Assembly (NCBI GenBank): GCA_019163335.1 | Contig: JAFLKM010000016.1 | Coordinates: forward strand, 1 to 41,721 | Length of the DNA: 41,721 nt | Direction: 5' to 3' | From: Desulfobulbaceae bacterium | GTDB taxonomy: Bacteria; Desulfobacterota; Desulfobulbia; Desulfobulbales; Desulfocapsaceae | Shown here: positions 1-41,721 of the stretch, piece by piece | Position numbering within the stretch: the first letter of the stretch is position 1 | Layout: each line of letters begins with the position of its first letter | The notes under the pieces: model-generated | What the model was told of the DNA's origin: nothing | The model's input: only the letters and a program-made list of their open reading frames with translations | Database searches by the model: none | Position numbers and translations under genes: made by a program

Positions 1-120
1 TTTGCCGGCGGCATTGGACCAGGGTTCTTGTGGAACCTGGAGGGTTTCAACGACGTTTTGTCCGCAGCCGGAAAGCAGCAGGAGTAGCAGGCCGGCCAGT
101 GCGTAGTGCAACCTCTTCAT
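1..120 (-). CDS. Putative lipoprotein, N-terminal part only
   Basis: Only the first 40 codons are in the window; the gene runs off the left edge. The protein starts with MKRL, continues with a Leu-rich hydrophobic stretch and reaches the lipobox LLSGC at about residues 15-19, so a lipidated, membrane-anchored periplasmic protein is predicted. A GGAGAA ribosome binding site lies just before the ATG. It is the last visible gene of the minus-strand pilus operon, 54 bases after the secretin stop, so a pilus-related role is possible by position only. The visible part is too short to assign a family. Confidence 0.7.
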   Translation of the reverse strand, partial: MKRLHYALAGLLLLLLSGCGQNVVETLQVPQEPWSNAAGK

Positions 121-174
121 AATGTTCTCCCTGTAAAATCGGTATCGTTTTCTGTGGATCTTGTTTTTTAGATA

Positions 175-1974
175 TTAAATAATACGTGGTTTCAGTAAAA
201 TAATCAGTTCTCTTTTGTTTTTCACCTTTTCTTCATATCCAAAGAGATATTTTACTAGCGGGATATCACCTAAAACAGGGGCAAAATTAGCTTGATCATC
301 GTTCATGTCGCTGATCAGTCCACCAATGACCAGCATGTCCCCATTTTTTACCCGCACAGTCGTGCTCATTTCCCGAACATTAACAATGGGTAGGCCCATC
401 TTCACTTCAGTTTCTCCAGCGCCAGCAACTACAACAGCTTCTTCTGTTCCTTCTAATAGCTCAGAAGTTACAGGTACCAAGTTCAAGATGATCTCGTTAT
501 TATTAAGTATGGTAGCTGTTAGGCCTAGCCCAACTCCAGAAAGGATAGTCCCAGGCGTTGCAGTATAATTGGTAGTTCTATCAGCTCCTGTACCTGTGAC
601 CTCTGAGCTGACCTCTTTTAAATATGTGACATTGCGGCCAACAGAAATCATTGCAGGTTGTCCATTGAGGACACTGATCTTGGGATTAGAAAGAACCTTG
701 GTGTTTCCTTGAGTCTTGAGGGCGTTGAGAAATAAGGTGAAATCAGCGGTATTTATACTGACATCAGAAACTACTCGAGAATTAGTGGTGCCAGTTGTTG
801 GATCCCAATGGAAAATGCTTCCTTCATCACCAAATGCCACAGATCCATCTATTTTAAATCCACTCAGGACTTGATTCCAGTTAACCCCAATGGAGGAGCT
901 GTCAAGTAACTGGACTTCGATAATCTTTGCCTCAATGGAGATCTGTTTATAAATTTCTTTTTGTAGCGAGGTGAGATATGCCTCGACTTTTTCAACTAAA
1001 GGTCGTGGGGCCGTTACAGTTATTAAACCAACAGGTTTATCTATGATATAAAATCCTTTGCCACCGGCTATCTGACCCTGTTGAGAGTTTGTTCCCTGTT
1101 TGTCTATGTTCTCTTTATTATTACCTTTGCTATCGATATCTGTTTTAGCTTTGCCCTCATTTCCTTTGGAGAAATTTCTGCTACCTTCGACAGCACTTCC
1201 ATCTTGAATTTTACTTTTGTCTACTTCTTTGGCATCTTTACTAACATTTTCATTTTCACGACGCTGTGTCCATATTTCAAGAATACTGTCCAAGTTCAGC
1301 TTAATGTTATTCCATACGTCAAACTCATTTTTTTCACTTGAAATTTTGATAGTGCCTTCGATGTTGTTCATTGTACTTGGATCTGTCTGACCACCTCCCA
1401 GAGCATTCCCACCGGTTGTAACGCTCATTGTTTGTTTGGTAAAGGGCATGGCAATTTGGAACTGTTTGGTATCTCGATATTTGATAACAAGAGTACTACC
1501 TTGCAGTTCATAAAAATAATCAACCTGACGAAGAATATTGCCAATAGCCATGTAGAAATCATCATTGGCTTTGATGTCTACATCTACCAATATGTCTTGA
1601 TTGACATCACTGGCCCATGAAATATTCAATCTTTTTTGGCTTGCCAGGGGTTTCATGATTTCCCGCAAGGCAACCTTTTTCGTGGAGTTGATCCTGGCGC
1701 CTACCTTTAGGACTGCCTCGTCAGCTTGACTACTTAGTTCATCTTTGCTAGGGGAATCAATTGTATAGGCTGGTTTTTGATATTGAACTGGCAGGGAAGG
1801 GGGAGTCATGTCTTTAGTGACAGGTGCGGCTGATATTGCCTCGGGTTTTACGGCTTCTATCGTGGCTTTTTCGGAATCGTTGGCAGTAGGAGTACAGGCA
1901 ACAACGGCAAGTGAGACAAGGAAGAAGGCAAGGAACGAGGTGACTTGCGATCTGATTTTTGAGCTGAGTTTCAT
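175..1974 (-). CDS. Type IV pilus secretin, MshL/PilQ type, lipoprotein
   Basis: Outer-membrane ring protein through which the pilus fibre leaves the cell. The chosen start (599 aa) has an AGAGG site about 7 bases upstream; an in-frame start 14 codons earlier lacks one. The N-terminus is a signal sequence ending in lipobox VVAC, as in MshL-type secretins that are lipidated. A short N-terminal STN-like domain follows at about residues 95-165 (VALREIMKPLASQ onward). A Lys/Asp/Asn-rich low-complexity linker lies at about 240-305. The secretin core fills the C-terminal third, with the typical TTVRVKNGDMLVIGGLIS stretch and the ending ELIILLKPRII. The AMIN domain usual in PilQ is absent here but present in the next gene upstream. 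Family assignment is firm; MshL versus PilQ naming is not. Confidence 0.9.
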   Translation of the reverse strand: MKLSSKIRSQVTSFLAFFLVSLAVVACTPTANDSEKATIEAVKPEAISAAPVTKDMTPPSLPVQYQKPAYTIDSPSKDELSSQADEAVLKVGARINSTKKVALREIMKPLASQKRLNISWASDVNQDILVDVDIKANDDFYMAIGNILRQVDYFYELQGSTLVIKYRDTKQFQIAMPFTKQTMSVTTGGNALGGGQTDPSTMNNIEGTIKISSEKNEFDVWNNIKLNLDSILEIWTQRRENENVSKDAKEVDKSKIQDGSAVEGSRNFSKGNEGKAKTDIDSKGNNKENIDKQGTNSQQGQIAGGKGFYIIDKPVGLITVTAPRPLVEKVEAYLTSLQKEIYKQISIEAKIIEVQLLDSSSIGVNWNQVLSGFKIDGSVAFGDEGSIFHWDPTTGTTNSRVVSDVSINTADFTLFLNALKTQGNTKVLSNPKISVLNGQPAMISVGRNVTYLKEVSSEVTGTGADRTTNYTATPGTILSGVGLGLTATILNNNEIILNLVPVTSELLEGTEEAVVVAGAGETEVKMGLPIVNVREMSTTVRVKNGDMLVIGGLISDMNDDQANFAPVLGDIPLVKYLFGYEEKVKNKRELIILLKPRII

Positions 1975-2166
1975 GGAAAACCTCTTGGCCATTAAAGAAT
2001 AAGCGAAACGTGTCATGTCTGTGCTAACCTAGATGGAGCGTGAACCTGTAAAAAATATTCAATAGCTTAACTGACGAAAATTAGAGTTGCACCGGCGGTG
2101 CACAGCAAAGCGCAATATGCTGCCTTAGCGGCGCACCTAATCAATGGGGCAATAAACTTTATAACT

Positions 2167-3822
2167 TTATATCCCTGGAGACATATCACCGCCAAGTCGG
2201 CTTTGGACATACTCTTTCAAACCGGGGGCCAACGGATATCCAGAGGCCAATAGCGCCCGATACTGTTCGGAAGCCTTGTCCCTCTGGCCGATTTGGTCAA
2301 AGATCCTGGCCTTGGCGACCATGGTGTCTACGGATTCTCCATAAAGAGTATTGTAACGGGTCAGAAGTTTCAGGGCGTTATCCGGCTGACTATTCTGTTC
2401 GCTGAAGCTGGCATAGCTGAGTAGGGCCTCTTTCATCGGGGTTGGGTCGCTGATGCTTTGAGCAAAATAGCCTGTGGCCTCAGAAGTCTGGTTCATGTTT
2501 GCAAGGCCAATGGCAGCATAGAGGGCAGCTTGGGTGCTTTTAGGCTGTATCTTTAAACCTTCCTTGGCAAAGTGTACGGCCTTGGCGTTCATGCCCAAGT
2601 TTACCAGATAAATCGCGGCTAAACGGTTTGTTACTTTAGCGTTTTTAGGATCGAGCTTCAGGGCCTGCTCATAAAGGGCGGCTGCCTTTTCCATATTGTC
2701 AGCATTTTCCTCAATCCTTCCCTTGCGAATGAACTCCTTCGACTGTGTCATCTCTTCTGATTGGGCAGCAGACTGTTCAATGACCAAGGCATTTTGTTCC
2801 TGCTGGACAATTTCAAGATCAGCCTCTACGGTCAAATTGTCCTGAGCACGTTCCGGCCACACAAAGGCTTTTTCGGCCGGATAGATGACGATGGTGTTAA
2901 AGCGTTCTTCTTTGCGCAGGTCTTTGAGGTTCAATATGATGTCCAAGGCAAAATCCCAAGGCACATCATTGAGCGCCAGGGTGAGCGAGCCTTTTACTGC
3001 CTCGTCGACGATGATGTTGATGCCGCTGATTTCCCGAAACAGGCGAAAGACATTGTGCAAGTCGATTTTGTAAAAATCTACACTGATCCGTTTAGCGCCT
3101 TTATATTGGCCAAAGTCGAATGAATTTTTCAGGGAATCTTTTGAATTTTCATTGGTGCTTTGTTCTTTGGTCTTCCCCTTGCTTAAAGCCGTTGTGGAGG
3201 AGGCAATGAGCTTTTCAAGAGTCGGATCAGCCGGGGTTTTGCTCTCTTTAGCGTTTGCTGTCTGAGCTTCTTTCTTTGTTGCTGGTGTTGGTGATGAAGC
3301 AAAGGCGGCATCAGTTTGTGCCGGGGAAGCCGAAGGGGAAGTCGCTTCTTTAGCGTTTGCTGACTTAGCAGCTTGGGTGGGGTCAGTTTTTGGGTGAATC
3401 AAGATCAGCAGATTGTTTTTGTCACGATCAACGGTATAGGTGTGACCATCTTTGATAGTCATTTCAAAACGGGTGATAGGGGGATCTTGATCCGTAAGGG
3501 CTTTTGCAGCCAGTTTAACCAGGCTATTGTCCGGGATAAGGGTGCCGGAGTTAATCTTTTTGTCAAGATTGGCATTCGCAATATCAATGATAAGCCTGGC
3601 TGGATTGAATAACTCGTACATTGTGTAAACAGGGGGGGCGTTGCCGACAATCTCAATACTTAAGGCATCTCCTTGTTGATTTGATTTGATTGCCTGGATG
3701 AGATAGCTGCTGGCAGCCACTTTTGGCGCAGTCTCAGCAAGGACCGGTCTTGAGTTAAAGCCGAGCAGAAGGCAACAGACAAGAAAAATTGTCAGTTGGA
3801 ATTTAAAGAGTGTTGGATACAT
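2167..3822 (-). CDS. AMIN-STN-TPR pilus assembly protein without secretin core
   Basis: A 551 aa exported protein with a Sec signal peptide (LTIFLVCCLLLGF, cleavage probably after VLA near residue 29). An AMIN-like domain covers about residues 38-145; AMIN domains bind peptidoglycan in PilQ. A Ser/Thr/Ala/Lys-rich linker covers about 150-235. An STN/secretin N1-like segment (VDFYKIDLHNVFRLFREI) lies at about 248-325. TPR repeats cover about 370-530 (ALYEQALKLDPKNAKV). The first two domains are those of the periplasmic half of PilQ, but no secretin core follows; TPRs replace it. It lies between pilP and the secretin with only 3 bases to pilP, and its ribosome binding site GGGAGAAGAG sits in the end of pilP. 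It probably links the PilP/secretin complex to the wall, partly resembling MshN. Confidence 0.85.
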   Translation of the reverse strand: MYPTLFKFQLTIFLVCCLLLGFNSRPVLAETAPKVAASSYLIQAIKSNQQGDALSIEIVGNAPPVYTMYELFNPARLIIDIANANLDKKINSGTLIPDNSLVKLAAKALTDQDPPITRFEMTIKDGHTYTVDRDKNNLLILIHPKTDPTQAAKSANAKEATSPSASPAQTDAAFASSPTPATKKEAQTANAKESKTPADPTLEKLIASSTTALSKGKTKEQSTNENSKDSLKNSFDFGQYKGAKRISVDFYKIDLHNVFRLFREISGINIIVDEAVKGSLTLALNDVPWDFALDIILNLKDLRKEERFNTIVIYPAEKAFVWPERAQDNLTVEADLEIVQQEQNALVIEQSAAQSEEMTQSKEFIRKGRIEENADNMEKAAALYEQALKLDPKNAKVTNRLAAIYLVNLGMNAKAVHFAKEGLKIQPKSTQAALYAAIGLANMNQTSEATGYFAQSISDPTPMKEALLSYASFSEQNSQPDNALKLLTRYNTLYGESVDTMVAKARIFDQIGQRDKASEQYRALLASGYPLAPGLKEYVQSRLGGDMSPGI

Positions 3823-3825
3823 TGT

Positions 3826-4392
3826 TTACTCTTCTCCCTTTTTCTTTAAATGCATAACGATATTGTTGGTTAATTGCTTGCCGGCTCGGGTGAGTGATGT
3901 TTCTTCGATGATAACCTGATTAGGGCCAATCGTTGCTACAACCCCTTTTTTGCCAATCTTCATCCCGGGGCGAATGGCGTATCCCTGGCCGGAAGCATCT
4001 TCGACCATGGCAAGTTCTGCATTGTCTTCGAAAATAATGGCGACCAGTTTTAATTGGCCGGGTTCAAATAATTGCATGCCGGTTGGCGTTTCCTCACTCT
4101 CAACTATTTCATCCATATTGGTTTCGTTTTTGGCCTTTTCTGTAATAAAAGGGCGAAAGGGATCCGGGCGTCCTTCCAGCTGGTATGAGAAAACGACCGA
4201 TGGAGCACCGGGAGTCAACGGCAGATCCTGAGAGAGTTGGCCGCTGGCATAAGTTGTCTCTGGAGCATTCACGGTTTCAGGGACTGCATGAATGGACAGG
4301 GGCCAGATGATGGTCAGAATAATGCTCAGCGGAAGCGTTAACTTTCTGGTATTAGGTAGCATTTTTGAAAAACAGGGCATCAGGGTTATCAT
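3826..4392 (-). CDS. pilP: Type IV pilus assembly lipoprotein-like PilP
   Basis: PilP links the inner-membrane PilN/PilO dimer to the secretin. The 188 aa protein has an N-terminal hydrophobic segment (LPLSIILTIIWPLSI) and then a flexible part with YQLEGRPDPFRPF, the hallmark lead-in of PilP. A small beta domain at about residues 105-180 includes YAIRPGMKIGKKG and VIIEE. No lipobox Cys is visible, unlike many PilPs, so membrane anchoring may be by an uncleaved signal segment. The start overlaps the pilO stop as ATGA, implying translational coupling; Met5 and Met11 are alternative starts. Confidence 0.88.
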   Translation of the reverse strand: MITLMPCFSKMLPNTRKLTLPLSIILTIIWPLSIHAVPETVNAPETTYASGQLSQDLPLTPGAPSVVFSYQLEGRPDPFRPFITEKAKNETNMDEIVESEETPTGMQLFEPGQLKLVAIIFEDNAELAMVEDASGQGYAIRPGMKIGKKGVVATIGPNQVIIEETSLTRAGKQLTNNIVMHLKKKGEE

Positions 4393-5012
4393 TTCTTTGC
4401 AGCTGGTGGTTGTTCCAGTTTTTTATTGGTAAACTGATATGTGACCAAACGACAAGAAGAATCAAGAAGAATTTCACCCTCACTCTTATTGGGAGCACTG
4501 ATTTTTACATTGGAGACGCTGACAATGCGATTAAGTTTGCTGACATGATCAAGAAAACTTCCAAGGTTGTGATAGGGTCCTCTGACCTGAATATCAACTG
4601 GAATTTCAGAGTAAAAATCTTTGGGTAAAGCTGCAAGGGGTTTAAAGGTGAGGAATTCAAGGCCAGCCCCTTGTCCTTCTGCCGATATATCAGTCAATAG
4701 ACGGGGGATTTCTTTTTCTTTGGGAAACAGCACTGCCGTCTCCGCAAATTGTTCTTCAACTTTTACCATCTCTGCCCTGTGTTTATCGACAGTGGCGGCA
4801 GTAGCTTTGGCTTTTGCAAGTTCTTGGGCGGCTGTATTTTTTTGCTGGATCAGCGTTGCGATTTCTTTACTCTTGGGCTGATACCACACAAAGAAAAAAA
4901 TAATGAGCGGCAGGAGCAACAGCACTGCTGCTCCAATAATTTTATGCTTCCTTTCTAGAGGCAGGTATTTTTTATCTATAAAGGTTGCAAATGCCTGGTT
5001 ATTCATTTTCAT
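4389..5012 (-). CDS. pilO: Type IV pilus assembly protein PilO
   Basis: An inner-membrane protein of the pilus alignment complex, 207 aa. It has a short cytoplasmic N-terminus, one transmembrane helix at about residues 25-44 (AAVLLLLPLIIFFFVWY), a coiled coil at about 48-95, and a ferredoxin-like periplasmic domain with the family stretch PVDIQVRGPYHNLGSFLDHVSKLNRIV. Length and domain order are normal for PilO. It follows pilN by 16 bases and overlaps pilP by 4, so it sits in one operon with pilM, pilN and pilP. Confidence 0.93.
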   Translation of the reverse strand: MKMNNQAFATFIDKKYLPLERKHKIIGAAVLLLLPLIIFFFVWYQPKSKEIATLIQQKNTAAQELAKAKATAATVDKHRAEMVKVEEQFAETAVLFPKEKEIPRLLTDISAEGQGAGLEFLTFKPLAALPKDFYSEIPVDIQVRGPYHNLGSFLDHVSKLNRIVSVSNVKISAPNKSEGEILLDSSCRLVTYQFTNKKLEQPPAAKK

Positions 5013-5028
5013 ACAGAGATAAATAGGG

Positions 5029-5610
5029 TTATTTTTCCTGTTGAGTTTTCTGGGCAGTTATTTCCGGGGGTGTGCTAACCGCGCATTGAAGGGAAAAGGC
5101 CTTCAGATCCTGTCCTGCTACTTTCGTAAGTGATGAATCGGAAAGATTGATATCGCTAATAAAAGCAGAAGCATCCAGTGCGTTCATAAATTCAGCGATG
5201 GTTTTATTATCAAGAGCGATGCCTTTCAGAGAAAGAGAGCCGCCTTGCTGGTCAAGGGCTGTAAGCCATATTCGGGTGCTGTCCAGTTTTCTGGCGACCT
5301 CATCGAGGACGTGAACAGTGAGTGAGGAGTCTTTTTTTAATTGTTTGATGATGCTGATCTTGTTTTCCAGTTCTTTCTTGTCTGCCCCAAGCTTTTTGAT
5401 CTCAGCCAAAATTTTATCATAGGTCTGTTTCTCCTGATTCAGTTTGGTGATTTCTGTCTGAATGGCGCTGGCTTTATTGGCCTGCATCACACTGATGGCG
5501 CCAAGAATAAGCACGATCAAAAGAAAGCACGCCGCAAAACTGAAGAGCTCATTACGGGCTCCTGCTTGTTTTTGAAGCTGCCGGATGGGAAGCAGGTTGA
5601 TTTTGAGCAT
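5029..5610 (-). CDS. pilN: Type IV pilus assembly protein PilN
   Basis: 193 aa. The cytoplasmic N-terminus reads MLKINLLP, the conserved INLLP motif that docks into PilM. One transmembrane helix lies at about residues 25-43, followed by a coiled coil at about 45-95 and a periplasmic domain that in this family pairs with PilO. No clear ribosome binding site precedes the ATG. It is 113 bases downstream of pilM, longer than the other gaps in this operon; I saw no terminator there. Confidence 0.92.
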   Translation of the reverse strand: MLKINLLPIRQLQKQAGARNELFSFAACFLLIVLILGAISVMQANKASAIQTEITKLNQEKQTYDKILAEIKKLGADKKELENKISIIKQLKKDSSLTVHVLDEVARKLDSTRIWLTALDQQGGSLSLKGIALDNKTIAEFMNALDASAFISDINLSDSSLTKVAGQDLKAFSLQCAVSTPPEITAQKTQQEK

Positions 5611-5723
5611 ATTTAAAACCTAAGCCGCTATAATAAATAAAAAAAACGTTGCTTATAAATAAATGAATGAGGCTTTGTTTAAAAAAATGGAGCTAAATAA
5701 TGTGGCTCTATGCTTAACGGATT

Positions 5724-6782
5724 CTAAATAACTGATGTGCGAATGGCAAGACCGGCCGCAATGGCCATTTCCGGGCCAATATTGTTGAGGTATTCTGTGT
5801 CTATTTGTTTTGGATTTTTGAGCATTTTCATGAAAGGATTGAAAATTTCAACCGGCACATTCGTTTCTTTTTGTAAAAACTCTGTCAGTCCAGCCACTTT
5901 AGATCCACCGCCACTGAGTACCAGTTTGTCCAGTTGCTGATTGGCTTTGTTGGAATGATACAGGTCAATGGCTTTTTTTATTTCTAAAACCCATTGAGAG
6001 CAAATGGAGGTGAAGATCCTTGCTATCTGTTCTTGTTTATCTTCGGCTGGAGCCTGGCCGATCTTTAATGCTTCAGCCTCTTCTGTGGTGATATCGAATG
6101 CTTCTGCGATCTGTTCAGTCAACTGCCGGCTTCCCATGACGATATCTTTTGCAATCACGGATGTGCCGTTGCTGATGATGTTGATATGCATTTTTGTGGC
6201 GCCGATATCCACTATGGCAACATTCTCATGTAGTGGATAATTGGATTCGTATATATTTTCCAGGGCAAAGGCATCCACATCGACGACCACTGGCTGCAGC
6301 CCCAGACCTCGAAGCATATTCAGATATTCATCAACAATTTCTTTTTTGGCGGCCACCAGGATGATATCGGTGGAGTTGGAGTTTTCGGAGTTGGTCTTGA
6401 GATCTTGAAAGTCGAGATAGACGTCATCAATATCAAAGGGAATGTATTGCTCAGCTTCTGCAGTAATGTATTCCTCAAGCTGTTTTTCTTCCATAACTGC
6501 AAGGTGGATTTTTTTTACAATGACGGAGTAGCCGGAAATGGAGATTGCAATTTTTTTATGCTTAATTTTTAGATTTTTCAGGAGTTCGGTAATGGCGGTT
6601 CCAACGGCTTCAGGGTTGTGCAATGAGCCATCTTCTACGGCTCCTTCAGGAAGAATGATGCTCCCGAGATTGACGATGGAATAGGTTTTGTCTGTGAGCT
6701 TCAATTCACATATCTTGATGGAATGGGAGCCGATGTCTATGCCGAGGGCTAATTTTTCTGTGGAGAGAAAAGGGAGTTTCAT
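5724..6782 (-). CDS. pilM: Type IV pilus assembly ATPase-fold protein PilM
   Basis: A cytoplasmic actin-like protein that binds the PilN N-terminus. The chosen start gives 352 aa beginning MKLPFLSTEK, matching the usual PilM length of about 350; the open frame continues 20 codons upstream without a better ribosome binding site. Actin-fold signatures are visible: LALGIDIGSHSIKICEL (phosphate 1), VAIVDIGATKMHINII (phosphate 2) and LVLSGGGSKVAGLTEFL (adenosine). It is the first gene of the minus-strand pilus operon. No pilus motor (PilB/PilT) or pilin is in the window. Confidence 0.92.
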   Translation of the reverse strand: MKLPFLSTEKLALGIDIGSHSIKICELKLTDKTYSIVNLGSIILPEGAVEDGSLHNPEAVGTAITELLKNLKIKHKKIAISISGYSVIVKKIHLAVMEEKQLEEYITAEAEQYIPFDIDDVYLDFQDLKTNSENSNSTDIILVAAKKEIVDEYLNMLRGLGLQPVVVDVDAFALENIYESNYPLHENVAIVDIGATKMHINIISNGTSVIAKDIVMGSRQLTEQIAEAFDITTEEAEALKIGQAPAEDKQEQIARIFTSICSQWVLEIKKAIDLYHSNKANQQLDKLVLSGGGSKVAGLTEFLQKETNVPVEIFNPFMKMLKNPKQIDTEYLNNIGPEMAIAAGLAIRTSVI

Positions 6783-7205
6783 TATTGCTCGATCATGCTT
6801 TATTTTCTTATTATGCATCTTGGATGCAAGTAATTTTACCAATGATTACAACCCTGTTTTACATAAAGGCCATAAAAATAAATCTTTGTCAAGAAAACTT
6901 ATTGGAAAATAGTTTATTATTTCTAATAAAATAAATGGGTAAAGAGATAAATTCACTTTTCTTGAATGGGTGGGCACAACAGGTTGATGTCGAAGATTAT
7001 TTAATATGCTTTTAGTTGTGTAAAGGTCTCTTTTGCTGGGAGGACTAAATACCGTCGCCAGTCAATATCTTTTTCATTGTGGAACTTCCTTGAAAATAGA
7101 GGTTTTTTGAAGTAATCAGATACGGGAAAGATATATATGTCAAATATTGAGAGATGATTTTTTCGGTTGTTTTGCACTGAATCTTCAAAAATAGGATTGA
7201 ACAGC
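6783..7205. other. AT-rich divergent intergenic region between pilM and lepB
   Basis: This 423-base stretch separates two divergent genes and should hold the promoters of both the pilus operon and lepB. It is clearly richer in A and T than the flanking genes. I found no confident promoter pair, terminator or small gene. A 72-codon minus-strand frame at 7001-7219 runs into the start of lepB, has no ribosome binding site and resembles nothing I know, so I did not call it. Confidence 0.5.
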
Positions 7206-7841
7206 GTGGTCAAGAACAAATCAGTTTTCAGAGAGTATCTCGAAGCGATTATTGTAGCAGTACTTTTAGCTCTTTTTGTCCGGACCTTTGTGGTTCAGGC
7301 TTTTAAAATTCCTTCCGGCTCCATGCTGCCTACTTTGCAGATTGGCGACCATCTGCTCGTTACCAAATTTAGTTACGGGGTGACGTTGCCAATAACCGGT
7401 ACCGTCCTGTTTTCTCGTCCTGGGCCAGTTCACGGGGATGTGGTGGTTTTTCGTTTTCCTCGTGACCGTTCCCTGGATTATATCAAACGGGTTATAGGAG
7501 TAGGTGGTGATACCATTGAAATTAGAGATAAGCAGGTCTTTGTGAATGGTCAAAAGATTGCCGACCCACACGCCCACTATACCTCTCGTGACATCATGAG
7601 TGCTGCCGGGGGGCCCAGAGATAATTTTGGCCCGGTAACGGTTCCGGTGGGAAAAATCTTTCTCATGGGTGATAACCGTGACAATAGTTTTGACAGTCGT
7701 TTCTGGGGTTTTGTTGATCTGCCGGAAGTCCTCGGGAAAGCCTTGATTATCTATTGGTCCTGGGATGTGGATAAAGCCGTGTTTTCTTTGAGTCGCTATG
7801 CATCCATTCGCTGGGATCGTCTTGGGGATTTCGTTCATTAA
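7206..7841 (+). CDS. lepB: Signal peptidase I
   Basis: Inner-membrane serine/lysine peptidase that removes Sec and Tat signal peptides. Starting at the GTG (AGGA about 9 bases upstream) gives 211 aa; a TTG 13 codons earlier is possible. A single transmembrane helix covers about residues 12-30. The catalytic Ser is Ser39 in IPSGSM and the general-base Lys is Lys94 in LDYIKRVIG. Box D GDVVVFRFP and box E MGDNRDNSFDSRFWG are both intact. All family boxes are present, so the enzyme should be active. It is divergent from the pilus operon and precedes pyrB by 139 bases. Confidence 0.95.
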   Translation: MVKNKSVFREYLEAIIVAVLLALFVRTFVVQAFKIPSGSMLPTLQIGDHLLVTKFSYGVTLPITGTVLFSRPGPVHGDVVVFRFPRDRSLDYIKRVIGVGGDTIEIRDKQVFVNGQKIADPHAHYTSRDIMSAAGGPRDNFGPVTVPVGKIFLMGDNRDNSFDSRFWGFVDLPEVLGKALIIYWSWDVDKAVFSLSRYASIRWDRLGDFVH

Positions 7842-7980
7842 TATATTTCCTCGGAATGAGTGGCAATTTCGCTAAAAAAGCCTTTTTCTTAAAATGTCGT
7901 AGCAGAGAACAGACTGAAAGTATTTGAAGGCAAAATACTGGTTCCAGCTTGCTGCATAAAAATAACCAACAGCTCCCAAC

Positions 7981-8943
7981 ATGGATACGGACGTGAAAAA
8001 AAAATATCATTTCCGACATAAGCATCTTCTGGAGATGGCTCAGTTTTCAGTGGAAGACGTTCTTCATGTCCTCGCAACAGCTCGTTCATTCAAAGAAATC
8101 TCTGCGCGCCCCATTAAAAAAGTTCCTACTCTGCGTGGCAAGACGGTTATTAATTTTTTCTTTGAGCCATCAACTCGCACCCGTCTCTCCTTTGAAATCG
8201 CAGCTAAGCGGATGAGTGCCGATACCTTTAATATCTCTGCATCCACCAGTTCGGCACAAAAGGGGGAAACGCTCATTGATACGGCTCGTAATCTTGAGGC
8301 CATGAATCCCGATGTTATTATCCTTCGTCATCCCAGTTCCGGTGCGCCTCAACTTTTGGCCCGACATGTGAGCGCCTCCATTATTAATGCCGGTGATGGT
8401 GCCCATGAACATCCCAGTCAGGGGCTCCTTGATCTGATGACTGTGACCGAGCACAAAGGCAGTATCGAAGGGCTGACCATTGCGATTATTGGTGATATCG
8501 TCCATAGCAGGGTGGCCCACTCTGATATCATCGGATTTACCAAGCTGGGCGCCCAGGTCAGAGTAGCCGGGCCCGCGACCTTTATTCCGCCCCGGCTTGA
8601 CATGCTGGGAGCGCAGGTCTGCTCCACGGCAGCCGAGGCAGTTTCAGGCGCTGATGTGGTGATGGCCCTGCGGATTCAACAGGAACGCCAGCATGATCCA
8701 TTGATTCCCTCTCTGCGTGAATATGCCAGATTCTACGGGGTAAATCGAAAACTGCTCGAACTTGCCAAAAAAGATGTGCTGGTCATGCATCCCGGCCCCA
8801 TTAATCGTGGGGTTGAGATGAGTCCGGATGTGGCTGATGGCCCCGGGGCGGTCATTCTCGATCAGGTCGCCAACGGCGTGGCCATTCGTATGGCCTTGTT
8901 ATATCTGGTTATGGGCGGAGATAAGGGCGCGGCCACTACTTAA
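7981..8943 (+). CDS. pyrB: Aspartate carbamoyltransferase catalytic subunit
   Basis: Joins carbamoyl phosphate and aspartate in pyrimidine synthesis. The 320 aa length is normal. Conserved motifs are the carbamoyl-phosphate loop STRTR (64-68), the mobile Lys in SAQKGET (94), HPSQ (144-147) and [10 protein letters not shown] near residues 268-277. The ATG used has no clear ribosome binding site, but the family N-terminus (FRHKHLLEM) supports it. pyrC follows after 12 bases, so the two enzymes are probably co-transcribed. No regulatory subunit gene (pyrI) is present. Confidence 0.96.
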
Positions 8944-8955
8944 TGAACGGGGATC

Positions 8956-10245
8956 ATGACTGAGATGAGCGAGACAATTATTCTGCAGAATGGACGGATT
9001 ATTGATCCGGTAAATAAGGTTGACGGGCAAGGCGACCTATGGCTGCGGGACGGCCGGATTGTGGCGCCGGAGTCCTCTGTGCCGGAAGGGGCAAAGCCGT
9101 TTGACCTTCATGGAAAATGGGTGGTACCAGGGTTGATTGATATGCATGTCCATCTTCGTGAGCCCGGTGAAGAGTATAAGGAAACCATTGTTTCAGGGAC
9201 ACGTGCTGCGGCTGCCGGAGGATTTACGGCAGTGGCCTGCATGCCTAACACCAAACCGGTGAATGATACGGCTGCAGTCACCCGGTTTATCCTGGAGCAG
9301 GCGGCAAAGGGCTCGGCCCGGGTTTATCCGGTGGGAGCGATCAGCAAGGGCAGTGGTGGGACGGGGTTGGCGGAATATGGCGAGCTGGCTGCCGCCGGGG
9401 TGGTGGCCTTGAGTGATGACGGGCAGCCGGTGGTTGACAGTCAACTGATGCGGCGAGCCATGGAATATGCTGCCAGCCATGGATTATTTGTTATCTCCCA
9501 CGCTGAGGAGCTCTCGCTCAGCCGCAATGGGTCCATGAATGAAGGGCAGGTCTCCACCCGCCTTGGATTGCGTGGGATCCCCTGCGCAGCCGAGTCCATT
9601 ATGGTCTATCGGGAGTTGGCCTTAGCCGAGTTGACCGGTTCCCATGTCCATATTGCCCATGTCAGCACCGGAGCTGCCACCGATCTTATCCGGCAGGCAA
9701 AAAAACGAGGCGTGCGTGTTACGGCCGAGACTACTCCCCATTATTTTACCCTGACCGAAGAGGCTGTGGGTGAGTACAATACCAATGCCAAGATGAGTCC
9801 GCCTCTCCGAACTGAGGGGGACCGTCAGGCCATTCGGCTTGGATTGCAGGACGGCACTTTTGATGCCATTGCCACGGATCATGCGCCTCATTCGGTTCTG
9901 GAAAAAATGGTGGAGTTTGATCATGCGGCCAATGGTATCATCGGGCTTGAGAGCTCTCTGTCTTTGACCTTGGCCCTGGTTCGTGCCGGGGTGATTGATG
10001 AAGGGCGTCTGGTCGAGTTAATGTCAAGCGCTCCTGCCCGGATTCTTGGTGTCTCCGGCGGGACGCTCGCCATTGGTGATGTCGCCGATGTCACCGTCAT
10101 TGATCCAGATCAAAAATTTCTTTTTTCTGAAGAAAGAATTGTTTCGCTGTCCAGAAATACCCCTTTCCTTGGATGGCAGATGCAGGGCAAGGCGGTGCTG
10201 ACCCTGCTTGGCGGGCGCATTACCTATACTGATCTGCCGGACTGA
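8956..10245 (+). CDS. pyrC: Dihydroorotase
   Basis: Zinc amidohydrolase that closes carbamoyl aspartate to dihydroorotate, the step after PyrB. The 429 aa length fits the long (type I-like) class. The metal-binding HxH is in IDMHVHLREPGEEYKET (64-66), and the later motifs SHAEE, HIAHVST and IATDHAPHS are all present, so the active site looks complete. A GGGGAT sequence directly before the first ATG supports it, with a second ATG three codons on. It converges on queC 35 bases away, with no obvious terminator between. Confidence 0.96.
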   Translation: MTEMSETIILQNGRIIDPVNKVDGQGDLWLRDGRIVAPESSVPEGAKPFDLHGKWVVPGLIDMHVHLREPGEEYKETIVSGTRAAAAGGFTAVACMPNTKPVNDTAAVTRFILEQAAKGSARVYPVGAISKGSGGTGLAEYGELAAAGVVALSDDGQPVVDSQLMRRAMEYAASHGLFVISHAEELSLSRNGSMNEGQVSTRLGLRGIPCAAESIMVYRELALAELTGSHVHIAHVSTGAATDLIRQAKKRGVRVTAETTPHYFTLTEEAVGEYNTNAKMSPPLRTEGDRQAIRLGLQDGTFDAIATDHAPHSVLEKMVEFDHAANGIIGLESSLSLTLALVRAGVIDEGRLVELMSSAPARILGVSGGTLAIGDVADVTVIDPDQKFLFSEERIVSLSRNTPFLGWQMQGKAVLTLLGGRITYTDLPD

Positions 10246-10280
10246 ACCATCAGCATCTTGTGTTTGCGGCTGGTTCTGGA

Positions 10281-10982
10281 TCAAACATAGATTCCTGGAT
10301 CCTTGAGCCCAGCCTCGGCAAATCCTCTGAGACGCAGCAGGCAGGCGTCACATCTGCCGCATGCCTTGTCATCCTGCGGGTCATAACAGCTATGGGTTAG
10401 CCGATAGTCTATGCCCAGCCCAACTCCTATTTCGATGATTTCTTTTTTGCTTTTAGAGAGCAGTGGGGCGTGGATGGTGAATCCTGTCTTGCCGGTCACG
10501 CCAGCCCTGGTTCCCAGGTCTGCCATCTTTGTGAAGGCCTCTAAAAATTCCGGACGACAATCAGGATAGCCTGAATAGTCAACGGCATTGACCCCCAGAA
10601 AAATATCGGTGGCACCCAGAACCTCGGCCCAGGCCACCGCATGCGCCAGAAAGATCATGTTCCGTGCGGGTACATAAGTGACTGGGATCTCTTCTGTCTC
10701 CTGGTCAAGATCTCGATCCTTGGGGACGCTGAGAGAGGTGGTCAGGGCTGAACCTCCTATTTTTCCCAGATCAAGCTGCAGGATCATGTGCTGCGCACAA
10801 CCGAAGGTGCGGGCGATGTGGCTGGCTTTTTCCAGCTCGATGGATTGGCGTTGTCCATATTGAAAACTGAGACAATAACAGGCGTAGCCCTGGGCCTTGG
10901 CAATGGCCAGAACCGTGGTGGAGTCAAGGCCGCCACTGAGAAGAACGACTCCTTTTTTTACAGACGTAGGCTTTTGTTTCAT
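10281..10982 (-). CDS. queC: 7-cyano-7-deazaguanine synthase
   Basis: Makes preQ0 from 7-carboxy-7-deazaguanine with ATP and ammonia, on the path to queuosine. 233 aa. The N-terminal PP-loop SGGLDS is at residues 16-21, and the C-terminal zinc site is formed by Cys residues in SCYDPQDD and [11 protein letters not shown], as expected for QueC. It lies 9 bases after sfsA on the same strand, probably in one transcript. No other queuosine gene (queD, queE, queF) lies nearby. Confidence 0.96.
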
Positions 10983-10991
10983 GGCTGAATT

Positions 10992-11690
10992 TTAGGTGAG
11001 AGAAAAGGGAAGGGGGCGGATGATATGGATTTCCTGGGGGGTGATTTCTGCCTGATAAACCAGGATTCGAACCCCTTGTCGATGCACCTGTGACAGGGTC
11101 GCGGCATATATGGGGTCAGTCTGGGCGGCGGGTCGGAACTGGTCTGCATCCAAACGCTGGACGCAGAAAAAAATGACCCCTTCATTGCCCCGGGCCACAA
11201 GATCGGCAAGTTCATGCAGATGTTTTGTGCCTCGGGTTGTAACGGCATCCGGGAACATGGCCCAGCCATCTTCCGCCAGGCTGCAGCTTTTGATCTCCAT
11301 ATAGATGGTACGAGCATCTTTGGTGAGCAGCAGGTCCAGTCGGGTTGACATGGAGGTCTTGATTTCTGATTGGACGCTGTCCATGTTCTGGAATTCGGTA
11401 ATCCGCCCCCCGATAATGGCCTCAGCAACCAGAGAGTTGGTGCGCATGGTGTTGACGCCGATCCAGGTTGTCCCGTGCCGGATCATTTCCAGGGTGTAGG
11501 GATATTTTCTTTTGGGGTTCTCCGAGCGGGAGAGAAAAATCTGACTTCCAGGAGTAGAGCATCCGTGCATGGAGCCCGAGTTCGGACAGTGAACGGTAAT
11601 TTCTCGGCCGTCTTCCATTCTGACATCGGCAAGAAAGCGTTTGTAGCGTTTCAGAAGAGTTGCCGGTTGCAAGGGGGGATTGAATTTCAT
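10992..11690 (-). CDS. sfsA: SfsA family DNA/RNA nuclease-like protein
   Basis: 232 aa, the normal length for the sugar fermentation stimulation protein family. An N-terminal OB-like part (RYKRFLADVRMEDG, HCPNSGSM) is followed by a PD-(D/E)XK nuclease-like core: STRLDLLLT, YMEIKSCSL, then FPDAVTTRGTKHLHEL, which is the SfsA signature. E. coli SfsA was first linked to maltose metabolism; the family is now viewed as a nucleic-acid-binding nuclease. The biological role here is unknown. First gene of the sfsA-queC pair, divergent from the glycolytic cluster. Confidence 0.93.
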   Translation of the reverse strand: MKFNPPLQPATLLKRYKRFLADVRMEDGREITVHCPNSGSMHGCSTPGSQIFLSRSENPKRKYPYTLEMIRHGTTWIGVNTMRTNSLVAEAIIGGRITEFQNMDSVQSEIKTSMSTRLDLLLTKDARTIYMEIKSCSLAEDGWAMFPDAVTTRGTKHLHELADLVARGNEGVIFFCVQRLDADQFRPAAQTDPIYAATLSQVHRQGVRILVYQAEITPQEIHIIRPLPFSLT

Positions 11691-11888
11691 TCTTGGGCAA
11701 GAAATGAATGGGGATTTTTTAAAAACGTCATCTTTATAGTCTTTGAAGAATAGGCGGGAATACGGTATAAGAATACAAAAAAACTTTTTACCTCTTTCAA
11801 CTATAGGTTTTTATTAATCTTGTCTTGTCATTTTGGATGTAATGTGCTGATTTGAACTTTATTTTACCCGTAAAGGAGAAGCATTGCC

Positions 11889-13106
11889 ATGAAATTAGGG
11901 ATAAACGGCCTTGGGCGGATTGGAAAGCTGTCACTCTGGCACCATGTCTCAAGGAAGTATTTTTCTGAGCTGACCATCAATGTCGGCCGGGAGATCGGTC
12001 GAGGCTTGCCTGATCTGGCAGCCTGTATTGAACGTGATTCCACCTATGGGCGTTTGACGAGTTATCTCCATGGGCATAAAGGCGGACGGGTGATTGAAAA
12101 CCTCGATGAGGAAAAGGGAACCATGGTTATTAACGGCATGCCGGTAACCTTTCTGCGTACCGCTCGTGACCCTAAAGATATCGCCTGGCAGGCAAATGGC
12201 GTCAGGCTGGTCGTGGATACCACCGGTGCCTTTACTGATCCCACGGCTGATAGCGATGCCAAGTGGGGGGCGCTGCGCGGTCATCTCCAGGCCGGGGCTG
12301 AAAAGGTACTGCTTTCAGCTCCTTTCAAGATCAAGTCCAAGGGGATGGAGATGCCGGCGGATGCCGTGACCACGGTTATGGGAATCAATGATGAGGACTA
12401 TGATTCTTCTCGGCACTCATTGATCTCCGCTGCGTCTTGTACCACGACCTGTCTGTCCTATATGATAAAGCCGTTGATGGAGAGTATCGGGGCCGAAAAT
12501 TTTCTTTCCGCCTCCATGGTGACAATCCATGCGGCAACAGGCAGCCAGCAGGTGCTTGACCGACTGCCAAAAGCTGGAGCCATTGATCTTCGCAAGAGCC
12601 GCTCCATCCTCAACAATATTATCCTTACTACGACAGGGGCTGCCAAGGCGCTTTCTCTGGTCATCCCGGAAATGAAATCCATTGGTTTTATCGCGGAGTC
12701 AGTGCGCATCCCGACCTCAACCGGCTCCCTGATCGTACTGGTGCTGAACGTCCAGGATGATTTGGAGAATCCCCTTAAGCGGGAGCGGATCAATGCCATT
12801 TATCGCGATTATGCGCAGAACTCGGCCTATCTGGAATACACGGAAGAGCAGAACGTCTCCTCTGATATCATTGGGCTGCCTCAGGCGGCTGCTGTCATTG
12901 AAGGAACCGAGACCCATACCCGTACGGCCTCCATTGCCGTGAATCTGGACCGGATTAAAGCCTGTACTCTCGGAGCGGGCAGTGAGCGCACCCTCAGCGT
13001 ACCGGTGACCCAGGCGGTGGTCTATGGCTGGTATGATAATGAGCTGGGGAGTTATACCAATATGCTGGGTGATATGACTGTGCAGGTTGCCGATAAGATG
13101 CTGTAA
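11889..13106 (+). CDS. Divergent, long glyceraldehyde-3-phosphate dehydrogenase
   Basis: 405 aa against about 335 for ordinary GAPDH. The Rossmann start MKLGINGLGRIGKL is intact, as are the catalytic pair Cys184 (SAASCTTTC) and His214 (VTIHAATGSQ), and the C-terminal YDNELGSYTNML. Differences are clear: the acidic residue after the second strand that usually contacts NAD ribose (IND) is Val32 (INVG), the SCTTN asparagine is Thr187, and about 60 extra residues are spread over the N-terminal half. AAAGGAG precedes the ATG. It heads the pgk-tpiA-secG run, so a glycolytic or gluconeogenic role is likely, but cofactor and direction are uncertain. Confidence 0.85.
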   Translation: MKLGINGLGRIGKLSLWHHVSRKYFSELTINVGREIGRGLPDLAACIERDSTYGRLTSYLHGHKGGRVIENLDEEKGTMVINGMPVTFLRTARDPKDIAWQANGVRLVVDTTGAFTDPTADSDAKWGALRGHLQAGAEKVLLSAPFKIKSKGMEMPADAVTTVMGINDEDYDSSRHSLISAASCTTTCLSYMIKPLMESIGAENFLSASMVTIHAATGSQQVLDRLPKAGAIDLRKSRSILNNIILTTTGAAKALSLVIPEMKSIGFIAESVRIPTSTGSLIVLVLNVQDDLENPLKRERINAIYRDYAQNSAYLEYTEEQNVSSDIIGLPQAAAVIEGTETHTRTASIAVNLDRIKACTLGAGSERTLSVPVTQAVVYGWYDNELGSYTNMLGDMTVQVADKML

Positions 13107-13151
13107 CAGGAACGAAGAAATTTTCTGGCTAATGAGGAAAGGAGGGAAGCG

Positions 13152-14327
13152 ATGAAGACGATTCGTGATCTGGAACTGGCCGGTAAGCGGGTACTGGTTC
13201 GTGTCGATTTTAATGTCCCCATGGATGAGCAGGGGAATATTACCGATGATATCAGGATTCGCATGGTTCTGCCCACCATTGAGTATGTCCTCGGGCAAAA
13301 GGGAAAACTGATTCTGTGCAGCCATATGGGCAGGCCCAAAGGACAGCGGGTTGAGGCCTTCAGCCTTGCCCCGGTTGCGGCTCATCTTTCTGCCCTTATC
13401 GGACAGGAGGTAAAATTGGCACCTGATTGTGTTGGGGATGCCACGGAGGCAATGGTCGCAACTCTGCAACCAGGTGAGGTGCTTCTTTTGGAGAACCTCC
13501 GCTTCCATAAGGAAGAGACGGACAACGAGCCGGTATTTGCGGCCAAACTAGCCCGATTGGCAGATGTTTATATTAATGATGCCTTTGCCGCATCCCATCG
13601 GGCCCATGCCTCGGTGGCGGCGGTCCCGATGCTTATCCAGGAGAAAGGTGCCGGTTTTCTCCTGGCAACCGAGCTGGACTTTTTTCGCAAGGCCATGACC
13701 GAGCCGGTTCGGCCTTTGATGGCCATTATCGGCGGGGCAAAGGTTTCGTCCAAGCTCAGTGCCTTGCAGAATATGCTTGATAAGGTTGACCGGATGATCA
13801 TCGGCGGGGCCATGGCCAATACCTTTCTGAAAAGCCAGGGGGTAGCAGTTGGTGCTTCAAAGACTGAAGACGACTTGCTGGATTCTGCCCGCCAACTCGT
13901 GCAGATGGCTAAAGAAAAAGGCGTGAAGCTCTATTTCCCGGTGGATTTCGTGGTGGCCGATCGTTTCGCGGCGGACGCGGTGGTAAAAAATGTGACCGCC
14001 CAGGATATCCCTGAGGGGTGGATGGCCCTTGATATTGGCCCGGCTTCGACCATCTGTTTTCAGGAGGCTCTGGCCGATGTTCGAACAATCGTCTGGAATG
14101 GCCCCATGGGTGCCTTTGAAATGGATCCTTTTGCCCGGGGAACCATGGCCATGTGTCATGCGATAGCCTCTTCCCATGCCCTGTCGGTAACGGGCGGCGG
14201 AGATTCAAACGCGGCGGTGAAAAAATCCGGCGAGGACAGGAATATTTCCTATATGTCCACGGGTGGAGGTGCTTTTCTCCAGTTGATGGAAGGGAAGGGC
14301 CTGCCGGGTGTTGATGCCCTTGGCTGA
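13152..14327 (+). CDS. pgk: Phosphoglycerate kinase
   Basis: Transfers phosphate between 1,3-bisphosphoglycerate and ADP. 391 aa, normal length. Motifs: VLVRVDFNVPMD with the substrate-binding DFN, CSHMGRPKG, LLLENLRFHKEE, NDAFAASHRAHAS, IIGGAKVSSK, VWNGPMGAFE and the nucleotide loop GGGDSNAAV (Ser where most have Thr). A strong AAAGGAGG ribosome binding site lies 7 bases from the ATG. 45 bases separate it from the GAPDH gene, consistent with one transcript. Confidence 0.97.
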   Translation: MKTIRDLELAGKRVLVRVDFNVPMDEQGNITDDIRIRMVLPTIEYVLGQKGKLILCSHMGRPKGQRVEAFSLAPVAAHLSALIGQEVKLAPDCVGDATEAMVATLQPGEVLLLENLRFHKEETDNEPVFAAKLARLADVYINDAFAASHRAHASVAAVPMLIQEKGAGFLLATELDFFRKAMTEPVRPLMAIIGGAKVSSKLSALQNMLDKVDRMIIGGAMANTFLKSQGVAVGASKTEDDLLDSARQLVQMAKEKGVKLYFPVDFVVADRFAADAVVKNVTAQDIPEGWMALDIGPASTICFQEALADVRTIVWNGPMGAFEMDPFARGTMAMCHAIASSHALSVTGGGDSNAAVKKSGEDRNISYMSTGGGAFLQLMEGKGLPGVDALG

Positions 14328-14352
14328 AAAGTATACGAGAAGCTGATCCGTA

Positions 14353-14375
14353 TCTCCGAACAGTCATATCGGAGA
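14353..14375 (+). other. Hairpin after pgk
   Basis: A 7-bp perfect stem (TCTCCGA / TCGGAGA) with a 9-base loop lies 25 bases after the pgk stop. It is followed by AAAATTTCC and not by a run of T, so it is not a standard terminator. It could stabilise the 3' end of the gap-pgk message or cause weak attenuation. Confidence 0.35.
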
Positions 14376-14383
14376 AAATTTCC

Positions 14384-14411
14384 TTGACGGTTTGTTGTGG
14401 CTGGCTAACAT
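14384..14411 (+). promoter_or_regulatory. Candidate sigma-70 promoter for tpiA-secG-tRNA
   Basis: TTGACG, a 16-base spacer and TAACAT lie 56 bases upstream of the tpiA start and directly after the pgk hairpin. The -35 matches the consensus in five of six positions and the -10 in four. The pairing of hairpin and promoter suggests that tpiA, secG and the tRNA gene can be expressed apart from gap and pgk. This is a visual match only. Confidence 0.4.
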
Positions 14412-14466
14412 GATTTAGCTTTGCTGGTTAAATGCCAATGACGGCAATGTTGTACTGGAGTCAGTG

Positions 14467-15228
14467 ATGAAGAGAAGACCGTTACTTGCCGGAAACTGGA
14501 AGATGCATACCACTGTCCTTGATGCCTGTCATCTGGCAGCAGATATTGCCAAAAGCTGTTCCGGGCTTGGGGATCGGGATGTCCTGCTGGCCCCGCCCTT
14601 TACCGTACTCAATCAGGTTGCCCATATGTTGGCCGAGAGTGGTATTTATCTTGCCGCCCAGAATGTCTGCTGGGAGGCGCAAGGGGCCTTTACTGGTGAA
14701 ATATCTCCCCTGATGGTCCTGGATGCTGGAGGTGTTGCGGCCATTGTTGGACATTCAGAGAGACGGCAGATTTTTCACGAGGATGATGTTCTGATAAATA
14801 AACGGGTTCGAGGTGCTCTGGCTTTCGGGCTTATGCCCATTTTCTGTGTCGGGGAAACATTGGACGAGCGCGAAGCTGGCGAAACTTTCACGGTGGTGGA
14901 AAGGCAGATCCGGGCCGGGCTGGCAGGAGTTGTGCCAGGGGATATGGAACATGTCATTCTTGCTTATGAGCCGGTTTGGGCGATTGGAACTGGTAAAACG
15001 GCGAGTAAAGAGCAGGCTCAGGAGGTGCATGCCTTTATCCGTAACCTGATAGTTAAAATGTACGAAAAAAATATTGCTGATCAGATACGAATATTGTATG
15101 GTGGTTCGGTTAAACCTGACAATATCGACGCATTGATGGCGCAGGAGGATATTGATGGCGCCCTGGTAGGCGGTGCGGCTCTCGATGTCGAGTCCTTTGG
15201 ACGAATAATTCACTTTCAAGAGATATAA
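14467..15228 (+). CDS. tpiA: Triosephosphate isomerase
   Basis: Interconverts dihydroxyacetone phosphate and glyceraldehyde 3-phosphate. The ATG is preferred over the GTG just before it because GGAG lies 6 bases upstream; this gives 253 aa. Catalytic motifs are complete: the substrate-binding Lys in AGNWKMH, His in VGHSERR, the general-base Glu in AYEPVWAIGTGK (the latter including the flexible loop), and the phosphate-binding YGGSVKPDN and GALVGGAAL. secG follows after 10 bases. Confidence 0.97.
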   Translation: MKRRPLLAGNWKMHTTVLDACHLAADIAKSCSGLGDRDVLLAPPFTVLNQVAHMLAESGIYLAAQNVCWEAQGAFTGEISPLMVLDAGGVAAIVGHSERRQIFHEDDVLINKRVRGALAFGLMPIFCVGETLDEREAGETFTVVERQIRAGLAGVVPGDMEHVILAYEPVWAIGTGKTASKEQAQEVHAFIRNLIVKMYEKNIADQIRILYGGSVKPDNIDALMAQEDIDGALVGGAALDVESFGRIIHFQEI

Positions 15229-15238
15229 ATAGTTTTTA

Positions 15239-15658
15239 ATGATCACTTTATTAACAGTTGTGCATGTGGCGGTCTGTCTGTTCTTGATCGTGATCGTTCT
15301 GCTTCAGCATGGGAAAGGAGCTGATGCCGGAGCAACATTCGGCGGTTCCGGTCAGTCCCTGTTCGGGTCAGAAGGGCCGCTGCCCTTGCTGAATAAGATT
15401 ACGACTGCCGTGGCCATTGTCTTTATGATGACCTCGGTTGCACTTGCATATTTTTCTTCCAGCAAGAGTACGGGCTCTGTTATGAGTGAGGTGGCCAAGC
15501 CTGCGGCAACGAGCGCTCAGCAAGTGGAAGGTAAAACGCAACCAGAAGAAAAAGTTGTTCCGATGCCAATCCCGGCTTCAGAAAACCAGAAGTCTGCTTT
15601 GCCAGCGCCAGAGGGTCCATCGGCGAAAGCTGCTCCTGAGCAGGGAAGTACAAAATAA
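15239..15658 (+). CDS. secG: Preprotein translocase subunit SecG
   Basis: Small membrane subunit of the SecYEG channel. 139 aa with two transmembrane helices at about residues 2-21 and 54-72, joined by the conserved loop HGKGADAGATFGGSGQSLFGS. The part after residue 80 is a Pro/Ala/Lys/Glu-rich tail of about 60 residues, longer than in short SecGs; such disordered tails are common in this family. No clear ribosome binding site, suggesting coupling to tpiA. Placement after tpiA is widespread in bacteria. Confidence 0.94.
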   Translation: MITLLTVVHVAVCLFLIVIVLLQHGKGADAGATFGGSGQSLFGSEGPLPLLNKITTAVAIVFMMTSVALAYFSSSKSTGSVMSEVAKPAATSAQQVEGKTQPEEKVVPMPIPASENQKSALPAPEGPSAKAAPEQGSTK

Positions 15659-15678
15659 AAGTAAAAAATAAGAAGTGC

Positions 15679-15764
15679 GCCGCAGTGGTGGAATTGGTAG
15701 ACACGCTATCTTGAGGGGGTAGTGGCCCACGGTCGTGCGAGTTCGAGTCTCGCCTGCGGCACCA
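15679..15764 (+). tRNA. tRNA-Leu (anticodon GAG)
   Basis: An 86-base class II tRNA. The acceptor stem GCCGCAG pairs with CTGCGGC, followed by A and an encoded CCA. The D arm contains TGGTGGAATTGGTAGACA, the usual leucine form. The anticodon loop TTGAGGG gives GAG, reading CUC and CUU. A long variable arm (TGGCCCACGGTCGT region) and the T loop GTTCGAGTC follow. It is 20 bases after secG and ends directly before a terminator, so it may be processed from the secG transcript. Confidence 0.95.
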
Positions 15765-15771
15765 TTTTTTT

Positions 15772-15808
15772 AAGCCCACAACTTTTTAAAAGTTGTGGGC
15801 TTTTTTTT
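15772..15808 (+). terminator. Rho-independent terminator after tRNA-Leu
   Basis: A nearly perfect stem of about 14 bp (AAGCCCACAACTTT with its complement) with a very short loop is followed by eight T. It lies 7 bases after the CCA of the tRNA and closes the gap-pgk-tpiA-secG-tRNA unit. This is the clearest terminator in the window. Confidence 0.92.
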
Positions 15809-16089
15809 ATGCCCAGAACAGTCTTTTTATCCCGGGGAGTGATCTGTTTGCAAATAAATGACTGTAAAGCTTGTGGGCTGCAGGGAGTCCGTGCGTGATT
15901 TCATTTTGAACTAAAGCGTTCTCTTTATTGGCTTTGCTGTGCCGCTCTTCGCCGTGTTCTCTTGCACTGTCCCGTCGCTGCGTGTCCATGCATTTCAGCT
16001 TTGATGGAAATAAGGAAGAAGATGATCGGTATGGGAAGGAATTTTTGGAGCATCCTGCCCCGAATCGCCTGTGCGGCTGGTTACTGAAA
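15809..16089. other. Intergenic, no gene seen
   Basis: The stretch between the terminator and the DMT permease gene holds short open frames on both strands, including 97 codons on minus at 15807-16100, but none has a ribosome binding site, recognisable composition or family resemblance. It could carry the 3' untranslated end of the permease transcript. Confidence 0.4.
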
Positions 16090-17034
16090 CTATTTCTCAA
16101 CGTCCTGATTCATGGATAAATCGTGCTTTGTCGCCTTGCTCCTCCTTCCCGAACACCAAAGATCCTGACTGATGATTACTCCAGAAAAAATGGTGAAGCC
16201 CCCAAGATACTGCATGGCGGTAAACGACTCTTGAAACAGGAGTCTACTGAGCAGCAGGGTAAAAAGAGGAATCAGGGTGATAAAAATGGAGCTCTTGCTG
16301 GCCTCCAGGTGAGCCAGCGCAAAATTGTAAAGACTGTAGGCGACCAGGGTGACTGCCAGGCCAAGATAGAAAATGGCTGCTACAGGGAGCAGGAGAAAGG
16401 CTTGGGGCAGCGGGACCTGCGGTAGGGTGAGGAATGGAGCAAAAAAGAGCGCCCCGATCCATGCCTGGATGGCGGTGAGAAAAAGTGCGGGGTAAAATGC
16501 TGTAAGCCGTTTGATGGTGATGGTATACACTGTGGCACAGAGCATGGACATAAATTCATAGGAGTTTCCCAGCAATGGAGCCGGTGCCAGGGGAGTTGGT
16601 GATCCACCGAGACTGAGCAGGATTGCGCCGCACATGGCCAGGAAAAGGCCGATCAGAGTCTGCTTTGATGCCCGTTCACCAAGAAAGAAGACCGAGGCGA
16701 TGGTGATTAACAGCGGCAGCATGGTGGTAATAAGGGACGCTTGAGCGGCGCTGGTGTTTTGCAGGGCGAGGGCTTCAAAGAGGAAATAGAGGCAAGGTTC
16801 GCTCATCGCCATGATAACAAAGAGAGAGCGATCCTGTCGGCGGATTTTGATCTTTCTAAAGCGGGGGAGAAAAAAGAAAAAAGCCAGCGAAGCAACCGCC
16901 ATCCTGCCGAAGATGATCACCATGGGATGATACTCCTGCATGGCCAGTTTCATGGCAACAAACGAACTGCCCCAGAGAAACATGGCAAGAATCAGGCTGG
17001 CGAGGGGGAGAAGTCGGGGGGAATACTGAGGCAT
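16090..17034 (-). CDS. EamA/DMT-superfamily permease
   Basis: A 314 aa inner-membrane protein with ten predicted helices in two similar halves, the EamA duplication. The first half opens with LILAMFLWGSSFVAMKLA, typical of this superfamily, and the second half contains YLGLAVTLVAYSLYNFAL and ends ISQDL. The substrate (metabolite or amino acid export) cannot be read from the sequence. It is a single gene divergent from the large exported protein gene. The ATG has no strong ribosome binding site. Confidence 0.88.
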   Translation of the reverse strand: MPQYSPRLLPLASLILAMFLWGSSFVAMKLAMQEYHPMVIIFGRMAVASLAFFFFLPRFRKIKIRRQDRSLFVIMAMSEPCLYFLFEALALQNTSAAQASLITTMLPLLITIASVFFLGERASKQTLIGLFLAMCGAILLSLGGSPTPLAPAPLLGNSYEFMSMLCATVYTITIKRLTAFYPALFLTAIQAWIGALFFAPFLTLPQVPLPQAFLLLPVAAIFYLGLAVTLVAYSLYNFALAHLEASKSSIFITLIPLFTLLLSRLLFQESFTAMQYLGGFTIFSGVIISQDLWCSGRRSKATKHDLSMNQDVEK

Positions 17035-17161
17035 GAAAAGTTTTTTTTACAGTTTTCAGAGAATTGATTATTATTCTTTTTTTCAGGAATTATGGGGATA
17101 AACGTGGGCAGCGGGTTGCTCCGATCCTCGAACAGGTAACCATAAAAGTGATGAAGTGGGA

Positions 17162-19879
17162 ATGTTAAATTTTATAAAGTTGTCTTACGCTCAGAGTTCT
17201 TCCATTCTCCCCCAGGGAGTTTTTTTGCGCAGTCTTCATTTCGCCAGTGACGTCGGATCGTGCCTGACGCGGACGGGAGTGTTTGTCCTTTTCGCCATGC
17301 CATTGCTTTTTTCATGGCCCACAGGTGCTTCTGCCGGCTTTGATTTTGAAGAGGGGACCATTCGCAGTGATGTTGGGGTGCGTGTCTCTCCCAGGTCACA
17401 AGGTGTCAGTAAGACGAAGGGTGATCTTGCCCTGGAAGAGGCCATTGTGCAGACGGAAGCAGCCTTGGCCAAGGTCAAGCTGGATGAAAAACAACTCGCC
17501 CGGGCCAGAGAGCAGATTAAAGGGCTGAGTTATACCAATATGCGGATTCTCAGGGTTTTCTGTGGCCTGCCCTCTATAACAGCGGAGGGAATCATGGATG
17601 CCTTGCGCAGGCTTCCCCAGGCGCAAATTTCGTATGACCAGCTTATTATTTTGGAGCATTTTGTCGCCCTTCCGGGTGTCGATACAGATGCGGCATGGCT
17701 CCTTTTGAAAAAACTCGGCGGTTTAAATTATGTCGCTGGACGGGTGGCCTTAGCCATTAGTCAGGCAGAAAAACTGCAGCCAAGGGTTATGCTGGCCCTG
17801 CTTGATCGACTGGCATCCCTTAAAGAGCCTGGCCTGTGGGCCTTCAAGGCCTATCTTGAGGTGCCTGGCCAGACCGCAGACACGGTGGAAAAAGGTTTGC
17901 TGCTCATTGCCCAGATGAATGAGAAGCAGTGCTGGGCAGCGGAGATGAGTTGCAAGATCGCCGGTATGAACCCTGAATCGGCCCTGGTCAATATGAGTCA
18001 TTTGCCAAGACTGTCCAATACCAACGCCTCCAATGCACGCTCCATGTTTCAGCTTCCGGGGATGACCCCCCCCGCCTCTCTGGCCTGGATTACCAATTAC
18101 TTTCTGCTTTCGCAGGAGAATCAGGAGGCCCTGTTCTTTACCATGAATGCTGAACAGCAAAGCCAGCTCCTCCTTGCCTTTGCCGACGGTTCTGAATATC
18201 TCATCTGGAAGATCAACAACCTGCATGATATCACCGATGTAAATGGTCAGGAGGTGGGTATCCGTGTTCTCTCCTCCTGTCCGCTCAGCACCCTGCAAGA
18301 GATTTTCCAGCGCTTGGATGGCAATGTCCAGGCCAGGTTCAATGGGGAATTCTCGGCAGGCCTTGCTGCCGGCCGGGGGCCGGCCATTGCTGCGCTGCGT
18401 CGTGCCACCGCTGCTGCCCGGATGCAGGCGGCAAAGGATTGCACCACAGCCAATGCTTATATCCTTCTTTCCCGGGGCAGTGATCTCTATGATTCCTCTT
18501 TCCGGGAAATCCTGGTGCCGGTACTGAAGGGCCGGATTGACAACCGTTCTGGCGGGAATTTGCTCGCCTTTCTCAAGATCATTGATCAGAAAGGTGTCCA
18601 TGTTTCTGATTTTATTATTAGTCTTGCCCAGAAAGGAAAGCTTGTCGTCTTTTTTCCGGTGCCGGTTGCTGAACAGGAGCAGGTGCTTGATCTGGTAGCG
18701 CGCTCAGCGTTTCGAGACGAAAAAAGCCTGATTCTGTTTTCGGCTACTTTCATGACCCTGCTTGAGACCATTCAGCCGCAGACACGAACCTACCTGATTG
18801 CCAAGATGCTGACCGCCATTCGAGAAAAAGATTCGGTATTCAGTACGCAGTTGCGGGTAATCCTCCAGTATTATATCCAGGAGTATCCGCAATTAGTCGG
18901 TGAGGTGGACAAGATTAGAATCAGGTTGATGATGTCGCAGTACGGGACGCTTGCCCTGGAGCAATATGTCAAGACCAGTTTTGCCGAGTGGAAGATGGAT
19001 AGTAAGTTGAGTAGTCTGTCCATCTTTCAGAGTGATGATGACGGCAGTCAGTCCTATCGCTCCAATTGCCAGACCTTGATGGCGCACGGCTATCGACCGC
19101 GGCTTTCCACCACCTTTTCACTGATGGCGGCAGAGGGCGGCCAAGGGCGGGCGGTTGGGGCGCAACTGAAGGGACTGCTCGGTGCGCCGTCGCAGAATCT
19201 GGGAGCGATTCAGGAGATGCAGACTCGGTATCCCCTGGTGGTGGACTGGGTGAAGAGTATGAATGGTCTTGAAATCTCCCACTCTGTTGTGGTCTATCAC
19301 GATGTGAGCCATCAGCAGGAGCTGCTTCGACAGTTCCTCAAGGGCGGCCATGAGATGTTTGTCCAGCGAGGTCACAGCTACTGGCGAAGAGAGCAATTGC
19401 TTGACCCTTTGCAGGAGCTGCTCAAGACCGGTGCGGTGACAGACGCGGACTTGACGAGTAAACAACGGTTCTTGAGCCTTGGCTCATGTGGCGGGATTCG
19501 GGTGTATTCCGAGCTGGCCATGATTTTTCACAACAAGGTCGATATCCTCGCCACGGTAGGGACTGGGAAGGCCATTATCAATGATCCTTACAATCAGTTC
19601 CTTTTTGAGCTGGTTGCTTCCCGTTCCGATGCCCTGAGCTGGAAGACTGTCAGTGATCAGGCCGCAGTGATCTTCAAGCATGGGATGGGAGAGGATTATC
19701 TGCAACCCGGCTCCCTTCCGGCTATCCTGCACAAGATTATGGATCAGAAACAGATTGATAAGCAGACCGGCAACCAGGCAGAGATGCAGAGCAGTGGTGA
19801 GCGGCGTGCGCAACAGGCTTCCGGCCAGGGAGGGCTGGAAGTGAGGCCGGCTGGAGAGCTGGATCCCAACCGCAACTGA
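17162..19879 (+). CDS. Large exported protein with possible clan-CD-like His/Cys pair
   Basis: I do not recognise this 905 aa protein as a named family. A hydrophobic segment (VFVLFAMPLLFSW) ends in TGASA near residue 59, a plausible signal-peptidase site, so the mature protein should be periplasmic or exported. The start is uncertain: a GTG two codons earlier is possible, and a TTG at 17225 has a better AGGGAG site and would give a more normal signal peptide. Residues about 85-620 are largely helical and look like irregular helical repeats (for example MLALLDRLASLKEPG). The last 220 residues change character: a VVVYHD strand, FVQRGHSYW (His738), then FLSLGSCGG (Cys776) and VGTGKAIINDPYN. Hydrophobic strand-His and hydrophobic strand-Cys blocks recall caspase/separase-like peptidases. 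It ends 2 bases before holA. The C-terminal tail is Gln/Gly-rich and probably disordered. Confidence 0.7.
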   Translation: MLNFIKLSYAQSSSILPQGVFLRSLHFASDVGSCLTRTGVFVLFAMPLLFSWPTGASAGFDFEEGTIRSDVGVRVSPRSQGVSKTKGDLALEEAIVQTEAALAKVKLDEKQLARAREQIKGLSYTNMRILRVFCGLPSITAEGIMDALRRLPQAQISYDQLIILEHFVALPGVDTDAAWLLLKKLGGLNYVAGRVALAISQAEKLQPRVMLALLDRLASLKEPGLWAFKAYLEVPGQTADTVEKGLLLIAQMNEKQCWAAEMSCKIAGMNPESALVNMSHLPRLSNTNASNARSMFQLPGMTPPASLAWITNYFLLSQENQEALFFTMNAEQQSQLLLAFADGSEYLIWKINNLHDITDVNGQEVGIRVLSSCPLSTLQEIFQRLDGNVQARFNGEFSAGLAAGRGPAIAALRRATAAARMQAAKDCTTANAYILLSRGSDLYDSSFREILVPVLKGRIDNRSGGNLLAFLKIIDQKGVHVSDFIISLAQKGKLVVFFPVPVAEQEQVLDLVARSAFRDEKSLILFSATFMTLLETIQPQTRTYLIAKMLTAIREKDSVFSTQLRVILQYYIQEYPQLVGEVDKIRIRLMMSQYGTLALEQYVKTSFAEWKMDSKLSSLSIFQSDDDGSQSYRSNCQTLMAHGYRPRLSTTFSLMAAEGGQGRAVGAQLKGLLGAPSQNLGAIQEMQTRYPLVVDWVKSMNGLEISHSVVVYHDVSHQQELLRQFLKGGHEMFVQRGHSYWRREQLLDPLQELLKTGAVTDADLTSKQRFLSLGSCGGIRVYSELAMIFHNKVDILATVGTGKAIINDPYNQFLFELVASRSDALSWKTVSDQAAVIFKHGMGEDYLQPGSLPAILHKIMDQKQIDKQTGNQAEMQSSGERRAQQASGQGGLEVRPAGELDPNRN

Positions 19880-19881
19880 TC

Positions 19882-21246
19882 GTGGGCCTGATCAAGCGCA
19901 TTGAGCTTGCCGCCTGGCTAGCCAAGGAGGAAACAGGGCCGGATCCCCGGATTTTCCTTTTTTTCGGGGAAAGGTATCTGTGTCGTGAAGCCGCTGATCT
20001 GGTGGAGCGAGACCTGCTTGCCAGGGGTGGGGGGATGGTGCATGGGATAGACGGCGATCAGGAAGATCCGAGCCGGACTCTGGGCCAGCTCATGAATTTC
20101 AGTCTGTTGCCCGGCCGACAGCTTTATCGGGTCACCGACAGCCGTCTTTTTCATTCCAGAGCGGTGGCCAAAGAGATCTGGAACAAGGCTGTTCAGGCGC
20201 AAGAGGCGGGGCGATCAGGTCCTGCCCGATTGCAGCTCAGGCGTCTTGCTGGTCTGGCTGATCTGAATGCCGAAGAATCCCTGGCTGATCTTGGGGCGGA
20301 TCAGTGGCAGCAGCTTTTGGGCTTTGCCAAACCGGGTGGGGATCTGGGCTGGACTGACAGGCTGCTTGCTGAGGGCGTTTCCTCCTCAGGCGGGAAGGGT
20401 GGAGAGGCGGCAAACATCGCTGATCGCTATCTTGCTGCCCTCGAGAAGGGGCTGCCGGGACAGAACTATCTTCTTCTCAGCGCCGAGAATGTCGACAAAC
20501 GAAAGGCCCTGTTTGCCTTGATCAAAAAACATGGCCTGGTTGTGGATTGTTTTGTTGAGACAAAAAGCAGCTCGACGGCGGCCCAGAAGGAACAGAAAGA
20601 GGTGCTGCGCGAGCTGGCACAGAAGACCTTGGTTTCCTTTCAAAAAAAAATGGAGCCCCGGGCTCTGGACATGCTCTTTGAGCGGGTGGGGTTTCACCCA
20701 GTGGCCGTGGTCATGGAGCTTGAAAAGCTTGCCCTTTTTGCCCTTGACCGCCCTCTGATCAGTTGCGCAGATGTGGAAACCATGATTGGCCGGACCAGAG
20801 AGGATGCCCTCTTTGCCCTGACGGAGGCTTTCGGGAATGGAAACCTTGCCTTAACTCTGGTAATCCTCGGACGTCTGGTGGAAAATGGAATTCATGACCT
20901 TGCCATTCTTGCCACCATGCGTAATTATATACGAAAGATGCTCATCTTTCGTTCCCTGCAGCTGCAGGCAAGCCCACCCTGGCAACGGGGAATGCAGGCC
21001 AAGGCGTTTCAGGAAGTTTATCTGCCGGTACTCAAGGAGAAAGGGGAGTGGGGCGAACTTTTGAAAGTTCACCCTTACGCCTTGTATATGGGGTTCAAGA
21101 AGGCGGAAGAGTTTTCCTGTTCGGTGCTGAAGGAGTGGATGGCCCTTCTTTTGCGGGCCGAGTATCAGATGAAAGGCTCACCTTTGCCGCCCACTCTGTT
21201 TCTGGAAGAGCTTTTTCTTTCCATGTTATTGAGAAAAAAGAGCTGA
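19882..21246 (+). CDS. holA: DNA polymerase III delta subunit
   Basis: Clamp-loader subunit that opens the sliding clamp. 454 aa from a GTG start, over 100 longer than the E. coli protein. The N-terminal AAA-like domain has IFLFFGERYLCREAADLV (no Walker A, as expected for delta). The middle has NYLLLSAENVDKRK and then VSFQKKMEPRALDMLFERVGFHPVAVVMELEKLALF, the classic HolA core. The C-terminal collar has LFALTEAFGNGNLALTLVILGRLVENG. The extra length comes mainly from an insertion at about residues 110-180. It starts 2 bases after the large exported protein gene, probably sharing its message. Confidence 0.9.
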   Translation: MGLIKRIELAAWLAKEETGPDPRIFLFFGERYLCREAADLVERDLLARGGGMVHGIDGDQEDPSRTLGQLMNFSLLPGRQLYRVTDSRLFHSRAVAKEIWNKAVQAQEAGRSGPARLQLRRLAGLADLNAEESLADLGADQWQQLLGFAKPGGDLGWTDRLLAEGVSSSGGKGGEAANIADRYLAALEKGLPGQNYLLLSAENVDKRKALFALIKKHGLVVDCFVETKSSSTAAQKEQKEVLRELAQKTLVSFQKKMEPRALDMLFERVGFHPVAVVMELEKLALFALDRPLISCADVETMIGRTREDALFALTEAFGNGNLALTLVILGRLVENGIHDLAILATMRNYIRKMLIFRSLQLQASPPWQRGMQAKAFQEVYLPVLKEKGEWGELLKVHPYALYMGFKKAEEFSCSVLKEWMALLLRAEYQMKGSPLPPTLFLEELFLSMLLRKKS

Positions 21247-21313
21247 GAGGTTTAGTAACCGTGATTACGTATTTGAGACAGGAATTTATTGATTTGATTT
21301 GTGAGAGACGGGA

Positions 21314-21628
21314 ATGGCCAAGGTAAAAGAGGAACATAAGACAGCGGCAAACACCCGGGAGCGGGAGGAGACGCGTGAGCCTTCTCTGTACAAGGCGTTG
21401 CTCCATAATGATGATTATACATCCATGGAGTTTGTCGTGGCGATTCTGGAAAATATTTTTGGCAAATCCACTTCGATGGCGACAAAAATCATGCTTGACG
21501 TCCATCAGGAAGGAGTTGGTATTGCCGGGGTGTACACCCGCGAGATTTGTGAGACCAAGATCGAGCTGGTTCATCATCTGGCCCGGACGAGCGGCTTTCC
21601 CCTTCGCTGTTCCATGGAAAAAATATAG
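21314..21628 (+). CDS. clpS: ATP-dependent Clp protease adaptor ClpS
   Basis: N-degron adaptor that hands substrates to ClpA-ClpP. 104 aa with a flexible charged N-terminus of about 22 residues, then the fold with YKALLHNDDYTSMEFVV (the DDYT patch binds the N-terminal residue), MATKIMLDVHQEGVG and GVYTREICETK, all normal for ClpS. GAGACGGGA precedes the ATG. It lies 97 bases ahead of clpA, its partner. Confidence 0.96.
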   Translation: MAKVKEEHKTAANTREREETREPSLYKALLHNDDYTSMEFVVAILENIFGKSTSMATKIMLDVHQEGVGIAGVYTREICETKIELVHHLARTSGFPLRCSMEKI

Positions 21629-21725
21629 GTACCGCATTTGGATTGCGGGGTTTGAGGCAGCCCCATGATCTTAGAAGAAAAATGGGGAGTATCGTCCCTC
21701 TTTGACAGTAAACATGGTGAAGAAG

Positions 21726-24029
21726 ATGTTGAATAAAACATTGGAAATGGCGCTCGTAAGGGCGATTCGAGAGGCTAAGGGATATCGGCATGAATATGTC
21801 ACCGTGGAACATATGCTCTACGGTCTGCTCTACGATGAGTTGACGACCCATATTATCAGCCAGTGCGGGGGCTCCATTGATAACCTGAAGCAGCGGCTGG
21901 AGGCCTTTTTCACCGGTGAACTGCCGACCCTGGGTGCTGACGATTCCAGTGAACCGGCTCAGACCGTCGCCTTCAATCGGGTATTGCAGCGGGCAGTCTC
22001 TCATGTCCAGAGCTGCGGTAAGAATGAAGTGGATAGCGGAGATGTCCTGGCGGCCATTTTTGCCGAGGTTGAGTCCCATGCCGTTTATTTCCTTGCCTCG
22101 GAAGGGGTGGGGCGTCTGGCGGTGTTGGAGTATATCTCGCACGGTCTGCCCTCTGAGGGCTTGCAGAAGGAGCCCTTGCCTCGGCCTCCCGGTGTCCCCG
22201 GGGCCGATGCTGAGACCCGGGAATTGGAAAAAGACGAAAAGGTCTTGCAGGACTTTACGGTGAATCTGGCCCGTCGGGCCGCAGAGGGGCGGCTTGACCC
22301 CCTCATTGGCCGGCAAATGGAAGTGAGTCGGATGATGCAGGTTCTCTGTCGGCGCAAAAAGAACAATCCGCTGCTGGTGGGGGAGCCCGGGGTGGGCAAG
22401 ACCGCCATTGCCGAAGGTTTGGCCTTGCGGATTCATGATGACAGTGTGGCCCGGAGTGCCGGCCATAAGGCCCTGATCCCCGACCTGTTGCAGGGGGTGG
22501 AAATTTATCTGCTTGATATGGGGACACTGGTGGCCGGTACCAAGTATCGGGGTGATTTTGAGAAGCGGATGAAAAGTGTGGTGGAGGCCGTGGAACGCAA
22601 GAAAAACGCCATTCTCTTCATCGACGAGATGCACACCATTGTCGGAGCCGGCGCGACCAGCGGTGGCTCCATGGATGCCTCTAACCTGTTGAAGCCGGCC
22701 TTGCAGTCCGGGATTTTGCGTTGTATCGGTTCCACCACCTATGAAGAGTATAAAAACCACATTGAAAAGGATCGGGCCCTGTCCCGCCGTTTCCAGAAGA
22801 TCGATGTGGAGGAGCCCACTGTGGAGGAAACGCGGTTGATTCTCCAGGGCTTGCAGGAAAAATATGAGCATCATCATCAGGTACGTTACGCCGCCACTGC
22901 CATTAAGGCCACCGCCGAGTTGGCTGGTCGTTATATTAACGACCGTTTTCTGCCGGACAAGGCCATCGATGTGCTGGACGAAGTGGGTTCTTCTTTTCGT
23001 CTGGCCGGAAAAATCGGCAGGACGGTGACGGTTCGGGATGTGGAGGCCGTGGTTTCACGCATGGCCAGGGTGCCTGCCAAAACCGGCAGCAGTAACGAGC
23101 TTGGGTCCTTAAGGGATCTGGCTGCCACCATGAAAGGGGTGATCTTCGGTCAGGATACCGCCATAGACACCGTGGTTGCCGCGGTTAAACGGGCTCGAGC
23201 CGGGCTTGGCCATCCACAGTCGCCGACGGGTTGTTTTCTCTTCGCCGGTCCCACCGGAGTCGGCAAAACCGAGGTGGCGAGACAGTTGGCCCAGAGTCTT
23301 GCGATCCACTTTGAGCGCTTTGACATGAGTGAATACATGGAGAAACATGCGGTGGCCCGCCTCATTGGTGCGCCTCCGGGGTATGTGGGGTTTGATCAGG
23401 GAGGACTGCTCACCGAGGCCATCCGCAAACATCCCTATTCTGTCTTGTTGCTTGATGAGATCGAAAAGGCCCATGCCGATATCTTCTCCATTCTCTTGCA
23501 GGTCATGGATCATTCAACCCTTACCGATAATTCCGGGCGCAAGGCCGATTTCCGCAACGTGATCCTGATCATGACCACCAATGCCGGTGCCCGTGAAATG
23601 AGTACGACCCCCATTGGTTTCATGGCGGATAAAAAAGGCCGCGAGCAGAAGGCTGTCAAGGACCTGTTCTCACCGGAGTTCCGCAACCGGCTGGACGCCA
23701 CCATCTCTTTTGGAACGCTCAGTGCCGAGTCTGTGGAAAAGGTGGTGGATAAGATGATTCTTGAATTGCAGGGCCAACTGGCCGAGCGCAAGGTGGTCAT
23801 CATCCTGAGTCCTTCTGCCCGTAAGCATCTGGCCAGCAAAGGATATGATCCAGATTATGGCGCCAGGCCGCTCAGGCGCTTGATCATGGCCGAAATCGGG
23901 GATGTGCTCACCGATGAAATCCTTTTTGGCGCCTTGACCCGGGGCGGAGAGGCCAAGGTTGATGTTCAGGGGAAAAAGCTGAGTTTCACCTATCATGCCA
24001 AAGGCCTTGAGGTAATTGGCGCCAGATAA
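21726..24029 (+). CDS. clpA: ATP-dependent Clp protease ATP-binding subunit ClpA
   Basis: Hexameric unfoldase that feeds substrates into ClpP. I chose the ATG giving 767 aa starting [13 protein letters not shown], the usual ClpA start, preceded by GGTGAAGAAG; the frame is open 8 codons further. The Clp N domain covers about residues 1-145. AAA-1 has Walker [11 protein letters not shown] (about 219) and Walker [13 protein letters not shown]-2 has Walker [11 protein letters not shown] (about 507) and Walker [11 protein letters not shown]. The ClpP-docking loop PIGF lies near residue 630. There is no ClpB-type middle coiled coil. clpP is not in the window. Confidence 0.96.
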
Positions 24030-24035
24030 TTTCCG

Positions 24036-26150
24036 GTGACGACCACAACCTCCATCGCTCTTCTTCTTGCGGCCGGCCTTTTAGTCGCAAAGATCTGTCA
24101 GCAATGGCGCCTTCCTTCCGTCACAGCCTATATTCTGGCTGGTCTTCTCCTTGGTCCCAGCGGCTTTGCCCTGGTTACGAGTGAGTCTCTGGGCGGTGGA
24201 CTCGACCATTTCAGCCATATCGCTCTGATGCTCATTGCCTTTGGCGTTGGTGAACATCTTGAGTTGAAGACCCTGCGGGGCCACGCTCGCAGTGTTATCT
24301 GGATTGCGGTGTGCGAGGCAGTGGGTGCCTTTGTGCTTGTGGCCTTGGCGATTTTTCTGGTTATGCAGCTCAGTGGATTGCAGATCGCGGGTTGGACTGG
24401 CGCGGATTACCTGGTGCTTTCAATTCTTCTGGGAGCGGTGGCGGCCTCCGGGTCACCGGCGGTCACGCTGCTGGTGGTCAGAGAACTCAAGGCCCATGGA
24501 AATCTCACCACATCCCTTCTGGCGATGGTGGCCATTGACAGTGGTCTGGCCTTGATGATTGTCGGTCTTGCCGTATCTCTGGTGCACAGTATTCTGGGGC
24601 AGGCCGGAGGTTCACTGCTGCTGGTCGCGGGAAATGGATTGCTGGAAATCGTGGCCTCCCTTTTTCTGGGAGTCGGCACCGGGCTAGGCCTGAATCTGGC
24701 CGTCAGGAAGCTCAAAAATAGAGGGGAGATCCTTATCGGCGGGCTGGCCTTGCTCCTGCTGTGCAGTGAGGGATCCCGTTATCTGGGGCTCTCTCCGCTG
24801 CTTGCCGGGATGGCTGCCGGCGCTACTCTGGTGAACCGGGCGGAACGGGATGTCCGTCTTTTCCGTACCCTGAATGGCTTTGAGCCGCCAGTGTATGTAA
24901 TTTTTTTTATCCTGGTTGGAATTGGTTTTGATTTGAAACTACTGGGCATGGCCGGTCTTGTTGGAGTGGCTTATTTTCTCGCCCGGATCTGCGGCAAGCT
25001 CTTGGGGGTGGCAGTGGGCGGGCGACTGGGAAAGGCGTTGCCGGTGGTTCAGCAACACATGGGGGTGGCCCTGGTGCCACAGGCGGGGGTTGCCATTGGA
25101 CTCCTCTATTTTTTGACAGGCGATCCCGCTTTGGACACGTATTCAGCGATTACGACTCCGGTTGGCTTGACCGGGGTTTTTTTGTCTCAGCTGATTGGTT
25201 CTTCTTGTGTGCGTTCAACCCTGATCCGCTCAGGAGAGGCACATGCAGGGATCAAGCAGCAGTTTCCTGAGATCTGTGACGGGCTTTCGGCTAAGGCCAG
25301 TGTTTTGCATCTGAAATCGACAGCGGGGGTGCGTGTTCCGCCCTGGGCGGGGGAAAAGCTGGTCCCGCCTAATTCTGTTCAGAGGGTTGTCGTCTTTGGT
25401 ACTACCCATCATGTGACGGTGGCTGGACTTGCCCGTTTTGCCACAATTTTTGCGCATTACTGTCATGCCCTGCCTATGGCAGTCCAGGTACAGAAGTCGG
25501 GGGAGAGCGTGCCTGCGCTGCTGTTTCAGGCTGAGCAGAAAGAGGTGGCCAGTATGGGATATTCTCTAGTCACAGAGATAGTGCCGGATGTCAGTGTTGC
25601 TTCCGGGCTGGTGGCGGCAGTGGAATATAATATGGCCCATGCCCTGTTTCTTGGGTATCCTCTGGAAGGGGAGAGCAGTCAATTCCATGAAGTACTTGAA
25701 GTCGTTGCTGAAAACGTCCAGTGTCCGGTGGTTGTGGTTCGTTTCTACGGAGAGCTTCATTTAGAACGTATTCTGGTGACGGTTGTGGATTTGGATGAGC
25801 TGAAAATAGTGTATCCGCTGGTGGAAGCGTTGAACGCCATTGGCTCGCATCAACTTGAACTATTGTATCTTCTTCCGTCTTCTGAAGCTCAGGGAGATCG
25901 GCTGACAGCTAAAAGACAGGCCCTGTTGGCGTGGATTGCAGTCCGGGGCGTCGATATCCCTGTTAAGGTGATGGTGACGGATACCAGGGTGCAGGCCATT
26001 CAGGACGAGGCAGAAGCCTATGATCTGGTGGTGATGGGGGCCGTCAGGAGTCGAGGGGTCAAGAAGTTTTTCTTTGGTTCGCTGGCGGATGCCGTGGCCC
26101 ATCGCCTCCAGAAAACGCTGCTCATTGTTTACACACCGGAGGGGTTGTAG
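24036..26150 (+). CDS. CPA2-type cation:proton antiporter with Usp-like tail
   Basis: A 704 aa inner-membrane protein starting at GTG, 6 bases after clpA. The first roughly 390 residues form about 12 helices of the Na+/H+ exchanger (KefB/CPA2) family, with LAGLLLGPSGFALV, LMLIAFGVGEHLELKTL and SGSPAVTLLVVREL. The cytoplasmic C-terminal part has no Rossmann TrkA-N motif. It instead resembles universal stress protein domains: one degenerate stretch ending CPVVVVRFY and a clearer one (ILVTVVDLDE to LVVMGAVRSRGVKKFFFGSLADAVAH). The transported ion is unknown; Na+ or K+ efflux is typical. No ribosome binding site is obvious, so translation may depend on clpA. Confidence 0.87.
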   Translation: MTTTTSIALLLAAGLLVAKICQQWRLPSVTAYILAGLLLGPSGFALVTSESLGGGLDHFSHIALMLIAFGVGEHLELKTLRGHARSVIWIAVCEAVGAFVLVALAIFLVMQLSGLQIAGWTGADYLVLSILLGAVAASGSPAVTLLVVRELKAHGNLTTSLLAMVAIDSGLALMIVGLAVSLVHSILGQAGGSLLLVAGNGLLEIVASLFLGVGTGLGLNLAVRKLKNRGEILIGGLALLLLCSEGSRYLGLSPLLAGMAAGATLVNRAERDVRLFRTLNGFEPPVYVIFFILVGIGFDLKLLGMAGLVGVAYFLARICGKLLGVAVGGRLGKALPVVQQHMGVALVPQAGVAIGLLYFLTGDPALDTYSAITTPVGLTGVFLSQLIGSSCVRSTLIRSGEAHAGIKQQFPEICDGLSAKASVLHLKSTAGVRVPPWAGEKLVPPNSVQRVVVFGTTHHVTVAGLARFATIFAHYCHALPMAVQVQKSGESVPALLFQAEQKEVASMGYSLVTEIVPDVSVASGLVAAVEYNMAHALFLGYPLEGESSQFHEVLEVVAENVQCPVVVVRFYGELHLERILVTVVDLDELKIVYPLVEALNAIGSHQLELLYLLPSSEAQGDRLTAKRQALLAWIAVRGVDIPVKVMVTDTRVQAIQDEAEAYDLVVMGAVRSRGVKKFFFGSLADAVAHRLQKTLLIVYTPEGL

Positions 26151-26258
26151 GCGGGAGATGGAGGCAAAGTTGGCAAACTAGGAGGTTGTTGGCCTGCTTG
26201 TCGGAAAACATATTGGACTATAGTGAGAGCAGAATTGCTGCACAAACGGTGACATAGA

Positions 26259-26885
26259 ATGCATAATATCATTAACTGGCTCGTTGAGAGCATTGGGGCC
26301 ATGGGGTATCCTGGGATTTTTCTCCTGATGGCGATGGAGAGCTCGATTATTCCAATCCCCAGCGAGCTGATCATGCCGCCGGCCGGGTATCTGGTTCAGG
26401 CAGGCAAGATGGATATGCTCACAGCCATTCTCTGTGGCACCTTCGGCAGCCTTTTTGGCGCCTATGCCAATTATTTTGCTGCCCGTTATCTGGGGAGGCC
26501 CCTTATTCTCAAATATGGCCGCTATGTCTGGATCACCGAAGAGAAGTTTATGAAGGTCGAGACCTTTTTCCTGCGACATGGTGAGATTTCCACCTTTATT
26601 GGGCGGCTTCTGCCGGTGGTGCGGCATTTGATCTCCCTGCCGGCAGGTCTTGCCGGCATGAATCACCTGAAGTTTTCCCTCTATACCCTGCTGGGAGCGG
26701 GGATCTGGGTGACGATCCTCACCTGGATCGGTTATTTTATCGGCAGCAATCAGGAACTGATTGTGAAGTATTCCCATCAGGCCCTCTATGGAGTCCTTGC
26801 CGTCTCTACCGTGCTCATCATGATTTATGTCAAATTTCAGCCGAAAAGGGAAAAGCTGCCAAAAGAACAGGAGCCAGGTGAGTAA
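26259..26885 (+). CDS. DedA family membrane protein
   Basis: 208 aa with four or five hydrophobic helices and the DedA signature: MESSIIPIPSELIMPPAGYL near the N-terminus, FGAYANYFAARYLGRP, and the re-entrant segment FIGRLLPVVRHLISLPAGLAGM with the conserved FxGRxxPxxR arrangement. DedA/VTT proteins are thought to flip undecaprenyl phosphate or phospholipids and to support membrane potential homeostasis. The closest functional subgroup cannot be told from sequence alone. The next gene starts 31 bases later. Confidence 0.93.
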   Translation: MHNIINWLVESIGAMGYPGIFLLMAMESSIIPIPSELIMPPAGYLVQAGKMDMLTAILCGTFGSLFGAYANYFAARYLGRPLILKYGRYVWITEEKFMKVETFFLRHGEISTFIGRLLPVVRHLISLPAGLAGMNHLKFSLYTLLGAGIWVTILTWIGYFIGSNQELIVKYSHQALYGVLAVSTVLIMIYVKFQPKREKLPKEQEPGE

Positions 26886-26916
26886 GCGGGAAACATGTAA
26901 AAAGTGGATAGCAGTG

Positions 26917-27489
26917 ATGAAAATAGGTTGTCCGTCAGCGATGTTTTTTCTGGGTGCTTTGTTCCTCCCCGCTCTCCCTCTACATGGAGGGCAGCAATCC
27001 ATACAGACCGCCTCATCAGCCAGCGCCAAAAGTCAGGCGGCAGGTTTTCCTCTTTCGCCGGAAGATGCCAAACAAATAGTTCTCCAGCACAACCAGGTTC
27101 GAGCCCAAGTTGGTGTCCCTCCGGTGCGTTGGTCGAGGCAGCTTGCTGACTATGCCCAGCAGTGGGCTGATCATCTTGCGGCCACCAGGTGCGGACTTCA
27201 GCATCGTCCGCGTTCGGGCCAGTGGCGACAGGAGTATGGGGAGAACCTGTTTATGGGGACCATCGGCTATTATGGCATCGTGGATGCGGTCAAGGAGTGG
27301 GCAGACGAGAAGAAGCTCTATCCCGGCGGGCCCTATCAGTCCTCCTGGAGAGGGGTCGGCCATTACACCCAGATCGTCTGGCGAGATACTCGGCAGATTG
27401 GCTGTGCCACTTCAGTATGCCAGGGCAATCTGGTCGTTGTCTGTAATTATGATCCTCCCGGCAATTATATCGGCCAGAGCCCCTACTAA
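26917..27489 (+). CDS. Exported CAP (SCP/PR1) domain protein
   Basis: 190 aa from the ATG chosen; the frame is open 30 codons upstream but that part would overlap the DedA gene and precede the signal peptide. The N-terminus MKIGCPSAMFFLGALFLPALPL is a Sec signal. The CAP domain fills the rest: HNQVRAQVGVPPVRW, YGENLF, then the CAP1 motif HYTQIVWRDT and CAP2 motif CNYDPPGNYIGQSPY. It most resembles plant PR-1-like and fungal Pry-like sterol- or lipid-binding proteins. Six Cys residues after the signal region could give three disulfides, fitting a periplasmic or secreted site. The bacterial function is not known. Confidence 0.93.
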   Translation: MKIGCPSAMFFLGALFLPALPLHGGQQSIQTASSASAKSQAAGFPLSPEDAKQIVLQHNQVRAQVGVPPVRWSRQLADYAQQWADHLAATRCGLQHRPRSGQWRQEYGENLFMGTIGYYGIVDAVKEWADEKKLYPGGPYQSSWRGVGHYTQIVWRDTRQIGCATSVCQGNLVVVCNYDPPGNYIGQSPY

Positions 27490-27503
27490 GATGACCTTCC
27501 GTT

Positions 27504-27535
27504 CCTGGAAATAAAATGAGTAAGGCATTTCCAGG
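27504..27535 (+). other. Hairpin after the CAP protein gene
   Basis: A perfect 9-bp inverted repeat (CCTGGAAAT and its complement) with a 14-base loop begins 15 bases after the stop. No T run follows, so it may be a factor-dependent stop or an mRNA-stabilising element rather than an intrinsic terminator. Confidence 0.4.
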
Positions 27536-27650
27536 GTTAAGGCAGCAGAAGGCGCCGGCCCTTTTGACAAAATTCTAAAATACTCTTTGCTCTCCCCCCT
27601 TTATCCGGCCCTTGAGCAGGGAAGAAATCCCTGCCGGAAAGGAAAATCTT

Positions 27651-28892
27651 GTGAGTTCACCGCTGATAGCTGCCAACCCGCCTGCCGAAAAAACAGCCTT
27701 TACCATCCTGATCATGATCAGTGTCTGTCATCTGCTCAACGATATGATGCAGACCCTGCTGTCGGCAATGTATCCTCTGCTCCATGCCACATACAACTTG
27801 AGCTTTGCCCAGATCGGTGCAATTACTCTGACCTTTCAGGGCACGGCCTCTATTCTTCAACCCATTATCGGGTATTCCACAGATCGCCATCCTCGCCCCT
27901 ATTCCCTGGCTTTGGGCATGGGCTTCACGTTAATCGGGCTGGTGCTATTTTCCCGGGCGGGAAGTTTTCCGATACTGCTTGTGGCAGCGGCACTGGTTGG
28001 GACAGGGTCCTCGGTGTTTCATCCGGAGTCTTCACGGGTGGCGCGCATGGCCTCAGGGGGTCGGCACGGCCTGGCGCAGTCACTGTTTCAGGTGGGTGGG
28101 AATGCCGGATCAGCCTTGGGGCCGCTCCTTGCCGCGCTCATCGTGTTGCGCAATGGCCAGAGCAGTCTTGCCTGGTTTTCCATTGCGGCCCTGCTGGGGA
28201 TCTACCTTCTGATTCGGGTCGGGCACTGGTACAAAATGCATGGCATGCGGCGGCTTACATCACGGGCAGCGACGGGTGAGCCCGAGGTGCCGGAGTCTCG
28301 CCGGGCCGTGGTGCAGACCCTGGCCGTCCTGATGGCCTTGATCTTTTCCAAGTTCTTTTATATGGCCAGCATGAGCAATTATTATATCTTTTACCTGATC
28401 GATAAATTTGATCTTTCGGTGCGCAGTGCCCAGCTCTATCTCTTTGTTTTTCTTGCTTCAGCGGCAGTGGGAACGATTTCCGGGGGGCCGATAGGGGATC
28501 GTTTTGGCAGGCGGGTGGTGATCTGGGCATCTATTCTGGGGGTGCTCCCTTTTACCCTGGCCCTGCCCTATGCCAATCTCTTCTGGACGGTGGCGCTCAC
28601 AGTGCCCATCGGTGTGATTCTTGCCTCGGCCTTTCCGGCGATAGTGGTCTATGCCCAGGAACTTCTGCCCTCAAGGGTTGGTACGGTGGCCGGGATGTCG
28701 TTTGGTCTCGCCTTTGGTCTGGCCGGGATAGCGGCGGCAGTGCTTGGGCATCTGGCCGATATGACCAGCCTTGCCTATGTTTATCGGGTGTGCGCGTTTT
28801 TGCCTGCCATTGGTCTGCTGGCCGTTTTTCTGCCCGATCTGAAAAAAGAATCCCGGTTGCGGCGGCGGTCGATAGCCGCCGGTTCTCGATAA
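27651..28892 (+). CDS. MFS exporter, fosmidomycin resistance (Fsr) type
   Basis: A 12-helix major facilitator, 413 aa from GTG, chosen because GGAAAGGA lies about 8 bases upstream; a TTG 13 codons earlier is possible. Family-defining stretches are HLLNDMMQTLLSAMYPLL in helix 1, IIGYSTDRHPRPY in the first cytoplasmic loop, GTGSSVFHPESSRVARMAS, and GGPIGDRFGRRVVIW in the central loop. The HPE motif and the position of the conserved Asn/Asp in helix 1 fit the Fsr subgroup. Actual substrate is unknown; small phosphonate-like or toxic compounds are the family precedent. Confidence 0.9.
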   Translation: MSSPLIAANPPAEKTAFTILIMISVCHLLNDMMQTLLSAMYPLLHATYNLSFAQIGAITLTFQGTASILQPIIGYSTDRHPRPYSLALGMGFTLIGLVLFSRAGSFPILLVAAALVGTGSSVFHPESSRVARMASGGRHGLAQSLFQVGGNAGSALGPLLAALIVLRNGQSSLAWFSIAALLGIYLLIRVGHWYKMHGMRRLTSRAATGEPEVPESRRAVVQTLAVLMALIFSKFFYMASMSNYYIFYLIDKFDLSVRSAQLYLFVFLASAAVGTISGGPIGDRFGRRVVIWASILGVLPFTLALPYANLFWTVALTVPIGVILASAFPAIVVYAQELLPSRVGTVAGMSFGLAFGLAGIAAAVLGHLADMTSLAYVYRVCAFLPAIGLLAVFLPDLKKESRLRRRSIAAGSR

Positions 28893-28917
28893 GAGCACGG
28901 GGAAAGGTGGAATAATC

Positions 28918-29520
28918 ATGGGGAATGCTGCCGTCATTGTGCTTGACTTTGAAACATCGGGTTTGTCGCCCCGGCTTGGAGATCGTGCCATTGAGATCGG
29001 TGCTGTGCTTATTATGGACAACTGCATTGTTGATCGTTTTCAAAGCCTGATCAATCCGGGCATGGTGGTGAGCCCTTTTATTGAAGCGTTGACCGGTATC
29101 AGCAATGCGATGCTGGAAGACGCGCCGCCAGGGGCCGAGGTCATGGTGCAATTTTTAGATTTTATCGGGGACTATCCGCTGGTGGCCCATAACGCCCCTT
29201 TTGACGGCAGATTTCTCGATGCCGAGCTGGCGCGGATCGGCCAGACCAAGAACAATGAACTGCTCTGTACCTTGAAGATGGCGCGACGCATATATCCGCA
29301 TATTGCCAGCCATAAGCTGGAGACCCTGGTCAGATATAAAAAGCTGCCGGTAAGCGGGGTTTTTCATCGCGCCCTGGCCGATGCCGAGATGACCGCGCGA
29401 CTCTGGCTGGTAATGATTGAGGATATGAAAAGGCTTTTTGGACTTTCTCAGATTTCACTGGAGTTTGTGCAGAATCTTTCCCGTATTTCCCGAGCCAGGG
29501 CGCAGGCCCTTTTTGCCTGA
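28918..29520 (+). CDS. DnaQ-like DEDDh 3'-5' exonuclease
   Basis: 200 aa. The three exonuclease motifs are intact: Asp10 and Glu12 in VLDFETSG, Asp96 in AHNAPFDGRFLDAEL, and His150 with Asp155 in FHRALADAEMTARL, so the nuclease should be active. The protein is shorter than replicative epsilon plus its polymerase-binding tail would suggest and has a 40-residue C-terminal extension without a clear clamp-binding motif. It could be a stand-alone PolC/epsilon-like exonuclease in repair or RNA turnover; which one cannot be decided. Starts 25 bases after the MFS gene. Confidence 0.88.
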   Translation: MGNAAVIVLDFETSGLSPRLGDRAIEIGAVLIMDNCIVDRFQSLINPGMVVSPFIEALTGISNAMLEDAPPGAEVMVQFLDFIGDYPLVAHNAPFDGRFLDAELARIGQTKNNELLCTLKMARRIYPHIASHKLETLVRYKKLPVSGVFHRALADAEMTARLWLVMIEDMKRLFGLSQISLEFVQNLSRISRARAQALFA

Positions 29521-29758
29521 TCGGTTTGCGCTGACCAAAGACCGAATCTTCCGTTACTTCCCCTGCAAATTACTTCTATCGCGACTATTGTCATCCCTTC
29601 TTTCTTCCCGTTCCCCTTTCACCTTGGCCCACAGCCCATTGAGCAGTCCATAGTATGCGGAGGCTGCATACGCAGTTTTCCCGCAGATCAAAAACATTGC
29701 CGGGTTGTCTTCGGCTGATCGTTCTCTTTTGCTGTCAACCGGGAAGATTCCTTGGGGA

Positions 29759-30712
29759 TCAACAAAAAGCGGTGGGGTCTGTGATATCTGAAAAACTGAT
29801 GATCGCATTTTTCCCTTTGCGCTTGGTCTCAAACAGGGCCATGTCAGCATTGTCGAGCAGTTCGGTCAGGGTCTTGGCATCATCGGGAAAGGTGGCCATA
29901 CCGCAACTCACCGTAATATGGACGGCGAGATCACAAAAGGTAAGAAAACGAGCTTCTTCAACGGCACGGCGAAGCTGTTCCGCCACCAGAGCCCCTTGTT
30001 TTCGGTCGTGGTTGGCCAGAACTACGACGAATTCATCGCCGCCATAGCTCACTCCGTAACTGTTTTCCGGTAAGCCCTGCATGATAATTTCCGCAAGCTC
30101 GGCGATGGTGCTGCTGGCATTCAGGTGACCGTGGGTGTCCACTACCTTTTTGAAATTGTCGATGTCGATGAAAATGATGGAGATGGGATGCTGTTTCTGG
30201 TTGCGGATCTGTTCGTCGAGGGTTTGGTAAAGGTAGCGGGTGTTGAACAGGCCGGTGAGATCGTCCAGAACCGAGAGATTCCGATAGCGAAGCACACTTG
30301 CCTGGAGTTCCTGCCGCGCCTTGCTCAGGGCGATATGGGTCTGCACCCGGGCCAGCAGCTCCTCCTTGGTGAAGGGCTTGAGGATGTAATCCTGGCCGCC
30401 GGCGTCAAATCCGGCGATGATATCCCTTCTCTCGGTGCAGCCGGTGACAAAGAGGATGGGAATATCTTTGGTCAGGGGGTTCTGCTTGATGGTTCGACAG
30501 ACTTCAAACCCTGAAGCACCTGGCATATCCACATCGAGAAGAACAAGATCCGGCTGAATGGTGGCGATGACCGTCAGGACCTGCTCGCTGCTGCTCACGT
30601 CAGCGACCAGATAGCCGGCGTTGGTCAGCAGTTCTTTCAGCAGTCTGATGATAACTTTGTTGTCATCGGCAATGAGGATGGTCTGGGGTGAGGGAGTAGT
30701 ATTTTCTTTCAT
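29759..30712 (-). CDS. Response regulator diguanylate cyclase (REC-GGDEF)
   Basis: 317 aa from the ATG chosen (MKENTTPSP); the frame is open 35 codons upstream, and neither start has a strong ribosome binding site. The receiver domain covers about residues 10-125, with acidic pair Asp16-Asp17, phospho-acceptor Asp60 (LVLLDVDMPG), and LKPFTKEEL. The GGDEF domain covers about 155-310, with YGGDEFVVVLANHDR complete, so c-di-GMP synthesis is expected. The usual RxxD inhibitory site before GGDEF is absent (PENSYGVSYGGDEF). No cognate histidine kinase is adjacent; the upstream neighbour is the PAS-LuxR regulator on the same strand. Confidence 0.92.
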   Translation of the reverse strand: MKENTTPSPQTILIADDNKVIIRLLKELLTNAGYLVADVSSSEQVLTVIATIQPDLVLLDVDMPGASGFEVCRTIKQNPLTKDIPILFVTGCTERRDIIAGFDAGGQDYILKPFTKEELLARVQTHIALSKARQELQASVLRYRNLSVLDDLTGLFNTRYLYQTLDEQIRNQKQHPISIIFIDIDNFKKVVDTHGHLNASSTIAELAEIIMQGLPENSYGVSYGGDEFVVVLANHDRKQGALVAEQLRRAVEEARFLTFCDLAVHITVSCGMATFPDDAKTLTELLDNADMALFETKRKGKNAIISFSDITDPTAFC

Positions 30713-30880
30713 GGTCGATATGATGGCGGAAAGTGGGAAAAATGTCAAGTTCTCCGGATGAAGATTCATCCGCTTACAAAAGATATCCGGCTCTTCTTTT
30801 TGTGTCGGCCTTTCCACGCTCTCTCTGGGTCACTGTTGTCAATTCGCTCTGTCGGCGTGGTCTCGCGAGCGTATAAACCT

Positions 30881-31735
30881 CTATTGCAAAGAGAGGAGAT
30901 AGGTGCGCAGATTCTTTGCCCGATCCTGCAGGCCCAGTTTGCGGCGCAGGTTCTTCCGATGGAAACTGATGGTGTCCACCGATACCCGGAGTACATCGGC
31001 AATGTCCTGACTGCTTTTCCCCTGGCGAACCAGGGTGGCCACCTCTACCTCCTGGGCGGTGAGCAGAAGCTGAATGGACGAGAGGCGATTGAGGAAGGGG
31101 CTGACGATATCGCGCAGGTGCGATTCCACAATGTCGATCAGGGTTTGCTCACGACTTCCCTGCAGGGTTTTTTTCAACTTCTCCACATAGGGCAGAACCA
31201 GCTCATGGATATTGGCTGTCATCCTCTGCTCAAGATCTCTCAGGTCACGGTCACGATGCTCCAGCAGCACCTTGAGCGCCACATTCATCTCCTCCAGCTG
31301 CTCGCTTTTGATCCGGACTTCTTTTTCCTTGTGCTGTAATTCTTCCTGGGCGAGGATGATGGGGCTGATGTCCTCATGGACAATGATGACCCGGTGTACA
31401 TTCTCTGCGAGATAGGGCAGGATGCGGAGATTGAACCACCTCCGTCTGGTGGGGGAATGACAGGGATACTGGGTCACAAACTCCAGCAGATCTCCCTGAA
31501 GTACCTTGCGAATGCCTAAAGCAACAATATCTCCTTCCCGTTCTCCAGCCTCCCTTGCCGCATCACAGATGGAAAGATAGTTGAGCCCGATGCAGTCTGT
31601 TTTTCCCTGCATCCCGTTTTCTGCTGCGTAGCCTTGCCAGGCTCGATTGGTTTCGATGACCACCCCTTGACTGTCAAGGACTGCCACATGGGCGGAGAGA
31701 GAATTGACAATGACTTCATACATATTGCTGTCCAT
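30881..31735 (-). CDS. PAS domain LuxR-type transcriptional regulator
   Basis: 284 aa; GGAG lies 8 bases before the ATG chosen. A PAS domain covers about residues 3-130 (VAVLDSQGVVIETNRAW, NLRILPYLAENVHRVIIVHEDI). A coiled coil lies at about 130-170, followed by a helical linker. A C-terminal LuxR/GerE helix-turn-helix occupies the last 65 residues: LTAQEVEVATLVRQGKSSQDIADVLRVS, then TISFHRKNLRRKLGL. There is no receiver domain, so it probably senses a ligand or redox state through the PAS domain. It diverges from the three-gene small-protein array across 134 bases, which makes that array its most likely target. Confidence 0.9.
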   Translation of the reverse strand: MDSNMYEVIVNSLSAHVAVLDSQGVVIETNRAWQGYAAENGMQGKTDCIGLNYLSICDAAREAGEREGDIVALGIRKVLQGDLLEFVTQYPCHSPTRRRWFNLRILPYLAENVHRVIIVHEDISPIILAQEELQHKEKEVRIKSEQLEEMNVALKVLLEHRDRDLRDLEQRMTANIHELVLPYVEKLKKTLQGSREQTLIDIVESHLRDIVSPFLNRLSSIQLLLTAQEVEVATLVRQGKSSQDIADVLRVSVDTISFHRKNLRRKLGLQDRAKNLRTYLLSLQ

Positions 31736-31746
31736 GGGAACGCTCC

Positions 31747-31776
31747 TTATAATGATAGCTTGTATTACCATTATAA
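31747..31776. promoter_or_regulatory. Candidate operator: perfect 8-bp inverted repeat
   Basis: TTATAATG and CATTATAA form a perfect inverted repeat with a 14-base spacer, so the half-site centres are 22 bases (about two helical turns) apart. It lies 12-41 bases upstream of the regulator start, in the gap between the regulator and the small-protein array. The spacing suits a dimeric DNA-binding protein bound on one face. It could also simply contain a -10 element for the regulator, since the arms are AT-rich. Confidence 0.45.
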
Positions 31777-31792
31777 CCTTATTTTACCAGTA

Positions 31793-31821
31793 TTGTTTTT
31801 AGGTGTTAACGCAATTATTAT
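31793..31821 (+). promoter_or_regulatory. Candidate sigma-70 promoter of the small-protein array
   Basis: TTGTTT, a 17-base spacer and TATTAT lie about 50 bases ahead of the first small gene and 17 bases after the inverted repeat. An activator bound at the repeat would be placed near the usual upstream activation position. The match is by eye in AT-rich DNA, so confidence is limited. Confidence 0.35.
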
Positions 31822-31869
31822 TAAATCAAAGGAAGTAAAAAGGCTAAAAACTTGACAACGGAGGACATT

Positions 31870-32046
31870 ATGAGTGACGATTTAATAGGTGGATATGGTG
31901 ATATGGTATGGGTACGGGACAAGGACGGAAAAGAGTATGCCTGCTCCATCGATGCCTTGAAGGGAAAGATCAAAACCAAAGAAGAGATGTCAGAGGCAGA
32001 GTTGGCCGGTTGTACCGATCTCAGTACTGTGATTGGCAATTGGTAG
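31870..32046 (+). CDS. Small conserved-array protein, copy 1
   Basis: A 58 aa acidic, soluble protein of unknown family, no signal peptide or membrane segment. GGAGG lies 5 bases before the ATG. The N-terminus MSDDLIGGYGDM differs from the other two copies; from VWVRDKDGKEYAC to the final VIGNW it is identical to them. The first half (DMVWVRDKDGKEYAC) looks like a beta hairpin, the second (TKEEMSEAELAGC) like a helix. There are two Cys, 23 residues apart, in all copies. The nearly unchanged sequence and strong ribosome binding site argue that the protein is really made. I cannot give a function. Confidence 0.85.
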   Translation: MSDDLIGGYGDMVWVRDKDGKEYACSIDALKGKIKTKEEMSEAELAGCTDLSTVIGNW

Positions 32047-32136
32047 GCTGATAAACAAGGACGTGAAGATGTTGTTTTGATGTAGTTGTCAGGTCAACAG
32101 GACAGGAAGTCTTAAAACTTAACAATGGAGAATATC

Positions 32137-32310
32137 ATGAGTGATGAAAAAGGTGGATACGGTGATCTGGTATGGGTACGGGACAAGGACGGAAAAGAGT
32201 ATGCCTGCTCCATCGATGCCTTGAAGGGAAAGATCAAAACCAAAGAAGAGATGTCAGAGGCAGAGTTGGCCGGTTGTACCGATCTCAGTACTGTGATTGG
32301 CAATTGGTAG
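32137..32310 (+). CDS. Small conserved-array protein, copy 2
   Basis: 57 aa starting MSDEKGGYGDL; Cys24 and Cys47. GGAG lies 6 bases before the ATG; an in-frame ATG four codons earlier overlaps that site and is less likely. The protein sequence is identical to copy 3. It starts 90 bases after copy 1, and this gap is the same, base for base as far as I can compare, as the gap before copy 3. No terminator separates the copies, so one message for all three is likely. Confidence 0.85.
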   Translation: MSDEKGGYGDLVWVRDKDGKEYACSIDALKGKIKTKEEMSEAELAGCTDLSTVIGNW

Positions 32311-32400
32311 GCTGATAAACAAGGACGTGAAGATGTTGTTTTGATGTAGTTGTCAGGTCAACAGGACAGGAAGTCTTAAAACTTAACAATGGAGAATATC

Positions 32401-32574
32401 ATGAGTGATGAAAAAGGTGGATACGGTGATCTGGTATGGGTACGGGACAAGGACGGAAAAGAGTATGCCTGCTCCATCGATGCCTTGAAGGGAAAGATCA
32501 AAACCAAAGAAGAGATGTCAGAGGCAGAGTTGGCCGGTTGTACCGATCTCAGTACCGTGATTGGAAACTGGTAG
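32401..32574 (+). CDS. Small conserved-array protein, copy 3
   Basis: 57 aa, identical in protein to copy 2. At DNA level only the last codons differ: ACT to ACC, GGC to GGA and AAT to AAC in STVIGNW, all silent. After the stop the sequence departs completely from the other copies. It is the downstream end of the array, 90 bases before the TPP riboswitch, with no terminator in between. Confidence 0.85.
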   Translation: MSDEKGGYGDLVWVRDKDGKEYACSIDALKGKIKTKEEMSEAELAGCTDLSTVIGNW

Positions 32575-32664
32575 GCTGCTCAACAAAATAATCTGCGGAA
32601 GGCACTAACCCCGTTCATTAAGGGGAGATGTTTTCAGAGCAGCAGTTGCAAAGCAGTAAAAATT

Positions 32665-32752
32665 GTTAGGGGAGCTCGGATAATCCGGGTTGAGAAGTCT
32701 TCAGGCAGACGACCCTTGGCACCCGATCTGGATAATACCAGCGTGGGGAAAC
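32665..32752 (+). promoter_or_regulatory. TPP riboswitch (THI element)
   Basis: The conserved order of the thi box is present: TTAGGGGAGCTCGG at the 5' side, CCGGGTTGAGA, GACCCTTGGCACCCGATC, then CTGGATAATACCAGCG and TGGGGAA closing the first stem. These match the pyrimidine-sensing (CTGAGA-like, here TTGAGA) and pyrophosphate-sensing parts of the thiamine pyrophosphate aptamer. It lies upstream of thiC and is followed by an intrinsic terminator, so high TPP should stop transcription. Confidence 0.93.
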
Positions 32753-32770
32753 AATCACGAACCAATGGTG

Positions 32771-32804
32771 AAGACGCCGTCTGTCTGGACGGCGTCTTTT
32801 TTTT
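32771..32804 (+). terminator. Riboswitch-controlled intrinsic terminator before thiC
   Basis: An 11-bp stem (AAGACGCCGTC with complement) and a 6-base loop are followed by eight T. The T run ends directly at AAGGA, the thiC ribosome binding site, 12 bases before the ATG. Its position between the TPP aptamer and thiC marks it as the expression platform. Confidence 0.92.
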
Positions 32805-32816
32805 AAGGAAAGTACA

Positions 32817-34106
32817 ATGAGGATGACACTGATTGAGCAGCTGCGTAATGGCCGGATTCCCCAGGTCGTAAAGGATCTGGCAGGGAAAGAGTCCGTTGCG
32901 TTGGAGGATATGTGTACTAAAATTACCAGTGGCGAGGTGGCGGTTTGCGGAGCGCGAACCGGCAGAGGCACCATGGCCGTCGGTGCCGGAATGCGAACCA
33001 AGGTGAATGCCAATATCGGCGCCTCCACCCTGGTCTCTTCTTCTGAGCAGGAACGCAAGAAACTTGAAGCAGCCCTGAAGGCCGGTACGGATGCGGTTAT
33101 GGATTTGAGTCTTTGCGATAATCTGGTTGAAATTCGGAAAATGGTATTGAATGAATCCACGGTGCCGGTGGGAACCGTTCCCGTCTATGAAGCCGCCACT
33201 GTTGCCAGAATCCGGCGTGGTGCGGTTGTACGTCTGGATGGCGAGGAATTTTTTGATATCATTGAACGTCAGCTCGATGAGGGTGTGGATTTTATTACGG
33301 TGCATACCGGGGTGGTGCGCAGGCTTATGGAAGCCGCTGATCCCGGCAGGCGCATCGAAGGAATTGTGTCCCGGGGTGGAGCGATTACTGCTGCCTACAT
33401 GCGGGTCAGCGGAGAAGAAAATCCCCTCTATGCCCAGTATGATCGCTTGCTTGAGCTGACGGCTAAATACGATGCCGTCCTCAGCCTGGGTGATGGAATG
33501 AGGCCGGGAGCCATCGCTGATGCGGCCGATTATTTTGAAATCAGTGAGCAGGAAATCCTGGGCGAACTTCAACAGCGGGCCCTGGCCCGGGGCGTGATGA
33601 CCATGATCGAAGGGCCGGGCCATGTGCCCCTGCATAAGGTCGGGGCCGCCGTGCAGCGGATTAAGAAACTCACCGCCAATGCCCCGCTGTATCTGCTTGG
33701 CCCCATTGTCACCGATGTCGCTCCCGGCTATGATCATATCACCTCCGCCATTGGAGCCAGTGTTGCCGGGATGCATGGCGCGGATTTTATCTGCTATGTG
33801 ACGCCGGCCGAACATTTGGGCCTGCCGGTGGCTGAGGATGTGTATGAGGGCGTTATCGCCAGCCGGATTGCGGCGCACGTCGCTGATATTGCCAAGGGCC
33901 TGCCCGGTGCAGAGCTCTGGGATCTCGAAATGTCGAAGGCTCGTAAGAATCTGGACTGGGATAAACAGATGGAGCTGGCCCTGGATCCGGTCAAGGCCAT
34001 GCGGATGCGCAGCGAGCGTTCCCAATCGGGGAAATGCTCCATGTGTGGAGAATATTGCGCTTTTGTCGTTCTGGAAGAAACAAGGGAGAAAGATCCGGTG
34101 GTTTGA
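32817..34106 (+). CDS. thiC: Phosphomethylpyrimidine synthase, short anaerobic type
   Basis: Radical SAM enzyme that rearranges aminoimidazole ribotide into the thiamine pyrimidine. 429 aa: the short form without the N-terminal domain of E. coli ThiC. Core motifs include GTVPVYEAA, VDFITVHTGV, EGPGHVPLHK, LGPIVTDVAPGYDHITSAIG and CYVTPAEHLGLP. The cluster Cys are at residues 407, 410 and 414 (CSMCGEYC), spaced CX2CX3C rather than the CX2CX4C of the long form. The paralogous anaerobic 5-hydroxybenzimidazole synthase BzaF is close to this form, but the TPP riboswitch points to thiamine synthesis. Confidence 0.93.
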   Translation: MRMTLIEQLRNGRIPQVVKDLAGKESVALEDMCTKITSGEVAVCGARTGRGTMAVGAGMRTKVNANIGASTLVSSSEQERKKLEAALKAGTDAVMDLSLCDNLVEIRKMVLNESTVPVGTVPVYEAATVARIRRGAVVRLDGEEFFDIIERQLDEGVDFITVHTGVVRRLMEAADPGRRIEGIVSRGGAITAAYMRVSGEENPLYAQYDRLLELTAKYDAVLSLGDGMRPGAIADAADYFEISEQEILGELQQRALARGVMTMIEGPGHVPLHKVGAAVQRIKKLTANAPLYLLGPIVTDVAPGYDHITSAIGASVAGMHGADFICYVTPAEHLGLPVAEDVYEGVIASRIAAHVADIAKGLPGAELWDLEMSKARKNLDWDKQMELALDPVKAMRMRSERSQSGKCSMCGEYCAFVVLEETREKDPVV

Positions 34107-34192
34107 GGGGATCTTTTGCTGAGAAGTTGAAAATTGAACAGGCTGATCGATGAGAAAAAAATCGTATGATCGGCCAGGGAGAAGAGAGATCC

Positions 34193-34588
34193 ATGAATCT
34201 TGAAACATATTTTTCTGAACATACCGGTGTCGGGGTATTGGCCACAAGCGATGCTGCCGGGGTAGTGGATACCGCCATTTACTCAAAACCCCATGTTGAA
34301 GGGGTTGATACCATTGTCTTTATCATGCGTGATCGCCTTACCCACAAAAATCTGCAGGAAAACGGCCATGCCAGTTATCTGTTTCTGGAAGATGGAAGGG
34401 GCTATATTGGTGCTCGTATGTTTTTGACCAAGGTTGATGAGAGTACGGATCAGGAACTGATTGCCTCCATGACCAGGCGCCATTTAAGTCCGGAGGAGGA
34501 CAAGGCCAAGGGAGACAAATTTCTGGTTCGCTTCCGGGTGGGCAAGGTCCTCACTCTGATCGGCGGGGAAGAGGTTGTCCTGCAATGA
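34193..34588 (+). CDS. Pyridoxamine 5'-phosphate oxidase-fold protein
   Basis: 131 aa from the ATG preceded by GGGAGAAGAGAG; the frame is open nine codons earlier. The order GVGVLATSDAAGVVDTAIYSKP, TIVFIMRDRLTHKNLQENGHASYLF and GARMFLTKVD is that of small flavin-binding split-barrel proteins, with the strand that often contacts the FMN phosphate near residues 45-55. Many such proteins bind FMN, others heme or F420; the sequence does not decide. It follows thiC by 86 bases and may share its riboswitch control. Function unknown. Confidence 0.8.
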   Translation: MNLETYFSEHTGVGVLATSDAAGVVDTAIYSKPHVEGVDTIVFIMRDRLTHKNLQENGHASYLFLEDGRGYIGARMFLTKVDESTDQELIASMTRRHLSPEEDKAKGDKFLVRFRVGKVLTLIGGEEVVLQ

Positions 34589-34630
34589 TTCTGTTTGGCA
34601 GAGACAACCAGGAGCAAACCAGGGAACACT

Positions 34631-36091
34631 GTGGAAAATCATGATGTGATCATTGTTGGTGGCGGCATCGGCGGCCTGGTTGCCGGCGGGCTTCTGGCCC
34701 GCAGCGGGGCGCGGGTGCTCCTGCTTGAGCAGGGCGTCCATGTTGGTGGATGTGCCGCCACGTTTTCGCACCGGGGCTATCGGTTTGATGCCGGAGCCAC
34801 CATTGGCTGCGGTTTTCATCCCGGTGGGCCAATGCATTGGCTGGGGGAGCAGCTTGATATTCAGTGGCCGCTGCGTCCTCTCCCGGTGGCCTGGGAGTAT
34901 TGTGATGGGGACGTGTGTCTTCCCCTTGATCCTGCCAGGCACACGCTGCTCCAGCAGTTTCCTGAAAGCAGGGGGTTTTTGCAGGAACAGGCGGAGTTGG
35001 CCGACAGTCTCTGGGAGTTGTCAGAATGCCTGCTTACTCTCTATGGTCAGTGGCGGATGCGGCAGGCCGTTTCCCTTGGCGCCTGTCTTTTGCCAGGGAT
35101 CAAGAATGTCCGGCTCCTCCGTCTTGCTTCGATGACGGTGGCCCAGTGGTTGAAGCGGCATCGGCTGGATGACAATAAGGCCTTCTCTCGTTTCATCGAT
35201 GCCCAATTGCTAATTTCCGCCCAGACTACGGCGGCGAATTGTAATGCCCTCTTTGCGGCCCTTGCTCTGGATCTGCCGAGGCGCTCTCCCTGCGTCTTTG
35301 ATGGCGGCATTGGCACTGTTGCGGAGCTGATCAGTCAGGCCATTGGTAAAAATGGCGGTCAGGTGTGTTGCGGAGAAAAGGTGCAGTCCTTTACCCTCCA
35401 TGGAGAAAGAATCAGCGAGGTTGTCACGGAGAAAGGCAGTTACCGGGCTCAAGAGGTGGTGCTCAACGGTTCTGATATGACCTTGGCCTCGCTTTTGGGA
35501 AAAGAACCCGCTGCGGGTTTTGGGGATGGCCCCGGTCGCGCCGCCTGGAGCGCCTTTATCCTTCATATGGGAGTGGAGAACACCATTATGGCTGAGCGGC
35601 CAGGGGATCATCTGCAACTGCTTCGCCCGGAAAGCATTGGGCTTGCCGAAGGCGACTCCATTTTTATTTCCGCCTCACCGATGACCGACGCAACACGGGC
35701 GCCCAGCGGCAAAAGGGCGATTACCCTCTCCACCCATACAAAAGTTGACCCCTGGTGGCTGGCCTGGAGGCAGAGCCAGGAGGCATATCGGAGTTTAAAG
35801 GCAGAGTACACCGAGAGGGTGCTCAATGTTGCGGAAGGCTATGTGCCCGGGATACGCCAGGGCATGGATCTCTGCCTGGCCGGTTCGCCCGTGACCTATG
35901 CCCGCTATACCGGCCGCCATCTCGGGCTTGTCGGCGGCTACACCCAGACCCAGTTGCGGGCCCCGAAACAGAATTTGTATGGCCTCAAAAACTGTACCCT
36001 GGTGGGAGATTCCTCTTTCCCCGGCCAATCCGTAGCCGGGGTCACGGTTGGAGCGACAATGGCGGTAGACGCGCTGTTGCGCCGGCTGTAG
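34631..36091 (+). CDS. CrtI/CrtISO-like FAD-dependent oxidoreductase
   Basis: 486 aa from GTG, chosen for the AGGGA site just upstream; a TTG 12 codons earlier is possible. The N-terminal dinucleotide-binding motif DVIIVGGGIGGLVAGGLL with acidic residue in LLLEQG, then GGCAATFSHRGYRFDAGAT, is typical of phytoene desaturase, carotenoid isomerase and related amine-oxidase-fold enzymes. The C-terminal FAD motif is NCTLVGDSSFPGQSVAGVTVGA. No phytoene synthase or other carotenoid gene is in the window, so the substrate could be a carotenoid, an apocarotenoid or a quinone-like lipid. Next to a membrane protein and facing the B12 regulator. Confidence 0.85.
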   Translation: MENHDVIIVGGGIGGLVAGGLLARSGARVLLLEQGVHVGGCAATFSHRGYRFDAGATIGCGFHPGGPMHWLGEQLDIQWPLRPLPVAWEYCDGDVCLPLDPARHTLLQQFPESRGFLQEQAELADSLWELSECLLTLYGQWRMRQAVSLGACLLPGIKNVRLLRLASMTVAQWLKRHRLDDNKAFSRFIDAQLLISAQTTAANCNALFAALALDLPRRSPCVFDGGIGTVAELISQAIGKNGGQVCCGEKVQSFTLHGERISEVVTEKGSYRAQEVVLNGSDMTLASLLGKEPAAGFGDGPGRAAWSAFILHMGVENTIMAERPGDHLQLLRPESIGLAEGDSIFISASPMTDATRAPSGKRAITLSTHTKVDPWWLAWRQSQEAYRSLKAEYTERVLNVAEGYVPGIRQGMDLCLAGSPVTYARYTGRHLGLVGGYTQTQLRAPKQNLYGLKNCTLVGDSSFPGQSVAGVTVGATMAVDALLRRL

Positions 36092-36113
36092 GAAAAAAGG
36101 AGCCGATCACTTC

Positions 36114-36539
36114 ATGAACCCCCTGGCTGAACTCCAGACCATTGTTGACAGTGGACTCTTTGTGCTCATCTGGCTTGTTCAGCTGGTTATCTATCCTTCC
36201 TTTGTGGTTATTGAAGAAGAGCATTTTTACTCCTGGCACACCCGCTTCTCTGCCATGATCAGCCTGGTGGTCACGCCGCTGATGGTTATTCAGGTGGGCA
36301 TAGAGGCGGTGGTGATGATGAGTGATATCCGCTGGTGGCGGATAATACCCATCATCCTTATCTGGCTTTCCACCTTCTTTCTTTCCATTCCCTGTCATCG
36401 CAGACTGCACACCGGGGGCAAGGACGCCGCAATAATCCGCAGGCTGGTCTTGACGAACTGGATTCGCACCCTGCTCTGGAGTCTGCTCTTCTGGCAGACA
36501 GGCGCGGCTATTCTGGCCCGCAGCCCTTTTTTTCAATAA
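36114..36539 (+). CDS. Four-helix membrane protein of unknown function
   Basis: 141 aa with four predicted helices. Recognisable blocks are LIWLVQLVIYPSF, FYSWHTRFSAMISLVVTPLMV, LSTFFLSIPCHRRLHTGG and IRRLVLTNWIRTLLWS. From memory, proteins with this block pattern are often found beside photolyase, carotenoid or MerR-B12 genes, but I cannot verify that here. The conserved His in SWHTRF and HRRLH could bind a metal or cofactor; this is a guess. It starts 22 bases after the FAD oxidoreductase gene and ends 19 bases from the convergent MerR-B12 gene. Confidence 0.8.
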   Translation: MNPLAELQTIVDSGLFVLIWLVQLVIYPSFVVIEEEHFYSWHTRFSAMISLVVTPLMVIQVGIEAVVMMSDIRWWRIIPIILIWLSTFFLSIPCHRRLHTGGKDAAIIRRLVLTNWIRTLLWSLLFWQTGAAILARSPFFQ

Positions 36540-36558
36540 GGAAACACCTGGATGCTGT

Positions 36559-37536
36559 TTATGCCGTCCCGGCAGACCCAGCTTTTCCAGCCAGCCGCTG
36601 CACATCCTCGGGAATGTGAAAACAGGGGACGCAGAACTCACAGCCGGCCGGATTCAGTGCGTTGTCGGTTTTGCTGATTCCCTGCCCACCAATAAGAAAG
36701 CGTATTTTTTGACGGCCGGCGACAACGGCCAGCTCCTTGCGATATTTTTGATACCGGACCGGATCGCTGACGGACAGCCAGATGCTCTCCGCTCCTGTCT
36801 GCTGGATACTCTCTTCCATGGCCGGCAGAGGCATGGAAGATCCCAGAAACACGACATCCCATCCCTGGCGGGCGAGGGCGTAGGCCACGGTGAGTAGGCC
36901 GATGGTGTGTTCTTCGCCGGGGAAACAGCAGCAGATGGTCACCGGTTTTGCCTTGGAGATGGCAACCTTGGCTGATTGATGGGCCTTCTCCAGGCCATTC
37001 TTCAGGTATTGTTCCACCATGTTGCTGATCAGATGTTCCCCGGCAATGCCCATGGTTCCGGAAAGACAGGCCGCCCCGGTCTGATCCATGGCCCGGGGGA
37101 TGATATCGTACACCACTGTATCCAGGTTGAGTTCCATCTCGGCCTGGGTGAGGGCCGCCTGCAGACGGGGGCCATCAACGCTTTTGGCGGCGGCCACAAG
37201 CTCTTCCTGATGGCGATCCATCCGTGTCGTCGGAACTCCTTCTGTCCTGATGGGCGGGAGGGTTGGGACAGCAAGCGACTCTGTGGCGCGAGCCTCGATG
37301 AGCAGCCTCTCTCTGCCCAAGACCGCCAGTTCACCGATGCGGGCCCCATTTTGTATGGCCCTTGTAAGATAGCGCAGGAGCAACAAGTCGTCCTGCGTGT
37401 AGAGGCGCTGCCGGCCAGATCCGCGAATCGGCGCAAGGAGTTGGTAGCGTTTTTCCCAGGCCCGGAGCAGGTGCGGCGAAATGCCGCACTCCCGTGCCAG
37501 GGTGCCAATCTTGTAGACCTGCATGTCGAGGTTCAT
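36559..37536 (-). CDS. MerR-type regulator with cobalamin-binding domain (CarH/LitR-like)
   Basis: 325 aa. A MerR winged helix covers residues 1-75 (YKIGTLARECGISPHLLRAWEKRY). A helical bundle covers about 105-185 and a Rossmann-like B12 domain about 195-310. The lower-axial cobalamin motif is complete as E208-x-H210-x-x-G213 (PGEEHTIG), and FLIGGQG follows. The helical bundle keeps Glu167-His168 (GIAGEHLIS), but the Trp that caps the adenosyl group in CarH aligns with Cys157 (AACLSGTMG). Family precedent: in the dark the AdoCbl-bound tetramer represses carotenoid and photolyase genes, and light releases it. The start overlaps the methyltransferase stop (TGATG), so the two are co-translated. 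Confidence 0.92.
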   Translation of the reverse strand: MNLDMQVYKIGTLARECGISPHLLRAWEKRYQLLAPIRGSGRQRLYTQDDLLLLRYLTRAIQNGARIGELAVLGRERLLIEARATESLAVPTLPPIRTEGVPTTRMDRHQEELVAAAKSVDGPRLQAALTQAEMELNLDTVVYDIIPRAMDQTGAACLSGTMGIAGEHLISNMVEQYLKNGLEKAHQSAKVAISKAKPVTICCCFPGEEHTIGLLTVAYALARQGWDVVFLGSSMPLPAMEESIQQTGAESIWLSVSDPVRYQKYRKELAVVAGRQKIRFLIGGQGISKTDNALNPAGCEFCVPCFHIPEDVQRLAGKAGSAGTA

Positions 37537-38741
37537 CAGGCTTTCTTCCCCCAGGCCATGAAAACCGGATCGCTCAACAGCAGCTCCTGATGCGGATCAT
37601 CCTCGGGTCTGGGCATTCCGCGTTTACTCATGCTGGCCAGTTCGGTAAACCCGCCGGTCTGGTGAAACATTTCCAGTACCATTCCCAATCGTTCAAACTC
37701 ATGGAGTTCAGCCCAACCCTTGATGGCTTTGGGCGGGAACCAGCGATTGGAAAACGCCAGGGCCAAGACGCCTCCGGGAACAAGAACCCGCTGTATTTCA
37801 GCAAAGATGGCCAGCGGGTCGGTCAGGTATTCCACCGAGGCGGTACAGATGACCGCATCCATGCTGTTGTCGGCCAAAGGGATCACCGGGGCGTGGTTGA
37901 GATCATGGAGTATTGTCGCGCTTGCTCTTTTATTGGCGGCGAGCTCAGCCTCGTTCATCCCGAGGACGGTGAGTGCCTTCAAGGATAGCTGTTCCGGAAG
38001 ATGGGAATCCCAGCTGCCCATGAGGTCGAGCACCCTGGCCCCCGGGGTGATGAGTCGTTGGTATTGCCTGCGGATTGCGGCTCTGGCGGCTGAGTCCAGG
38101 TGCTGAACCATGCGTGGCGCTCCATAAAACAGCTGGTCGGGACTCTCGTCTTGCCGCTGTCGGCCTTCGGCGCTGAAAAAATCGGTGGCGACATTCTGGT
38201 AGCGGGCCTGCATGCCGGGGCCATTTTCACAGATCAGGGCCAGCCAGTCCTCGCAGCGGCCGCCCCGCTCCACCCCCGATTTGTGGATCTCGATGACTTT
38301 TGCGCGCAGAGAAAGATCGTGTCCCGCCAAAGGATGATTGAGATCAAAGCGCAGCTTCTCATCTTGGGCAACACATCGGGCCGGTGCCGTTGAAACCTCG
38401 AAGACATTGCTGACCCCGTGCAGAAAACCCTGCGGATAGAAGCGGCCTGCATGGGGTACGAGCATTGTAGCCGGATTGGTCGGGGCGTAAAATTGCTGGG
38501 GGCGGATTTCCACCAGTTTATTTTGAAGATACAGGGCAGGGGAGACATTGGCCGGAACCGCTGCCTGCGCCTCTTCTCCCTCGCCTTTGTCGTTCAGGGC
38601 AGCGGCCAGTCCAGGGACAAAACAGTCACGCCACATGTTGACCTGATCCGTCCACAGGCTGTCCTGATGGTGCACCCCGTTGCTTTGCCAGTCCAGCGTA
38701 AACTCAATGGTGGCGCGGCTGTAGCCGTTTATTTTTTCCAT
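37536..38741 (-). CDS. FKBP/SlyD-like domain fused to SAM-dependent methyltransferase
   Basis: 401 aa; GGAGG lies 8 bases before the ATG. The first 155 residues resemble an FKBP-type prolyl isomerase of the SlyD kind: RATIEFTLDWQSNG, WRDCFVPGLAAAL and RFDLNHPLAGHDLSLRAKVIEI, with an insertion between. The C-terminal half (about 210-401) is a class I methyltransferase with an atypical motif I, ARVLDLMGSWDSHLP, instead of a GxGxG loop, then VICTASVEYLTDP and RVLVPGGVLALAFSNRWFP. The methylated substrate is unknown. The isomerase part may help bind a protein or only be structural; most FKBP active-site aromatics are not evident. First gene of the pair with the MerR-B12 regulator. Confidence 0.82.
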   Translation of the reverse strand: MEKINGYSRATIEFTLDWQSNGVHHQDSLWTDQVNMWRDCFVPGLAAALNDKGEGEEAQAAVPANVSPALYLQNKLVEIRPQQFYAPTNPATMLVPHAGRFYPQGFLHGVSNVFEVSTAPARCVAQDEKLRFDLNHPLAGHDLSLRAKVIEIHKSGVERGGRCEDWLALICENGPGMQARYQNVATDFFSAEGRQRQDESPDQLFYGAPRMVQHLDSAARAAIRRQYQRLITPGARVLDLMGSWDSHLPEQLSLKALTVLGMNEAELAANKRASATILHDLNHAPVIPLADNSMDAVICTASVEYLTDPLAIFAEIQRVLVPGGVLALAFSNRWFPPKAIKGWAELHEFERLGMVLEMFHQTGGFTELASMSKRGMPRPEDDPHQELLLSDPVFMAWGKKA

Positions 38742-38896
38742 GGTCGTTCCTCCGGGTCGCAAGATGAATTGTTCATGTTAAGAAGTGTCTATCTGTTGTT
38801 GATATATTTAAATCGAAATAGCGAAAAATCAATCAATAATATAGACAAAACATTAACAATCAACCCGCTCCCGGGGATTCGCCTGGAAAGGAATTA

Positions 38897-39880
38897 TTAC
38901 ATCTTCTCCTTGAGTTCCTTTACTGCCTTCATGGTGGTGTTGATCTTGTAAAAATCATACCAGGTTTCATTCTCAACGGGGAGATTGAGGTTGCTGCCGT
39001 ACACCCGCCAGCCGTCATGGTAAATGGCAACGTCTTCATAGCCCAGTGCCCTGAGAGCCAGGTAGGAGTAGGCCGCCCGCTGGCCGGTCTGGCAATGGGT
39101 GATGACCCGGCTCTCGGCAGGAATGTCCTTGTATAGCAATTTCAGATCTGCGAGGGGGAGCATGCGAAACGATGTGGCGTTGAAGTTTTTGAAAAAGTCG
39201 ATGTTCACCGCCGTGGGCATGTGGCCTCCTCGCAGGGCACGAATGTCCGTCCCTTGATACTCGCCAGCCGTTCGCACATCAATGATGATGGCCTTCTTCT
39301 TACCTTCAATCACCTGCATCAGCTCGTCGGTTTTCACGCCTCTTTTCGCCTCGGGTATTGCTTTGAACGTGGTTGCCATGGTTTTTGTAGCGGTCGTATC
39401 GAGGCTTCCTCCTTCTGTCTGCCAGCCCTCTATCCCGCTGTCATAAAACTGCACCGTACATTTAGCAAGTGAGCTGTTACATCCCATGGTTTCAAGGGCC
39501 CAGAACATTACCGCATTCCACGTTGTTCTGCCCACGGCCCCATAGAGGATGATATGGCTTTCGTTGCTGATCCCCATGGTGCCAAGCTCTTTTTCAAGGC
39601 GGGGGAGTAACGTCTCGGAGCGTTTTGTGTCTTCGGCATAGAGGGTGGATATCCAACCCGGCATAAGCACCGCCCCTGGAATATGCCCCTCCGCATATTC
39701 ATCGGGAAATCGCATGTCCATGCAAACCCAGCCCGGTTTGCTGATCTTGTCCTTGAGGAACACGTGGTCGACGATAAGCTCTGACCCGCTTGCGGCAAAG
39801 AGTGCCGGGGAATAGCAACAGCAGAGGAGCAACCCCGCAAGGATGGTTTTGAACAGGTATTTTACGTGCTTGATATTCAT
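38897..39880 (-). CDS. Exported double-rhodanese sulfurtransferase
   Basis: 327 aa with a Sec signal peptide (AGLLLCCCYSPALFA, cleavage near residue 29) and an AAAGGAG-like AGGAG site. Two rhodanese domains follow. The first (about 35-160) has the structural motif DMRFPDEYAEGHIPGA, but its active-site loop reads GAVGRTTW (114-121) without Cys. The second (about 180-310) has DVRTAGEYQG and the active loop HCQTGQRA with Cys263. This inactive-N, active-C layout is the classic rhodanese/TST plan. A periplasmic role in thiosulfate, polysulfide or sulfane transfer is likely in a sulfur-metabolising host, but the donor is unknown. Confidence 0.92.
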   Translation of the reverse strand: MNIKHVKYLFKTILAGLLLCCCYSPALFAASGSELIVDHVFLKDKISKPGWVCMDMRFPDEYAEGHIPGAVLMPGWISTLYAEDTKRSETLLPRLEKELGTMGISNESHIILYGAVGRTTWNAVMFWALETMGCNSSLAKCTVQFYDSGIEGWQTEGGSLDTTATKTMATTFKAIPEAKRGVKTDELMQVIEGKKKAIIIDVRTAGEYQGTDIRALRGGHMPTAVNIDFFKNFNATSFRMLPLADLKLLYKDIPAESRVITHCQTGQRAAYSYLALRALGYEDVAIYHDGWRVYGSNLNLPVENETWYDFYKINTTMKAVKELKEKM

Positions 39881-39920
39881 TTTTTTCTCCTTTGGTCTGA
39901 TAGTATCTGGGCGTCTATTC

Positions 39921-39955
39921 GACTGCCGGCAATAGAATTGATCTTGCAGGCAGTC
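39921..39955 (-). other. Imperfect hairpin between the surface-protein and rhodanese genes
   Basis: GACTGCC and GGCAGTC form a 7-bp stem extended inward by one mismatch and GCAA/TTGC, with an 11-base loop. It lies in the 165-base gap, 41 bases upstream of the rhodanese start. No T run follows on the minus strand, so it may be a weak terminator of the upstream gene or a regulatory leader structure. Confidence 0.35.
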
Positions 39956-40045
39956 TTTGAAGAACAGCCCAGTCAGTGCAAGTAGTTACTCTTATGCCGC
40001 CAAGTTCCCGCACGAGGAAATGGTGTGATTTTATGGAGAAGGTGA

Positions 40046-41721
40046 TTATCTCCTTCCGCCACCACCCCTTCCACCTCCACCCCCTCTGCTTGCCCCTCCT
40101 GTTCGCGACGAAGTCGCTGATCCTGATCCAAAGTTGCGGCTGCTCTGACTCAGTTGATTGCCTCGGGAACGGGCCTGCGCCTGTGATTCCATGTTGCCCG
40201 CGCGTGGGATGAACTGGCTGTCGCGTGAAGGCTGCTGTCTCTGGAATGAGCGGTCGGACTGGCTGGCGCTTATGCGAGTCGGGGCCTCTGACCGGACATT
40301 AGTCCTGGCGGGGCTGTTCTGGCTTTCCCGGGAGACTTCTTGTCTTTTTTGGGCGCGGTCGGTCTGACTCGTGCTGGAACGTGTCTGGGCCTGTGACTTC
40401 ACGTTACTCCCGCGCTCCGGTTTATTGACATCTTCCCAGCCGCTGCCGGAATTGGAGCTCCAGTTGCCGTCGCTGTCTCGTTTATAGACATTGCCGTCCT
40501 TGCCGGCATAGACATTGCCTTGTTTTCCTTTGACTACCGCACCCTGACTGTTTTTTGTGTCCCAGGCAACGGCACCTGTTCCCTTGTTGGTCTGGACACC
40601 GGCGACGGTTCCATTCTCATTGCTGCGGTATCCGCCGCGCACGGCGGTACCGGTGCTGGGGTTATATGCTGCGCCTCTTCCGGCGGAGCCATAGGCGGTA
40701 TCCACCCGGGTACCAGCGGCCCGGGCCCCTGTATAAGGGTTGTAAGCCCGTCCTGTTGAAACACTGCCGCGGGGTCCATAGGCAGTGGCACCGCGTGCGT
40801 AGGTTCCGGTGTTTGGGTTGTAGGCTGCCCCGAATCCCACTCCTCCGTAGGGACCATACGCCCCTGCCGCCCGATAATAGCCACCGTAGGCATAACTGTA
40901 TCGAGCACCGCAACCGTAGGAATAGGGGACGGGATAATGGTAGTAATCATTGTAGTGATCGTTCAGCAGGGCTCCCACAATCATCCCGGCCCCAAACATC
41001 AGCACTCCGTTAGCTGCCACGTATTCGCCGCTGTAGCCCGCTGTCTGGGTATAGATGACGGTGCTTGGTGTAGTGCTCTGGACGGTTACATAGGTGACGT
41101 TGTGGGTGGGGTGGGTGGGAGGGATGGCATAAATGGCGGCCGGCACATTGAGACAGTAGGTCCAGGGGCCGCCGGGGGCCGGGCTGGTGTACCAGACGCC
41201 CCCTTCGCAGCAGTAGTAGGCGTTGTTCACAAGAAAGACGGCACTGGCGGTGTTGGTGGCATACTGGACACTGGTGAAAGGGATGGCTTGAAAACTGGGT
41301 TGGCCGTTGTAGATCACGTCCACTTTTGCCGGGGTATTGATATCCATGGTCGTGGTTGCCGGCACGGAGGCCAGCAGGACAGCGTCTTTTGCCTCGGTTG
41401 TCCCCGGTACTGAGGCCTTGACAAAGGCGGCGGGATCGTTCTCCGGAATGTGAGCAAAGTCTGCCGGGAGATCGTTACTGGCACTGCTCCAGGGGCCGTC
41501 CAAGCTGGTTGCACGGAACCAGCGTCCCGCTGTTAGAAAGTAGGAGTTGCCATCACCGGAGTTGAGAAAGACCGGGGTGTCGGTATTGCTCAACCGCAGC
41601 AGTTTGGTGCCGGGAATGGGGGTATAGGCCGGTTCTCCACGGGTGAGGATCAATTCCGCAGCTTCGTTGCTGACCAGGACAATCGGTGGATTTTTCTCAG
41701 GCTTGCCGGGAACATTTTTGC
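40046..41721 (-). CDS. Large repeat-containing surface/exported protein, 5' end missing
   Basis: The reading frame is open to the right window edge, so the N-terminus lies outside; about 557 residues are visible. The first 250 visible residues alternate beta-rich modules with Trp/Pro motifs (SYFLTAGRWFRAT, DGPWSSAS, YYCCEGGVWYTS, APGGPWTYC). A hydrophobic GVLMFGAGMIVGALL segment and a Tyr-rich stretch (HYNDYYHYPVPYSYG) follow, then Gly/Tyr-rich repeats with AYNPxTG three times and YGPxG. A Ser/Gln/Arg-rich repeat region and the tail GGGGGRGGGGRR end it. Similar proteins are sometimes annotated as carbohydrate-binding family V/XII, which I regard as weak. Probably envelope-associated; function unknown. 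Confidence 0.75.
   Translation of the reverse strand, partial: KNVPGKPEKNPPIVLVSNEAAELILTRGEPAYTPIPGTKLLRLSNTDTPVFLNSGDGNSYFLTAGRWFRATSLDGPWSSASNDLPADFAHIPENDPAAFVKASVPGTTEAKDAVLLASVPATTTMDINTPAKVDVIYNGQPSFQAIPFTSVQYATNTASAVFLVNNAYYCCEGGVWYTSPAPGGPWTYCLNVPAAIYAIPPTHPTHNVTYVTVQSTTPSTVIYTQTAGYSGEYVAANGVLMFGAGMIVGALLNDHYNDYYHYPVPYSYGCGARYSYAYGGYYRAAGAYGPYGGVGFGAAYNPNTGTYARGATAYGPRGSVSTGRAYNPYTGARAAGTRVDTAYGSAGRGAAYNPSTGTAVRGGYRSNENGTVAGVQTNKGTGAVAWDTKNSQGAVVKGKQGNVYAGKDGNVYKRDSDGNWSSNSGSGWEDVNKPERGSNVKSQAQTRSSTSQTDRAQKRQEVSRESQNSPARTNVRSEAPTRISASQSDRSFQRQQPSRDSQFIPRAGNMESQAQARSRGNQLSQSSRNFGSGSATSSRTGGASRGGGGGRGGGGRR
40130..40405 (-). repeat. 35-residue protein repeats near the C-terminus of the surface protein
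   Basis: Two complete 35-residue units begin with NVKSQAQTR and NVRSEAPTR, at 40405-40301 and 40300-40196, and a third degenerate unit begins NMESQAQAR at 40195. The consensus inside the unit is SASQsDRxxxRQxxSRxSQ. The units are rich in Ser, Gln and Arg and poor in hydrophobic residues, so they are probably disordered and charged, suited to binding polysaccharide or other polyanions. Confidence 0.8.

Follow-up and report, generated by a model that had tools for sequence, protein, structure and literature searches.

The gene at positions 36559..37536 (minus strand, stop codon included) of the window, the whole stretch of 41,721 nucleotides analysed here, encodes a MerR-B12 (CarH-like) regulator of 325 amino acids in which the tryptophan that caps the adenosyl group in CarH is replaced by Cys157. 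We give about an even chance to the interpretation that this protein is a CarH-family autorepressor which has kept its cobalamin site while the adenosyl capping, and probably the light gating, has been relaxed, in parallel to myxobacterial CarA. The Wx9EH tryptophan has been taken to identify a CarH photoreceptor. Orthologues with Trp, Tyr, Asn or Cys at this one site, sharing operator and operon type, constitute a natural series on the role of this residue, which could separate its contributions to AdoCbl choice, oligomer assembly and light gating.

Overall architecture of the regulator

The translation of the frame 36559-37536 (minus strand) is AACLSGTMGIAGEHL. Pfam assigns an N-terminal MerR DNA-binding domain (PF13411, MerR_1, 2.7e-13; PF00376, 5.5e-10), as in CarH, followed by a B12-binding domain (2.4e-9). 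The NCBIfam CarH model (NF052513, equivalog) matches with 5.6e-27 and 94.7 bits and thus stays below the curated cut-off of 400 bits, a test that says little here because none of the 257 genomes of the order or the 395 of the phylum, nor a Thermus control genome, passes it. The AlphaFold model (mean pLDDT 79.5, pTM 0.60) depicts the four-helix bundle and Rossmann cobalamin fold of CarH, and its best structural match (residues 105-312) is the cobalamin domain of TtCarH with a Z score of 21.3 and an rmsd of 2.4 over 194 residues. Domains, HMMER alignment against the PDB and predicted fold thereby confirm the CarH/LitR-type assignment made in an earlier sequence-only reading. A second full-length MerR-B12 protein was not found in the genome.

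The cobalamin site and residue 157

In the available parts of the papers cited here and below, CarH is defined by a Wx9EH motif together with the B12 motif D/ExHx2G/P-x41-SxT/V-x22-27-GG (PMC8156234), the Wx9EH criterion being used in PMC9304148 as well, and light-responsive cobalamin-binding domains carry the signature GxxW/EH/GxxH/GxxxP (PMC11796333). The HMMER alignment pairs the segment G-A-A-C-L-S-G of the regulator gap-free with G-E-A-W-H-R-G of Thermus thermophilus CarH/LitR; further along, GEHL of the regulator lies opposite EEHL and PGEEHTIG opposite PGERHEIG, both in register. This places Cys157 (codon TGT, 37066..37068, minus strand) at the site of TtCarH Trp131, as had been claimed, Leu158 at His132, Glu167-His168 at Glu141-His142 and His210 at the ligand His177. 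The Glu167-His168 pair (37033..37038, minus strand), which lies just outside the interval 37045-37100 marked previously, is invariant in all 10 rows of alignment A1, and the lower cobalt-ligand motif (36898..36915, minus strand) reads E208-E-H210-T-I-G213, so that both elements are indeed intact.

With C157-x9-EH in place of Wx9EH the regulator is not a CarH by the published definition, and residues 154-157 read GAAC where the light-responsive signature has GxxW. The other elements of that signature are present as E167H168, G207EEH210 and G232SSMP236. The B12 motif runs as E208EHTIG213, 41 residues, S255-V-S257, 25 residues and G283G284, with Ser257 where Thr or Val is specified and Thr is found in the A1 orthologues. 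EH, ligand His, G232xxxP236 and GG are thus kept in A1, and the regulator departs at two sites that are at least 90% conserved among the A1 orthologues, with Thr for Arg211 and the said Ser for Thr257. As read from the alignment, the R176-D201 salt-bridge pair of TtCarH corresponds to E209-S234, for which reason the oligomerisation of the regulator may differ altogether from that of TtCarH.

A shifted alignment that would restore a tryptophan at this site was sought and rejected: Trp27 belongs to the DNA-binding domain, Trp226 is not conserved, and Trp253 is found in 11 of 11 orthologues irrespective of the residue at site 157. Two other cysteines are conserved independently of the residue at site 157. 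Cys204 (Cys202-Cys204, 36925-36933), in front of the ligand motif and replaced by Thr in Thermus CarH, is kept in all 11 orthologues, and Cys299 (36640-36642), behind the GG motif, in all 10 that reach that far; judged by this pattern they would be better candidates than Cys157 for a conserved thiol function. Residues 134, 169, 177, 181 and 237 differ between W-bearing and W-less proteins in step with the Trp, for instance Met to Leu at 169 beside EH and Phe to Leu at 237 beside Pro236, which may reflect compensation or mere lineage difference.

In TtCarH, Trp131 stacks on the adenosine in steric contact and favours the dark oligomer (PMC10442372, PMC8221060); it is reported to be crucial to AdoCbl-dependent assembly (PMC8156234, PMC8221060). 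His132 forms the bis-His ligation of the light state, a site occupied by Arg in the working photoreceptor CtMerR (PMC11796333). Since the His210 ligand and the Glu167-His168 cap are retained, the regulator probably still binds cobalamin in the base-off/His-on mode. With no aromatic residue on the adenosine and Leu158 at the His132 site, assembly should become less strictly AdoCbl-dependent and switching by light should be weaker or lost; CarA has gone the same way. The expectation of the sequence-only reading that loss of the Trp weakens adenosyl selectivity and light gating therefore agrees with the published criteria, while the special role it gave to the cysteine is not supported.

The chief rival is that the regulator is still an AdoCbl-dependent photoreceptor whose Trp site tolerates substitution, Tyr, Asn or Cys together with EH and Pro236 being enough to hold the adenosine. 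We regard this as possible, though a good deal less probable than relaxed capping. The retained EH, ligand His and GxxxP speak for it, and Leu at the His132 site does not speak against it, given that CtMerR works with Arg there (PMC11796333). The reported importance of the Trp for AdoCbl-dependent assembly (PMC8156234, PMC8221060) argues against it, as does the inability of Asn and Cys to stack on adenine.

Residue 157 among relatives

Searches covered 257 genomes of the order (the class search likewise covered 257) and 395 of the phylum and yielded few full-length relatives. Thirty-three proteins were compared at the site, namely 11 orthologues, 10 others from the phylum and 12 from plasmid records; the latter were drawn from 26 records, leaving out Klebsiella, Cronobacter and most near-identical Thermus records. 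The orthologue profile at E 1e-30 is matched by 11 of the 257 genomes of the order: the window's own, G146, G149, G156 and G160 from one other genus of the same family, and G230, G234, G241, G242, G244 and G245 from another family. Site 157 is Tyr in G146, G149, G160 and G230, Asn in G156, Cys in the window and Trp in G234, G241, G242, G244 and G245, hence Trp in five orthologues and another residue in six. Among the 22 non-orthologues, a set that includes near relatives such as two Thermus proteins, all 20 with intact EH and ligand His have Trp, which again weighs against a tolerant site in a retained photoreceptor; in the remaining two, L107 and L119, from which EH or the ligand His is missing, the site is occupied by Ser and Val.

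The alignment of MerR-B12 regulators that had been proposed as a check thus finds Cys, among the 33 proteins compared, only in the window protein and the W-less state to be common to six orthologues. The codons at the site are TGT (Cys), TAT or TAC (Tyr), AAT (Asn) and TGG (Trp). A single base separates TGT from TGG and likewise from TAT, and a codon that goes from TGG to TAT in two steps has to pass through Cys or a stop. Cys157 may be a retained intermediate, may have replaced an earlier Tyr or may mark an independent loss; under none of these three scenarios is it conserved.

These data bear directly on the proposal that Cys157 acts as a ligand or gate at the upper face of cobalamin (thiolato- or methyl-cobalamin) and is a sensor of thiol or sulfide. 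A thiol in this position might in principle coordinate the cobalt, and a rhodanese gene (38897-39880, Pfam) lies upstream of the operon, with an open reading frame containing a rhodanese domain (recognised by eye) near the G230 copy. The Cys is found in one of 11 orthologues at a codon a single step from Trp and Tyr, and the window rhodanese is matched only in G003 among the 12 loci compared. As the Trp site is varied in this small branch, with Tyr and Asn relatives, the window protein looks like one of several members without Trp and not like a purpose-built cysteine sensor; the dedicated thiol or sulfide sensor of the sequence-only reading finds no support, and we consider it very improbable. 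On the other hand, light sensing could persist in the branch because the Tyr of four relatives could still stack on adenine; this leaves room for the chief rival.

Phylogeny, selection and possible gene decay

In a maximum-likelihood tree of 29 rows (four of the 33 dropped; CarA is not part of it) the six W-less proteins form one group with a single change at the site (support 80/37), and one change is found in 82% of 200 bootstrap trees. The five W-less proteins without the window's own group with a support of 96/93. Owing to the weak placement of the window protein with these five (80/37), two separate losses of the Trp are possible. The G230 copy, which is truncated, groups with the W-less proteins although its genome belongs to the other family.

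The dN/dS values of the W-less pairs G146-G156 and G149-G160 are 0.15-0.21 (0.20 and 0.15 over the cobalamin domain), and those of the W-bearing pairs G244-G245 and G242-G245 are 0.24-0.39 (0.39 and 0.26 over the cobalamin domain). From the former values it follows that the testable W-less genes are maintained under purifying selection, a result that covers the W-less relatives only, as the window gene has no near relative and its dS is saturated. Within the genus of the window, the locus occurs in 2 of 17 genomes, several of them incomplete, and the gene is intact only in the window's genome. The second genome, G003, has neighbours that are 83-93% identical and a regulator reduced to residues 1-35 and about 214-287, for which an assembly error is possible. 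In this genome (L073:9468-9802) the promoter repeats and the methyltransferase gene are kept, and both the regulator and the convergent membrane-protein gene are in fragments.

Such decay raises the alternative that the window gene is drifting towards loss, with Cys157 as one of several relaxed changes. The sparse occurrence in the genus, the G003 remnant without the middle of the gene, the truncated G230 copy and the departures at Arg211 and Thr257 are consistent with it. Yet the frame is full-length, the DNA-binding, EH and ligand residues, the operator and the overlapping start and stop codons are kept, and the W-less relatives are under purifying selection, so that we judge drift unlikely.

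Operon and putative operators

The first gene of the operon (37536..38762, minus strand) encodes a fusion of 408 amino acids of a SlyD-like FKBP domain and a SAM methyltransferase (Methyltransf_11, 1.2e-10); SlyD structures match residues 47-163 (8.2e-6), N-terminal to the methyltransferase domain. Its TGA overlaps the ATG of the regulator gene (TGATG). The methyltransferase adjoins the regulator in the nine fetched loci L065-L073, of which L073 holds the regulator remnant, and none was seen within 6 kb around the G230 copy.

The CarH operator is a tandem array of 11-bp direct repeats of the form nAnnTnnACAn, with three copies in Thermus and four copies in Bacillus megaterium (PMC8156234). A pattern search identifies two putative operators of this type in the window, each with two tandem 11-bp repeats, at 38785..38806 (minus strand) and 38838..38859 (plus strand); the repeats thus agree in sequence with CarH operators and occur as pairs instead of three or four in a row. 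The second one overlaps a promoter-like TTGATT-16-TATTAT directed towards the operon (38836..38863, minus strand), which is a match to the consensus only, two such sites being found in 261 bp with 0.6 expected. The exact repeat pair has two matches in the 41.7-kb window, both within the 134 bp between the methyltransferase and rhodanese genes, and two or more matches occur in 0 of 100 shuffles of the window. With one mismatch allowed there are three matches versus 1.45 expected, so the pattern is not rare.

A repeat pair is located upstream of the methyltransferase in 10 of 10 loci compared (window, G003 and eight others). Fifteen of the 16 pair matches in the ten sources (about 187 kb) fall within these promoters (about 2.4 kb); one triple accounts for two of the 15, which overlap, and per promoter 0-2 of 300 shuffles reach the observed pair count. 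Because the ten promoters, among which G241 (contig starting inside the gene) and G230 are not included, are homologous, this shows conservation of the repeats and not ten independent events. The window has one pair on each strand, as for one of the three pairs of G160, and the other relatives have theirs on a single strand. G003 keeps one repeat pair despite its broken regulator. The G230 stretch contains no strong repeat pair, its best matrix score being 10.4 versus 19-30 for the promoter sites. Genome-wide, the exact pair pattern has 12 matches versus five for the reversed pattern; ten of the 12 are outside the window, six of them within open frames and the other four between ordinary-looking genes (open-reading-frame listing, by eye). 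Most of these ten are taken as chance matches, and a regulon drawn from the genome-wide pattern was set aside.

The new element here is the presence of putative CarH-type operators upstream of the regulator's own operon, in the window and nine relatives. Most likely, the MerR domain would bind the pairs of 11-bp repeats that cover the promoter of the operon for FKBP-methyltransferase and regulator, and the bound regulator would most likely block its transcription. Operators of this type also speak for a retained photoreceptor. They also enter a more far-reaching proposal, of a W-less subfamily with a re-purposed cap, in which the Tyr members are AdoCbl photoreceptors of altered colour or kinetics and Cys157 is a redox-dependent upper cobalt ligand that creates a thiol- or sulfide-gated switch at an unchanged CarH-type operator; this we hold to be highly doubtful.

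Genomic surroundings

Convergent to the operon (34166..36539, plus strand) are genes for a PNPOx-like protein, a CrtD/CrtI-type FAD oxidoreductase and a membrane protein of 141 amino acids (Pfam, NCBIfam), and relatives of some of them recur near the regulator in other genomes. Further away, a TPP riboswitch (32658-32766, plus strand) lies upstream of thiC (32817-34106); at the gathering threshold the window has no other match to Rfam.

Pfam, run on the named neighbour copies only, with other copies recognised by eye or tblastn, identifies near the regulators of relatives a photolyase and a DCC oxidoreductase (L065), a 2-thiouracil-desulfurase/DUF1722 protein together with LigB and DUF1499 proteins (L066), a pyrimidine-dimer glycosylase (L072) and a UvdE endonuclease (L103); a DUF1731 epimerase is also found near the regulator in relatives. 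The UV-repair genes in this company fit a light or UV setting and favour a retained photoreceptor; none is present in the window's own neighbourhood. Genome-wide, photolyase is present in 3 of the 11 genomes with the regulator versus 51 of the other 246, which is no clear enrichment and tells against that rival. The photolyase gene of the window's genome, on another contig (C10) and followed by an open reading frame resembling a DUF1731 epimerase (by eye), is not supported as a direct target, the best score of a matrix scan over 15 kb around it being 11.7 versus 19-30 for the promoter sites.

The phytoene synthase family is found in 0 of 18 chosen genomes, with 7 of 14 control genomes positive, and on this absence a carotenoid regulon was rejected as the target despite the adjoining CrtD/CrtI-type FAD oxidoreductase. 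AdoCbl should be available to the host because a CobO-type cobalamin adenosyltransferase is encoded in 10 of 10 chosen genomes, a point that counts for relaxed capping, the interpretation we prefer, as well as for AdoCbl-dependent light sensing. The operator and part of the neighbourhood still resemble those of a CarH or light-damage setting.

Two further loci of the same genome encode stand-alone cobalamin domains. At L002:1396-3388 (C61) such a domain, with GxxW...EH...ExHxxG...GxxxP and thus an intact Trp (by eye), directly precedes a heme-oxygenase gene (PF01126), and the pair is a candidate B12-plus-bilin light sensor. At L004:1372-3432 (C29) a domain with Trp comes immediately before a histidine kinase that has an Hpt domain, which makes this locus a candidate for a cobalamin-dependent sensor kinase.

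Comparison with known systems

Among the literature matches listed (titles and beginnings of abstracts, with most subscription papers outside the coverage) there was no paper on W-less CarH proteins of this lineage. The two-part cobalamin fold of the regulator is like that of photocobilins, AerR and the methylamine corrinoid proteins, which lack a MerR domain. CtMerR of Chloracidobacterium thermophilum (8JBS) is closer, being a MerR-B12 protein with EH, without His at the His132 site and with a similar fold (Z 18.3), but it keeps its Trp156 and is light-responsive (PMC11796333).

With CarH/LitR of Thermus thermophilus (5C8D, 3WHP) the regulator shares the MerR domain, the four-helix bundle and Rossmann B12 domain, EH, ExHxxG and GG as well as, by sequence, an operator of 11-bp direct repeats that covers the promoter. 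It is the same MerR-B12 kind of protein and seems to act through an operator of the CarH type, whereas the capping Trp and the salt-bridge pair are lost, Leu replaces His132, and the operon encodes an FKBP-methyltransferase, phytoene synthase not being found in the genome.

CarA of Myxococcus xanthus binds B12 but acts independently of it; it is without the Trp, keeps EH and the B12 motif (PMC9304148, PMC8156234) and has additionally lost four flanking residues (PMC9304148). CarA belongs to another lineage, adjoins a CarH paralogue and is relieved by CarS, and a repressor role like that of CarA is expected for the regulator. The branch described here, in whose tested genomes phytoene synthase was not found, could represent a second, independent route besides CarA from a B12 photoreceptor to a B12-independent repressor. 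Compared with the published description of CarA only (PMC9304148, available part), the regulator resembles it both in what is lost, the Wx9EH Trp, and in what is retained, EH and the B12-ligand motif.
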